Positions 1-49,639 of a DNA stretch of 49,639 nucleotides are shown in pieces. Each line of letters opens with the position of its first letter. Position 1 is the first letter of the stretch. The stretch comes from Pseudomonadota bacterium (lineage in GTDB: Bacteria > Pseudomonadota > Gammaproteobacteria > UBA1113), in assembly GCA_021778015.1 (NCBI GenBank), contig JAJYCX010000015.1, forward strand, positions 1 to 49,639. The letters are read 5' to 3'. A program made the translations under genes and the position numbers. The notes under the pieces were generated by a model. That model saw nothing but the letters and a program-made list of their open reading frames with translations, made no database searches and had not been told where the DNA came from.

Positions 1-151
1 TATAGTCAACTTAAGAACAGTAATTTGGGGAAATGATACGTTCAAACAACTCGATTGATTGGTTTTATGGCTTAGCGTCTATTGTTTGTGCTTTGTTTAG
101 AAAGCGCTCTTGTTTTCTACCTCAGAATGTGGTGCAATAGCCGCTCTTTTA

Positions 152-260
152 TGGTAGTTTGCCTATCCATCTACGACGGTACGCCGCAAACCCCGCCAGA
201 CTCGGAAGAGAGCAACGGTAGTGGTTGAATTGTGTGCAGATTGTGGTGGGCGAACTGCCC
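152..260 (+). ncRNA. ffs: 4.5S / SRP RNA
   Basis: RNA of the signal recognition particle, which binds Ffh and targets nascent membrane proteins to the Sec/YidC machinery. The conserved apical hairpin is visible at about 194-217: stem CCG/CGG, asymmetric loop CCAGA/AGCAA, stem CTC/GAG and a GGAA tetraloop. The ends close on an eight-pair stem (GGTAGTTT at 153-160 with GAACTGCC at 252-259, two G-U pairs). About 109 nt is the usual size of the short bacterial form. It lies just upstream of dnaX, an arrangement known in other gammaproteobacteria. Exact ends are inferred from the pairing. In bases 1-151 I see no gene and no convincing promoter. Confidence 0.9.
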
Positions 261-285
261 TCATTAACAAAAACGGTGTAATTTT

Positions 286-1374
286 ATGCCAAGTCATGTC
301 TTAGCGCGTAAATGGCGTCCCCAATCTTTTATAGAAGTCATAGGCCAACCCGCTATTGTGCAAGCTTTAACGCACGCTTTAGAAAGTGGTCGTTTGCATC
401 ATGCTTACTTATTCAGCGGCACTCGCGGTATAGGCAAGACTTCACTGGCTAGATTGTTGGCAAAATGTTTGTCTTGTGAACAAGGGCCTACGGTTACGCC
501 GTGTGGTCACTGTAATCCTTGCTTGGCCATTGCCCAGGGTAATTATTTAGATCTATTAGAAATAGACGCCGCTTCTCGCACCAAAGTTGAAGATACCCGT
601 GAACTATTAGAAAGCGTGCAATACCCGCCTATTATGGGCCGCTATAAAATTATTTTAATAGATGAAGTGCATATGCTCTCCGGCCATAGTTTTAATGCCT
701 TATTAAAAACGCTAGAAGAACCGCCCAAACACGTTATTTTTTTACTGGCCACAACCGAACCTGAAAAGTTGCCGAATACAGTGTTATCGCGTTGCTTACA
801 TTTCACCTTAAAACCATTAAGCAGCGAGGCCTTAAGCCACCATTTTAGCCATATTTTACAGCAAGAAAATATTGTATTTGAGCCTAATGCGCTCGCTTTA
901 ATTGCCAAATCCGCTAGGGGCAGCGTGCGTGATGGTTTAAGTCTATTAGAACGTTGCATTGCTTTTTGCGATGATAACATCACGGTAGATAAAATCAGTG
1001 AATTGTTAGGCCTAGCCGATAGCCACAGCGTACAACTGCTCTTAGATGCGTTGCTGCAAAACGATGCCGTCAGCGGCTTGACGGTGATTCGTCAACTCGC
1101 CGAAAAAGGCGTTGATTTTAGTGAAGTGCTAGAAGCCTTTATGACATTATTGCATCAATTGGCATTACAACAGGCCTTAGAAAAAAATAATTCCGCTGCG
1201 ATGAGCCCTGAACGCATACAATTGTATTATCAAATTGCCCTGATGGGACGACGCGATTTAGCACTTGCCCCCGATCAGCAAATGGGCTTTGAAATGTTAT
1301 ACATACGCTTATTGGCTTTCCAACCTTGGCAGGATGATAGTGATATCTCCCCTACCGTAAAAAAAAACTTTTGA
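286..1374 (+). CDS. dnaX: DNA polymerase III subunit gamma (0-frame product of dnaX)
   Basis: Clamp-loader ATPase of the replisome. The 362-residue 0-frame product has the dnaX start (VLARKWRPQSF), Walker A GTRGIGKT at 45-52, the zinc-site cysteines C64, C73, C76 and C79, Walker B IILIDE at 122-127, and the sensor-1/arginine-finger stretch ending SRC at 168-170. The C-terminal clamp-loader (collar) domain follows. The frame ends at TGA 1372-1374, directly after nine A residues at 1359-1367. The DnaE-binding tau domain continues in the +1 frame (see next entries). E. coli gamma is 431 residues and tau 643; here the 0-frame product would be gamma-like. Programmed slippage, a real pseudogene-type break, or a homopolymer sequencing error are the alternatives. 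Confidence 0.9.
   Translation: MPSHVLARKWRPQSFIEVIGQPAIVQALTHALESGRLHHAYLFSGTRGIGKTSLARLLAKCLSCEQGPTVTPCGHCNPCLAIAQGNYLDLLEIDAASRTKVEDTRELLESVQYPPIMGRYKIILIDEVHMLSGHSFNALLKTLEEPPKHVIFLLATTEPEKLPNTVLSRCLHFTLKPLSSEALSHHFSHILQQENIVFEPNALALIAKSARGSVRDGLSLLERCIAFCDDNITVDKISELLGLADSHSVQLLLDALLQNDAVSGLTVIRQLAEKGVDFSEVLEAFMTLLHQLALQQALEKNNSAAMSPERIQLYYQIALMGRRDLALAPDQQMGFEMLYIRLLAFQPWQDDSDISPTVKKNF
1359..1367 (+). other. A9 slippery tract in dnaX
   Basis: Nine consecutive A residues lie where the dnaX frame must change. In the 0 frame translation ends after V-K-K-N-F. Loss of one A (or gain of two) in the mRNA joins codon 360 to the open +1 frame and gives a 506-residue tau. A -1 shift of the E. coli kind instead meets TAG at 1395-1397, so it cannot make tau. 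Thermus thermophilus dnaX is known to make gamma and tau by RNA polymerase slippage on a nine-A run. The same mechanism is inferred here, not shown. Confidence 0.6.
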
Positions 1375-1807
1375 ACCCAGTGACCAATTCTCTATAGAAT
1401 CAGTGCCCACAGAATTTGCCGTTGTAGCTTGGGATGAACTCTATCCTAAACTCAATTTAAGTGGCTTATGCGCATTGTTAGCAAACCACTGCGCCCTGTT
1501 GACAAGATTAGATAATCATTGGCACTTTGCCCTTAACCAAGAACACAGCGCCTTACACGATAAACAGCAAGAAACTTTATTGGCTGACGCCCTAAGCCAG
1601 CACTTCAATACCAAGATAGCCGTTTCCATTGAAATCGTAGTAGAGACTATTGCCACGCCCGAAAAAGCACGGCATCAAAAAGCAAGCGACGCTTTGAACA
1701 ACGCCCACGAGACCCTACAGCAGAATCCACGCTTTAGGCAGATTTTGGAGCAGTTTCATGCTACAATAGTTCCCGGCTCAATAGTGAGCCTAGAACATGA
1801 CAATTAA
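1367..1807 (+). CDS. dnaX: tau-specific C-terminal part of DnaX (+1 frame)
   Basis: This frame is open from 1361 and reads 146 codons from 1367 to TAA 1805-1807. It has the character of tau domain V, which binds the alpha subunit DnaE: a W-x-x-L start (AWDELYPKLNLSGL), a LADALSQHF stretch, and a C-terminal helix region containing KARHQKASDAL and RFRQILEQFHA that resembles the end of E. coli tau. The linker between gamma and domain V is short compared with E. coli, so domain IV is reduced. It has no Shine-Dalgarno or convincing start of its own (only a GTG at 1403), which argues for expression by frame change from dnaX rather than as a separate gene. Confidence 0.75.
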   Translation, partial: TFEPSDQFSIESVPTEFAVVAWDELYPKLNLSGLCALLANHCALLTRLDNHWHFALNQEHSALHDKQQETLLADALSQHFNTKIAVSIEIVVETIATPEKARHQKASDALNNAHETLQQNPRFRQILEQFHATIVPGSIVSLEHDN

Positions 1808-1821
1808 TGAGGATTATAAAA

Positions 1822-2169
1822 ATGAGCGATAATTTATCAAAACTAATGCAACAAGCTAAAGATCTACAAGCCAATATGAAGAAAGCACAAGACGAGCTTG
1901 CTGCTATGATATTGGTCGGTGCTGCTGGCGGCGATATGGTACAAGTTTCTTTAAACGGCTTACATTATTGTAAAAAAGTAGTGCTCAGCGCCACTGCTGT
2001 GCCAGGCATGACAGCCGAAAATATCAAGTTATTGGAAGTGATGATCGCGGCCGCCATCAATGACGCTACGGCTAAAATTGAAAAACGTTCCCGCGAAAAA
2101 CTATCTGCCTTGGCGGGTAATTTGGGATCGCTGCCTGAAGGATTCGGTGGTATGGGTGATAGCAACTAA
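1822..2169 (+). CDS. ybaB: YbaB/EbfC family nucleoid-associated protein
   Basis: Small DNA-binding dimer of the YbaB/EbfC family, usually encoded between dnaX and recR, as here. The 115-residue product has the typical N-terminal amphipathic helix ([19 protein letters not shown]), the beta region with [11 protein letters not shown], and the C-terminal helix ending in a Gly-rich tail. I choose ATG 1822 because TGAGGA at 1808-1813 gives a good ribosome-binding site eight bases upstream; an in-frame ATG at 1807 would overlap the tau stop but lacks one. It is probably cotranscribed with dnaX and recR. The family is linked to nucleoid structure and possibly recombination repair, but its exact role is not settled. 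Confidence 0.93.
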
Positions 2170-2177
2170 GGAATAGT

Positions 2178-2774
2178 ATGAGTTTTAGTCCGCTCATAGA
2201 CAAATTAATAGCACAGCTGCGCTTTTTACCCGGTGTAGGGCCAAAGTCGGCGCAGCGCATGGCTTTTCAATTATTAGCGCGCAATCGACCTGCCGGTAAA
2301 CAATTGGCCGAAGCCTTGTTGGCTGCTATGAACGAAGTTGGCCACTGCGATCTATGTAGAACCTTCAGTGAAACGGCGCGCTGTCAATTGTGCGCTAATC
2401 CTAGGCGCGATCAACGCGTATTGTGTGTAGTGGAATCTCCTGCGGATCTATTGGCGATAGAACAAACCGGTTTTCATGGTTTATATTTTGTATTGATGGG
2501 CCATTTGTCGCCCTTAGATGGCATTGGTCCGGAACAATTGGGTTTAGGATTATTAAAACAACGTTTTCAAAATGAAGGCCTAGGTGAATTGATCATCGCT
2601 ACCAACCCTACCGTAGAGGGCGAAGCCACGGCCCATTACATACACGAATTAAGCCTTCCTTATCAGCTGCGCGTTACGCGCATTGCCCATGGTGTACCTT
2701 TAGGGGGTGAATTGGAATTCATCGACGGGGGTACCTTAGCGCGGGCATTAGCCAGCCGTGAAATTTTAACTTAA
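2178..2774 (+). CDS. recR: recombination mediator RecR
   Basis: RecR acts with RecF and RecO to load RecA on gapped DNA. The 198-residue product has normal length. It starts with a helix-hairpin-helix region ([18 protein letters not shown]), then the four-cysteine zinc finger (CDLCRTF...CQLC, about residues 55-70), the Toprim domain ([15 protein letters not shown], followed by [12 protein letters not shown]), and a C-terminal Walker-B-like stretch ([16 protein letters not shown]). The start ATG has AAGGA a few bases upstream, eight bases after the ybaB stop, so the two are one operon with dnaX. Confidence 0.97.
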
Positions 2775-2801
2775 ATTTAAAAACATCCTCCATCTTAGTG
2801 T

Positions 2802-2829
2802 TGACATTATTCTGAAATTAGATCACACT
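2802..2829 (+). promoter_or_regulatory. promoter of peptide gene 1
   Basis: TTGACA (2802-2807), 16 bases, then CACACT (2824-2829). The spacer ends in GAAATTAGAT, close to GAATTAGAC in the promoter of peptide gene 2, and the -10 resembles the CATACT of genes 2 and 3. The likeness among the three upstream regions supports a shared, duplicated sigma-70-type promoter. Confidence 0.55.
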
Positions 2830-2903
2830 AGTTTCACCAGATCCGTTAATCGACGCCTCTGGGAAGCTTTTTAATTGTAAATAAAATATATCAGGAGACT
2901 ATT

Positions 2904-3152
2904 ATGTTCAAGAAAAGTTTAGTGGCATTTGCCTTGGTTTTAGCTTGTGCCGCAGGTTTTGCTGCTACTACTACCGATTCTTCATCCGATGCTAATGCTA
3001 TGCCTGCCGCAAATGCAATGTCCTCTGCTGACGCTTCAGCAAAACCAGCAGAAAAAGCACCAGCGACAAAGAAAGAAAAGAAAAGCAAAAATGAAGCAAA
3101 ACCTGCAACGAAAGACGCAGCAAAAGATGCCGCAGCACCTGCAGCAAATTAG
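2904..3152 (+). CDS. small secreted Ala/Lys-rich peptide (array member 1)
   Basis: An 82-residue protein of unknown function. Residues 1-20 form a Sec-type signal peptide with Lys-Lys near the start, a hydrophobic core containing one Cys (C15), and the end AGFA, with cleavage expected before ATTT. The mature part is low complexity: a Ser/Asp/Ala/Met segment, then Ala/Lys/Pro-rich with a basic KKEKKSK centre. AGGAG lies nine bases before the ATG. It is the first of four tandem genes with related leaders and unrelated mature parts. It has its own promoter and a following hairpin. The lipobox match is poor, so I do not call it a lipoprotein. It shows some likeness in composition to acid-shock/Asr-like and other periplasmic Ala/Lys-rich proteins; this is not an assignment. 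Confidence 0.75.
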   Translation: MFKKSLVAFALVLACAAGFAATTTDSSSDANAMPAANAMSSADASAKPAEKAPATKKEKKSKNEAKPATKDAAKDAAAPAAN

Positions 3153-3164
3153 ACCTCTCTGGCA

Positions 3165-3188
3165 TACTGGCCCTGCAAAGGGCCAGTA
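3165..3188 (+). terminator. hairpin after peptide gene 1
   Basis: Perfect ten-pair stem TACTGGCCCT / AGGGCCAGTA with a GCAA loop. There is no run of T directly after it, so it may terminate weakly or protect the mRNA 3' end. The same stem core recurs after the other peptide genes. Confidence 0.6.
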
Positions 3189-3249
3189 CTCAATATATAA
3201 CCTTGTTTTTATGAATGCACTCTTTAGAATCAAAGCCTTAACCGAACGC

Positions 3250-3278
3250 TTGACCTGTGTTTAGAATTAGACCATACT
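3250..3278 (+). promoter_or_regulatory. promoter of peptide gene 2
   Basis: TTGACC (3250-3255), 17 bases, CATACT (3273-3278). The -10 and its flank (ACCATACTTATAAA) are identical to those before peptide gene 3 over 14 bases, which marks a duplicated promoter. Confidence 0.6.
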
Positions 3279-3333
3279 TATAAAGTCCGAACTACACAAT
3301 AATTTATCGGGTCGGTTTAAGGAGATTTTAATC

Positions 3334-3564
3334 ATGTTAAACAACATCAAAAAAGGCTTAGTCATATTGACGCTGGCTTTGTTTTGCATAGTTGGATTTG
3401 CTGATCGGGGACATGGCCACTACTATAACCACCATCAGTACTACTACCGCCACCCCGGCCCGTACTACTACCGCCACCCCGGCCCGTACTACTACAACAA
3501 CCACCATCGTGCGTACTACCACAATAATCACCACCGTGTATATCACTACTATCGCCACCACTAA
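3334..3564 (+). CDS. small secreted His/Tyr-rich peptide (array member 2)
   Basis: A 76-residue protein. The leader (residues 1-23) starts MLNNIKKGLVILTLAL, has Cys at 18 and ends GFA. The mature 53 residues are almost only His, Tyr, Arg, Asn and Pro/Gly, with a tandem repeat of YYYRHPGP and HNNHHR-type units; the DNA repeats as well (TACTACCGCCACCCCGGCCCG twice in a row, apart from its last base). AAGGAG lies ten bases before the ATG. His-rich secreted peptides often bind Cu, Zn or Ni ions, and Tyr-rich ones can crosslink; either role is inference. No homologue is recognised. It has its own promoter and hairpin. Confidence 0.75.
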   Translation: MLNNIKKGLVILTLALFCIVGFADRGHGHYYNHHQYYYRHPGPYYYRHPGPYYYNNHHRAYYHNNHHRVYHYYRHH

Positions 3565-3588
3565 GGGCGTAGGGGCTATCCTTAACCA

Positions 3589-3612
3589 TACTGGCTCTGA
3601 AAAGAGCCAGTA
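3589..3612 (+). terminator. hairpin after peptide gene 2
   Basis: Perfect ten-pair stem TACTGGCTCT / AGAGCCAGTA with a GAAA tetraloop. The stem equals that after gene 1 except for a compensated pair (CC/GG becomes TC/GA at one position), so the structure appears conserved across copies. Confidence 0.6.
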
Positions 3613-3663
3613 TCAGAAATAAGCTTAACAGAAAGAATTAAAGACCAAGGCGTAACCGATCGG

Positions 3664-3692
3664 TTGACAACCGTTTAAAATTAAACCATACT
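3664..3692 (+). promoter_or_regulatory. promoter of peptide gene 3
   Basis: TTGACA (3664-3669), 17 bases, CATACT (3687-3692), followed by TATAAA. It has the same layout as the promoter at 3250-3278. The 5' leader is longer here (about 70 bases to the ATG). Confidence 0.65.
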
Positions 3693-3765
3693 TATAAAAC
3701 TCAGATCCGTTCAGTAACCGTTCTGGGGTAGTTTTTAGTTACTAAAAACATAAGGGGATTTAATC

Positions 3766-3909
3766 ATGCCGAACAATATTAAAAAAGGTTTAGTCATACT
3801 AACATTAGCTTTAGTGTGCGCATCGAGCTTTGCTATAACTGGTTCTGGTAACCAAACCCAAAAGCAACATACATGCACATCTAATTGTGGGCCATCTACT
3901 AAGGGCTAG
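3766..3909 (+). CDS. small secreted peptide with two cysteines (array member 3)
   Basis: A 47-residue ORF. The leader MPNNIKKGLVILTLAL is nearly the same as in member 2 and again has Cys at 18 and FA at the end (residues 22-23). The mature part is about 24 residues, polar (ITGSGNQTQKQH), with a C-x4-C pair and GPSTKG at the end. AGGGG lies upstream of the ATG at normal distance. The shared promoter and leader make it a real gene despite its size. The function is unknown. The two mature cysteines could form a disulfide in the periplasm or outside the cell. Confidence 0.65.
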   Translation: MPNNIKKGLVILTLALVCASSFAITGSGNQTQKQHTCTSNCGPSTKG

Positions 3910-3931
3910 TAAAAATAAGATGGGAGCAACC

Positions 3932-3954
3932 ACTCGGGCCCTGCAAGGGGCAGT
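3932..3954 (+). terminator. decayed hairpin after peptide gene 3
   Basis: GCCC (3938-3941) can pair with GGGC (3948-3951) around a loop containing GCAA, with ACT/AGT outside. The loop and stem core match the hairpin after gene 1, but the left arm has extra bases, so it looks like a degenerated copy. Confidence 0.35.
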
Positions 3955-3994
3955 GTACTCTAAACAAATGTAAATTTAAGAGGAGATTTTAGTC

Positions 3995-4168
3995 ATGAAC
4001 AACATCAAAAAAAGCTTAGTGATGCTAACCTTGGCTTTGGTTTGTGTCGCCGGGTTTGCAGCTACTAGTGCTAGACAACCGGCACCAGTAAGATCACCGG
4101 TAGCACAGCCGATGCCAGTAACACAACATCCAGTGCCAGCGCCAGCACCGCAATCACTACATCGTTAA
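3995..4168 (+). CDS. small secreted Pro-rich peptide (array member 4)
   Basis: A 57-residue ORF. The leader MNNIKKSLVMLTLALVC matches members 2 and 3, with Cys at 17 and AGFA at 19-22. The mature 35 residues are rich in Pro, Val, Gln and Ala, with PAPV/PMPV/PVPAP repeats and a C-terminal HR. AGGAG lies 11 bases before the ATG. No clear TTGACA-type promoter is seen between it and gene 3, so these two may share a transcript through the decayed hairpin. The function is unknown. Proline-rich short secreted peptides may be extended surface or antimicrobial-type peptides, but nothing here shows that. Confidence 0.65.
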   Translation: MNNIKKSLVMLTLALVCVAGFAATSARQPAPVRSPVAQPMPVTQHPVPAPAPQSLHR

Positions 4169-4180
4169 GCTGTCCTAACC

Positions 4181-4206
4181 ACACCGGCCCTTTTCAGGGC
4201 CGGTGT
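4181..4206 (+). terminator. hairpin after peptide gene 4 / fis
   Basis: Perfect 11-pair stem ACACCGGCCCT / AGGGCCGGTGT with a TTTC loop. It lies between convergent peptide gene 4 and fis and can serve both. The GGCCCT/AGGGCC core is the same as in the hairpin after gene 1. Confidence 0.65.
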
Positions 4207-4219
4207 TTCGAATCAGATA

Positions 4220-4522
4220 CTAGTCGCGTTGCTTACCTACGTGTGTAGTGTCAAAGTACTCGGCTAGTTTTTTGCGTAAGGTACCACGGCTGATACCCAA
4301 GACGCGTGCGGCTTTAGATTGATTGCCGCGTACATAACGCATAATGCTTTCAATCATTGGCTTTTCAATTTCTGCCATTAATTTTTGATACAAATTATCG
4401 GGTTGTTGATTCCCCAACAAGGCAAAGTAGCGATCTAACACCTCATTCACTTGATGGCCTAAACCATGGGCTTGATTTTGGCTTTTCTGTTGAATCGATG
4501 CAATTTCTTCCGTGCTCATCAT
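4220..4522 (-). CDS. fis: Fis family DNA-binding protein
   Basis: Nucleoid protein and global regulator of the Fis family. The product is 100 residues from ATG 4522. The C-terminal half carries the Fis signature: a Pro-kinked helix (EIEKPMIESIMRYVRGNQ) followed by the helix-turn-helix SKAARVLGISRGTLRKKL. The N-terminal half is unlike E. coli Fis, as in other short paralogues; Legionella has several Fis proteins. I chose ATG 4522 because AGGAG on the minus strand (4533-4537) lies ten bases upstream; the longer frame from 4543 would contain this site. It stands alone here, without the dusB partner found in E. coli. Confidence 0.9.
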   Translation of the reverse strand: MMSTEEIASIQQKSQNQAHGLGHQVNEVLDRYFALLGNQQPDNLYQKLMAEIEKPMIESIMRYVRGNQSKAARVLGISRGTLRKKLAEYFDTTHVGKQRD

Positions 4523-4783
4523 AAGAGTTTGGCTCCTATACAATCTAGTTCATACTTCCCTACTTCGATACGCTTGTATAGAAGCAGGACACAACAATAC
4601 ACTTCCTACAAAAACAGGACGTGAATCTTTTTGGCCATAATTTGTGCGGCTAACTGACCAGGGCTACAAGTTACCATCCCGAACTCAAATAATCAATACT
4701 TTTTGTGAAAAATATCAACATTTTTTAGCACATGAATAAACCGCTTTTGTAAGCATCAAAATCATGCCAACAATATCAGATTA

Positions 4784-4792
4784 TGTTATACT
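4784..4792 (+). promoter_or_regulatory. extended -10 promoter of miaB
   Basis: TGTTATACT holds the TGn extension plus TATACT (4787-4792), 32 bases before the miaB ATG. No good -35 is seen, as is common for extended -10 promoters. The rest of the 4523-4823 gap between divergent fis and miaB is AT-rich and must also hold the fis promoter, which I cannot place. Confidence 0.45.
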
Positions 4793-4823
4793 ACTCGCTG
4801 ATAATTAACAAACCGAGTGCTCA

Positions 4824-6173
4824 ATGCCTGATAGTACTATTATTCCACATAAAATGAATAAGGTGTTCATTCTCACCCACGGCTGCCAAATGAATGTCTA
4901 TGATTCGGATAAAATGCTGGCCGTTTTGCGCGATAAAAAAGGCATGGAAATAACGACAGATCCCAACGAAGCTGATTTATTGCTTATCAATACCTGCTCC
5001 ATACGCGATAAAGCCGAAGAAAAAATGTTTTCTGAGCTAGGTCGTTGGCGCGAATTCAAAGAAAATAATCCCGATATGCTCATCGCTGTGGGTGGTTGTG
5101 TGGCCAGCCAAGAAGGCGAAGCCATAGTCAAACGAGCCCCTTATGTCGATGTCATCTTTGGCCCGCAAACACTACATCGTTTGCCGCAGCTAATAGACCA
5201 ACGGCATGCTACGCGCAAAGCCGCTGTAGATGTGAGCTTTCCCGAAATCGAAAAATTTGATTGTCTACCCGAGCCTAAAGCCAGCGGCGTTACTGCTTTT
5301 GTGTCCATTATGGAAGGCTGCAATAAGTACTGTAGTTATTGTATTGTTCCTTATACTCGCGGCGAAGAAATCAGTCGTCCTTTTGACGACATCTTAGCGG
5401 AAGTTGCTTCCTTAGCCGAACAAGGTGTTAAGGAAATTACTTTACTGGGACAAAATGTCAACGATTATCGCGGCACTATGCACAATGGTTCTACTGCTGA
5501 TCTAGCGCTGTTGATTCGTTATATCGCAGCTTTAGATAATATTAAGCGCATTCGCTTTAGCACTTCGCATCCATCGGCCTTTGGCGATGATTTAATAGCT
5601 GCCTATAAAGACATTAATAAGCTAGCCAATCACCTACATCTACCTGTACAAAGCGGCTCTAACCGCATTTTGAAAATGATGAAACGCGATTATACTGCAG
5701 AAAGCTTTATTGAACGCTGTCAAAAATTGAAAGCAATACGTCCTGGTATTTCTATTTCATCTGATTTTATCGTGGGCTTTCCCGGTGAAACAGACGATGA
5801 TTTCATCGCCACTTTGGATTTAATACACGCTGTAGGTTTCGATCAATCCTTTAGTTTCATTTATAGTCCACGCCCTGGCACACCTGCCGCTAAATTACAT
5901 GACGGCATTGACATGGAAACTAAAAAGCAGCGCTTAAAAATACTGCAAGACCGGATCCAACTACAGGCACAAGCCATTAGCCACGCCATGGTAGGCACTA
6001 TAGTGCCTATACTGGTCGTAGGTCATGCTAGGAAAGATAACACGGAATTGAGTGGTCGTAGTGAAAATAATCGCATTGTTAATTTTAATGGGCCCAAGGA
6101 ATTCATTGGCCAAGTTGTGCCGGTACGCATCAGCGCTTGTTTGCGCAATTCATTGCGCGGCGAATTGATTTAA
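4824..6173 (+). CDS. miaB: tRNA-2-methylthio-N6-isopentenyladenosine37 synthase MiaB
   Basis: Radical-SAM methylthiotransferase that converts i6A37 to ms2i6A37 in tRNAs reading U-starting codons. The 449-residue product has the N-terminal UPF0004 domain with cluster ligands C21, C58 and C92, the radical-SAM motif CNKYCSYC (C166, C170, C173), and a C-terminal TRAM-like domain ([11 protein letters not shown]). Length is normal. The start could also be the ATG at 4854 ([11 protein letters not shown]), since the upstream Shine-Dalgarno is weak (GAGTG). It heads the order miaB-ybeZ-ybeY-corC, which is conserved in many gammaproteobacteria. Confidence 0.96.
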
Positions 6174-6255
6174 TAATAATACTTGCATGCATTAATGGTA
6201 TAGCCATGAAACTGCTATAATTAAAGTACCTAGCCTTATTAACGATTGGTGAAGA

Positions 6256-7236
6256 TTGAACAGTAAATATATCGAAGAAAAAATAAGTTTTATCCCGATT
6301 GACAATGATCGATTGGCTAAACTATGCGGGCAATTTGATGAGCATCTACGCTTTATCGAGAAGCGATTGCAAGTTATAATTGCTCCTCGCAGTGGCTCCT
6401 TTAAAATCAGCGGCGAAGCGGAGTCTGTGCTTAAAACGGCTAAAATTTTAACCGATCTGTATGAAAAAACTAAGCGCCATACAGATTTAACATTGGATGA
6501 TATCCACTTATTATTAGGTGATCGCTTAATGGACACATTATCTTACCATAGTGGTACAGATGAAGAAAAATTTGAAATCTTAAATCGTGCTGGCCGCTTG
6601 ACTGCTAAAAGCGAAAATCAACTCGATTATCTGAATGCTATTCAAAATAACCCCATTGTTTTTGCTGTAGGCCCTGCGGGTACCGGCAAAACGTATTTAG
6701 CGGTCGCTATGGCAGTCGATGCTTTACAAAAAGAGCTGGTACAGCGTATCATTTTAACACGCCCTGCTGTTGAAGCAGGCGAACGGTTAGGCTATTTGCC
6801 GGGTGACCTAGCACAGAAAGTGGATCCTTATTTGCGCCCTCTCTATGATGCATTATATGAAATGCTAGGCCCAGAACAAGTTACCCGGCTATTGTCTAAA
6901 AACCGTATTGAGCTGGCGCCACTCGCTTATATGCGCGGCCGTACTTTGAATAACGCTTTTATCATTTTAGATGAAGGGCAAAATACTACACGTGAACAAA
7001 TGAAAATGTTTTTAACTCGTATAGGCTTTGGCTCTATTGCCGTGGTCACAGGCGATATCACGCAAATAGATTTGCCACGCGCCGCACCGTCTGGACTCAT
7101 CCACGCTATTGAGGTATTAAAATCTGTAGAAGATGTTCATGTTACCTATTTTGAAGCGAAAGACGCTGTGCGTCACCCCATAGTGCAAAAAGTCATTCGA
7201 GCTTATGAACAATATGATGATGATCACCACATATGA
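6256..7236 (+). CDS. ybeZ: PhoH-like ATPase YbeZ
   Basis: PhoH family P-loop ATPase that works with the endoribonuclease YbeY in ribosome and RNA maturation. The 326-residue product has an N-terminal KH-like part, Walker A GPAGTGKT at 139-146, the family block LTRPAVEAGERLGYLPGDL, and Walker B IILDE at 236-240 followed by GQNTT. The start is TTG at 6256; the alignment with known YbeZ N-termini from memory fits this position, and no ATG is near. The C-terminus is shorter than in E. coli, without the charged tail. The stop overlaps the ybeY start (ATGA), which indicates translational coupling. Confidence 0.95.
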   Translation: MNSKYIEEKISFIPIDNDRLAKLCGQFDEHLRFIEKRLQVIIAPRSGSFKISGEAESVLKTAKILTDLYEKTKRHTDLTLDDIHLLLGDRLMDTLSYHSGTDEEKFEILNRAGRLTAKSENQLDYLNAIQNNPIVFAVGPAGTGKTYLAVAMAVDALQKELVQRIILTRPAVEAGERLGYLPGDLAQKVDPYLRPLYDALYEMLGPEQVTRLLSKNRIELAPLAYMRGRTLNNAFIILDEGQNTTREQMKMFLTRIGFGSIAVVTGDITQIDLPRAAPSGLIHAIEVLKSVEDVHVTYFEAKDAVRHPIVQKVIRAYEQYDDDHHI

Positions 7237-7775
7237 TTAAAGCACCCATGCTAGACTTTAATTTACAAGCCATAGATACATCTGTACCCCTAGCAGATGA
7301 AAGTCAATTCAACACTTGGTGTTTAGAAACGTTAGCATATGTCATGGCACATGCCGAACCTTTAAATCTACATTCTGACTGGGAAATTACATTGCGCATC
7401 GTCGACGCTGAAGAAGGCAAAAGCCTTAATGCCAATTATCGCCATAAAGACTATGCTACCAATGTGTTGTCCTTTTATTACGATGATCCTTTTGCCGACT
7501 TAGAATTTTCAGATGAGGACGATGAATCTATGTCCGAAGAACCTATAGGTCAAGGGGATATAGTGTTGTGTGCACCCGTTGTCGCCAAAGAAGCTGCTGA
7601 GCAGAAAAAATCTATCCTGGAACATACAGCACATTTAACGGTGCATTCTACCCTGCATTTATTGGGTTATGATCACGAAACAGAGCAAGATGCGGCCATC
7701 ATGGAAAATCTTGAAATCGCCATTTTAAAGCAATTAGGTTTTAACAATCCTTATGAGGAAATACAGACATTATGA
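7233..7775 (+). CDS. ybeY: endoribonuclease YbeY
   Basis: Single-strand-specific metallo-endoribonuclease needed for 16S rRNA 3' maturation and ribosome quality control. The 180-residue product has the zinc signature HSTLHLLGYDH at 138-148 and the preceding NVLSF block. Between them, residues 84-105 form a very acidic insert (DDPFADLEFSDEDDESMSEE) longer than in the E. coli protein. The start ATG overlaps the ybeZ stop; a second ATG six codons in (7248) is possible. The stop overlaps the corC start in another ATGA. Confidence 0.95.
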   Translation: MIKAPMLDFNLQAIDTSVPLADESQFNTWCLETLAYVMAHAEPLNLHSDWEITLRIVDAEEGKSLNANYRHKDYATNVLSFYYDDPFADLEFSDEDDESMSEEPIGQGDIVLCAPVVAKEAAEQKKSILEHTAHLTVHSTLHLLGYDHETEQDAAIMENLEIAILKQLGFNNPYEEIQTL

Positions 7776-8638
7776 ACGACGAACTTGACAATGAAGAGTC
7801 TCACCAGAAAGGCTGGCTAGAACGCTTAAGCCACGTCTTATTGAGAGAACCTCATGATAAAGACGAATTAACCGAGATGCTGCGTCATGCAGCCGAGCGC
7901 GGTATTATCCCTCACAATGCGTTACAAATGATAGAAGGCGTATTATCTGTCTCTGAATTACAAGCACGCGATATCATGGTTCCCCGCTCGCAAATGGTTG
8001 TAGTCGAAATTGACGAAACCGTCGACGAGTTTTTGCCACGCATCACTGAATGCGGCCATTCTCGTTTTCCAGTGATTGGTGAAAATCGCGATGAAGTAAT
8101 CGGCATATTATTGGCTAAAGATTTGCTGAATTATGACCTTAAAAAAGAAGGTTCTAATCATGCCATTCAAATCGACAGCTTATTGCGTAAAGCCATTTTT
8201 ATACCCGAAAGTAAACGCGTAGATGTGTTATTGCGCGAATTCCGCATGGAATACAATCATATGGCCGTCGTCGTCGATGAATATGGCGGTGTTTCAGGGT
8301 TAATTACTATAGAAGACATTTTAGAAGAAATCGTCGGTGAAATTGAAGATGAATACGATATAGACGATGAAGCCAATATCACTACCGTCGACAAACGCCA
8401 TTTCATTATCAAAGCCATCACGCCCATAGAAGAATTTAATGAATATTTTAGATTAAGATGGAGCAACGAAGAATTCGACACTGTAGGCGGTATTTTAGTG
8501 GCAGAGTTAGGTCATTTACCTAAGAAAGGTGAACGCATATCTTTTGATGATTTAAATTTCAAAATATTGCAAGCTGATAGCCGTAGAGTGAAGACGCTAG
8601 AGTTAGTGCTAGAGGAAGACTATACTCCTCCGCAATGA
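7772..8638 (+). CDS. corC: CorC/HlyC family CBS-domain protein (YbeX)
   Basis: Cytosolic CorC-family protein linked to Mg2+/Co2+ efflux and, in E. coli (YbeX), to ribosome metabolism. The 288-residue product has an N-terminal helical part, two CBS domains (about 60-195, with IMVPRSQM at the start and MAVVVDEYGGVSGLITIEDILEEIVGEI at the end, given in part), and the C-terminal CorC_HlyC transporter-associated domain (about 205-285). No membrane segment is seen, as expected for this short form. lnt often follows in this operon but does not here; a repeat and the convergent clpA come next. Confidence 0.93.
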   Translation: MNDELDNEESHQKGWLERLSHVLLREPHDKDELTEMLRHAAERGIIPHNALQMIEGVLSVSELQARDIMVPRSQMVVVEIDETVDEFLPRITECGHSRFPVIGENRDEVIGILLAKDLLNYDLKKEGSNHAIQIDSLLRKAIFIPESKRVDVLLREFRMEYNHMAVVVDEYGGVSGLITIEDILEEIVGEIEDEYDIDDEANITTVDKRHFIIKAITPIEEFNEYFRLRWSNEEFDTVGGILVAELGHLPKKGERISFDDLNFKILQADSRRVKTLELVLEEDYTPPQ

Positions 8639-8679
8639 AGGGGCGAGATTTAAATAAACGTATTGAACTTTAATCGAAG

Positions 8680-8776
8680 CTTTGTCACCCTCGACGCAGT
8701 CGGGGATCCAGTTTCAAATCAAGTTTTTTCCTGGTTCCCCGACTGCGGCCTTGCGGCCACGTCGAGGATGACAAAG
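8680..8776. repeat. palindromic repeat, family A copy 1
   Basis: Imperfect inverted repeat. The left arm runs from CTTTGTCACCCTCGACG through CAGTCGGGGATCCAG; the right arm is the complement, CCTGGTTCCCCGACTGCGG through GTCGAGGATGACAAAG. The right arm carries an extra small hairpin (GGCCTTGCGGCC). It fills the gap between convergent corC and clpA and may terminate both. Related halves occur at 38174-38265 and 49240-49286. Confidence 0.8.
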
Positions 8777-8785
8777 TTTTTGCGC

Positions 8786-11074
8786 TCAAGACCCACTGGT
8801 TACCGTTTCATCACTGGGTATGGCCACAGTACGTAAATCATTGTCTACGACTTGCAGCTGTACCGTACCGCCTTGCATTAGCACACCAAACAACATTTCA
8901 TCGGCCAAAGGCTTTTTGATTTTCTCTTGAATAAGACGTGCCATCGGACGCGCACCCATTTTTTCATCATAACCATTAACCGCGAGCCAATGTTTAGCTT
9001 CACTATCCACTTTCAATTTAATCTTACGCTCTTCCAACTGTACTTCTAATTCCATTAAAAATTTATTGACCACACTTTCAACGGTCAGCATATCCAAAGG
9101 TTTAAATTGCACAATGGCATCGAGGCGATTTCTAAATTCTGGCGTAAAAATACGTTTAATGGTTATCAAAGCATCGCTGTGCTGTTCTTGCTCAGCAAAA
9201 CCCATCGTATTCTTGGAGAAATCCTCAGCCCCCGCATTGGTCGTCATGATTAAAATGACATTGCGGAAATTAGCCTTACGACCATTGGTATCGGTTAAGG
9301 TACCATGATCCATGACTTGTAATAATAAATTGTAAACATCATGGTGCGCTTTTTCAATTTCATCCAATAACACAACAGAATATGGATGACGCGTCACGGC
9401 TTCGGTTAATAAACCACCCTCGTCATATCCTACATAGCCTGGAGGAGCACCAATTAAACGCGATACGGTATGTTTTTCCATATATTCCGACATGTCGAAA
9501 CGAATGAGCTCCACACCCATCAATTGCGCCAACCTACGCGTGACTTCGGTTTTACCTACACCCGTAGGACCGGCCAATAAGAAACAGCCTACCGGTTTAT
9601 CGACTTCACGCAACCCCGCACGCGACAATTTAATAGCCGCACCCAAGGCTTCAATCGCTTCATCTTGACCGAAAATCATCATTTTTAAATCACGTACCAA
9701 ACTACGCAATACTTCTTTATCTGAGGTAGAGACTGTTTTGGTTGGTACATGCGCCATTTGCGCCACCACTTGTTCAATTTCAGCGGAATTAATAATGCGT
9801 TTCTTATGACCATCCGTTTGCAAAGCTTGGTGTGCACCCGCTTCGTCTACGATATCGATCGCTTTATCAGGTAAAAAGCGATCGGTGATAAATCTAGACG
9901 ACAGTTCAGCAGCAGCACGCAAGGCTTTTAATGAATAACGAATGCCATGGTGAAATTCGAATTTGCGGCGTAAGCCTTTCAATATTTGGTAGGTTTGCTC
10001 TACGGTGGGTTCATTGATATCGACCCTTTGAAAACGTCTAGCCAAAGCATGGTCCTTTTCAAAAATACCGCGGTATTCCTGATAGGTCGTAGCGCCTATG
10101 CATTTTAAGTTACCCGCGGTTAACAGCGGTTTAATTAAATTAGACGCATCCATAACCCCACCCGATGCCGCGCCCGCACCGACGATGGTGTGAATCTCAT
10201 CTATAAACAAAATAGCGCCGGGTTGTGCACTCAATTCTTGTACCAATTGTTTAAAGCGTTTTTCGAAATCACCGCGATATTTAGTACCGGCTAATAAATT
10301 GCCTAAGTCTAAGGCATAGACGGTGCAATGGCTGATGATTTTAGGCACCTTGTTTTCAATAATTAACTTAGCCAAGCCTTCAGCAATCGCGGTTTTACCC
10401 ACGCCAGCTTCACCCACCAATAAAGGATTATTTTTACGTCTGCGACATAAGGCTTGTATGGTTAAAGCAATTTCTTCTTCACGGCCAATTAGAGGATCAA
10501 TTTTACCTGTCATCGCCAATACGTTTAAATTACTAGTATAGGCTTCCAATGCTGTTTGCCCACCAGAACCGCCTTCATCTTCCCCCAGTGGCGAATGCAT
10601 ACCGTCGGTTTTAAACGGCGATGGGAATTCTTGCGGCTTATTATTCGTTGCCCCTTGGCTCAGATAATTGACTATGTCTAAGCGATTAACTTGTGCATTT
10701 TTTAAAATTTGTACCGCTTCACTGTCTGGCTCGCTGAATATGGCTGCCAAGACATTTGCACCATCCACTTCACTTCGTCCAGTTGATTGCCCTACATGAA
10801 ACACCGCCCGTTGCAAGACGCGTTTAAAGCCTAAGGTGGTTTGTATTTCTTGTTTATCTTCCGTTATGGGATGGCTCGGTATCTTTTCCAAGGCTTCCGA
10901 TAATTGAAAATAAATTTGATCTACATCAGCACCACACGCCAATAAGGCATCTAATGCAGATACGTTTTTCAATAAAGCAAATAATAGATGCTCTATGGTA
11001 ATATATTCATGCGAACGATCCCTGGCTTCTTTAAAAGCCTGATTGAGCGTAAGCTCTAACTCTCTGTTTAACAC
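8786..11074 (-). CDS. clpA: ATP-dependent Clp protease ATP-binding subunit ClpA
   Basis: AAA+ unfoldase that feeds substrates to ClpP. I place the start at GTG 11074 (MLNRELELTL), because GGAGG lies eight bases upstream and known ClpA proteins begin MLNxELE; the longer TTG frame to 11089 would contain the ribosome-binding site. The product is 762 residues: an N-domain for ClpS/substrate binding (1-140), AAA-1 with Walker A GEAGVGKT near 221-228, AAA-2 with GPTGVGKT near 502-509 and VVLLDEIEKAH, and the D2-small domain. The ClpP-docking loop reads TMGF (near 623-626) where E. coli has an IGL tripeptide. No clpS gene lies upstream. Confidence 0.96.
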   Translation of the reverse strand: MLNRELELTLNQAFKEARDRSHEYITIEHLLFALLKNVSALDALLACGADVDQIYFQLSEALEKIPSHPITEDKQEIQTTLGFKRVLQRAVFHVGQSTGRSEVDGANVLAAIFSEPDSEAVQILKNAQVNRLDIVNYLSQGATNNKPQEFPSPFKTDGMHSPLGEDEGGSGGQTALEAYTSNLNVLAMTGKIDPLIGREEEIALTIQALCRRRKNNPLLVGEAGVGKTAIAEGLAKLIIENKVPKIISHCTVYALDLGNLLAGTKYRGDFEKRFKQLVQELSAQPGAILFIDEIHTIVGAGAASGGVMDASNLIKPLLTAGNLKCIGATTYQEYRGIFEKDHALARRFQRVDINEPTVEQTYQILKGLRRKFEFHHGIRYSLKALRAAAELSSRFITDRFLPDKAIDIVDEAGAHQALQTDGHKKRIINSAEIEQVVAQMAHVPTKTVSTSDKEVLRSLVRDLKMMIFGQDEAIEALGAAIKLSRAGLREVDKPVGCFLLAGPTGVGKTEVTRRLAQLMGVELIRFDMSEYMEKHTVSRLIGAPPGYVGYDEGGLLTEAVTRHPYSVVLLDEIEKAHHDVYNLLLQVMDHGTLTDTNGRKANFRNVILIMTTNAGAEDFSKNTMGFAEQEQHSDALITIKRIFTPEFRNRLDAIVQFKPLDMLTVESVVNKFLMELEVQLEERKIKLKVDSEAKHWLAVNGYDEKMGARPMARLIQEKIKKPLADEMLFGVLMQGGTVQLQVVDNDLRTVAIPSDETVTSGS

Positions 11075-11177
11075 GGTTATTTCCTCCAACGGACTCGATA
11101 CTTTGCGTTCGCCAAAACGCCTTTAATTTCACTTCCTCTACTTATAACCTTAGCTTAAAAATACAAATATTGCCTAA

Positions 11178-11200
11178 TTTCATGCTGTAAAAGCATGAAA
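11178..11200 (-). terminator. hairpin between icd and clpA
   Basis: Nine-pair stem TTTCATGCT / AGCATGAAA with a five-base loop, located 65 bases past the icd stop. No clear T run follows on the minus strand. The 190-base icd-clpA gap shows no other feature and is too short for clpS. Confidence 0.35.
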
Positions 11201-11264
11201 ATGAATATATTTTAAACAGAATGCGCGAATTATCGTCAGTGCATCTTTATTTTGTGCAATAAAG

Positions 11265-12521
11265 CTACATATTCTTATTGATAATTTCACCAAATTCCGA
11301 ACAGGAAACAAGCGTGGCACCTTCTAGCAAACGTGCAAAATCATAGGTGACATGCTTACTGCTGATAGCGCCTTCCATGCCTTTGATGATGAGATCTGCG
11401 GCTTTGTCCCAACCCAAATGACGCAACATCATTTCCGCAGACAAAATAATTGAACCTGGATTAACCTTGTCTTGCCCAGCGTATTTAGGGGCTGTACCAT
11501 GGGTTGCCTCAAAAATAGCTGTATCCGCACCGATATTAGCGCCTGGAGCAATACCTATACCACCTACTTGAGCCGCCAGCGCATCGGAAATATAGTCCCC
11601 ATTTAGATTTAAGGTTGCGATAACACTGTACTCTTCTGGCCTTAGCAAAATCTGTTGCAAGAAGGCATCGGCAATCACATCTTTAATGACAATAGTCTTA
11701 CCCGTTTTAGGGTTTTTGAACGATTGCCAAGGGCCAGAATCTATGATTTCCGCCTTAAATTCGGAATGCGCTAAAGAATAACCCCAGTCGCGAAAGCCGC
11801 CTTCGGTGTATTTCATGATATTGCCCTTGTGTACCAGGGTCACAGAGGGTTTATCGTGATCTATGGCATATTGTATGGCTTGGCGTACTAAACGCTCTGT
11901 ACCCTCTTTAGAAACCGGTTTAATGCCTATACCACACATCTTAGGGAAACGAATCTTCTTGACATGCATTTCATTCTGTAAAAAAGCAATGATTTTCTCC
12001 GCTTCAGGGCTGCCACCTTGCCATTCTATACCAGCATAGATGTCTTCCGAATTTTCCCTGAAAATAACCATGTCTACCTTCCATGGTTCTTTGACCGGAC
12101 TAGGCGTGCCTGTAAAATAACGTACAGGTCTTAAACAAACGTATAAATCCAGCTCTTGTCGCAAGCTCACATTCAATGAACGTATACCGCCACCCACAGG
12201 CGTACTCAAAGGCCCCTTAATGGCAACCTTGAAATCGCGTATGGCGTCTAAAGTTTCCGCAGGCAAATATTGATTAGCGCCATAGACGGTGACCGCTTTG
12301 TCTCCAGCATAAATTTCCATCCAAGCAATGGCTTTATCGCCACCATAAGCCTTTTTAACCGCATGATCCACTACGGCACGCATCACCGGCGTAATGTCCA
12401 CGCCTATGCCATCGCCTTCGATAAAAGGAATAATAGGATTGTTAGGGACTACACAATGGCCGTGGGCATCGTGGGTAATCTTTTGGCCATTGGCAGGCAC
12501 GGTGATGGAATGATAGGACAT
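11265..12521 (-). CDS. icd: NADP-dependent isocitrate dehydrogenase
   Basis: TCA-cycle enzyme that converts isocitrate to 2-oxoglutarate with NADP+. The start is ATG 12521 ([16 protein letters not shown]), six bases after an AGGGG site; the frame extends upstream but without support. The 418-residue length matches E. coli (416). The substrate loop [19 protein letters not shown] holds the serine that AceK phosphorylates in E. coli, so control by AceK is possible. Other blocks present: [42 protein letters not shown] and [11 protein letters not shown] (NADP site). Confidence 0.97.
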
Positions 12522-12634
12522 AAAAAACCCCTTAAATAAATGGTGGAACGATATGGGGGATATTGTACTCTTTTGGCCGAGCCCTGTCATCACTAATATG
12601 CTTTGTTTCTGTTACGTCATATCTATACTTTTTT

Positions 12635-12730
12635 AGCTCGGATATATCCAGGGCTGTATTGTTATAATTCCTCGCTGGCCGGGTCCTGGCACGCGACACC
12701 CAGCCATAACTATCGCGCTTTGTTTCTTGT
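12635..12730. repeat. palindromic repeat, family B copy 1 (short)
   Basis: It contains TCGCTGGCCGGGTCCTGGC, then CCAGCCATAACTATCGCGC. It shares the flank AGCTCGGATATATCCAGGGCT with copy 2 (there CGGCTAAATCCAGGGCT) but lacks the long central arm. Confidence 0.7.
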
Positions 12731-12748
12731 TCATTCATATTTTCTCTG

Positions 12749-12885
12749 TTCGGCTAAATCCAGGGCTCAACATTATAATGCATCGCTGGCCGGGTCCTGT
12801 CCCGGTGATACCTCGTCGTGCTCGTGCCTGCGCGCGCCGAGGACTCCCTCACCGGAACACCCTGCCATAACTATTGCGCTTTATA
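12749..12885. repeat. palindromic repeat, family B copy 2
   Basis: The core is GCTGGCCGGGTCCTGTCCCG, then CTCGTCGTGCTCGTGCCTGC, GCGCGCCGAGG and CACCCTGCCATAACTATTGC. The arms pair around the GC-rich centre. The same centre (TCGTGCTCGTGCCTGCGCGC) is in copy 3 at 26348-26453, inside the nuo operon. Confidence 0.75.
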
Positions 12886-12913
12886 GTAAGCAAATAAACA
12901 TAAGTCTCTGTGG

Positions 12914-13393
12914 GCCGTCATTGCTGTAAAGGTCAAGTAATTCGTTGATAGATTAGTAGGAGAGCCACAACGAACTCCAAAATTTCACGGTACGGTTATT
13001 ACTCGCGGAGCTCGTCATTGCGAACCAGCGAAAACACAGCATTATAAAGAAGTCTATGTACGTGAATGTCTTTTGAATAATAGAATTTCGCGTAACTGGA
13101 TGAGCGCAGTGTGGCAATCCATCGTTTTAACAATGAAAATGAATGCTATGTACAGTGAAACTTATAGATCTCTATGAAATGTATTGTGGGTATTTTACTG
13201 GATTGCCACACTGCGCTCGTCTAGTTTCGTTGAATTCAATAAGTCAGTTATCATTGCCGTGCTTAGTTTCTATTATAGATTAGCTACTCGCTTGTTCGCA
13301 ATGACGGGCCGGGTAGAACTATGCTATAGCAATCTGCTCATAGATACGGAGAAAGCTATCAGCGAATTACTTAACCTTTACAGCAATGACGGC
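12914..13393. mobile_element. MITE-like composite element, family C copy 1
   Basis: It is bounded by 38-base terminal inverted repeats, 12914-12951 and 13356-13393, with two mismatches; each starts GCCGTCATTGCTGTAAAGGT. Inside is a second layer: TTTCACGGTACGG...CGCGGAGCTCGTCATTGCG on the left and CGCAATGACGGG on the right, plus a central part (GTGGCAATCCATCG...TTTTACTGGATTGCCAC). The inner layer and centre match the element at 44823-45152. No transposase is encoded. It ends 44 bases before the stop of the aldehyde dehydrogenase gene. Confidence 0.75.
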
Positions 13394-13437
13394 GTTCGAG
13401 ATAGTTGCTTCGTAATGCTCGACAGAGAAAATGAATT

Positions 13438-14829
13438 CTACAACGACGGCGAACGAATCACCATCATCTTTTCGTATGTCATGTCGTGCATGGAATACGG
13501 AATACCGCCGGTGCCAAAACCGGATTGCTTGCGTCCAGCAAAAGGCATCCAATCTACTCTAAAGGCGGTGTGATCATTCACCAACACCGTGTTAGCCTGC
13601 AACTGTTTCACCATTTCTAAGGCTATATCTAGATTTTTAGTAAACACCGCTGATTGAAATGAAAAGGGCAACGCATTGGCATTTTTAATAGCTTCTTCGC
13701 GTTGTGTATAGGAGTTAATACACACCACGGGGCCAAAAACTTCTTGCGTACACACCTTAGCATCTAGAGGCGGATTATAAAGAATCGTCGGGGCATAACA
13801 GCTATCCGACAAAGCCTTGCCACCACACAATAATTTTGCGCCTGCGGCCACGGCTTCATCGACCCAGGTGGCCACGCGTTTTAATTCTGTAGCCGTAATC
13901 AAAGGCCCTACTTCAGTCTTTGCATCCAAAGGATCACCCACACGCAATTTTTCGGCCGCAGCCGTCATTTGTTGCGCCAATGTCTGCGCTATTTTTTCGT
14001 TTGCAAAAATACGTTGTACCGAAATACACACTTGTCCTGCATGATAAAAACCACCCTTTGTTAATAACGATACGACATCTGCCATCTCGGCATCAGCCTC
14101 CACTATAACAGGCGCTGCTCCGCCATGTTCCAAAGTGCAACCTACTCCAGGTGGTAATAAGGATCGTAAATGCCAACCTACACGGCTAGAGCCTATAAAC
14201 GATAAAAAGCTAATGCGTGTATCGGTCACCAATTTTTCGGCAATTGAACTAGGGCAAATAATCGCTTGCGCAAATGTTTTAGGCAACCCTGCTTCGTATA
14301 ATAAATCCATAAAAGCCAAACAAGACAAAGGTGTGCTGCTGGCAGGTTTAATCAACACGGGACATCCAACGGCAATAGCGGGAATGACTTGATGTATTAC
14401 TAAATTAAGCGGATGATTAAAAGCGCTGATCGCCAACACCACACCCACAGGCTCCCTAAAAGTATAGGCCATGCGATGTAATGATGACGGCGTTAAACCC
14501 ATAGCGATTTCCTGTCCTGTCATATGCGACATCGTTTCTATGGCTATTTTAATGCCTTGGGCGGCACGATCGGTTTCTACCAAAGAATCTGCTAAAGGCT
14601 TACCGCCTTCTTCTGCGGCACGCTTAGCAAATTCGTCGCGACGCGCTACTAATAATTGATGCGCTTTTTCTAAAATAGTAATGCGCTCGGGTACAGATAA
14701 CGCTTTTTTGGGATCGTTAAATAATGCATAAGCCGCCGCTAAGGCTTTTTCTACTTGGGCTTCATCCCATAACTCTATCTCGGCAATCAAATGGTGATCA
14801 AATGGCGATAGTACTTTTAATTTAGACAT
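13438..14829 (-). CDS. NAD(P)-dependent aldehyde dehydrogenase
   Basis: Oxidises an aldehyde to the acid. The 463-residue product has the full ALDH fold signature: FNHP with N138, K161 in LIKPASSTP, the general base E234 in LEHGGAAPVIV (most ALDHs have E-L-G-G), and the nucleophile C268 in GQVCIS. The EHGG variant is, as I recall, seen in some lactaldehyde- or phosphonoacetaldehyde-dehydrogenase-like groups; the substrate cannot be named. TAGGAG lies six bases before the ATG. It lies nine bases downstream of the acetolactate-synthase-like gene, so they form one operon and probably one pathway from pyruvate. Confidence 0.88.
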   Translation of the reverse strand: MSKLKVLSPFDHHLIAEIELWDEAQVEKALAAAYALFNDPKKALSVPERITILEKAHQLLVARRDEFAKRAAEEGGKPLADSLVETDRAAQGIKIAIETMSHMTGQEIAMGLTPSSLHRMAYTFREPVGVVLAISAFNHPLNLVIHQVIPAIAVGCPVLIKPASSTPLSCLAFMDLLYEAGLPKTFAQAIICPSSIAEKLVTDTRISFLSFIGSSRVGWHLRSLLPPGVGCTLEHGGAAPVIVEADAEMADVVSLLTKGGFYHAGQVCISVQRIFANEKIAQTLAQQMTAAAEKLRVGDPLDAKTEVGPLITATELKRVATWVDEAVAAGAKLLCGGKALSDSCYAPTILYNPPLDAKVCTQEVFGPVVCINSYTQREEAIKNANALPFSFQSAVFTKNLDIALEMVKQLQANTVLVNDHTAFRVDWMPFAGRKQSGFGTGGIPYSMHDMTYEKMMVIRSPSL

Positions 14830-14838
14830 ATGATTCTC

Positions 14839-16482
14839 CTACAACAAACAGGTTTTAGCCAGCAATTCGTGCGTTAGCACTTTGCCATTTTCCGAATAAT
14901 CTATGGACACAGAAATTACGTGCACACCTTTAGCGTTTAAACATTTTTCTAAGGTAGGCGCGAAATCCTCCGTGGCTGTAATCACATGGCCATGAGCACC
15001 ATAGGCCTTAGCATATAGGGCGAAATCTGGATTATTATAATCCAAACCAAAATCGTGAAACCCCATTGCTTCTTGCTTCCATTTTATCATTCCAAAAGCA
15101 TTGTCATTGATGATCAAAACAACTAAATCTAGTTTTAATCGAACCGCGGTTTCTAATTCTTGCGAATTCATCATAAAACCACCATCACCACAAATAGCCA
15201 ATACTTTACGATCGGGATACACTATTTTGGCCGCAATAGCCGAAGGCAAACCAGCACCCATACTGGCTAAAGCGTTATCCAAAAGCAACGTTTTAGTATT
15301 AAATGCGGGAAAGTTACGCGCAAACCAAATCTTATACATACCATTGTCCAATGCAGCGATACCATCTTTGGGTAGAACCTTACGCACATCTCGCACCAAG
15401 CGTTGTGGGAAAATAGGAAAATTAGGTGCATCGGATTTTTCATTGATATGGGTATCGATTTCTTTTTTTATCATTTCAAAATAAGAAAAATTCCAATGCG
15501 CTTGTTTTTCTATCATTTCCGTCATTCTATACACCGCATGACTAATATCTCCTATCACCTCTAACTGCGGAAAATACACTTCATCGATATTCGCTGGAGA
15601 AAAATTAATATGAATGACTTTGCGTTTTTCATTAGGATGCATAAAAAATGGTGGCTTTTCAATGACGTCGTGGCCAATATTGACGATTAAATCGGCACGA
15701 TTAATGGCGCAATGAATGTAATCGTGATCGGATAAAGCTGCCGTACCCAAAAACCGCTTATCATGTTCATCCAACACACCCTTACCCATTTGAGTATTAA
15801 AGAAAGGGATATCGGTTTTATCGATAAAATAACGTAATGCTGCAGAAATAGCGCGTCGATTACCGCCCGCACCGATTAAAACCAAAGGATGTTTCGCAGT
15901 TTGAATCAAATTGACAGCTTGCTCAATCGCTACGGCATCGGCTCGAGGCAAAGCAGGTTCAGTGACTTCGTATAAAGGCGCGGTACAGTTTTCTTCGGCT
16001 ATGTCCTCGGGTAATTCCAGATGCACGGCTCCAGGGCGTTCAGCCTGACTGATACGAAAAGCCTCCCGTATTAAAGAAGGGATTAAATTGCCATTCAAAA
16101 TTTGGCATGTGAATTTGGTTAAGGGCCGCATCATTTCAACCGTGTTGATAATCTGGAAGCGCGCTTGTTTACTTTTTAATATGGGCTTTTGTCCGGTGAT
16201 CATCAGCATGGGCATGCCGCCTAAAGTGGCATAAGCTGCTGCCGTCACAAAATTGGTTGCCCCAGGCCCTAAGGTAGACAAACAAACCCCTGTTTTACCC
16301 GTTAAACGACCATAGGTTGCAGCCATAAAGCCGGCGGCTTGTTCATGGCGGGTGATGATAAGCTTAATCTTAGAGTGGCGTATCGCATCTAATAGATCTA
16401 AATTTTCCTCTCCAGGAATACCAAAAATATACTCTACCCCTTCATTTTCCAGAGCTCTGATAAATTGTTCAGCGGCTTTCAT
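14839..16482 (-). CDS. acetolactate synthase-like ThDP enzyme (catabolic type)
   Basis: Thiamine-diphosphate enzyme, probably condensing two pyruvates to acetolactate. The start is ATG 16482 (MKAAEQFIRAL) with GGAG six bases upstream; the frame runs further back without support. The product is 547 residues: N-terminal Pyr domain with the catalytic glutamate E47 (TRHEQAAGFMA), a central domain (about 185-330), and the C-terminal PP domain with the ThDP/Mg motif GDGGFMMNSQELETA...NDNAFGM. There is no ilvN-type small subunit nearby, which suggests the catabolic AlsS class, but budA/alsD for acetoin is also absent here. Other 2-oxoacid-metabolising members of the family cannot be excluded. Confidence 0.82.
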   Translation of the reverse strand: MKAAEQFIRALENEGVEYIFGIPGEENLDLLDAIRHSKIKLIITRHEQAAGFMAATYGRLTGKTGVCLSTLGPGATNFVTAAAYATLGGMPMLMITGQKPILKSKQARFQIINTVEMMRPLTKFTCQILNGNLIPSLIREAFRISQAERPGAVHLELPEDIAEENCTAPLYEVTEPALPRADAVAIEQAVNLIQTAKHPLVLIGAGGNRRAISAALRYFIDKTDIPFFNTQMGKGVLDEHDKRFLGTAALSDHDYIHCAINRADLIVNIGHDVIEKPPFFMHPNEKRKVIHINFSPANIDEVYFPQLEVIGDISHAVYRMTEMIEKQAHWNFSYFEMIKKEIDTHINEKSDAPNFPIFPQRLVRDVRKVLPKDGIAALDNGMYKIWFARNFPAFNTKTLLLDNALASMGAGLPSAIAAKIVYPDRKVLAICGDGGFMMNSQELETAVRLKLDLVVLIINDNAFGMIKWKQEAMGFHDFGLDYNNPDFALYAKAYGAHGHVITATEDFAPTLEKCLNAKGVHVISVSIDYSENGKVLTHELLAKTCLL

Positions 16483-16583
16483 GCTTGACTCCATAGATAA
16501 GGACAACACCCTTAAACATAGCAGTCCTTGACGACCTTGTACAGTCCGTTGACACATAAAAATGTGTGTATAAAATAGTCTGT

Positions 16584-17744
16584 TTACTGAGACAGCACAA
16601 CACCTACAACGGAAAATCCCCAAACTCCTAGTAAGCAATGCGCTAAAATAACCCCTAGCAGATTATGTGTACGAGAATAAAGCCAGCCTAAATAAAGACC
16701 CGCTACAAAAACTGTTATAGCAATTGTCTCTGACAAAAATAGATGTCCCGCGCTAAAGATTAAATTCGATACAAAAATAGAGGTCATTATCCTCCCCTTT
16801 CCAATCAAAAATTTTTCTAACAATCCTTGTAAAACGCCACGGGCCATCAATTCTTGCGCGGGAACAAAAAGACAATAAACAAAATTGAGAACTATCCAAG
16901 CCTGTATAGTATGTTCTTTTGAAAAAGCAAAAGGTTCAAATAAATGTTCTGATTGATATGTTTGAAAAAAATGGATAGCGAGCCATTTCCCTAACACAAT
17001 CAATACTAACAAAGGTAATGTAAAGAAAAACCCTTCAAATATAGATTTTTTCCAATTAGCCATCGTGAACCCAAAAACATATAAAGGCAAACGAGAGGAA
17101 TAAATGAATAGAAAAACAAATCCAGAAATAAGAATAATCATAGGAACTGAAATATAGGTCGTATTTGATACTACAGTTAAAACATGTCTTAAAGGCAGCG
17201 TACTATAGGCAAATAGGGAAAGAATCACGATGCTATATATGAAGATCTGGCCGATGTTCGCTCTATTCTTATATTCTTCAACTTGTTTTTTTAAAGCCAT
17301 CGCCGCTATATCCGTTGTTTCTCTTAATTTTTGGCTAGTCTTTTTCGAAAGCTCAAGATAGATTGTCGAAATATCTTCTCTTTCCCTGGATAATTTATGC
17401 AGTTCTTTGGAGGCGATTTTCAATAAGTGCGCATCTGTTACAGCATAAATGGAAGCGGATCGACGGGCTTTATCAAACAGAGTCAATTCCCCTACACTAT
17501 CTCCAGGATAAAGATGGTTAATCGTATGGTAAATTTGTGTATCTTGATCGTGCTTAACAACCCTTAAATCTCCTTCTAAAATAAAAAAAATGTCTTGGGC
17601 TTCCTCACCTTCTTTCATTAAGCACTCATCTTGTTTTAAAAAAACATCCTGGCTGATTGAGTATAGTGCTTTTAAAGAACCCTCGGATAAACCACTAAAC
17701 AGTGGATTTTTTAGAAAGAATTCAGTGTAATTTTCTTTAGACAT
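16584..17744 (-). CDS. cyclic-nucleotide-binding domain fused to CPBP membrane protease domain
   Basis: A 386-residue two-part membrane protein. Residues 1-125 form a CAP_ED cyclic-nucleotide-binding domain; the phosphate-binding cassette PGDSVGEL...RRSAS (80-98) keeps the Glu and Arg of Crp-type domains. Residues 126-165 are helical and charged. From 168 on there are about seven or eight hydrophobic segments with CPBP (Abi/Rce1-like) motifs: QELMAR (E298, R302; canonical EExxxR, first Glu is Gln here), FSAGH (H334) and LAHCLLG (H369). It may be a membrane protease, or a scaffold, controlled by cAMP or another nucleotide. It is monocistronic, next to the acetolactate synthase gene. The function is not known. 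Confidence 0.82.
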   Translation of the reverse strand: MSKENYTEFFLKNPLFSGLSEGSLKALYSISQDVFLKQDECLMKEGEEAQDIFFILEGDLRVVKHDQDTQIYHTINHLYPGDSVGELTLFDKARRSASIYAVTDAHLLKIASKELHKLSREREDISTIYLELSKKTSQKLRETTDIAAMALKKQVEEYKNRANIGQIFIYSIVILSLFAYSTLPLRHVLTVVSNTTYISVPMIILISGFVFLFIYSSRLPLYVFGFTMANWKKSIFEGFFFTLPLLVLIVLGKWLAIHFFQTYQSEHLFEPFAFSKEHTIQAWIVLNFVYCLFVPAQELMARGVLQGLLEKFLIGKGRIMTSIFVSNLIFSAGHLFLSETIAITVFVAGLYLGWLYSRTHNLLGVILAHCLLGVWGFSVVGVVLSQ

Positions 17745-17944
17745 CGATAGCGCATCTCCCTAGGATTTCTTTCCATCGCACATATAACTATTTATTATTA
17801 CACATCACCCTATATTTTGCCAATCTGCATAGCTTACTTACAAAAGCGACTCAACTCTATAGTTATACCATTAAAACAGTCCCCTCTGGAAAATTGCACA
17901 AAACTATGGCATTATAGGCTTAATACAACTTAATATGGTTAAAT

Positions 17945-19024
17945 ATGAGTCACAACCTGGTAATCATCGGTCTGTCTGGAGGCGTAGATTCCTCCGTGTC
18001 GGCTTATTTACTCAAAGAACAAGGCTATGCCGTAGAGGCGGTCTTTATGAAAAACTGGGAAGAAGACGATACCGATGAACACTGCTCTGCCAGCGTCGAT
18101 GTGGCCGATGCAAAAGCCGTATGTGACACTTTAAACATTCCCTTACATACAGTGAACTTTGCTGCCGAATATTGGGACAGAGTCTTTGATATTTTTCTAC
18201 GCGAATACAACCTAGGCCGCACCCCAAATCCCGATATCTTGTGCAACAAAGAAATCAAATTCAAGCTGTTTTTAGACTATTGTTTAACAACCCGCGGTGC
18301 TCAGTATTTGGCTACAGGCCATTATGCTCGCATTGCAAAAAACGATAATCACTACCAATTATTAAGAGGCGTGGATAATAATAAAGATCAAAGCTATTTC
18401 ATTTACACCTTGGGCCAAAAGGCGCTAAGTCAATCCTTATTCCCGGTAGGTCATTTAACCAAACCTGAAGTACGCTCTCTAGCTAAAAAAATGGGGTTAA
18501 AAACACACGATAAAAAAGACAGTACTGGTATTTGTTTTATAGGCGAGCGTAAATTCAAAGATTTTTTAGCCCGTTATTTACCAGCACAACCAGGTAACAT
18601 CGAAAGCATCGATGGCCATGTCATAGGCACACACGATGGCTTGATGTATTACACCATAGGTCAGCGCAAAGGTTTAAAACTAGGCGGTAAAAAAGAAGCG
18701 TTGGAAGCACCTTGGTATGTGATTGACAAACAAGTAGCACGCAATGTACTCATTGTAGCGCAAACACACGAACACCCCTTATTATATAAAAGCACTTTAA
18801 CGTGCAACGATTTATCTTGGTGCAGTGGCATAGCACCATCCTATCCATTACGCTGTACGGCTAAAACCCGTTATAGGCAAAAAGATGCAGCTTGCACGGT
18901 CATACCTAGTACGGATGATACGCTACTCGTCACTTTTGATTCCCCGCAATGGGCTGTGACCCCTGGTCAGGCTATTGTTTTTTATCAAGACGCGTTATGC
19001 TTGGGTGGAGGAACCATATTATGA
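17945..19024 (+). CDS. mnmA: tRNA-specific 2-thiouridylase MnmA
   Basis: ATP-dependent enzyme making s2U34 in the wobble position of tRNA Lys, Glu and Gln. The 359-residue product has the PP-loop motif SGGVDSS at 11-17, the catalytic Cys C100 in [12 protein letters not shown], the second Cys in [10 protein letters not shown], and the TIGQRKGL motif with the C-terminal beta domain. Length is normal. Its last codons overlap the hflD start (ATGA 19021-19024), the usual mnmA-hflD pairing. Confidence 0.97.
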
Positions 19025-19656
19025 TGACATTGAATCGCGACCAAGAACGTGTGCTGGCTTTAGCCGGCATAGTGCAAGCCGCAGCGCTGATCTATGAAAT
19101 GGTCATGGAAAATAAACTAGACGAAAATGCTTTTACAGTTTGCATGAACAGTATTTATAATCAACAACCCGCCAATCTCATGGATGTTTATGGCGATCTC
19201 GCGGGCTTGCAAAAAGGCCTAACTATTTTAAGCCGTCTTTTTAATATGCCTAGAACATTAGAATCTCGCGAAATCAGTCGCTATACCATCAGTGCATTGC
19301 ATCTGGCACGTAAGCTCAATAAAAATAAAGTCTTGATGGAAAAATTAGCGCAGAAAATTCGTTTTGCTTCTAGCCAAGCGCAATATTTTTCAGCCACACA
19401 CAGCAATGTTATTTCTAGCATTGCCCAAGCCTATATAGACACTTTAGGAAACCTACCCTTTCGCATTCAAATCATCGGTCGCCCTGAGATCATGAAACGC
19501 CCCGAAACCTTAGACAAAGCCAGGGCATTATTGATGGCAGCAGTACGCTCTGCAATTTTGTGGCAGCAATTGGGCGCCTCGCAGTGGTTATTCTTATTCA
19601 GACGCAAGGCACTAACAAATACAGCACAAAAGTTGTTGGCACAGATTAAAATATAA
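19021..19656 (+). CDS. hflD: HflD-like lysogenization regulator homologue
   Basis: A 211-residue, mostly helical protein of the HflD family. In E. coli HflD is a membrane-associated factor that lowers phage lambda CII activity; its cellular role is not clear. The start at ATG 19021 is set by the ATGA overlap with mnmA and by the family N-terminus ([18 protein letters not shown]); the longer frame from 18949 lies inside mnmA. Family blocks present: [22 protein letters not shown] and the C-terminal [16 protein letters not shown]...[11 protein letters not shown]. Its 3' end overlaps an opposite-strand ORF (next entry). Confidence 0.92.
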
Positions 19657-19961
19657 CAACGGGCGGCAGCCAAAGGCACACCATTGATGCTAATCTTCTC
19701 GCAAGCAGGCATTTGCCCATCCAATGCTTCATCCGATGCCTCATTCCATATCGTATTCGATGTCTTCTTCGATGTCAGAGCTTCTTTTAAACGCTCATCA
19801 TGGCCACGCCCATTATCTTCTGTTACAGGGGGAATAACGATTATTGTGATTGCATCATCACTTTTCTGACCGGGCTTCATATTTTGCAACTTACATCTCT
19901 TTCCTCGTTTAGGTTCAGATTTAGCTCCAACTTGTATGTTCGAATGCATCGTTTCACCCAT
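19467..19961 (-). CDS. hypothetical protein overlapping the 3' end of hflD
   Basis: A 164-residue ORF of unknown function. In its favour: AGGAG eight bases before ATG 19961, and a G-first codon bias over the first 100 codons outside hflD. Against it: the last 63 codons run antisense through hflD, so the natural C-terminus is uncertain. The N-terminal part is polar (residues 1-35 rich in Lys/Gln), followed by a hydrophobic IIVIPPV block and [14 protein letters not shown]. No domain is recognised. It may be a small accessory protein whose stop was lost or moved. Confidence 0.4.
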   Translation of the reverse strand: MGETMHSNIQVGAKSEPKRGKRCKLQNMKPGQKSDDAITIIVIPPVTEDNGRGHDERLKEALTSKKTSNTIWNEASDEALDGQMPACEKISINGVPLAAARCYILICANNFCAVFVSALRLNKNNHCEAPNCCHKIAERTAAINNALALSKVSGRFMISGRPMI

Positions 19962-20260
19962 GATCTATACTCCTATTAATTTAATTTTTATGATTTTTAT
20001 CAAAGACTTAAAAACCTACTTTAAATAGTATCCCTAAAGCTTAAGAAAACATTAAAATTTGCTCTATAATGCAAATATTTTGTTAAGTATCATCAATATG
20101 TCCTCAATTACAGATCATAAATACAAAAAAATGGCCGTTTTTGCGTAAAACCAGGGCTTTTTAACTTAGGTAAGCCATGAACATACCGGGCTCAGAGCTA
20201 GTCTTTTTTTCTAAAATAGTGTATCATCACATAATTGTATTTTTTTAGGATGGATAAACC
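19962..20260. other. intergenic region before minD
   Basis: About 300 AT-rich bases. A TATAAT lies at 20065-20070 without a clear -35, and a 16-codon frame starts at 20098 without a Shine-Dalgarno site. I see no minC or other gene. The minD promoter is probably in 20190-20230 but no strong match stands out. Confidence 0.5.
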
Positions 20261-21091
20261 TTGGCTGAAGTTATTGTTGTTACCTCTGGTAAAGGGGGTG
20301 TAGGGAAGACCACGAGTAGCGCTGCGCTAGGAACGGGTTTAGCATTGAAAGGCTACCGCACGGTTGTGGTAGATTTTGACGTCGGTTTGCGCAATTTAGA
20401 CTTAATCATGGGCTGTGAACGCAGAGTTGTTTATGATTTGGTTAATGTTGTGAAAAAAGAAGCCAATTTAAACCAAGCGTTAATTAAAGATAAACGCCTA
20501 GAAGAATTGTATATCCTGCCCGCTTCACAGACTCGTGACAAAGACGCCCTGGACATAGACGGCGTGGCACGTGTTATAGAAGAGCTCAAAGCAGCTAATT
20601 TTGATTACATCATCTGTGATTCCCCTGCTGGGATAGAAAAAGGTGCATTAATGGCACTTTATTTTGCAGACCGGGCAATCGTTGTAACGAACCCAGAAGT
20701 ATCCTCTGTGCGCGATTCCGATCGTATCTTAGGTATCTTAGCCAGTAAGTCTAAGCGTGCCGAAGAAAAATTAGAACCTATACGCGAACATTTATTGGTA
20801 ACGCGTTATTCTCCTACCCGCGTAGAACGCGGTGACATGTTAGCCTTGAGCGACATAGAAGAACTATTGGCTATTCCTTTGTTGGGTGTTATTCCTGAAT
20901 CACTCGCTGTATTACGCGCTTCAAACTCAGGTATTCCGGTAACTTTCGATCAAGAAAGTGATGCTGGCCAGGCTTATTTAGACGCCGTTGACCGTTTCTT
21001 GGGTCACAAAGTTCCTTTACGTTTTGTCAACACTAAAAAGCGTACCCTGTTACAGCGCCTATTCAAAGCCAAAGAGGGAGCCGCCGCATGA
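20261..21091 (+). CDS. minD: septum-site-determining ATPase MinD
   Basis: Deviant-Walker ATPase that oscillates on the membrane with MinE and positions the division site. The 276-residue product has KGGVGKTT at 11-18, DFDVGLRNLDLIMGCERRVVYD (given in part), the DSPAGIEKGAL switch block and NPEVSSVRDSDRILG. The C-terminus ends in an amphipathic membrane-targeting helix (KKRTLLQRLFKAK). The start is TTG 20261 with AGGA ten bases upstream; the nearby ATG at 20250 is out of frame. minE follows with an ATGA overlap. minC is not upstream, unlike the usual minCDE order. Confidence 0.97.
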   Translation: MAEVIVVTSGKGGVGKTTSSAALGTGLALKGYRTVVVDFDVGLRNLDLIMGCERRVVYDLVNVVKKEANLNQALIKDKRLEELYILPASQTRDKDALDIDGVARVIEELKAANFDYIICDSPAGIEKGALMALYFADRAIVVTNPEVSSVRDSDRILGILASKSKRAEEKLEPIREHLLVTRYSPTRVERGDMLALSDIEELLAIPLLGVIPESLAVLRASNSGIPVTFDQESDAGQAYLDAVDRFLGHKVPLRFVNTKKRTLLQRLFKAKEGAAA

Positions 21092-21393
21092 GTTGGATAG
21101 ACTTATTTCGTAATAAAAAACGTAATACCGCGGTCACTGCGAAAGAACGTTTGCAAATCGTTATCTCGCATGAACGCACGAGGCAGTCGCAACCCGATCT
21201 AATCACCGCCATGCAAGCGGAAATTTTGAGCATTATTGCAAAATATTTAGGTATTCCCACTGATAAAATTCAAGAACAAGTGAAGGTAGATGTAGAGCGC
21301 CGTGGTGAGCACTCTGTATTAGAATTGAATATTACCCTACCTGAATCTGCTCATAAAGCCTTACCTAAAGAAACCGCTGCTGAAGAAGCTTAG
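21088..21393 (+). CDS. minE: MinE topological specificity factor
   Basis: It binds MinD, stimulates its ATPase and drives Min oscillation. The 101-residue product has the N-terminal membrane/MinD-binding part (WIDLFRNKK, then TAVTAKERLQIVISHERT) and the dimerising C-terminal domain (LITAMQAEILSIIAKYLGI...VDVERRGEHSVLELNITLP, given in part). It is slightly longer than E. coli MinE (88) through an acidic/Ala tail. Its start overlaps the minD stop (ATGA), so the two are coupled. Confidence 0.96.
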   Translation: MSWIDLFRNKKRNTAVTAKERLQIVISHERTRQSQPDLITAMQAEILSIIAKYLGIPTDKIQEQVKVDVERRGEHSVLELNITLPESAHKALPKETAAEEA

Positions 21394-21511
21394 TTTATTA
21401 TAATTATAAAATTGCGTGTAAAAGATAATTTTGAATCCTGACGTAACATCGCGCTTAATATCGACTGCATAAATAGTTACTAACTAAGAATAGAAATATT
21501 CGGGAAACATT

Positions 21512-22492
21512 ATGGGTTCACAAAAAATAGATAAATTATTTTCTGACGAGCTAAGTTTATATGCTGACCTAGATAAACTTATATCGACGTATACTTCTTC
21601 CTTCTGCGCAGAGATATTGGCACAGATACAAACACTACAAAAGGAAGTGGCGAATATACAACGGCAACAAGCAGCAGAAATACAGGCGCTATGTGATAAT
21701 ATTGACTTTGAAAAGGAACATCCCTTATTTTTTAACTTCATAAACAGGATAGACTTTTCAAATTTAGAAATCCCTGAAACAAAATATCTATGCTATCTAT
21801 CCATTTACAAACTATTACGTAAGGCAACCGGACAAGCCCTCATTTCGAATTTATGCCATCATTTAACTGAAAATCAAAAAATTATCATGCGCAATTCCAA
21901 AGATCAGTCTATCTATGTAAAAGAATTTGATTTTTACCACCCAGAGATAGATGAGGATAATACCCTTGTAGTAGCCGGAGAACAAGGTAGTATCATACCA
22001 ATAATCGATTTTATCGCATTTGGGCATGAACTCATCCATATACTTCATCGTTTATTGGATTTTAAATTTAACACTAAGCATGATTTTAAGCTATCGGACA
22101 ACAACCCTAAACATTGGCTCTATCTTGGTTCCTTTTTAGAGCCAGAGCTCTCTCCAAAACCAGGCGAATATGCCACTATTGAGAGTTCACGACATACTTT
22201 AAATGGTATGAGTGAAAATAAAATTCGTGCTGATTTTGGATTGCCTCTTAGAGGAGCCTGGAGAACCGTTAAGCTAGGGGATTTTACAGAACTTGATAAA
22301 TATCTGTATTTTGTTAAAAAAATAAAAAATGGAGCACTTTTCTCTACAAAAGAAAAACTTGAAATACCCTTAATGTTTTTCGATAGAAAAAGTAGAAGAC
22401 CAGAAAAGGTTTCTTCTGCTAAAGAGGAAGAAGATTTTACTATTTCACAATCTAAACCGCTGAGTCTTTATTCGTTTTGTTCTATTTTATAA
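21512..22492 (+). CDS. putative M91-family (NleD-like) zinc metallopeptidase, candidate effector
   Basis: A 326-residue protein. The core shows the zinc motif HELIH (H172, E173, H176) in FIAFGHELIHILHRL, a downstream acidic residue E224 in TIESSRHT that could be the third ligand, and SENKIRADFGLPLRGAW at 234-250, which resembles the ENxxRxExGLPxR block I recall from Peptidase_M91 proteins such as the type III effector NleD, which cleaves host MAP kinases. There is no signal peptide. Residues 35-60 may be a short coiled coil. The C-terminus has EEE (305-307), polar residues and a final CSIL; Glu-rich C-termini are typical of Dot/Icm substrates, and CSIL fits a CaaX box. Family assignment from motifs is fairly good; effector status is inference. 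Confidence 0.7.
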   Translation: MGSQKIDKLFSDELSLYADLDKLISTYTSSFCAEILAQIQTLQKEVANIQRQQAAEIQALCDNIDFEKEHPLFFNFINRIDFSNLEIPETKYLCYLSIYKLLRKATGQALISNLCHHLTENQKIIMRNSKDQSIYVKEFDFYHPEIDEDNTLVVAGEQGSIIPIIDFIAFGHELIHILHRLLDFKFNTKHDFKLSDNNPKHWLYLGSFLEPELSPKPGEYATIESSRHTLNGMSENKIRADFGLPLRGAWRTVKLGDFTELDKYLYFVKKIKNGALFSTKEKLEIPLMFFDRKSRRPEKVSSAKEEEDFTISQSKPLSLYSFCSIL

Positions 22493-22514
22493 AATAAGTG
22501 AATCTATTTAAAAC

Positions 22515-22538
22515 TCGCTCCAGCATAGGCTGGAGCGA
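22515..22538. terminator. bidirectional terminator hairpin
   Basis: Perfect ten-pair stem TCGCTCCAGC / GCTGGAGCGA with a four-base loop, 22 bases after the metallopeptidase stop and 28 bases past the stop of the convergent hypothetical gene. A-rich and T-containing flanks lie on both sides. Confidence 0.65.
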
Positions 22539-22566
22539 ATTATTCAAGACCCATAGTTAACTCAAA

Positions 22567-23088
22567 CTATGCCGACTTTCCAGGGGAAGGCTGGGCAATG
22601 GCTTCTTGTTTATTCATTTGACTTAAAAGTGGCTCTAAAATCTTAAGCGCATTTTGTAAATGAATAATCTTTGCAGGGCGCTGCTTTGCTTCTTCGTTAC
22701 CCTCAAGCTTATGCTTAGCACAATACTTATCCCATTGTGCAATTGCTTTACTATATTCACCATATGCCTGATCAAACAATGCTTCTCCAGCCTTAATATC
22801 TGCATCTGTCCCTTGAACTAGGCGTGGCTCATCTGAGTTAGACCAATAGGTATCAGCCATTTTTTGAGCTATATTAACGCTATCATCGGCACCGAATTCT
22901 TTACCATTCGCTTCAGCCGCATTAACTCCATTCGTTAAGGCTTGTTTATAAATATCCGTATAGCATGTAATAAACTTCTGTATAGCATCAGTATGCCCTT
23001 CACGCAAAAACAGAATAAATTGATCCACGGGATGTGGATATTGTTTTATAATATCTTGTACAGGATCAGTTTTAAAAAAACTAAACAT
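22567..23088 (-). CDS. hypothetical protein, unknown family
   Basis: A 173-residue protein I do not recognise. GGAGG nine bases before the ATG supports it as a real gene. It is soluble and mostly helical by composition: an N-terminal part (MFSFFKTDPVQDIIKQYP), a middle region with FLREGHTDAIQKFITCYTD, an Asp/Ala-rich stretch, and a C-terminal helix pair (IIHLQNALKILEPLLSQMNK) before a Pro/Ser tail. No signal peptide or membrane segment. It converges on the candidate effector gene, from which it is separated by a hairpin. The 238 bases beyond its start (23089-23326) are AT-rich with only a palindrome near nuoN. Confidence 0.65.
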   Translation of the reverse strand: MFSFFKTDPVQDIIKQYPHPVDQFILFLREGHTDAIQKFITCYTDIYKQALTNGVNAAEANGKEFGADDSVNIAQKMADTYWSNSDEPRLVQGTDADIKAGEALFDQAYGEYSKAIAQWDKYCAKHKLEGNEEAKQRPAKIIHLQNALKILEPLLSQMNKQEAIAQPSPGKSA

Positions 23089-23288
23089 TTTTATTTACCT
23101 CCAACTATCTTTATGTAACTCTATGTAAATATTAATATTTAATCTAAATACAATGACTTACATTTCATACTCTTATAGTATACCTAAAAATAGTTAAGGG
23201 GATATTAAGTACACATTAAGGTTATATTAAAACATAAAAAAACTAAAGTGCGTATTGCTACAACACTTATTTATCTTTATGGATTGAT

Positions 23289-23316
23289 TTATGGACGGCT
23301 CGCGAGCCGTCCATAA
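23289..23316 (-). terminator. perfect 28-base palindrome after nuoN
   Basis: TTATGGACGGCTCG is followed directly by its exact complement, with no spacer, ten bases past the nuoN stop. It is the likely end of the nuo operon, though no T run follows on the minus strand. A protein binding site is an alternative. Confidence 0.5.
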
Positions 23317-23326
23317 GTAAGTGCGA

Positions 23327-24772
23327 TTATGCCAAAAATGCCTTTTGGCACAGCTCTATCATGGTCGTAGGGAATAACCCTAGGAAAAATACGGCTAAGC
23401 CGTTGATACTAATGGCTAACTGCGCATCGAAAGATTCTAATATTACAGGTGTCTTTTCGATGGGTTCATCGAAATACATCACCTTAACCACGCGTAAATA
23501 GTAGTATGCGCCTATAATGGCAAAGACTAGAGCCAACGCTGGTAACCAGACGATATCTGCTCGTACTAAGGATTCTAACACTCCTACCTTAGCAAAAAAG
23601 CCTACGCTAGGCGGCACACCCGCCATAGAAAACATGATGAGCAACATCATCAAGGCTAGCCACGGATTACGGCTGTTTAAGCCTTTAAAATCGTTAATTT
23701 TTTCTAATTCAAAACCCTTGCGACTTAATATGGTGATAATACCAAAAGCACCCAAAGACATTATCACATAGGCAATAATATAAAACGTTGCCGAACCGTA
23801 ACCTCTAGGCGTACCCGCTATTAAACCTAATAACATATAACCCATATTGGCAATGGAGGAATAGGCCAACATGCGCTTGATATTGTCTTGGGCTATAGCG
23901 ATGATATTCCCCACAGCCATAGACAATACCGCTACTGCGATCAACAAATACTGCCATTGTGGGAACAAGGCGGGCATAGCTTCTACCAACAAGCGCAACA
24001 ACAAAGCAAAGCCAGCTAATTTAGGTGCGGTGGAGATGAATAAAGTCATGGCATTGGGCGCGCCCTCATACACATCAGGCACCCACATATGAAAAGGTGC
24101 CACACCCAATTTAAACAAAGCACCTGCAGCAATGAATACTAAGCCTACCGTCAGCATCATCGGTTGTGAGTCTACAGACAAACTCATCATCGACACGATT
24201 TCTTGTAGGTTGAGACTTTGGCAAGCTCCATAGATCAAAGACATACCATACAGTAAAAAACCAGAGGCAATGGCACCCATAATAAAGTATTTCATCGCTG
24301 CTTCTTGGCAAACAGGTCGATTATGACGTAAGGCAATCATGGCATACAGCGGCAAGGAAAATACTTCTAGACCTAAATATAAGGTTAAGAAGCTATAGGC
24401 CGATACCAATACTTGCATACCTAAGGCACTGAATAATATCAATAGATAAAACTCGCCATGCGCAATCTCGTTGTCACGTATATAAGGGCGGCTGTACATC
24501 AGCACAAAAACACTGGACAGTAAAATAAATATTTTTAACAATAACGATTCTGGGTCCAGTATAAAGCTGCCATCGAAAGTAATTTCAGTGGGGTGACCGT
24601 ATAAAGAGATAGCAATGACCGCCGCGCCCAATAAAGTGATTTGTGTTAAAAAATAAGTAATACCACGATTTTGTTTGTCAAAAAACAAATAGGCCAACAT
24701 GACCACACAGATCATGCCTAAGGTGAACATTTCACCGATGGCGGGCAAAAAATCAGGGGCTGTAAAATTCAT
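23327..24772 (-). CDS. nuoN: NADH-quinone oxidoreductase subunit N
   Basis: Antiporter-like membrane subunit of complex I, in the proton-pumping arm. The 481-residue product has about 14 hydrophobic segments, the proton_antipo_M core with KLGVAPFHMWVPDVYEGAP (buried Lys and channel residues) and DNIKRMLAYSSIANMGYMLLG (given in part). Length is normal. It is the last gene of the operon, 12 bases after nuoM. Confidence 0.96.
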   Translation of the reverse strand: MNFTAPDFLPAIGEMFTLGMICVVMLAYLFFDKQNRGITYFLTQITLLGAAVIAISLYGHPTEITFDGSFILDPESLLLKIFILLSSVFVLMYSRPYIRDNEIAHGEFYLLILFSALGMQVLVSAYSFLTLYLGLEVFSLPLYAMIALRHNRPVCQEAAMKYFIMGAIASGFLLYGMSLIYGACQSLNLQEIVSMMSLSVDSQPMMLTVGLVFIAAGALFKLGVAPFHMWVPDVYEGAPNAMTLFISTAPKLAGFALLLRLLVEAMPALFPQWQYLLIAVAVLSMAVGNIIAIAQDNIKRMLAYSSIANMGYMLLGLIAGTPRGYGSATFYIIAYVIMSLGAFGIITILSRKGFELEKINDFKGLNSRNPWLALMMLLIMFSMAGVPPSVGFFAKVGVLESLVRADIVWLPALALVFAIIGAYYYLRVVKVMYFDEPIEKTPVILESFDAQLAISINGLAVFFLGLFPTTMIELCQKAFLA

Positions 24773-24784
24773 TATGTTCCCTCG

Positions 24785-26302
24785 TTACAATTTACTGGTA
24801 GTAGATAGTTCTAATAAATGCCCTATAGACGTGTGAAACACACTCAAGAGCGCATTAGGATAAACGCCTATAAAAATGACTAAGAAGGCTAAAATAAACA
24901 GCACTGTATATTCTGGCATTTCTAAATCGTGCATGTCTTCTACCCCTTGTGTCACCACCTTGCCAAAGAAGACGCGTTTATACATCCACAAGGTATAGGT
25001 TGCTGACAATACTAAGGTGGTAGCCGCAAATATGGTGATGACATAACTCGCCTTAAAGCTGCCTAGGATAATTAAAAATTCGCCTACAAAACCTGAAGTA
25101 CCGGGTAAGCCTACATTGGCTAAAGCAAATAACATAAACAAAGCGGCAAACAGCGGCATTTTATGGGCTACCCCACCAAAGGCATTGATTTCACGACTGT
25201 GCAAGCGTTCATATAACACCCCTACCCCCAAGAACATAGCGCCCGTGCTAAACGCATGCGATAACATTTGCACCATGCCGCCTTCCAAGGTTAAATAAGC
25301 ATCGTGCAAGTTGCCTGTTTTAGCGACAATTTTGTAAATGACAAAACACGCTAACGTGGTAAAGCCCATATGTGCTACAGAGGAATAAGCAATCAAGCGT
25401 TTCATATCGGTCTGCCCTACCGCCACCACGGCAATGTACACAATGGCAATCAATGACAACACGATCATCAAGCCTGCTAAATGCTGGCTCGCATCTGGCG
25501 TGATAGGCATACTAAAACGCAAGATCCCATAAATACCCATCTTCAACATCAACGCTGCCAATACGACTGAACCACCAGCAGGTGCCTCGGTATGGGCATC
25601 AGGCAACCAAGTGTGCACTGGCCACATGGGGATCTTCACCGCAAAAGCCAGCAAGAAAGCGATGAAAATATACACTTGCTCTGTCATTGTTAATTGAACC
25701 GTGTAAAAACTCAAAATATTGAAATCAGTAGTTTTAGTGCGTAAGTACAATAAGGCGATCAACATTAACGCCGAGCCCAAGAAGGTATAAAGAAAGAACT
25801 TAATAGAAGCATAAGTTCTTCTAGTGCCACCCCACATGCCTATACAAAGGTACATAGGAATGAGCATGCCTTCCCAAAACACGTAAAATAAAATCGCATC
25901 TAAGGATTCAAACACCCCTACCATCATGCCCTGCATAATCAAAAATGCCGCCATATATTGAGCGACGTTTTTCTTAATAGGTCGCCACGAGGCTATCACC
26001 ACCAAAAAAGTGGTAATAGTCGATAGAATAACCATCAAAACCGAGATGCCATCTACGCCCAATTGGTAATGCACGCCAAATTTGGCGATCCAATCGACAT
26101 TTTCTATAAATTGCATATCAGATGTGCTTTTATCAAAACCCAGATACAAAGGCACACACAATAATAAATTGATAAAAGCAGTGAGCAGCGCTATACAACG
26201 CGCACGCGTAGCTTTGCGATCATCACCTGCAAACATACAGATAATGCCGCCTATAACCGGTACCCAAATAATCAAACTGAGTAATGGAACATCAGTAAAC
26301 AT
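24785..26302 (-). CDS. nuoM: NADH-quinone oxidoreductase subunit M
   Basis: Second antiporter-like subunit of complex I. I start it at ATG 26302 (MFTDVPLLSLIIWVPVIGG); the frame runs back into a palindromic repeat, which is not coding. The product is 505 residues with about 14 membrane segments. The catalytic Glu lies in an early helix (VFWEGMLIPMYLCIG), and the conserved blocks FAVKIPMWPVHTWLPDAHTE and LIAYSSVAHMGF are present. The gap to nuoL is unusually long (204 bases) because of the repeat. Confidence 0.96.
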   Translation of the reverse strand: MFTDVPLLSLIIWVPVIGGIICMFAGDDRKATRARCIALLTAFINLLLCVPLYLGFDKSTSDMQFIENVDWIAKFGVHYQLGVDGISVLMVILSTITTFLVVIASWRPIKKNVAQYMAAFLIMQGMMVGVFESLDAILFYVFWEGMLIPMYLCIGMWGGTRRTYASIKFFLYTFLGSALMLIALLYLRTKTTDFNILSFYTVQLTMTEQVYIFIAFLLAFAVKIPMWPVHTWLPDAHTEAPAGGSVVLAALMLKMGIYGILRFSMPITPDASQHLAGLMIVLSLIAIVYIAVVAVGQTDMKRLIAYSSVAHMGFTTLACFVIYKIVAKTGNLHDAYLTLEGGMVQMLSHAFSTGAMFLGVGVLYERLHSREINAFGGVAHKMPLFAALFMLFALANVGLPGTSGFVGEFLIILGSFKASYVITIFAATTLVLSATYTLWMYKRVFFGKVVTQGVEDMHDLEMPEYTVLFILAFLVIFIGVYPNALLSVFHTSIGHLLELSTTSKL

Positions 26303-26347
26303 GCCATTTTCCCTATAATTTAAAACGTAACTCTTTACCACCATCAT

Positions 26348-26453
26348 GGCACATTGCTGGCGGGGTCCTGTCACAGTGACATCCCCGTCGTGCTCGTGCC
26401 TGCGCGCGTCGGGGGCCCCATTCACTGTGACACCCCGCCATAACTATCGTGCC
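26348..26453. repeat. palindromic repeat, family B copy 3, inside the nuo operon
   Basis: Strong inverted repeat between nuoL and nuoM. The outer stem is GGCAC/GTGCC. Then TGGCGGGGT and GTCACAGTGA pair with TCACTGTGAC and ACCCCGCCA, with a CCCCG/CGGGG inner stem. The centre TCGTGCTCGTGCCTGCGCGC is the same as in the copy at 12749-12885. In the mRNA it would form a very stable hairpin between two cotranscribed genes. Confidence 0.8.
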
Positions 26454-26506
26454 ATTACTCTAATATATCCACATCAATCTGCATTGCGGTGGATTATTTT
26501 GAGTGG

Positions 26507-28462
26507 CTAAAACATCAACCAACCTAATAAGACGATCAATCCTAATACCATCACAAAAGCGTAATGGTAAATATAACCGGTTTGCATGCGTCTAGACGTA
26601 GACGAAAACCACTCAATGACTCTACCGGTGCCATTAACAAAAAAGCCATCGATAATTGTGGAGTCACCTTTGTACATCAGCTTCGCCGTGCGTTGACCGC
26701 CACGCACGAAGACTAAATCATTAAAATCATCAAAACCATATTTATGAATTAAAATGAAATACAGCAATTTAAAGCGTTGTGCACACAATGCGGGTAAGCC
26801 TGGTCTTTTCATATAAGCATACCAAGCGCTGAATGCGCCCAATAAAGCAAAGCATAGGGGTAAGCTGGTCAGATCACGGATGATCATCTGAAAACTACCG
26901 TGAAATTCTTCCGCCATGAGTGCCAACACATTATTCTGCGGCAAGACCATGATGCTATTCCCCAACACAGGATTGCTAGAAAACAACATAGGCCCGATCA
27001 TTAAATAACCTTGAAACACGGAAGGGATTGCCAATAATACCAATGGTAACCATACCACCCACGGTGACTCTTTTAAATGGTGCTTGGTGTGATCATCCAT
27101 TCGCCCTTCCCCGTGGAAAGCCAGGAACAAAGCCCTAAAGCTGTAGAATGCCGTTACAAAAGAACCTAATACTACGCATACATAAGCATAAGAAGCACCG
27201 CTGATCTGGCTATAGCGCACCGCATCTATAATGGAATCTTTAGAGTAGAATCCCGAAAAGGGTGGAATGGCGCATAAAGCCAAAGTTCCGATAAGGAAAG
27301 TAATATACGTTATAGGCATGTACTTCCTCAAACCACCCATATGACGCAGATCTTGATCGTGATGCATGGCTATAATCACCGAGCCCGCACCTAAGAATAA
27401 TAAAGCTTTAAAAGCAGCATGCGTCATTAAGTGGAAGATACTGGCGGAATAGGCGGAAACACCCGCCGCAGCCATCATATATCCCAATTGCGACAGAGTT
27501 GAATAAGCAACGACGCGTTTAATATCGTTTTGCACAATGGCAATTAAGCCCGTAAACAAAGCGCCTGTCGCACCTATGATTAAAATAAAACTTTGCATCG
27601 ATGGTGTGTATTGATACAAGGGAGACAAACGCGCCACCATGAATACACCCGCGGTGACCATAGTGGCCGCGTGGATCAAAGCCGAAATAGGTGTAGGACC
27701 TTCCATGGATTCAGGCAACCACACATGTAAAGGCATTTGCGCCGATTTGGCCATTGCACCTACAAACAAGAAGAAACCTATAGCGGTGATAGCAGACCAA
27801 TGCGTACCCGGTAAGTTGGGGGCAAGTACCGCCACATTGGGCACAGCAGCAAATACTGCAGCATAATCTAGGCTACCAAAATAATTTAGCACCCCGGCTA
27901 TACCGACTACAAAACCAAAATCACCCACTCGATTGACTAAGAACGCTTTTAAACTGCCCTGGTTAGCCGATTCGCGATCAAACCAAAAGCCAATCAACAG
28001 ATACGAGGCCAAACCCACGCCTTCCCAGCCAAAGAATAATTGCAAAAAGTTATTCCCGGTAACCAGCATCAACATGAAAAAGGTAAACAAAGAAATATAT
28101 GCAAAAAAGCGTTGATAACCGCCATCTTCTTGCATGTATCCTATGCTGTAAATATGCACCAAAAAGGAAACAAAAGTGACGGTGACCATCATGCAAGCCG
28201 TTAAGCGATCGACTAGAAAGCCTACATTTAAAGTTAAGTTACCGCTTTGTCCCCAGATATACAATACGCCATCGTAGACCCAATTATTGTGTATAACCAA
28301 ATAAGCTACATAAACCGATAACAGAAAAGAAATCCCCATTAAGGTGATGGTTAAGCGATGCGCAAAAGTTCGTGACACGTGCCTGCAAAATAAACCGGCA
28401 GCGGTCGCACCCAGCAAAGGGGTGATAACGATCAATAAAGTTAAGGTCTTTAATAATTCCAT
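26507..28462 (-). CDS. nuoL: NADH-quinone oxidoreductase subunit L
   Basis: Distal antiporter-like subunit of complex I. The 651-residue product has about 16 membrane segments, the motif GWEGVGLASYLLIGFW, a lysine-bearing helix (MAKSAQMPLHVWLPESMEGPTP, given in part), and the long C-terminal amphipathic region before a last membrane helix that anchors the lateral arm. Length is slightly above E. coli NuoL (613). Confidence 0.96.
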   Translation of the reverse strand: MELLKTLTLLIVITPLLGATAAGLFCRHVSRTFAHRLTITLMGISFLLSVYVAYLVIHNNWVYDGVLYIWGQSGNLTLNVGFLVDRLTACMMVTVTFVSFLVHIYSIGYMQEDGGYQRFFAYISLFTFFMLMLVTGNNFLQLFFGWEGVGLASYLLIGFWFDRESANQGSLKAFLVNRVGDFGFVVGIAGVLNYFGSLDYAAVFAAVPNVAVLAPNLPGTHWSAITAIGFFLFVGAMAKSAQMPLHVWLPESMEGPTPISALIHAATMVTAGVFMVARLSPLYQYTPSMQSFILIIGATGALFTGLIAIVQNDIKRVVAYSTLSQLGYMMAAAGVSAYSASIFHLMTHAAFKALLFLGAGSVIIAMHHDQDLRHMGGLRKYMPITYITFLIGTLALCAIPPFSGFYSKDSIIDAVRYSQISGASYAYVCVVLGSFVTAFYSFRALFLAFHGEGRMDDHTKHHLKESPWVVWLPLVLLAIPSVFQGYLMIGPMLFSSNPVLGNSIMVLPQNNVLALMAEEFHGSFQMIIRDLTSLPLCFALLGAFSAWYAYMKRPGLPALCAQRFKLLYFILIHKYGFDDFNDLVFVRGGQRTAKLMYKGDSTIIDGFFVNGTGRVIEWFSSTSRRMQTGYIYHYAFVMVLGLIVLLGWLMF

Positions 28463-28469
28463 AGTAACG

Positions 28470-28775
28470 TTATCCTTTTAATGCATCTAGATCAGTGACG
28501 TTAATGGATTGGCGCGTACGAAATAGAATAATCAAAATCGCTAAACCCAGCGCCGTTTCGGCTGCGGCCACCGCCAAGATGAAAAAGACAAAAATCTGCC
28601 CTGCGCTGTCTTGCAAAAAGCTTGAAAAAGCGATGAAGTTCATATTCACCGCTAAAAGCATTAATTCTATGCTCATTAATAAAACGATGAGGTTTTTACG
28701 GTTGATAACCATGCCCGCTAAACTTAAGCCAAATAAAATAGCGCCTACGACCAAATAGTCCGTCAAAGTAATCAT
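28470..28775 (-). CDS. nuoK: NADH-quinone oxidoreductase subunit K
   Basis: Small three-helix membrane subunit of complex I. The 101-residue product has the two buried membrane glutamates needed for proton transfer, in [13 protein letters not shown] and [11 protein letters not shown]. Length equals E. coli NuoK (100). Its ATG overlaps the nuoJ stop in an ATGA. Confidence 0.96.
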
Positions 28776-29374
28776 TCATTCACTCCCATATCGGTAATCA
28801 CCACTAAGCGATCAGCTTTATTCGCTTCCAGTTGAGCGACAACGCGCTGACGTTTATTATTGGATTTTTCTCTGTGCGTTAGGCCAATCGAAGCAACGAT
28901 GGCTATCAATAATATCACCGCCGCTAATTCAAAAGCATAGACATAACGAGTGTACAACAGCATACCCAAGACCTTGGTGTTGCTGTAATCCGCCGCATGA
29001 TGTGCCTTCATAGCAACGCTTAAATCACCTAAGTGTCCGGGTTTAACGGCAAAAACCAATACGCCTACCATCAAGGCCACCACCACAACGGCAAAGGGTA
29101 AATAGCGCACAAATTTTTCTTGTACCGCTTCTTTGTCTAAATTCAACATCATGACCACAAACATGAATAAGGTCATTACTGCGCCTACGTATACAAAAAT
29201 TAATAACAACGCTAGAAATTCCGCTTCCAATAACATCCACAGCACCGCACTGGCGCAAAAAGCCACGATTAAGAAAAAAGCGGCTCGCACGGACTGTCTA
29301 GAGACAATCACCATAGTCGAGCTGCCTATTAACAAGGCCGAAAACACGTAAAAAACCAGTTTTTGTATTATCAT
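28772..29374 (-). CDS. nuoJ: NADH-quinone oxidoreductase subunit J
   Basis: Five-helix membrane subunit of complex I. The 200-residue product has the conserved third helix with [19 protein letters not shown], the segment that changes shape during coupling. The C-terminal 40 residues are soluble and polar. The stop overlaps the nuoK start; nuoI lies ten bases upstream. Confidence 0.95.
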
Positions 29375-29384
29375 CTTTTATTTC

Positions 29385-29873
29385 CTATCTATAGGGCGCG
29401 TCATCGCTGCGCGCTTTGGCAATGTCTGTTTCATAGCGATCACCTATGGCCAATAACATAGGCTTAGTCATAATGTTCTCGCCACGATTTTCAAAATGAT
29501 AATGGCTCAAATCGGTTTCCACAATTGAATCTACTGGACAGGATTCTTCACAAAAGCCGCAGTAAATGCATTTGAACAAATCAATATCGTAACGCGTGGT
29601 ACGTCTAGAACCATCTTCCCGTGGCGCTGATTCTATAGTAATAGCCAAAGCTGGGCACACCGCTTCGCATAATTTACAGGCTATGCAGCGCTCTTCACCA
29701 TTAGGATAACGGCGTAAGGCGTGCAAACCGCGAAAACGCGCTGACATCGGTGTTTTTTCTTCTGGGTATTGTATGGTTATTTTTTTGGATAACACATAAC
29801 GGCCAGTGAGCTTTAAACCCACCAGCAATTCCCACAGCATGAAACTTTTAGCAATATCCTTGAATGAACGCAT
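29385..29873 (-). CDS. nuoI: NADH-quinone oxidoreductase subunit I
   Basis: Carries clusters N6a and N6b in the Q-module connecting arm of complex I. The 162-residue product has two ferredoxin-type sets: [12 protein letters not shown] (C63, C66, C69, C73) and [12 protein letters not shown] (C102, C105, C108, C112). Length is normal (E. coli 180). It lies 11 bases from nuoH. Confidence 0.97.
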
Positions 29874-29884
29874 AATGTATCTCT

Positions 29885-30910
29885 TTAATTAAACCACGGC
29901 GCAACTTTTAACTGAATCAACAATCCCTCGATCACAATCCACACTATGGTGACCGGAATCAATACCTTCCAGCCTAAATGCATGATTTGATCATATCTAT
30001 ATCTAGGGAATGTAGCGCGCAACCACACATATAAAAATAAGAAGAAGCCCATCTTAGCAAAAAACCATACTATTCCAGGCACAAAAGCAAACAGCGGTCC
30101 TAAGAAAGGAATGCCTTCAAAAGGTGACAACCAGCCACCCAAAAACAAAACGCTGGCTAATGCACTGATTAAAATCATATTGGCATATTCAGCCAAGAAG
30201 AAAATGGCAAAGCTCATGCCCGAATATTCCACATGAAAGCCCGCGACAATTTCAGCTTCACCTTCGGCCATGTCAAAAGGCGCACGGTTGGTTTCGGCCA
30301 CACCAGAAATCCAATAAACGATAAACATCGGCAATAAAGGCAACCAATACCAATGCCAAAAACCACCTTGTTGATGCAAAACTATGTCTTGTAAATTCGT
30401 GCTATCGGCCGCCATCAACACGCCGACTAAAGCAAAACCCATAGCAATTTCATAAGACACCACCTGCGCTGTCGAGCGCATGGCGCCTAATAAAGCGTAT
30501 TTAGAATTCGATGACCACCCTGCCATCATAATACCGTAAACGCCTAAAGACGTTAGGGCCAATACATACAATAAGCTGGCATTGACATTCGCTAAGATCC
30601 AACTCGGGCTAAAAGGAATAACTGCCCATGCCGCCGCCGCAGTAGCAAAAGAAACTATGGGCGCTAAAATAAATACGATTGAGTTTGCCTTCGTTGGAAT
30701 AATAACTTCTTTAAAAAATAACTTAACACCATCGGCCAAAGGTTGTAGTAAGCCAAAAAGCCCAACGCGATTAGGACCTATACGCACATGAGCATAAGCC
30801 AGTATTTTGCGCTCGGCCAAAGTCATATAGGCTACGGCGCCCAATAAAGGCAATGCTATTAACAAAACCTTGAGTACTATCCAAACCAATGAAATAAGTA
30901 AATTCATCAT
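29885..30910 (-). CDS. nuoH: NADH-quinone oxidoreductase subunit H
   Basis: Membrane subunit that forms much of the quinone chamber. The 341-residue product has eight membrane segments and the typical motifs [28 protein letters not shown], the acidic loop [20 protein letters not shown] (quinone site), and [24 protein letters not shown] (given in part). The start may be either of two adjacent ATGs. The nuoG stop is three bases away. Confidence 0.96.
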
Positions 30911-30913
30911 CGT

Positions 30914-33292
30914 TTAAGTTAACTCCGTTACAATGGTGGGTTCTAGCAATAGCGGTGTAAGAGACCACAAGCCCGCTGTATCTGCAAATCCCATAGGCCA
31001 ATACAATGTGTGTGACGCAACCCTTTTATCCGTCTTAATGCCAACTATAGCCACTTGATTATCCTGTTGATAGGATACGCTATCGCCATCCTGCAAACCA
31101 TAGTGTGCAGCCGTTTGTGGATGCAGCAGTACCACTGCATCTTCTATTAAGACACAACGTTGTAATGGTTCAGCTCGACGCACCAAGGAATCGCTTCTGT
31201 ACATAGGCCAATAAGGTTGAATATGCAAACCATGTTGCAATATTGGCAAAGAATAATGTTGTGTAAGCGGCGAAAGCACTACTTTTTCTGCCTCATGTTT
31301 GATTTCTTTGCTGATTTCTTTCCAGTTATCATATGCAAAGCCAGGCAACTGTGCCAATTCAGCCAATACCCTCAAGACTTTCCAGGCGGGACGTGCCTCA
31401 CCCTTAGGATGAGTTGCAGCATTAAATTCTTGCCACAGCCCTTCTAAATTAACCATTGTACCTGCGTATTCGCTAAATGGGGCAATGGGTAATAATACAT
31501 GGGCATATTCAAACATTTTTTCATTGGTAAATGCCGTCATAGCGACTACGCATTCAGCATCGTGCAATGCTTTCAAGGCTAAAGCAGGATGAGCGCAATC
31601 TAGTTCTGGCTCTACATTCAGCAATATATAAGCAGCCAATTTGGTTCGCCATAGATCGGTAATGGCCGTGCCTGGCTTGGGCATAGCGCCTGCCAACACC
31701 GCGCCATAATGGTTAGCACCCGCGGCCAACATCATAAATTGTGCACCATAGCGTTGCGTCAGCCACAATAAAGCCTGTTGTATTAAGCTTGCTTGCGGAT
31801 GATTCACCGCCAGTGCACCCATAATAATCAATTTCTTATCGCCGCTTGCCAATACACTTTTAATGGTAGATATTTCTGCTTCAATCGCAGCACGGTACTC
31901 TGCACTGCCGCAATAATCTACATCGTTATTAGCCAATTGCGTCAATAAGGGTAGATCCTTTTCCTCACCCGGTGCCAATTCACTTTTGATCAATATTGCT
32001 AAAGCTAAAACAAAGGCTTGGGGATCTATGATACATTTTGCATTTTGTGAAAAATTAAATTTAAAGTCTACAGGATTTAAACTGGCAATGGCTGCATCTT
32101 GCAAACTGGCTTTGCGCACTCGTAATCCTAATAACGGCACTTCGCGCTGTATATCGCAACCCACTAGAAAGATGCTGTCCATCGTTTCTACATCGGCAAT
32201 CTTAGCGCATAGCCCAGTAGGTAAAGCAGCGGCTGGAATCAATTTGCCATCGACTTGTTGCAGTCTGTGCTCTATGTGAGGACTTTCTAAGCCCCGCATA
32301 TATTTTTGTGCTAAATATTGTTCTTCAATACTTAAATTGGGCGAAACGATAGCTGCGATATGTTCGCCACTTTCTACTTCACGTATAGCTTGTAATCTAT
32401 CATTGACAATATTGAGCGCCACATTCCAATCACATTCTTGCCATTGACCATGAACTTTGACCATAGGTCGTAATAATCTGTCGCCGCTGTTTAACCCTGT
32501 ATAACTAAAACGATCGCGATCGCTGGCCCAAGTCTCATTAATAGTTTCACATTCTTGCGGCACTACACGCATCACATCATCACGACGTGTATGGATGTAG
32601 ATGTTTGCTCCCAGAGGATCGTGTGCCGCAATGCTATTGTGCTGTACCAATTCCCAGGCGCGAGCTTTGAACCTAAACGGTTTAGACGTTAACGCACCTA
32701 CTGGACACAGATCGATGATATTACCCGAAACTTCCGAGATTAGATGTTCCTCTACATAAGTGCCGATTTCACTGCTTTCGCCGCGACCGGTCACACCCAT
32801 TTCAACGATGCCCGCCACTTCTTCGCCAAAACGAACACAACGTGTGCACAAAATACAACGCGTCATATCGGTGGCGATAAGGGAACCTAGGTTTTTATCT
32901 TTGACAACCCGTTTGCCTTCGCTGAAACGTGAGATATCCTTACCATAACCCATGGCAATATCTTGCAATTCACATTCACCACCTTGATCGCAAATAGGAC
33001 AATCTAAAGGATGGTTAATCAGCAAGAATTCCATAACCGCTTTTTGGGCCGCGAGCGCTTCAGCGGTTTTTGTTTTTACCACCATGCCATCGGTGATAGG
33101 TGTGGCGCAAGCAGGCAACGGTTTTCTGGATTTTTCTACATCCACTAAACACATACGACAATTGGCCGCTATAGATAATTTTTTATGATAGCAAAAACGT
33201 GGGATCTTAATGCCCACTTTATCGGCAGCTTCTATAATCATACTGCCGGGTTCGGCCTGTATCTTTTTTCCGTCAATCTCAATTTCAATCAT
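30914..33292 (-). CDS. nuoG: NADH-quinone oxidoreductase subunit G
   Basis: Largest peripheral subunit of complex I (N-module). The 792-residue product starts with a [2Fe-2S] ferredoxin domain ([18 protein letters not shown], plus a further Cys), then the His-Cys [4Fe-4S] site ([18 protein letters not shown]), a further 4Cys site ([10 protein letters not shown]), and a molybdopterin-oxidoreductase-like body without a cofactor. Its start overlaps the nuoF end by eight bases, a sign of coupling. Confidence 0.96.
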
Positions 33293-34565
33293 GATGATGT
33301 CCCGCTAGGTTACACTTGCCATGCTCTATGTGATATTCAAATTCAGAGCGAAAATGTTGTATGAAGCTGCGCACCGGCATTGCCGCTGCATCGCCTAAGG
33401 CGCAAATGGTACGCCCCATAATATTTTCCGCCACGTTGTCTAATAAGGCTAAATGCTCTTTACGCCCTTCGCCGTGCAAAATACGATGTAATATTCTAGA
33501 CATCCACCCGGTGCCTTCACGGCAAGGCGTACACTGACCGCAGGATTCTTCAAAATAGAAATGCGCTATACGGGCTAATATTTTCACCATGCAAGTGGTT
33601 TCATCCATGATGATGACCGCACCAGAACCCAACATAGAACCTGCTTGCGCTAGGCTGTCGAAGTCCATATCTAAGTTCATCATGATATCGGCGGGTAATA
33701 TAGGTGCGGACGATCCGCCAGGAATAACTGCCTTTAAACGATGACCATTGCGCACGCCACCCGCCATTTCCAATAGGTCTCTAAAAGGCAAGCCTAGAGG
33801 CACTTCAAAATTACCAGGATTATTGACATGACCCGACACGCAAAAGATTTTCATGCCGCCATTTTTAGGTTTACCCAGTTCTAAGAACCAATCAGCGCCT
33901 TTTTCTAAAATAACGGGCACCGAAGCGAAGGTTTCGGTATTGTTAATGGTTGTAGGGCAACCGTATAAACCATAACTGGCAGGAAACGGCGGTTTAAAGC
34001 GTGGATTACCACGTTTGCCTTCTAGAGATTCTAATAAGGCAGTTTCTTCACCGCAGATATAGGCCCCAGCACCTATGTGGTGATAGAGATCAAAATCGAA
34101 ACCGGAATTTAAAATATTTTTACCTAAAAATCCCGCCGCATAGGCTTCTTTTAAGGCTTCATGGAAACGGTGTATGGGTTCATCAAATTCACCACGTATA
34201 TAATTGTAGCCTACGGTTGCACCCATGACATAACCGGCTATGGCCATGCCTTCAATCAATTGATGCGGGTTATAACGCAAAATATCGCGATCTTTGCAAG
34301 TACCCGGTTCGCCTTCGTCGGAATTACACACCACATACTTTTGTCCTGGACTATTGCGCGAAATAAAGCTCCACTTAAGACCCGTAGGAAAGCCTGCGCC
34401 ACCGCGACCCCGTAAAAAGGAATTTTTAATTTGTTCTATTAAAACAGCCGGATCGGTTTTGTTCTGTAATATATCACGCCAAATTTTATAGCCACCCAAA
34501 CTTTCATAGGTTTTCAACGTCCAGGGTTCTGGTAAGTTATTGGCTCTAAAGCAGATTTGGTCCAC
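33285..34565 (-). CDS. nuoF: NADH-quinone oxidoreductase subunit F
   Basis: NADH- and FMN-binding subunit of complex I, with cluster N3. The 426-residue product has the FMN/NADH loop [48 protein letters not shown] and the [4Fe-4S] ligands [13 protein letters not shown]. The start is GTG 34565 with GAGGAG seven bases upstream; this ribosome-binding site lies at the edge of the palindromic element between nuoE and nuoF. Confidence 0.97.
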
Positions 34566-34569
34566 AGCT

Positions 34570-34696
34570 ATACTCCTCGCACTTGATTTTTAGGTGTTGT
34601 TGGCTGCGCCCATCTCGCAAAAGTCATGTAGAGTACTACACTCCTTTTGCTCGAGAGCTTGCCGCCTAACCTAAAAACCAATTGCTGTGAGTATAT
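34570..34696. repeat. palindromic element between nuoE and nuoF, family D
   Basis: Imperfect palindrome filling the whole nuoE-nuoF gap. The outer parts TATACTC / GAGTATA pair, then GATTTTTAGGTG with its partner CCTAAAAACCAA, CTCGCAAAAG with CTTTTGCTCGAG, and a centre GTAGAGTACTAC. No coding capacity is seen. It resembles other short mobile palindromes but has no second copy in this window. Confidence 0.65.
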
Positions 34697-35211
34697 CATG
34701 ATCTTGTCTCCAACTCTGCTAATAACGCATCAATTTTTTCAGGCGTTAGTTTTTCATGAAATTGATGACCCAACTGCAACACCGGTGCATTCACACAAGC
34801 CCCCAAACACTCTACTTCTTTTAAAGTAAACTTATTATCGTCCGTAGTTTCACCCAGATTAATCGTCAAACGTTTCTTAAGATGCTCAACGATTTCATCG
34901 CTGCCGCTCAACATACAAGACACATTGGTACACACACATAATTTGTGTTTGCCTACAGGAGATAATTCAAACATGCTGTAAAAGGTCGCCACTTCAAAGA
35001 CTTGAATTTGTGGCAAACCTAAATAATCGGCAACGGCTTTCATGGCTTCTTCGGATAACCAGCCGCCATTGGCTTTTTGAGCAATGTGCAGTGCAGGGAT
35101 CACCGCTGAACGTTTATGTTCTAGAGGATATTGTGCTACCCAAGCGTCAATTTCTGCCTTATCATGCTTACTCAGTTCAAATACTGTATCGGTTACTGTA
35201 ACGTCTATCAA
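34696..35211 (-). CDS. nuoE: NADH-quinone oxidoreductase subunit E
   Basis: Thioredoxin-fold subunit of the N-module with a [2Fe-2S] cluster (N1a). The 171-residue product has the four ligands C94, C99, C135 and C139 (CTNVSCM...[10 protein letters not shown]) and the block [17 protein letters not shown]. The start is TTG 35211, overlapping the nuoD stop as TTGA, with GGGGAG eight bases upstream inside nuoD. No better ATG exists near. Confidence 0.95.
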
Positions 35212-36461
35212 CGATCGATCTCCCCAAAGACTATATCTTGACTCGATAATATCGATACCACATCGGCGATCATATGACCGCGGCTCATTTCATTGAGTGC
35301 GGCCAAATGACTAAAGCCCGGCGCGCGGATCTTCAATCTATATGGTTTATTCGCGCCATCGGAAACCAAATAAACACCAAATTCGCCCTTAGGATGTTCC
35401 ACCGCAGCATAAGCTTCACCAGCAGGAATAGTATAACCTTCGGTAAATAATTTAAAGTGGTGAATCAAGGCTTCCATACTTTCTTTCATGACCGTTCTAG
35501 ACGGTGGCGCTACCTTAGCATCATTTACCATAACTGGACCTGGGTTTTTGCGCAACCATTCTATACATTGCAAAATGATGCGATTGGATTGGCGCATTTC
35601 TTCTACTCGCACTAAATAACGATCATAACAATCGCCATTTTTACCAATCGGAATATCAAAGTTTAAAGCGGAATATGTTTCATACGGTTGTTTTTTACGT
35701 AGATCCCAAGCCACTCCCGAACCACGCAACATAGGCCCAGTAAAACCCAATTGCAAAGCCCGTTCTGCGGTCACTATGCCTACATCGACGGTACGTTGCT
35801 TCCAAATGCGGTTATCCGTAAGCAAAGTTTCATATTCATCTACACGTTGTGGGAAACGATCGCAAAAAGCTTGTATAAAATCAAGCAGACTACCCTGCCT
35901 GCTTTCATTCATTTCCTTCGTATCTTTTTCGCTGCGCCAAGCTGAAGGGGCATATTGGGGCATCGTGCTGGGCAGATCGCGATACACGCCACCCGGGCGA
36001 TAATAGGTAGCATGCATGCGCGCTCCCGATACCGCTTCATAACAATCTAATAAGTCTTCCCGTTCTCTGAAAGCATACAGAAATACTGCCATGGCGCCTA
36101 TATCCAAGGCATGTGCACCTAACCACAATAAATGGTTCAGTAAGCGGGTGATTTCATCGAACATAACGCGTATGTATTGTGCTCGTATGGGCGGTGTCAC
36201 GCCCAATAGTTTTTCTAGCGCTAGTACATAACCATGTTCATTGCACATCATGGAGACGTAGTCCAAACGATCCATATAACCTATGCTTTGGTTGTAGGGT
36301 TTAGTTTCCGCTAATTTTTCGGTAGCGCGATGCAATAAACCGATGTGTGGATCGGCATGACGGATCACTTCACCTTCGGTTTCTAATATTAAACGTAATA
36401 CCCCGTGCGCCGCCGGATGTTGCGGTCCAAAATTAAGCGTATAATTATGTAGTTCAGCCAT
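35208..36461 (-). CDS. nuoD: NADH-quinone oxidoreductase subunit D
   Basis: 49-kDa-type subunit of the quinone module. The 417-residue product is a free NuoD, not fused to NuoC as in E. coli. It has [18 protein letters not shown] (quinone-site His region), [30 protein letters not shown] and the C-terminal [29 protein letters not shown] (given in part). The start overlaps the nuoC end by eight bases. Confidence 0.97.
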
Positions 36462-37197
36462 TTTTTTGCTCCGCTTCTAGGTAACGACTGTCTTCTCGGA
36501 TCACCTTAGGCACTAATACGCGCTCAGGAATAGTCACCGGTTGATAAATCACACGCTCGCTGGCTTTGTCATAACGCATTTCTACATGGCCTGATGTGGG
36601 AAAATCTTTACGGAAAGGATGACCTATAAAACCATAGTCCGTTAAGATGCGTCGTAAGTCTGGATGCCCTTCGAATAAGAATCCAAATAGATCGAAAGCT
36701 TCACGCTCAAACCAATCGGCGGAAGGCCAAACGGGCATGATCGACGGAATACACAGTTCATTCTCGTCCAAAAATACTTTAAGGCGCAAGCGTTGGTTGT
36801 GTTTAACGGATAGTAAATGATATACCACCGCAAAACGAGATCCAGAGAATGATTCCATACGGATACCATCTTGATCTACGGCTCGTTCAAAACCAGAACC
36901 GGTGGCTTTATCGGTGACCCATTCGGCGATACCGTAAGTTAGATAATCCACACCGCATACGTCGATGAGTTGGTCAAAACAAAATTGAGGCATATCGCGC
37001 AATTGTATTGCCACGTCTATTAAAGCTTTTTTGTTTAAGATTAAAGTTAATTCGTAGCGATCGCTTTGCAAAGCCATTTGCTCGCGCGGCGTTTCCGCCT
37101 GCAACGTTACAAAAGGATGCGCATGATGATTAATTACAAAGCCCTGAGCGGCAAAATGGCTAACAATATTATCTTGCAACGTGTTTAATACATTCAT
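36454..37197 (-). CDS. nuoC: NADH-quinone oxidoreductase subunit C
   Basis: 30-kDa-type subunit of the connecting part of complex I. The 247-residue product has an N-terminal region of variable sequence and the conserved C-terminal block [39 protein letters not shown] (given here in short: [27 protein letters not shown]). It is separate from nuoD, as in most bacteria outside the enterics. It lies three bases after nuoB. Confidence 0.96.
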
Positions 37198-37200
37198 CGC

Positions 37201-37719
37201 TTAGTCCTTATCGCCACAAAAAATCCGTCTGGTATTTTTAATTTTGTTTTGCAGCTGGATAATACCATAGACCAATGCTTCAGCTGTAGGAGGGCAACCC
37301 GGCACATAAATATCTACTGGCACGATGCGATCGCAACCTCTGACTACCGAATAAGAATAATGGTAATAACCACCACCATTGGCACAAGAACCCATGGAAA
37401 TCACCCAACGTGGCTCAGCCATTTGATCATACACACGGCGCAAAGCAGGTGCCATTTTGTTGCATAAGGTCCCCGCAACGATCATCACATCGGACTGACG
37501 CGGACTGGGTCTGAACATAACGCCAAAACGATCTAAGTCATAACGCGCTGCGGCAGAATGCATCATTTCCACAGCACAACAAGCCAAACCGAAAGTCACT
37601 GGCCACATGGAACCACTGCGTGCCCAGCCTACCAATTTTTCTAAAGAGGTAGTAACAAAACCATTTTGTTGCATTTCTTGTGGTTGAAATATCTCTTGCG
37701 CTGAGGTATCTATTCCCAT
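37201..37719 (-). CDS. nuoB: NADH-quinone oxidoreductase subunit B
   Basis: Carries cluster N2, the last electron carrier before quinone. The start is ATG 37719 ([11 protein letters not shown]), overlapping the nuoA end by ten bases, with a GGGG site upstream; the frame extends seven codons more. The 172-residue product has ligands C47, C48, C112 and C142 ([28 protein letters not shown]) and the quinone-facing [13 protein letters not shown]. Confidence 0.96.
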
Positions 37720-38066
37720 TCTAAAGCCCCTTTTTTCCACTCAAAAATAAAGCCTACAACCAATAAGCCTAAAAAGACCATCATGCTTAAAAAACCAAAC
37801 CAGCCTATCTCGCGCAATACAACTGCCCAAGGGAATAAAAAGCCTGTTTCCAGATCGAAGAGTATAAAAAGAATGGCAACTAGATAATACCGTATGTCAA
37901 AAGGCATGCGCGCATCTTCAAAGGCGGGAAAACCACATTCATAGGGTGCATTCTTAACCGCATTCGGTTTATGAGGCCCTAGGATCCAGCCGCCCACTAG
38001 CGGCACTACAGCCAAGACTATGGCTAGACCTAAGAAAATCAGTATAGGCAGATAGTTCATTAGCAT
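37710..38066 (-). CDS. nuoA: NADH-quinone oxidoreductase subunit A
   Basis: First gene of the 14-gene nuo operon. The 118-residue product has three membrane segments and the cytoplasmic loop [36 protein letters not shown] (short parts: [23 protein letters not shown]) typical of NuoA. AAGG lies eight bases before ATG 38066. It starts only 17 bases after the end of tRNA-Leu, so transcripts from the tpiA-secG side may run into nuo. Confidence 0.96.
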
Positions 38067-38083
38067 ATCATTATCCTTATATA

Positions 38084-38168
38084 TGGTGCCGAAGGCCGGA
38101 CTCGAACCGGCACGGCTTTCGCCACTGCCCCCTCAAGACAGCGTGTCTACCAATTCCACCACTTCGGC
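38084..38168 (-). tRNA. tRNA-Leu (anticodon GAG)
   Basis: Folds on the minus strand: acceptor GCCGAAG/CTTCGGC, D arm GTGG...GGTAGACAC, anticodon stem CTGTC/GGCAG with loop TTGAGGG (anticodon GAG), long variable arm TGGCGAAAGCCGT, T arm GCCGG TTCGAGT CCGGC, and encoded CCA. The long variable arm and the A discriminator base fit leucine. It lies between secG and nuoA, the same position I recall from Legionella. Confidence 0.95.
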
Positions 38169-38173
38169 TTCAT

Positions 38174-38265
38174 TTGTCATCCTCAACCGAAGGTCGGGAA
38201 TCCAGCTCATTTGTTATCCTCGACAAGGCCGCAGGCCACAGTCGGGGATCCAGTTTCAATTCAAG
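38174..38265. repeat. dispersed repeat, family A copy 2 (two direct halves)
   Basis: TTGTCATCCTCAACCGAAGG...GGGAATCCAG is followed by TTGTTATCCTCGACAAGGCC...CAGTCGGGGATCCAGTTTC. Both halves match the left arm of the repeat at 8680-8776 and stand in the same direction, so the copy is rearranged or incomplete. It fills the gap between secG and tRNA-Leu. Confidence 0.7.
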
Positions 38266-38277
38266 TTTTACAACCTT

Positions 38278-38652
38278 TTATTGTCCTTGAGATCCATTAC
38301 CCGGTTGCGGCAATGGAATACTAAAATCACCAGGGGTCTTATTTATTATATCGCCGCTCGCTGGCATAGGTGCTACGGGTTGAGGCAGTATTACATTATT
38401 CAAAACAGCTTTATGTTGATTTATTTTGGAGGCATGATAACCCAGCATAATGCTAGTTCCAAAAAAAACCAGGGCTGCAAATCCCGTCAGCTTTAATAAA
38501 AAACTAGCCGAGCCTGGACTGCCGAATACGGTATTGGAAGCACCGCTACCAAAAGCGGCACCTATATCGGAACCTTTACCTTGTTGTAGTAATACCAAGG
38601 CAAGTATACCCACACAAGCAACTAAATGTACGACTAATAATATTAGTTCCAT
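38278..38652 (-). CDS. secG: Sec translocon subunit SecG
   Basis: Small membrane subunit that stimulates SecYEG preprotein export. The 124-residue product has two membrane segments (about 1-25 and 50-72) joined by the conserved loop LLQQGKGSDIGAAFGSGASN (18 residues after the first helix) and FGSPGSASFLLKLT. The C-terminal 45 residues are a Pro/Asn/Gln-rich tail, as in other gammaproteobacteria. It follows tpiA by ten bases, a conserved pair. Confidence 0.94.
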   Translation of the reverse strand: MELILLVVHLVACVGILALVLLQQGKGSDIGAAFGSGASNTVFGSPGSASFLLKLTGFAALVFFGTSIMLGYHASKINQHKAVLNNVILPQPVAPMPASGDIINKTPGDFSIPLPQPGNGSQGQ

Positions 38653-38662
38653 GCTCTCTCCA

Positions 38663-39418
38663 TCATATTAACGCCTTATAAATAGGCGAGAAAGTATCAT
38701 ATTTTAACGAAGCACCGCCGATCAAACCACCATCGACGTTAGTTAAGGTCAATAATTGCGCAGCATTGTCGCCTTTGACACTGCCACCGTATAATAAACG
38801 CACCGTTTGACTGGTCGTGCTATCATACTGTTTTATTAGGTGGTTACGCAAGGCCATATGCACCGAAAGTATTTCATTTGTAGTAGGGGTTAAGCCAGTG
38901 CCTATAGCCCATACTGGTTCGTAAGCGATTACCGTGTGTGCAAAATCTTTAGTTGTGGTGACATTAAGCACTGCATCCAATTGCGCCATCACCACGGCTA
39001 AGGTCTGCCCTTTTTCACGTTCTTCTAAGCTTTCACCTACACACAAAATAGGCGTCAAGCCAGTTTGCCTAGCCGCTAACCATTTTTGTGCTACCCACGC
39101 ACTATCTTCGCCATAATATAGGCGACGCTCAGAATGCCCTACGATTACGTAGCTACAACCCACATCGCACAACATCTGTGCCGAAATTTCTCCCGTAAAA
39201 GCCCCTTCTGCTTTATCACATACATTTTGCGCACCCCAAGCAATGGGCAATTTTTCGCACAAAGGTCGCATGCTGCTCAAAAATACTGCAGGAACACACA
39301 AAGAAACATCAACTTGATTTAAAACTGCACTGTCTTTTTGCAGTGCAGTCAGCATAGCGCTTATATCCGCGCTCATACCGTTCATTTTCCAATTGGCAAC
39401 AACTAATTTTTTGTGCAT
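38663..39418 (-). CDS. tpiA: triosephosphate isomerase
   Basis: Interconverts dihydroxyacetone phosphate and glyceraldehyde 3-phosphate in glycolysis/gluconeogenesis. The 251-residue product has the catalytic residues: N9 and K11 in ANWKMNG, the histidine in VGHSERR, and the glutamate in AYEPVWAIGTG with the flexible loop after it; the phosphate-binding YGGSVKGDNA is near the end. Length is normal. Next to glpD and the glycerophosphodiesterase further on, it would join glycerol-phosphate carbon to central metabolism. Confidence 0.97.
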   Translation of the reverse strand: MHKKLVVANWKMNGMSADISAMLTALQKDSAVLNQVDVSLCVPAVFLSSMRPLCEKLPIAWGAQNVCDKAEGAFTGEISAQMLCDVGCSYVIVGHSERRLYYGEDSAWVAQKWLAARQTGLTPILCVGESLEEREKGQTLAVVMAQLDAVLNVTTTKDFAHTVIAYEPVWAIGTGLTPTTNEILSVHMALRNHLIKQYDSTTSQTVRLLYGGSVKGDNAAQLLTLTNVDGGLIGGASLKYDTFSPIYKALI

Positions 39419-39490
39419 ATATTTAAAGACTATTTTATGGTGAGCGGATTGTAACCGAGTTGTGGGTAGGAGGCAAATATAGGCAGGAAA

Positions 39491-40036
39491 TTATTTATTC
39501 CCTTTATACGGCGTTCCATATAGTCTTTCCCAGATAACGGATTCAAACCCAAAATCACGCATGTTGGTCATTCTCTCGGGATATAAAATGCCATCCAGAT
39601 GATCGCATTCATGCTGCACCATACGCGCATGAAAATTATCGGCAATTCGTTCTATTCTTTCGCCTTCTTCATTAAACCCCATATAATGAATTTTTTGGTA
39701 ACGAGGCACTTTGCCCCGTAGCCCGGGAACGCTCAAACACCCTTCCCAGCCTTCAACTTTCTCTTCGCTTAAAGGCGTTATAACCGGATTAATTAAAACG
39801 GTAAAGGGAACTGGTTTTTCACTGGGATAACGTACACTACTCTCAAAACCAAAGATCACTATGCGTTGATTGACACCAATTTGCGGTGCAGCAATACCTA
39901 CCCCGCCTTCTTTTGCGAGTACATCTTTTAAATCCGTTATCAGATCGTATAGTTTGGCGCAGGCGAACTCGGTTATTTCGGCCGATCGCTCAGATAAACT
40001 AAGGGTGCCCATTTTTAATACGGGTAAAATAGCCAT
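39491..40036 (-). CDS. def: peptide deformylase
   Basis: Metalloenzyme removing the formyl group from nascent protein N-termini. The 181-residue product shows the three motifs: GVGIAAPQIG (46-54), EGCLSVPG with ligand C100, and QHECDHLDG with H142 and H146. The usual partner fmt is not adjacent, and the N-terminus (MAILPVLKMG) differs a little from the main E. coli Def, so it may be one of two paralogues. Confidence 0.96.
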   Translation of the reverse strand: MAILPVLKMGTLSLSERSAEITEFACAKLYDLITDLKDVLAKEGGVGIAAPQIGVNQRIVIFGFESSVRYPSEKPVPFTVLINPVITPLSEEKVEGWEGCLSVPGLRGKVPRYQKIHYMGFNEEGERIERIADNFHARMVQHECDHLDGILYPERMTNMRDFGFESVIWERLYGTPYKGNK

Positions 40037-40403
40037 ATCTTATGTCTCCAGTTAGTTTATATAAAGACAATACAATACCTTATTTTCTTCATAATATAAA
40101 ACTATTATCTTCTCTATTTAAGCACTTGGCGCCTCAAATAAAAGTTTCAGAATAATCCTTCTTGCCACAAAATTCTCTAGCAATCAAGTGCATAAATCCT
40201 GTTTTTGGGCTTTTTGCAGCCAAAAATGCAAAATTATCCGATTTTTTTCTGGAAAAAAGCAAAATATACACTATACTCGTGATTACCTTTGATGATGAGC
40301 TGTCGGAGTACCTCAAGCAAAGGTAGGTGTTTATTAAGTCCTTAAATAGCCATAAGCCTTAATAAATTGTCTAACCATCATGTTAAAATAAGGAAGTGAT
40401 ACC
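40037..40403. other. intergenic region, no gene seen
   Basis: An AT-rich stretch of 367 bases. A TATACT at 40272-40277 could be the -10 for the downstream gene but lacks a good -35. ACCTTTG near 40285 pairs with CAAAGGT near 40320, giving a possible leader hairpin. A short minus-strand frame (40134-40316) shows no coding features. Confidence 0.5.
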
Positions 40404-40772
40404 ATGACTGCATATTTTGCCACTACAACACAAGATCCATTTAGCAAACCAATCAGACCTGAAAGTCCTATTCAGGGAACATTTAGTGTAACCGAACCAT
40501 CGCTTCATTCACAAAATGACGAACACTTGCTTGCCCAAAAACCAATCGCTAAAAAAAATAGCGCCGCTCGCTGCGCCACAGGTTTAGTCCTGTATGCACT
40601 GGGTTTGTTTTTATTTGCCTATGGGCAATTGGTGCAACCTTCGTTGTTGTTGATGTTAGCTGGTAGCGCTGTGCTGGTTTTCAGCTGTTATACCTTTATA
40701 CCTGAAATTAAGGGTAACGCCGCTGATGGCAGTGACGACGATGCCGCTGATGAAGATATATCGAACTCGTAA
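40404..40772 (+). CDS. small membrane protein of unknown function
   Basis: A 122-residue protein I do not recognise. Residues 1-50 are polar and Pro/Ser/Gln-rich, followed by KKNSAAR. Two hydrophobic segments lie at about 58-76 and 80-97 (LVLYALGLFLFAYGQLV, LLLMLAGSAVLVFSCYTF). The C-terminus is acidic (DGSDDDAADEDISNS). AAGGAAG upstream of the ATG and a strong terminator after it support a real, single-gene unit. It could be an inner-membrane hairpin protein with cytosolic tails. No further role can be inferred. Confidence 0.7.
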   Translation: MTAYFATTTQDPFSKPIRPESPIQGTFSVTEPSLHSQNDEHLLAQKPIAKKNSAARCATGLVLYALGLFLFAYGQLVQPSLLLMLAGSAVLVFSCYTFIPEIKGNAADGSDDDAADEDISNS

Positions 40773-40799
40773 AGTTTCATCCTCTCTCCTCATCTGATA

Positions 40800-40823
40800 A
40801 AAGCCCGCTATGCGGGCTTTTTT
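40800..40823 (+). terminator. rho-independent terminator
   Basis: Nine-pair stem AAAGCCCGC / GCGGGCTTT with a TAT loop and a run of six T at 40818-40823, 27 bases past the small membrane protein gene. On the other strand the A-rich side also gives a T run, so it may stop transcription after tRNA-Arg as well. Confidence 0.9.
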
Positions 40824-40826
40824 ATT

Positions 40827-40903
40827 TGGTGCGCCCGGAGAGACTCGAACTCCCGACACCCTGGTTCGAAGCCAGGTACTCTATCCAACTGAGCTACGGG
40901 CGC
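40827..40903 (-). tRNA. tRNA-Arg (anticodon UCG)
   Basis: Cloverleaf on the minus strand: acceptor GCGCCCG/CGGGCGC, D arm GCTC...GAGT, anticodon stem CCTGG/CCAGG with loop CTTCGAA (anticodon TCG), T arm GGGAG TTCGAGT CTCTCC-type, and encoded CCA. 77 nt. It would read CGA and other CGN codons. Confidence 0.94.
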
Positions 40904-41011
40904 ATGGGCGGTATACTAACCAAAATATGCGCTAATATCAAGTGCACCTTGACTTTGTGTTCACCGTAAGTTAGCGTTGAACCAAAGCTTTAGCATAAAG
41001 GAAGCGCATTT

Positions 41012-42277
41012 TTGAAAAAAAATCTACTGACATCTCTCTATTTTCAAGTATTAATCGCTTTCATCCTAGGCATTTTGCTCGCTTATTTCTATCCCGCATT
41101 AGGTGCCAAAATGGAACCCTTAGGCAATGGTTTTATCAAGCTTATCAAAATGATGATCGCCCCGGTTATTTTTTGTACGGTCGTATCCGGCATTGCAGGC
41201 ATGGAAAATATGAAGGCGGTAGGTAAAACAGGGGCCTATGCGCTTATTTATTTTGAAATATTCAGTACGGTGGCTCTTATCCTCGGTCTAATCATGGCAA
41301 ATTGGTTAAAACCGGGGGTTGGCATGAACATAGACATAACCCAAATCGATGTGCATGATATTGCAGCCTTTACCTCGGCACCAAAAATGCAAAGCGTTAC
41401 GGATTTTTTGCTGAATATTATTCCAGACACTTTTATGGGTGCATTTGCTCAAAGCCAAATCCTACAAGTTTTATTGGTTTCTATCTTGTTTGGTTTTGCG
41501 CTGCATATCATGGGAAACAGTGGCCGCATCATTTTAGAATTTATTAATGCCATCTCAGGGGTCTTTTTCGGAATCGTTAATATCATTATGCGCTTAGCTC
41601 CTATAGGTGCATTTGGCGCCATCGCTTTTACCATTGGCAAATACGGCTTAGGATCGCTGTTTTCTTTGGGAGAACTCATGGGCACGTTTTATTTAACTTG
41701 CCTTATTTTTATCTTTCTGATACTGGGTTGCGTCGCCTTTTTTCATAAGTTTAGTCTATGGAAGCTGATTAAATATATCAAAGCAGAACTCTTGATTGTT
41801 CTAAGCACGTCTTCATCAGAATCCGTATTGCCACGCATGATACTCAAACTGGAAAATCTGGGTGTCAAAAAATCAGTGGTAGGCTTGGTCATTCCAGCGG
41901 GTTATTCTTTTAATCTAGACGGCACATCTATTTACTTAGCATTGGCTGTAGTGTTTATAGCCCAAGCGACCAACACACCTCTGGATTTGGCACACCAGAT
42001 CACCTTACTCATCATTCTTTTATTAACGTCTAAGGGTGCGGCAGGTGTAACAGGCAGTGGTTTTATTGTATTAGCAGCTACTCTTTCTTCAGTGGGACAT
42101 ATTCCAATGGAAGGATTGGCGGTTATTTTAGGCATTGATCGCTTTATGTCAGAAGCTCGTGCGCTCACTAATCTGGTTGGCAATAGCGTGGCGACCATTG
42201 TAGTGGGCAAATGGTGTAATCAAGTGGATAATCAATGCTTGCAAACCCGTCTGGACCAGGGGAGCCTAGTGGACTAA
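41012..42277 (+). CDS. dicarboxylate/amino acid:cation symporter (DAACS family)
   Basis: Membrane symporter of the DAACS (DctA/GltP) family that imports C4-dicarboxylates or acidic amino acids with H+ or Na+. The 421-residue product has about eight membrane segments, the Ser-rich hairpin-1 motif ([13 protein letters not shown]), the NLDGTSIY motif of helix 7, [11 protein letters not shown] of hairpin 2 and the helix-8 substrate-site block [18 protein letters not shown]. This last block, with its Arg, is closest to DctA-type carriers. The start is TTG 41012 with AAGGAAG upstream. It is followed by pgeF with only a short gap. Confidence 0.93.
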
Positions 42278-42339
42278 TTTTTGACTTAAAGCCTCTATTT
42301 CGTTATTATGCGAGCAATATGGACCACAGGAAGCACAAC

Positions 42340-43098
42340 ATGCCTTATTTACATGCCGATTGGCCGCTACAAGGAAAAGTGCATGCTTTTACCACTTTGC
42401 GGCCCAATGGTTACAGCCAGGGCATTTATGCGGGTTTAAACCTGGGCTACCGCGTGGGTGATGATCCACTTTTGGTAGCAAAAAATGTTGAGCGCTTAGT
42501 GACAGAGATGAAACTCCCCTACACGCCGCAATGGGTCGAACAAGTGCATGGCACTCATGTGATAGCAGCTAGCGATGCCAGCCCTGAAATCAAAGCGGAT
42601 GGCATCTATAGCCACGCCAAAGGGCAGATTTGCGCTGTGTTAACGGCAGATTGTTTACCCATTCTCATTGCACATCCACAAGGTCTAGGCATAGCCGCAC
42701 TACATGGTGGCTGGCGCAGCTTGCAACAAAGCATTATTGAAGAAGGCTTAAAGCAGCTGGCTTTGCCTACGAGTGAATTGTATGCGTGGCTAGGACCAGC
42801 CATAGGAAAAAAGGCCTATAATGTAGGTGCAGATTTCCGTGAACTATTTTTAGATACCGATCCCAGCTTAGCCCCCGCATTTTATCAAGACGCAGATCAA
42901 CAGTGGCATGCGGATCTCTATGCCATCGCTAGAATACAATTACAGCATTTAGGACTAACGCGGATTTATGGCGGTCAATATTGTACCTATAGCGATCCAC
43001 AACAATTTTATTCGGCACGCTATTCGCTACACAACGCAAAACACACCGGTGGTCGTATGGCAACGCTCATTTGGATAGATGAGGAAAATACGCTATGA
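42340..43098 (+). CDS. pgeF: purine nucleoside phosphorylase / laccase-domain protein PgeF (YfiH)
   Basis: Cu-oxidase_4 (YfiH) family; proposed roles are purine nucleoside phosphorolysis/deamination and correction of peptidoglycan precursors. The 252-residue product has the metal triad H70 (VEQVHGTH), C105 (LTADCLPIL) and H122 (LHGGWRS). I choose ATG 42340 because AGGAAG lies seven bases upstream and the family starts near there; the ATG at 42319 would place this site inside the gene. The stop overlaps the next start (ATGA). Confidence 0.92.
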   Translation: MPYLHADWPLQGKVHAFTTLRPNGYSQGIYAGLNLGYRVGDDPLLVAKNVERLVTEMKLPYTPQWVEQVHGTHVIAASDASPEIKADGIYSHAKGQICAVLTADCLPILIAHPQGLGIAALHGGWRSLQQSIIEEGLKQLALPTSELYAWLGPAIGKKAYNVGADFRELFLDTDPSLAPAFYQDADQQWHADLYAIARIQLQHLGLTRIYGGQYCTYSDPQQFYSARYSLHNAKHTGGRMATLIWIDEENTL

Positions 43099-43871
43099 AC
43101 AAAAATAATCGCAAACCACGTCGCTATACATGGATCATTTTAATGTTCGTTGTGTTTACGGCTTGTATGCTATGGTTTTATACCCAGGCTAAAGCAAATA
43201 CCGCTACGCATTGGCAAACATTGGCCCCGGGCTTAGACTACACCACTTTGAATTTAGACCAAGGAAAATTACACGCTTTTAAAATAGACTTAAAACAAAA
43301 TCGTCTTGCTTTGTTGTCGCCACCAGAACCTAATGACATCAAAGATATGGTAATAAACGCCCATGCTTTATTGGGCGTAAATGCAGGCTTTTTCACACCC
43401 GATGGCAAACCCTTGGGCTTACGCATCAACGATGGCAAGGTGCTATCACCCGCAAAATCCATTTCCTGGTGGGGGATTTTCTACTTACATAACAACAAGC
43501 CTGAATTGAGCAGTGCTGATAGCTTTAAACTCGACAACGATATAGACTTTGCGGTACAAGCAGGCCCACGTCTATTGGTCAATAAGGATATTCCACATTT
43601 AAAAGATGGCGTGGGGAATCGAACCGCCATAGGCTATAACCAAAATGGTGATGTCATTATAGCCGTTAGTGAGAATGCGCAATTAACTACTTTACAATTG
43701 GCGCAAATACTACGCGACTCAGAAAAACACGGTGGTTTAGGTTGCTTATACGCGCTCAATTTAGATGGTGGTAGTTCTTCACAAGCTTATGCAAAAGTAG
43801 GTAATTTTGTATTGGATGCTCCCAGTTTTCGCGCAGTTGCCGACGGCGTAGCCGTTTATCCCAGATCATAG
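43095..43871 (+). CDS. phosphodiester glycosidase (NAGPA) domain protein
   Basis: A 258-residue exported or membrane-anchored protein. Residues 13-32 are one hydrophobic segment (signal anchor or signal peptide) after a basic start. The rest matches the NAGPA / DUF2233 family by motif: LLGVNAGFFTPDGKPLGLRI, NRTAIGYNQNGDVIIAV and the C-terminal YALNLDGGSSSQAYAKVG. Such proteins hydrolyse phosphodiester-linked sugars or related cell-wall glycans; the bacterial substrate is usually unknown. It is translationally coupled to pgeF, and the coaA start lies 11 bases on. Confidence 0.85.
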   Translation: MNKNNRKPRRYTWIILMFVVFTACMLWFYTQAKANTATHWQTLAPGLDYTTLNLDQGKLHAFKIDLKQNRLALLSPPEPNDIKDMVINAHALLGVNAGFFTPDGKPLGLRINDGKVLSPAKSISWWGIFYLHNNKPELSSADSFKLDNDIDFAVQAGPRLLVNKDIPHLKDGVGNRTAIGYNQNGDVIIAVSENAQLTTLQLAQILRDSEKHGGLGCLYALNLDGGSSSQAYAKVGNFVLDAPSFRAVADGVAVYPRS

Positions 43872-43882
43872 GAGTATACAAC

Positions 43883-44809
43883 TTGTCACTTTCCCCCTAC
43901 ATGCAATTTGCACGCGAAGATTGGCGTCATTACCGTGATGATACGCCTTTGCACCTCACTGAGGCGGAGCTTGCCAGCTTACGGGGGTTTAACGAATCCA
44001 TTTCGATGACCGAAGTTGAAGACATTTATTTGCCTTTATCGCGTCTGTTGAATCTTTATGTGTCTCAAACGCAAAATTTACACGCCATCACCAACCAATT
44101 TTTACATCAACATACTCATAAAATGCCTTATATCATCGGCGTTTCCGGCAGTGTGGCTGTAGGCAAAAGTACTACCAGCCGTATCCTGCAAACGGTCTTA
44201 TCGCGCTGGCCTCATCATCCTAAAGTAGCTTTGGTTTCAACGGATGGTTTTATATATCCCAATGCGGTGCTAAAATCCAAGGGATTGATGACACGCAAGG
44301 GCTTTCCAGAAAGCTATAACCGTCAAGCTTTGTTGCAGTTTTTAAATGATTTAAAATCGGGTAAAGCTGAAGTCAGCGTGCCGGTTTACTCCCATGCAAG
44401 CTATGATATTACCGATGAAGTGATAAGCATACCCGCACCGGATATTTTAATCATCGAAGGCTTAAATATACTGCAAATGCCCGATATGGCCGAAACACAA
44501 CGAGTTTATGTTTCCGATTTCATAGACTTTAATATTTTTGTAACCGCGCCTACAGCCATGATTAAATCCTGGTTTTTAGAGCGTTTTCGCTCTTTCCGAC
44601 TGCATGCAATGGACAAACCACAATTGTATTTTCACCAGTTTAGCCAAATGAATGAAGTTGAAGCGTTGGCTTTGGCGGATAACATCTGGGAAAGCATCAA
44701 TGCCCCTAACCTGCTCAAAAATATCCTACCCTACCAATATCGAGCACAGTTGATCTTGGAAAAAGGCGCTGATCATGGGATAGAACAGGTTTATTTGAGA
44801 AAATTATAG
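43883..44809 (+). CDS. coaA: pantothenate kinase, type I
   Basis: First step of coenzyme A synthesis: ATP-dependent phosphorylation of pantothenate. The 308-residue product has the N-terminal PYMQFAREDWRHYR block, Walker A GVSGSVAVGKST at 86-97, STDGFIYPNAVL, GFPESYN and IIEGLNILQ, all characteristic of the bacterial CoaA (not the type III CoaX). The start is TTG 43883 with GGAG eight bases upstream. In the known enzyme, CoA inhibits [13 protein letters not shown] with ATP. Confidence 0.97.
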   Translation: MSLSPYMQFAREDWRHYRDDTPLHLTEAELASLRGFNESISMTEVEDIYLPLSRLLNLYVSQTQNLHAITNQFLHQHTHKMPYIIGVSGSVAVGKSTTSRILQTVLSRWPHHPKVALVSTDGFIYPNAVLKSKGLMTRKGFPESYNRQALLQFLNDLKSGKAEVSVPVYSHASYDITDEVISIPAPDILIIEGLNILQMPDMAETQRVYVSDFIDFNIFVTAPTAMIKSWFLERFRSFRLHAMDKPQLYFHQFSQMNEVEALALADNIWESINAPNLLKNILPYQYRAQLILEKGADHGIEQVYLRKL

Positions 44810-44822
44810 ATTTTGCAGATTA

Positions 44823-45152
44823 GGAGTCACAATAAACTCTAAAATCTCACGGTGCAGCTGCTATACGCGGAGCCCGTCATTGCGAGCAAACGAGTAAGTA
44901 ATCTATAATAGAATCATTGCCCGGCGGTATTCGCGGAATAATAAAACTGCACGGAATAAAGCGAGTGCAGCGTGGCAATCCATCGTTTGAATAATGAAAA
45001 TGAACGCTATTTACAGTGAAAATCATAAAACACTATGAGATATAAATTGAGTATTTTACTGGATTGCCGCGCCTGTTCGCTGCGCTCACTGGCTCGCAAT
45101 GACGAGCTCCGCGTATAATAACCGTATCGTAAAATTTTAGAATTCGAACTCT
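44823..45152. mobile_element. MITE-like element, family C copy 2
   Basis: A 330-base element with imperfect terminal inverted repeats of about 60 bases. The left arm has TCTAAAATCTCACGG, CTATACGCGGAGC and CCGTCATTGCGAGC; the right arm is the complement, GCTCGCAATGACGAGC...TCCGCGTATAATAACC. The central part (GTGGCAATCCATCG, AATGAAAATGAACGCTATTT, TTTTACTGGATTGCC) matches the element at 12914-13393. It lies between convergent coaA and ttcA and fills the 357-base gap. No coding capacity. Confidence 0.75.
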
Positions 45153-45166
45153 ATATCTAAATTTGT

Positions 45167-45997
45167 CTAAAATGGATCGGCTAAGTCTTGTACGAGTCCC
45201 TCATCCAAAACATCACCCTGCAGCAACTGTTTTTCTAACTCTTTAAACGGCCAGTGATCTTTATCCATCAACTGACTAGGCCTAATATTCCCCAAAGCAC
45301 TTAAAGCATTGCTAGGTATTTTAGGATTTTCTGCAGCTAACGTTTTCATTAACGCTGCTATTTTTTTGCGGGTTAATTTTTCTTGTGAGCCACATAACGT
45401 ACAAGGAATGATAGGAAAATTTTGCTCACCCGCATAAGTGATAATATCTTTTTCCTGACAATACACCATAGGACGAATTAAGATATGGCGTTTATCATCG
45501 GTTAACAGTTTAGGCGGCATAGAGCGAATTTGACCACTGTAGAGTATAGACATCAGTAATGTATTGACTAAATCGTCGCGATGATGCCCTAGCGCAATTT
45601 TGGTAAAACCATTTTCTTTGGCATAACGATAAATATTGCCGCGGCGTAAACGCGAGCACAAAGAACAATAGGTATTACCTTCTGGTATTTTTTCTTTGAC
45701 TATAGAATAAGTGTCACGACGCAAAACCTCATAGGGAATGCGGCGTTGTTCCATCCAGGCACGCAAACCGCTGTCATCCCACCCTGGTTGCGCTTGGTCT
45801 AGGGTAAAAGAAAATAATTCAAAACGATTGTTGGAATTGATACGCAATTGTTCTAATAGACACAACAAAGTAAATGAATCTTTTCCGCCGGATAAACACA
45901 CCATGACACGATCGCCTTTTTGGATCATGTTGTAATCGTCGATTGCCTTACCGGTGTAATGTAATAGTTTTTTTTCAACTTTGCTATTTGTAAACAT
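45167..45997 (-). CDS. ttcA: tRNA 2-thiocytidine(32) synthetase TtcA
   Basis: Iron-sulfur ATPase that makes s2C32 in some tRNAs. The 276-residue product has the PP-loop SGGKDS at 36-41, and the cysteine pairs C110/C113 (CSLC) and C198/C201 (CTLC) expected in TtcA, plus [14 protein letters not shown]. Length is close to E. coli TtcA (311, with a longer C-terminus). Together with mnmA and miaB it gives three tRNA thiolation genes in this window. Confidence 0.95.
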
Positions 45998-46029
45998 TTT
46001 TTCTCTCTGTCATTGCTGTAACGGCATGC

Positions 46030-46305
46030 TATATTTTGTCACAAATATCTTGAATTGCACTGAACTTCGTCATTGCGAGAATACCGTTTCACTACTCTAT
46101 TCTTTATACGGGGTACATTTTCAATCTCAACCCGTATAAAGATACGCTTCTTTTTAATATCTATGATAAAACAGAGGCCATTCTTATTGCTCAAGATCAT
46201 GGATTGCCACGTCGACCGTTACTAGCTTTGCTTATTCGCACAAGAACAGTGAAACGGTCTCCTCGCAATGACGGCGCAATTCAATATCTTCATCGGTGGC
46301 AAATA
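46030..46305. mobile_element. MITE-like element, family C relative, touching the glpD 3' end
   Basis: Imperfect inverted ends: left TTGAATTGCACTGAACTTCG, CATTGCGAG and ACCGTTTCACT; right AGTGAAACGGT, CTCGCAATGACGG and CGCAATTCAATAT. The similarity continues past 46290 into the last codons of glpD. Inside, CTTTATACGGG (46102-46112) pairs with CCCGTATAAAG (46131-46141). The gap 45998-46289 holds nothing else that I can identify. Confidence 0.65.
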
Positions 46306-47768
46306 TATTCTTTCAACTGCTCTAAATTTATTTCATCCATACACAACCCCAGTCGCGTTCTTCGCCATAATAGATCGTCTATACTCTTAACCCACTCTTG
46401 CGTTAATAAATAATCCACCTCTGCTTGATACAGACCTGCGCCAAAATCTATGCCCATGTCTGCTAAAGAGTTCTTGCCCCTTAGCCAAAAGAGGCACAGT
46501 GTACCATAACAACGCAGATAACGCGATAATACCGCGCTAGGAATAAAGGAATAATCTTGCTTAAATTGTTCCTCGTCTAGTGGCTCGCCGCCGGGTAACG
46601 AGATCATTTCGTCTTTTACGGTAGGCCAGGAGGGCCTTATTTTTTGTAGTAAAATCAATGCATCTAGCGCTAAACGTCTATGCGTGGTTAACTTACCGCC
46701 CAAAACGGTTAATATGCTATTACCCTTTTCACTCTGTTGCAATTGTAATTGATAATCACGCGATAATTGATGTGCATTATGCATACCATCATCCAGTAAG
46801 GGTCTCACCCCCGAAAAAGTGTAAGCTATATCCTGTACTGTAAGCGGTGTTTGCAAATAAACATTGGCGGCCGCTAACAAATATCCTATTTCTGCGGGTT
46901 CTACGTTAGTGTCCTCTAAAGAACCCTGATACTCTACTTCGGTAGTCCCCAATAAACAATAGCCAGGCTCATATGGTGTTAAAAAGATAACCCGGCCATC
47001 GACGCATTCAAACAAATAAGCTTTGTCATCCGGTAATTCTCTTTTTAAAACCAAATGACTACCCTTGACCAGACGCATTTTAGCTTGAGGATATTCTGCC
47101 AAATATTGCTTTTGAAAATGTGCTACCCAAGGACCTGTGGCGTTAACTAGAATCTTAGCTTCATAAGTATTGCGTTGTTGCTTAAACTTATCTTGCACCT
47201 CAATTTTCCAGCCATTTTCTGTTTCTATTAATTCTATAATATCTTGATATGTTAAGATCGTCGCCTGGTTTTGTTGCGCTAATAAGGCCCACTCCATCAC
47301 CAAACGACTATCATGTGTCCAAGCATCGCTGTAAACCGCACCCTGCTTGATATTCTCTTTGAAAAAAGATTGATAAGACGCGATATTCAAGCGAATACCC
47401 TTCGCTTTGGTCAATACATTATGTGCACTTAAATGATCATAAATAAATAAGCCCAAACGGATTATAAAACGTCGCAAATGGCTTTCTTTATAATATGGGA
47501 TAATAAAGTGCATGGGTTTGATCAAATGAGGCGCCATTTTAATCAATAGACTGCGTTCATGTAATGCTTTTTTAACCAATGAAAAATAATATTGTTGCAA
47601 ATAGCGCAAGCCGCCGTGAATGAGTTGCGTACTTTTGCTAGACGTTCCAGAAGCTAGATCGTTTTGTTCGATCAAAACCACTTTTAAACCCAAGCGCGCT
47701 GCTTGTCCAGCTATGGCCATGCCATTGATGCCGCCACCTATGATGATGATATCTTTCTTTTCAACCAT
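46290..47768 (-). CDS. glpD: aerobic glycerol-3-phosphate dehydrogenase
   Basis: FAD-dependent inner-membrane enzyme oxidising glycerol 3-phosphate to dihydroxyacetone phosphate and passing electrons to quinone. The 492-residue product has the FAD Rossmann motif IIIIGGGINGMAIA at 7-20, the second FAD-site GTSSKSTQLIHGGLRYLQ, NATGPWV, and the family block FLTPYEPGYCLLGTTEVEY. The C-terminal domain ends LEQLKEYICHR; the last few codons and stop lie in a repeat end, so the C-terminus may have been remodelled. The glycerophosphodiesterase gene is just upstream, beyond a repeat, and supplies its substrate. Confidence 0.95.
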   Translation of the reverse strand: MVEKKDIIIIGGGINGMAIAGQAARLGLKVVLIEQNDLASGTSSKSTQLIHGGLRYLQQYYFSLVKKALHERSLLIKMAPHLIKPMHFIIPYYKESHLRRFIIRLGLFIYDHLSAHNVLTKAKGIRLNIASYQSFFKENIKQGAVYSDAWTHDSRLVMEWALLAQQNQATILTYQDIIELIETENGWKIEVQDKFKQQRNTYEAKILVNATGPWVAHFQKQYLAEYPQAKMRLVKGSHLVLKRELPDDKAYLFECVDGRVIFLTPYEPGYCLLGTTEVEYQGSLEDTNVEPAEIGYLLAAANVYLQTPLTVQDIAYTFSGVRPLLDDGMHNAHQLSRDYQLQLQQSEKGNSILTVLGGKLTTHRRLALDALILLQKIRPSWPTVKDEMISLPGGEPLDEEQFKQDYSFIPSAVLSRYLRCYGTLCLFWLRGKNSLADMGIDFGAGLYQAEVDYLLTQEWVKSIDDLLWRRTRLGLCMDEINLEQLKEYICHR

Positions 47769-47793
47769 TGTGACGACTTACTCCCGCTGATCT

Positions 47794-47935
47794 CGTCATT
47801 GCGAGCTTGCGAAGCAATCCAGGAGTTAAAACCCTGGATTTATACAACCCACATTTTTTTAGCAGCCATTTTCTAAGTAATGCTTTTTTCATCGCCTAAC
47901 ATCTTCCTGGATTGCTTCGCAAGCTCGCAATGACG
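47794..47935. mobile_element. MITE-like element with perfect 31-base inverted ends
   Basis: The ends 47794-47824 and 47905-47935 are exact complements (CGTCATTGCGAGCTTGCGAA...). The centre is AT-rich and non-coding. CGTCATTGCGAGC is the shared tip of all family-C elements here; similar repeats occur in many Legionellales and Rickettsiales genomes. It sits between glpD and the glycerophosphodiesterase gene, splitting what is probably a functional pair. Confidence 0.85.
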
Positions 47936-47999
47936 GGGACTTGTATTTTCTAGCTATTGAAATAGTCTTCATAGAGCAAAAGTGATTACTAATCATTCC

Positions 48000-48737
48000 T
48001 CAGCCTGCCTTAGACAATAGTTGAGGATCATCTGAAAAGATACCCGTTACTCCCGCTTTAAATAATTCTTCGGCACGTGCAACACTGTTCACTGTATAAG
48101 CCAAAACACTATATTCACTTTCTGTTAAAAGGCTTAAACGTTTTTGATTTAAAATCTTTTCATCACAATGAATACTAGTGGCTTTTAAATGCAATGCTTT
48201 TTCTTTCCAATCCGCTTGCCAACTCGACATTAAATAGCCTAAATTTACTTCAGGGGCATTTTCCCTGTACCACAATAAAGCCTTTAACTCAAAGCTAGAC
48301 ACTAGGATGGGAATACGATCTAAATAAGGACCCATTATTTCCCAAGCACCTTCAGCCGTTGCCTCCGCATACACCGACAGTGCAGGCTTAATTTCTATAT
48401 TTACACCCCGGCCATATTTGAGCGCCAATTCTAATAATGCTTCTAATTTGGGTGCTGTCGCCTGTATTTTAGTCTTTGCAAAATAAGCGCCTACATTATA
48501 ATTTTGTAAGGCATCATAGGTTAGGTTATCGATGTCTGCGTGTGATCGTGCAGTGCGCCATAGGTCTCTATCGTGCAAGATCACAGGCACAGAATCCTCT
48601 GTTAATACTACATCGCATTCCACCCAGGCAGCACCCATTTGATAAGCCAAGTCAAATGCAGGCAAAGTATTTTCAGGGGCCAATAAATTAGCGCCTCTAT
48701 GCGAAATGAGTATAGGTTTAGTCTGAAATATAATCAT
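48000..48737 (-). CDS. ugpQ: glycerophosphodiester phosphodiesterase (cytosolic UgpQ type)
   Basis: Hydrolyses glycerophosphodiesters from phospholipid breakdown to glycerol 3-phosphate and an alcohol. The 245-residue product has the GDPD-family residues in HRGANLLAPENT (H13), VECDVVLT (E40, D42), LHDRDLWRT (H55) and NIEIKP. No signal peptide, so it is cytosolic. The N-terminal 20 bases overlap the pncC end. With glpD it would allow use of host-derived or recycled lipid head groups. Confidence 0.93.
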   Translation of the reverse strand: MIIFQTKPILISHRGANLLAPENTLPAFDLAYQMGAAWVECDVVLTEDSVPVILHDRDLWRTARSHADIDNLTYDALQNYNVGAYFAKTKIQATAPKLEALLELALKYGRGVNIEIKPALSVYAEATAEGAWEIMGPYLDRIPILVSSFELKALLWYRENAPEVNLGYLMSSWQADWKEKALHLKATSIHCDEKILNQKRLSLLTESEYSVLAYTVNSVARAEELFKAGVTGIFSDDPQLLSKAG

Positions 48738-49200
48738 ATAATTGTCTTAAAGCAAATTCCACAGCAGCCTCTCGTACTGCTTGTCTATCGCCAGGAAAAT
48801 GTTGAGTATATGTTTGAACACCCTTATCACCACCCGCAATGGCAAAGCACACTGTGCCTACGGGCTTAGCGACACTGCCACCGCTGGGTCCAGCAATGCC
48901 GCTGACCGATACACTGATCTGGGCATGACTATGCTTTAAAGCACCTAGGGCCATTTCCATAACGACTGCACTACTCACAGCACCCTGTTCAGCCAATGTA
49001 TCGGCAGACACGCCCAACATTTCCATTTTGGCCTCATTGCTGTACGTCACAAAACCGCGTTCAAACCAGTGCGAGCTATCCGGTACCGCCGTTATCATTT
49101 GCGCAATATAACCGCCAGTACAAGACTCGGCCGTAGTCAACGTTAAGCTACGCTGTTGCAATAATTTTCCTAGTTTTTGTGATAAATCGTATAATGTCAT
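48718..49200 (-). CDS. pncC: nicotinamide-nucleotide amidohydrolase (CinA C-terminal type)
   Basis: Deamidates nicotinamide mononucleotide to nicotinate mononucleotide in NAD recycling. The 160-residue product is the stand-alone CinA C-terminal domain: TTAESCTGGYIAQMIT near residue 22, FVTYSNEAKMEMLGV, GAVSSAVV, SVSGIAGPSGGS and KPVGTVCFA. The N-terminal MoCF-like part of full CinA is absent, as in E. coli PncC. It usually precedes recA; the upstream neighbour here is ampG instead. Confidence 0.94.
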   Translation of the reverse strand: MTLYDLSQKLGKLLQQRSLTLTTAESCTGGYIAQMITAVPDSSHWFERGFVTYSNEAKMEMLGVSADTLAEQGAVSSAVVMEMALGALKHSHAQISVSVSGIAGPSGGSVAKPVGTVCFAIAGGDKGVQTYTQHFPGDRQAVREAAVEFALRQLYDYISD

Positions 49201-49239
49201 TTTGTTTAGATTACTCTTCCATTTTCAACTAAAGTTTTT

Positions 49240-49286
49240 CCTGGATCCCCGACTACGGCCTCGCAGCCGTGTCGAGGATGACAAAA
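49240..49286. repeat. dispersed repeat, family A copy 3 (half)
   Basis: CCTGGATCCCCGACTACGGC...GTGTCGAGGATGACAAAA matches the right arm of the repeat at 8680-8776, including a small internal hairpin (CGGC/GCCG). It lies between pncC and ampG. Confidence 0.7.
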
Positions 49287-49304
49287 CTCCATAGAACTCA
49301 TTGC

Positions 49305-49639
49305 CTACAGCGCAGAACTAACTTCCCTGCTAAAACACTGCATATTTTGGCTACGCCATAACATATACAAACCGGGCACACAAATAGCTGCACTCACCCA
49401 ATAAAAATTAGCCCATCCTAAGTACTGTACTAATACGCCTGAAGTCGAACCTACCAACACTCGACCTACAGAAGCAATGGCAGATAGACTGGCGTATTGC
49501 ATGGCTGTAAATTTTGGATTACATAAACTCATTAAAAATGCCACAAAAGCAGCACCCGACATACCTCCGCAGAAGTTTTCCGCAAAAATACATACACCCG
49601 CTAAAATCATACTTTTGCCGACGATGGCCATTACTACGA
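49305..49639 (-). CDS. ampG: AmpG-like muropeptide permease, 3' part only
   Basis: C-terminal part of a major-facilitator protein; the frame is open to the window edge (V-V before the first Met shown), so the gene continues outside. The visible 111 residues have about three membrane segments and resemble the end of AmpG: ENFCGGMSGAAFVAFLMSLCN, FTAMQYASLSAIASVGRV, and the region to YLGWANFYWVSAAICVPG. AmpG imports GlcNAc-anhydro-MurNAc peptides for cell-wall recycling. The C-terminus is short, without the extra two helices of E. coli AmpG. Confidence 0.85.
   Translation of the reverse strand, partial: VVMAIVGKSMILAGVCIFAENFCGGMSGAAFVAFLMSLCNPKFTAMQYASLSAIASVGRVLVGSTSGVLVQYLGWANFYWVSAAICVPGLYMLWRSQNMQCFSREVSSAL

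Follow-up and report, generated by a model that had tools for sequence, protein, structure and literature searches.

Small genes with a shared promoter, mRNA-start stem and Sec-type leader form a putative export cassette family in one genus of uncultured bacteria

Results

Four small genes with a common leader follow recR

The window analysed here, a stretch of DNA of 49,639 nucleotides, is contig 1 of a genome (G000) of 2.02 Mb that is 83.6% complete and 3.2% contaminated. Four consecutive open reading frames on the plus strand occupy the interval between recR and a Fis-like gene, each encoding a small protein with an N-terminal leader (Table 1). DNA repeats run through the interval: three 76-nt copies cover the leader, matching the reference copy at 72% and 68%, the upstream box is repeated between genes 2 and 3 at 77%, and a downstream hairpin recurs in four copies, at 88, 65 and 69% relative to the reference copy. 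The pattern CTGGCYCT-N3-6-AGRGCCAG occurs in the G000 genome only 3' of genes 1 and 2. The duplicated hairpins described in the initial annotation are thus present 3' of all four genes, the third as a degenerate copy; they have no T run and were not scored as terminator-like.

Table 1. Features of the recR-fis interval, in window coordinates
Feature	Coordinates	Strand	Remarks
recR	2178-2774	+	Named by reading the sequence
Gene 1 promoter	2801..2829	+	TTGACA, 17-nt spacer, CACACT; from alignment to other cassette promoters
Gene 1 stem-loop at expected transcription start	2837..2862	+	CCAGA/TCTGG
Gene 1	2904..3152	+	82 aa; leader of ~21 aa, then Ala/Lys-rich mature part; ortholog in G003
Gene 1 downstream hairpin	3163..3188	+	DNA repeat; exact-pattern match
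Gene 2 promoter	3250..3278	+	TTGACC, 17 nt, CATACT
Gene 2 stem at expected mRNA start	3285..3312	+	GTCCGA/TCGGGT; weak; minimum-energy fold takes a different 3' arm
Gene 2	3334..3564	+	76 aa; leader, then His/Tyr-rich mature part (14 H and 16 Y of 53)
Gene 2 downstream hairpin	3587..3612	+	DNA repeat; exact-pattern match
Gene 3 promoter	3664..3692	+	TTGACA, 17 nt containing GTTTA-N4-TAAAC, CATACT
Gene 3 stem at expected mRNA start	3700..3727	+	CTCAGA/TCTGGG
Gene 3	3766..3909	+	47 aa; leader, then mature part of 24 residues including 2 Cys
Gene 3 downstream hairpin, degenerate	3931..3956	+	65% relative to the reference copy; missed by the exact pattern
Gene 4	3995..4168	+	57 aa; leader, then Pro-rich mature part; without its own promoter
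Gene 4 downstream hairpin	4180..4205	+	DNA repeat
Fis-like gene	4220-4543	-	Named by reading the sequence

Alignment of the four proteins gives 11 invariant columns, ten of which fall within the leader and include K-K, L-V, the core Cys and F-A. With the gene 4 protein as lone query, the other three leaders are retrieved at E values of 3.5e-5, 1.2e-4 and 1.6e-3, and a fifth gene, on contig C12 of G000, at 0.007. We therefore confirm the earlier proposals that one leader is common to the four genes and that each carries one Cys at the same position of the hydrophobic core. The C12 gene has a promoter, 5'UTR and leader as in the array, with Tyr in place of the core Cys. The layout of these leaders, a charged stretch followed by a hydrophobic core and an end of the form F-A or A-x-A, resembles that of Sec signals, and the array leader reads as Sec-type.

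A leader profile recovers the members from which it was built at E = 1e-10 or better, and its next match in G000 (E = 0.0135) lies inside a further cassette. At E ≤ 0.003 it has no match in 368 further genomes of the class; since the profile is blind, even inside the genus, to a second group of leaders linked to thiL (below), this count concerns the array type only, which by this measure is not a leader carried by many ordinary secreted proteins. Outer-membrane-like paralogs of 364-400 residues with similar signal peptides are clustered on G000 contig 43 (L054, L055, L056 and L006); these were considered as leader carriers (E ~0.25) and excluded on account of a different signal peptide.

Upstream of recR, nine A's occupy window positions 1359-1367, and a dnaX-like reading frame stops just after, at 1374, its C-terminal part resuming from 1403 in a different frame. 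The same stop is present in genomes G002 and G003 of the order, and the frame reads through in G001 and G004. This break could be a programmed frameshift, which is known for dnaX, or a sequence error.

The mature parts differ in composition and match no described family

With cleavage sites placed by eye, the mature part of gene 1 is 33% Ala and 16% Lys, that of gene 2 is 30% Tyr and 26% His, that of gene 3 has 2 Cys among its 24 residues, and that of gene 4 is 26% Pro; the corresponding figures are 16% Pro for the C12 gene and 24% Gly and 20% Tyr for gene C26a of the same genome. For all six pairs among the four genes, some dinucleotide shuffles score as high as the mature DNA itself, and the best pair, gene 2 with gene 4, is matched by 9 of 300 dinucleotide and 259 of 1000 codon shuffles, the latter control having covered two of the six pairs. 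The statement that the mature parts share nothing holds up in this comparison, and by their sequences they appear unrelated and mostly of low complexity. Nine proteins searched against Pfam and NCBIfam give no family above its cut-off, in keeping with the earlier remark that no described family has this set, and neither do two thiL-linked proteins searched against Pfam.

The His/Tyr-rich frame of gene 2 overlaps a Pro/Val-rich frame that resembles the second gene of the G003 interval (z of 4.0 against dinucleotide shuffles, 1 of 300 as high). A change of cargo by frameshift in gene 2 was considered and is unsupported, 349 of 1000 codon shuffles scoring as high.

The duplicated unit extends to the promoter and a stem at the predicted mRNA start

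We find that the duplicated unit is larger than had been claimed and, judged by sequence, comprises a sigma70-like promoter whose spacer is conserved, a stem, a ribosome-binding site and the leader. The duplicated upstream boxes reported for the array are borne out for genes 1 to 3; the upstream match of gene 4 starts within the 5'UTR and has no promoter boxes, and this gene may be co-transcribed with gene 3.

Each of the 11 distinct promoters has a stem, with a minimum of 5 bp, that begins 6-8 nt past the -10 hexamer. Mononucleotide shuffles predict 2.07 such promoters by chance and dinucleotide shuffles 2.5; when the stem is made to start in other windows, the count is between 0 and 7 of 11 and peaks in the neighbouring windows that overlap this one. 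Positions here are measured from the -10 box, the transcript +1 being predicted, and because the promoters are related, these are not 11 independent cases. Stem sequences vary by copy, as in CCAGA/TCTGG, CTCGGAT/GTCTGAG, CCCTAGTCTGTT/AATGGATTAGGG and CCCCAGT/ATTGGGG, which suggests that it is the pairing that is kept. The stem is formed in nine of the 11 minimum-energy folds, the exceptions being gene 2, as listed in Table 1, and C12, which folds without it, and only four of the 11 have a 5' segment whose folding energy is lower than that of 95% or more of its shuffles.

At up to three mismatches the spacer motif has 57 matches genome-wide, compared with 19 for the reversed control, and 30 of the 57 loci were inspected (positions being misplaced for L072, L076 and L086, at a contig end). 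A genome-wide regulon defined by this motif was considered and rejected, as many of the inspected matches lie inside open reading frames or lack a convincing start, the exceptions being the cassettes and one DUF5621 gene. The latter (L146:553-2781, minus strand, G000 contig 43) encodes a 742-aa protein that matches DUF5621 (E = 6e-41) and contains the stretch GFSRGA. The ATG of the gene is preceded, at a distance of 18 nt, by an exact copy of the 17-base gene 3 spacer motif, without the cassette 5'UTR. Its product is a possible Dot/Icm effector.

Cassette copies are found in one genus

Eight members were used to build a sequence model (R1) spanning promoter, 5'UTR and leader, and this model was run against 11 genomes of the order, which represent one family and six genera. 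It recovers its eight members and five places outside the training set: gene 4 (partial, 2e-12) and, at 6e-11 to 8e-10, C26 14105-14263 and C49 1258-1416 of G000, C33 of G003 and C98 of G002. The thiL-linked copies, none of which was used in building the model, are found within this same range. A model enlarged to 11 members (R2) returns 13 places with E under 1e-10, none of them new; they lie in G000, G002, G003 and G005, which belong to a single genus. The next best matches, at E ≥ 0.007 for R1 and E ≥ 0.0026 for R2, were treated as noise; both searches scored 150 first-pass candidates in each genome and could have overlooked weak members. In the five other genera of the order, the model searches find no cassette at E < 1e-9.

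Beyond the array, G000 has one copy on C12 and two on the same strand of C26, G003 has three, and G002 and G005 have one each, so that related leaders do occur in close genomes, namely in three of the five others of the genus. The repeated duplication of an export cassette proposed in the initial annotation is thereby supported and extends outside the window, and by sequence this is a genus-level expansion of a gene family with an unusually complete shared cassette. No relative was found in the viral_contigs set. The G005 copy (L125, contig 36) is flanked on one side by a Sel1-repeat protein of 1073 aa and on the other by a 290-aa protein with no match in Pfam. Nearby reading frames were listed for six of the seven weak R2 matches; one of these matches (E = 0.0026) lies ahead of the gene for a 144-aa exported-looking Ala/Pro-rich protein (L144:1564-1998, plus strand, G000 contig 33), which is either a distant cassette member or a chance match.

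The recR-fis interval itself varies, with four genes in G000, two in G003 and none in G002, and G001 and G004 have different genes after recR. The first G003 gene is the ortholog of array gene 1; upstream of the second, the sequence continues from gene 1 as it does for gene 2, and its leader is nearest that of gene 4. This variation fits gain or loss through recombination between cassettes, in either direction.

A gene of 84-86 aa adjoins thiL (named by reading) in G000, G003 and G002, and G000 has in addition a Gly/Tyr-rich gene of 113 aa that carries a separate cassette. The 84-86 aa proteins are invariant in 54 of 87 columns, and a conserved cargo with an invariant Cys indicates that they are not simply disordered. 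A second thiL region in G000 (C49; L121, 1-4000) carries thiL and a cassette gene identical to those of G003 (L122, contig 33); given this identity, C49 probably entered the G000 assembly as a contaminant, and its copy is not counted for G000. A transposase-like gene (by reading) lies beside the thiL-linked cassette of G003, and a Virulence_RhuM protein (PF13310, E = 1.4e-25) is found beside that gene in G003 and also in C49 (L122:4076-4927 and L121:89-1087 for these neighbours).

Leaders are under purifying selection and cargoes change unevenly

Among 20 of the 21 leader pairs (the gene 1/G003 pair left out), pS is 0.35-0.89 and pN 0.09-0.31. Fifteen of the 21 pairs have an omega of 0.05-0.33; of the others, five are saturated and the gene 1 orthologs show no synonymous change (0 differences over 14.3 synonymous sites between G000 and G003). 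These values place the leaders under purifying selection; the combination of high pS, low pN and low omega argues that selection on the leader peptide, rather than recent copying, keeps the paralogs alike.

The mature part of gene 1 has an omega of 0.20 between G000 and G003, with coding indels of only 6 and 12 nt. For the thiL-linked family, mature omega is 0.26 (G000/G003), 0.15 (G000/G002) and 0.19 (G003/G002), and leader omega in the same three pairs, over few sites each, is 0.16, 0.37 and 0.85, the last becoming 1.45 if the other sequence is used to set the leader boundary; in both G002 pairs, then, the mature part changes no faster than the leader. Gene 4 and its positional counterpart in G003 give a mature omega of 0.9, from an alignment with long gaps, and a leader omega of 0.14. 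Omega exceeds 1 in none of the mature parts compared, and recR, the comparison gene, gives 0.01-0.02. The fast change of cargo that had been proposed is therefore seen between gene 4 and G003, in that gapped alignment, and not in gene 1 or the thiL-linked family, whose mature parts are constrained.

The order probably has a host-associated lifestyle

The Dot/Icm component DotI/IcmL (PF11393) is present in 10 of the 11 genomes of the order and absent from all 14 control genomes, which makes a Dot/Icm system, and hence host-associated life, likely. For the host-, rival- or metal-facing role raised in the initial annotation, this component is the sole supporting context. The bacterium from which the window comes, little known and uncultured, thus probably lives with a host.

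Discussion

We tentatively favour, as the leading account and one that could well be wrong, genus-restricted, Sec-exported small proteins made from a reusable expression-export cassette, whose products would be abundant, in many cases disordered, and Asr-like in protecting the envelope or the cell under stress. The 5' stem would shield the mRNA end, yielding long-lived mRNA and abundant peptides; in E. coli, RppH and RNase E require single-stranded 5' ends and mRNA is stabilised by 5' structures (PMC3997798). Cleavage of the leader would fall close to the A of GF-A, and the released mature part would work in the periplasm, in an outer layer or outside the cell. Tandem duplication and unequal recombination would have produced the copies; several cargoes may then have drifted, partly through repeat change, with gene 1 and the thiL-linked genes staying constrained. 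The role would then be envelope or stress protection in a host-associated bacterium, as with Asr in E. coli.

The main rival, which we consider unlikely, is that these are host-facing peptides whose cargo is selected to change on meeting the host, as in the cassette effectors of eukaryotes, where a single signal peptide precedes many different mature parts. The distribution of the Dot/Icm component in the order is compatible with this, as are the pairing of a constrained leader with a mature part near an omega of 0.9 in gene 4, the Sel1-repeat neighbour of the G005 copy (such proteins are common among effectors) and the recurrence of the spacer motif upstream of the DUF5621 gene. However, no mature part has an omega above 1, the gene 1 and thiL-linked cargoes are constrained, and a Sec leader routes proteins to the periplasm and not straight into the Dot/Icm channel.

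It is still less probable that the RNA and leader are themselves the functional part, a regulatory leader unit behind which a short reading frame drifts freely. Conservation of promoter, 5' stem and leader together, and the absence of any synonymous difference between the gene 1 leaders of G000 and G003, would agree with such a unit, whereas across paralogs the leaders are kept as protein despite many synonymous changes, and the mature parts of gene 1 and the thiL-linked genes are under purifying selection. Bacteriocins or modified peptides on a common leader, which several small cargoes behind one leader might bring to mind, are very improbable, as the leader is Sec-like and ends in F-A or A-x-A without a double glycine, and translations read from the recR-fis, C12, thiL and G005 flanks include no recognised maturation, immunity or peptide-export gene, the neighbour on C12 being an apparently ordinary uptake ABC transporter (by reading).

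A more speculative reading, to which we give little weight, is that the promoter spacer, the +1 stem and a leader that is sequence-specific down to its core Cys would form a delivery module of this one genus: a fixed platform for trying new exported peptides (Tyr/His-, Pro-, Lys/Ala- and Cys-rich), for example as a cross-linkable coat of a transmissive cell form or facing the vacuole in a Dot/Icm bacterium.

The nearest functional analogue appears to be Asr, described as a disordered periplasmic chaperone that ranks with the most abundant proteins when acid stress is severe (PMC10746267). Gene 1 is likewise small, with a Lys/Ala-rich, low-complexity mature part, and would likewise be exported; high expression would be expected of the cassette genes. 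None of the nine proteins has a Pfam or NCBIfam match to Asr up to E = 1, and the likeness is most likely one of character, not homology. To our knowledge Asr, unlike the cassette genes, is not a tandem family with differing cargo. The Vlp variable lipoproteins of Mycoplasma hyorhinis form a gene family in which a common promoter and signal peptide precede variable, repeat-rich mature parts. By eye, however, the array promoters have no long homopolymer and the leaders no canonical lipobox, their Cys lying within the hydrophobic core, with gene 1 (VLAC) and C26a (QVGC) borderline.

The stem resembles the 5'-terminal stem-loops of the ompA/papA type (for the principle, PMC3997798) in lying at or near the mRNA 5' end, which here is predicted from the -10 box. 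The KQY cassette effectors of the pea aphid also combine a conserved signal-peptide region with a divergent remainder (PMC7495047); they are eukaryotic and assembled from miniature exons, and serve as an analogy only. A limited literature search found no bacterial precedent, and as far as it shows the cassette family is undescribed. A fixed export leader with changing cargo is known from venoms and from mycoplasma lipoproteins; the family described here couples such a leader to a shared promoter and mRNA-start stem and can be traced copy by copy in close genomes, which would make it possible to study how exported small proteins are born and change in an uncultured, probably host-living bacterial order.
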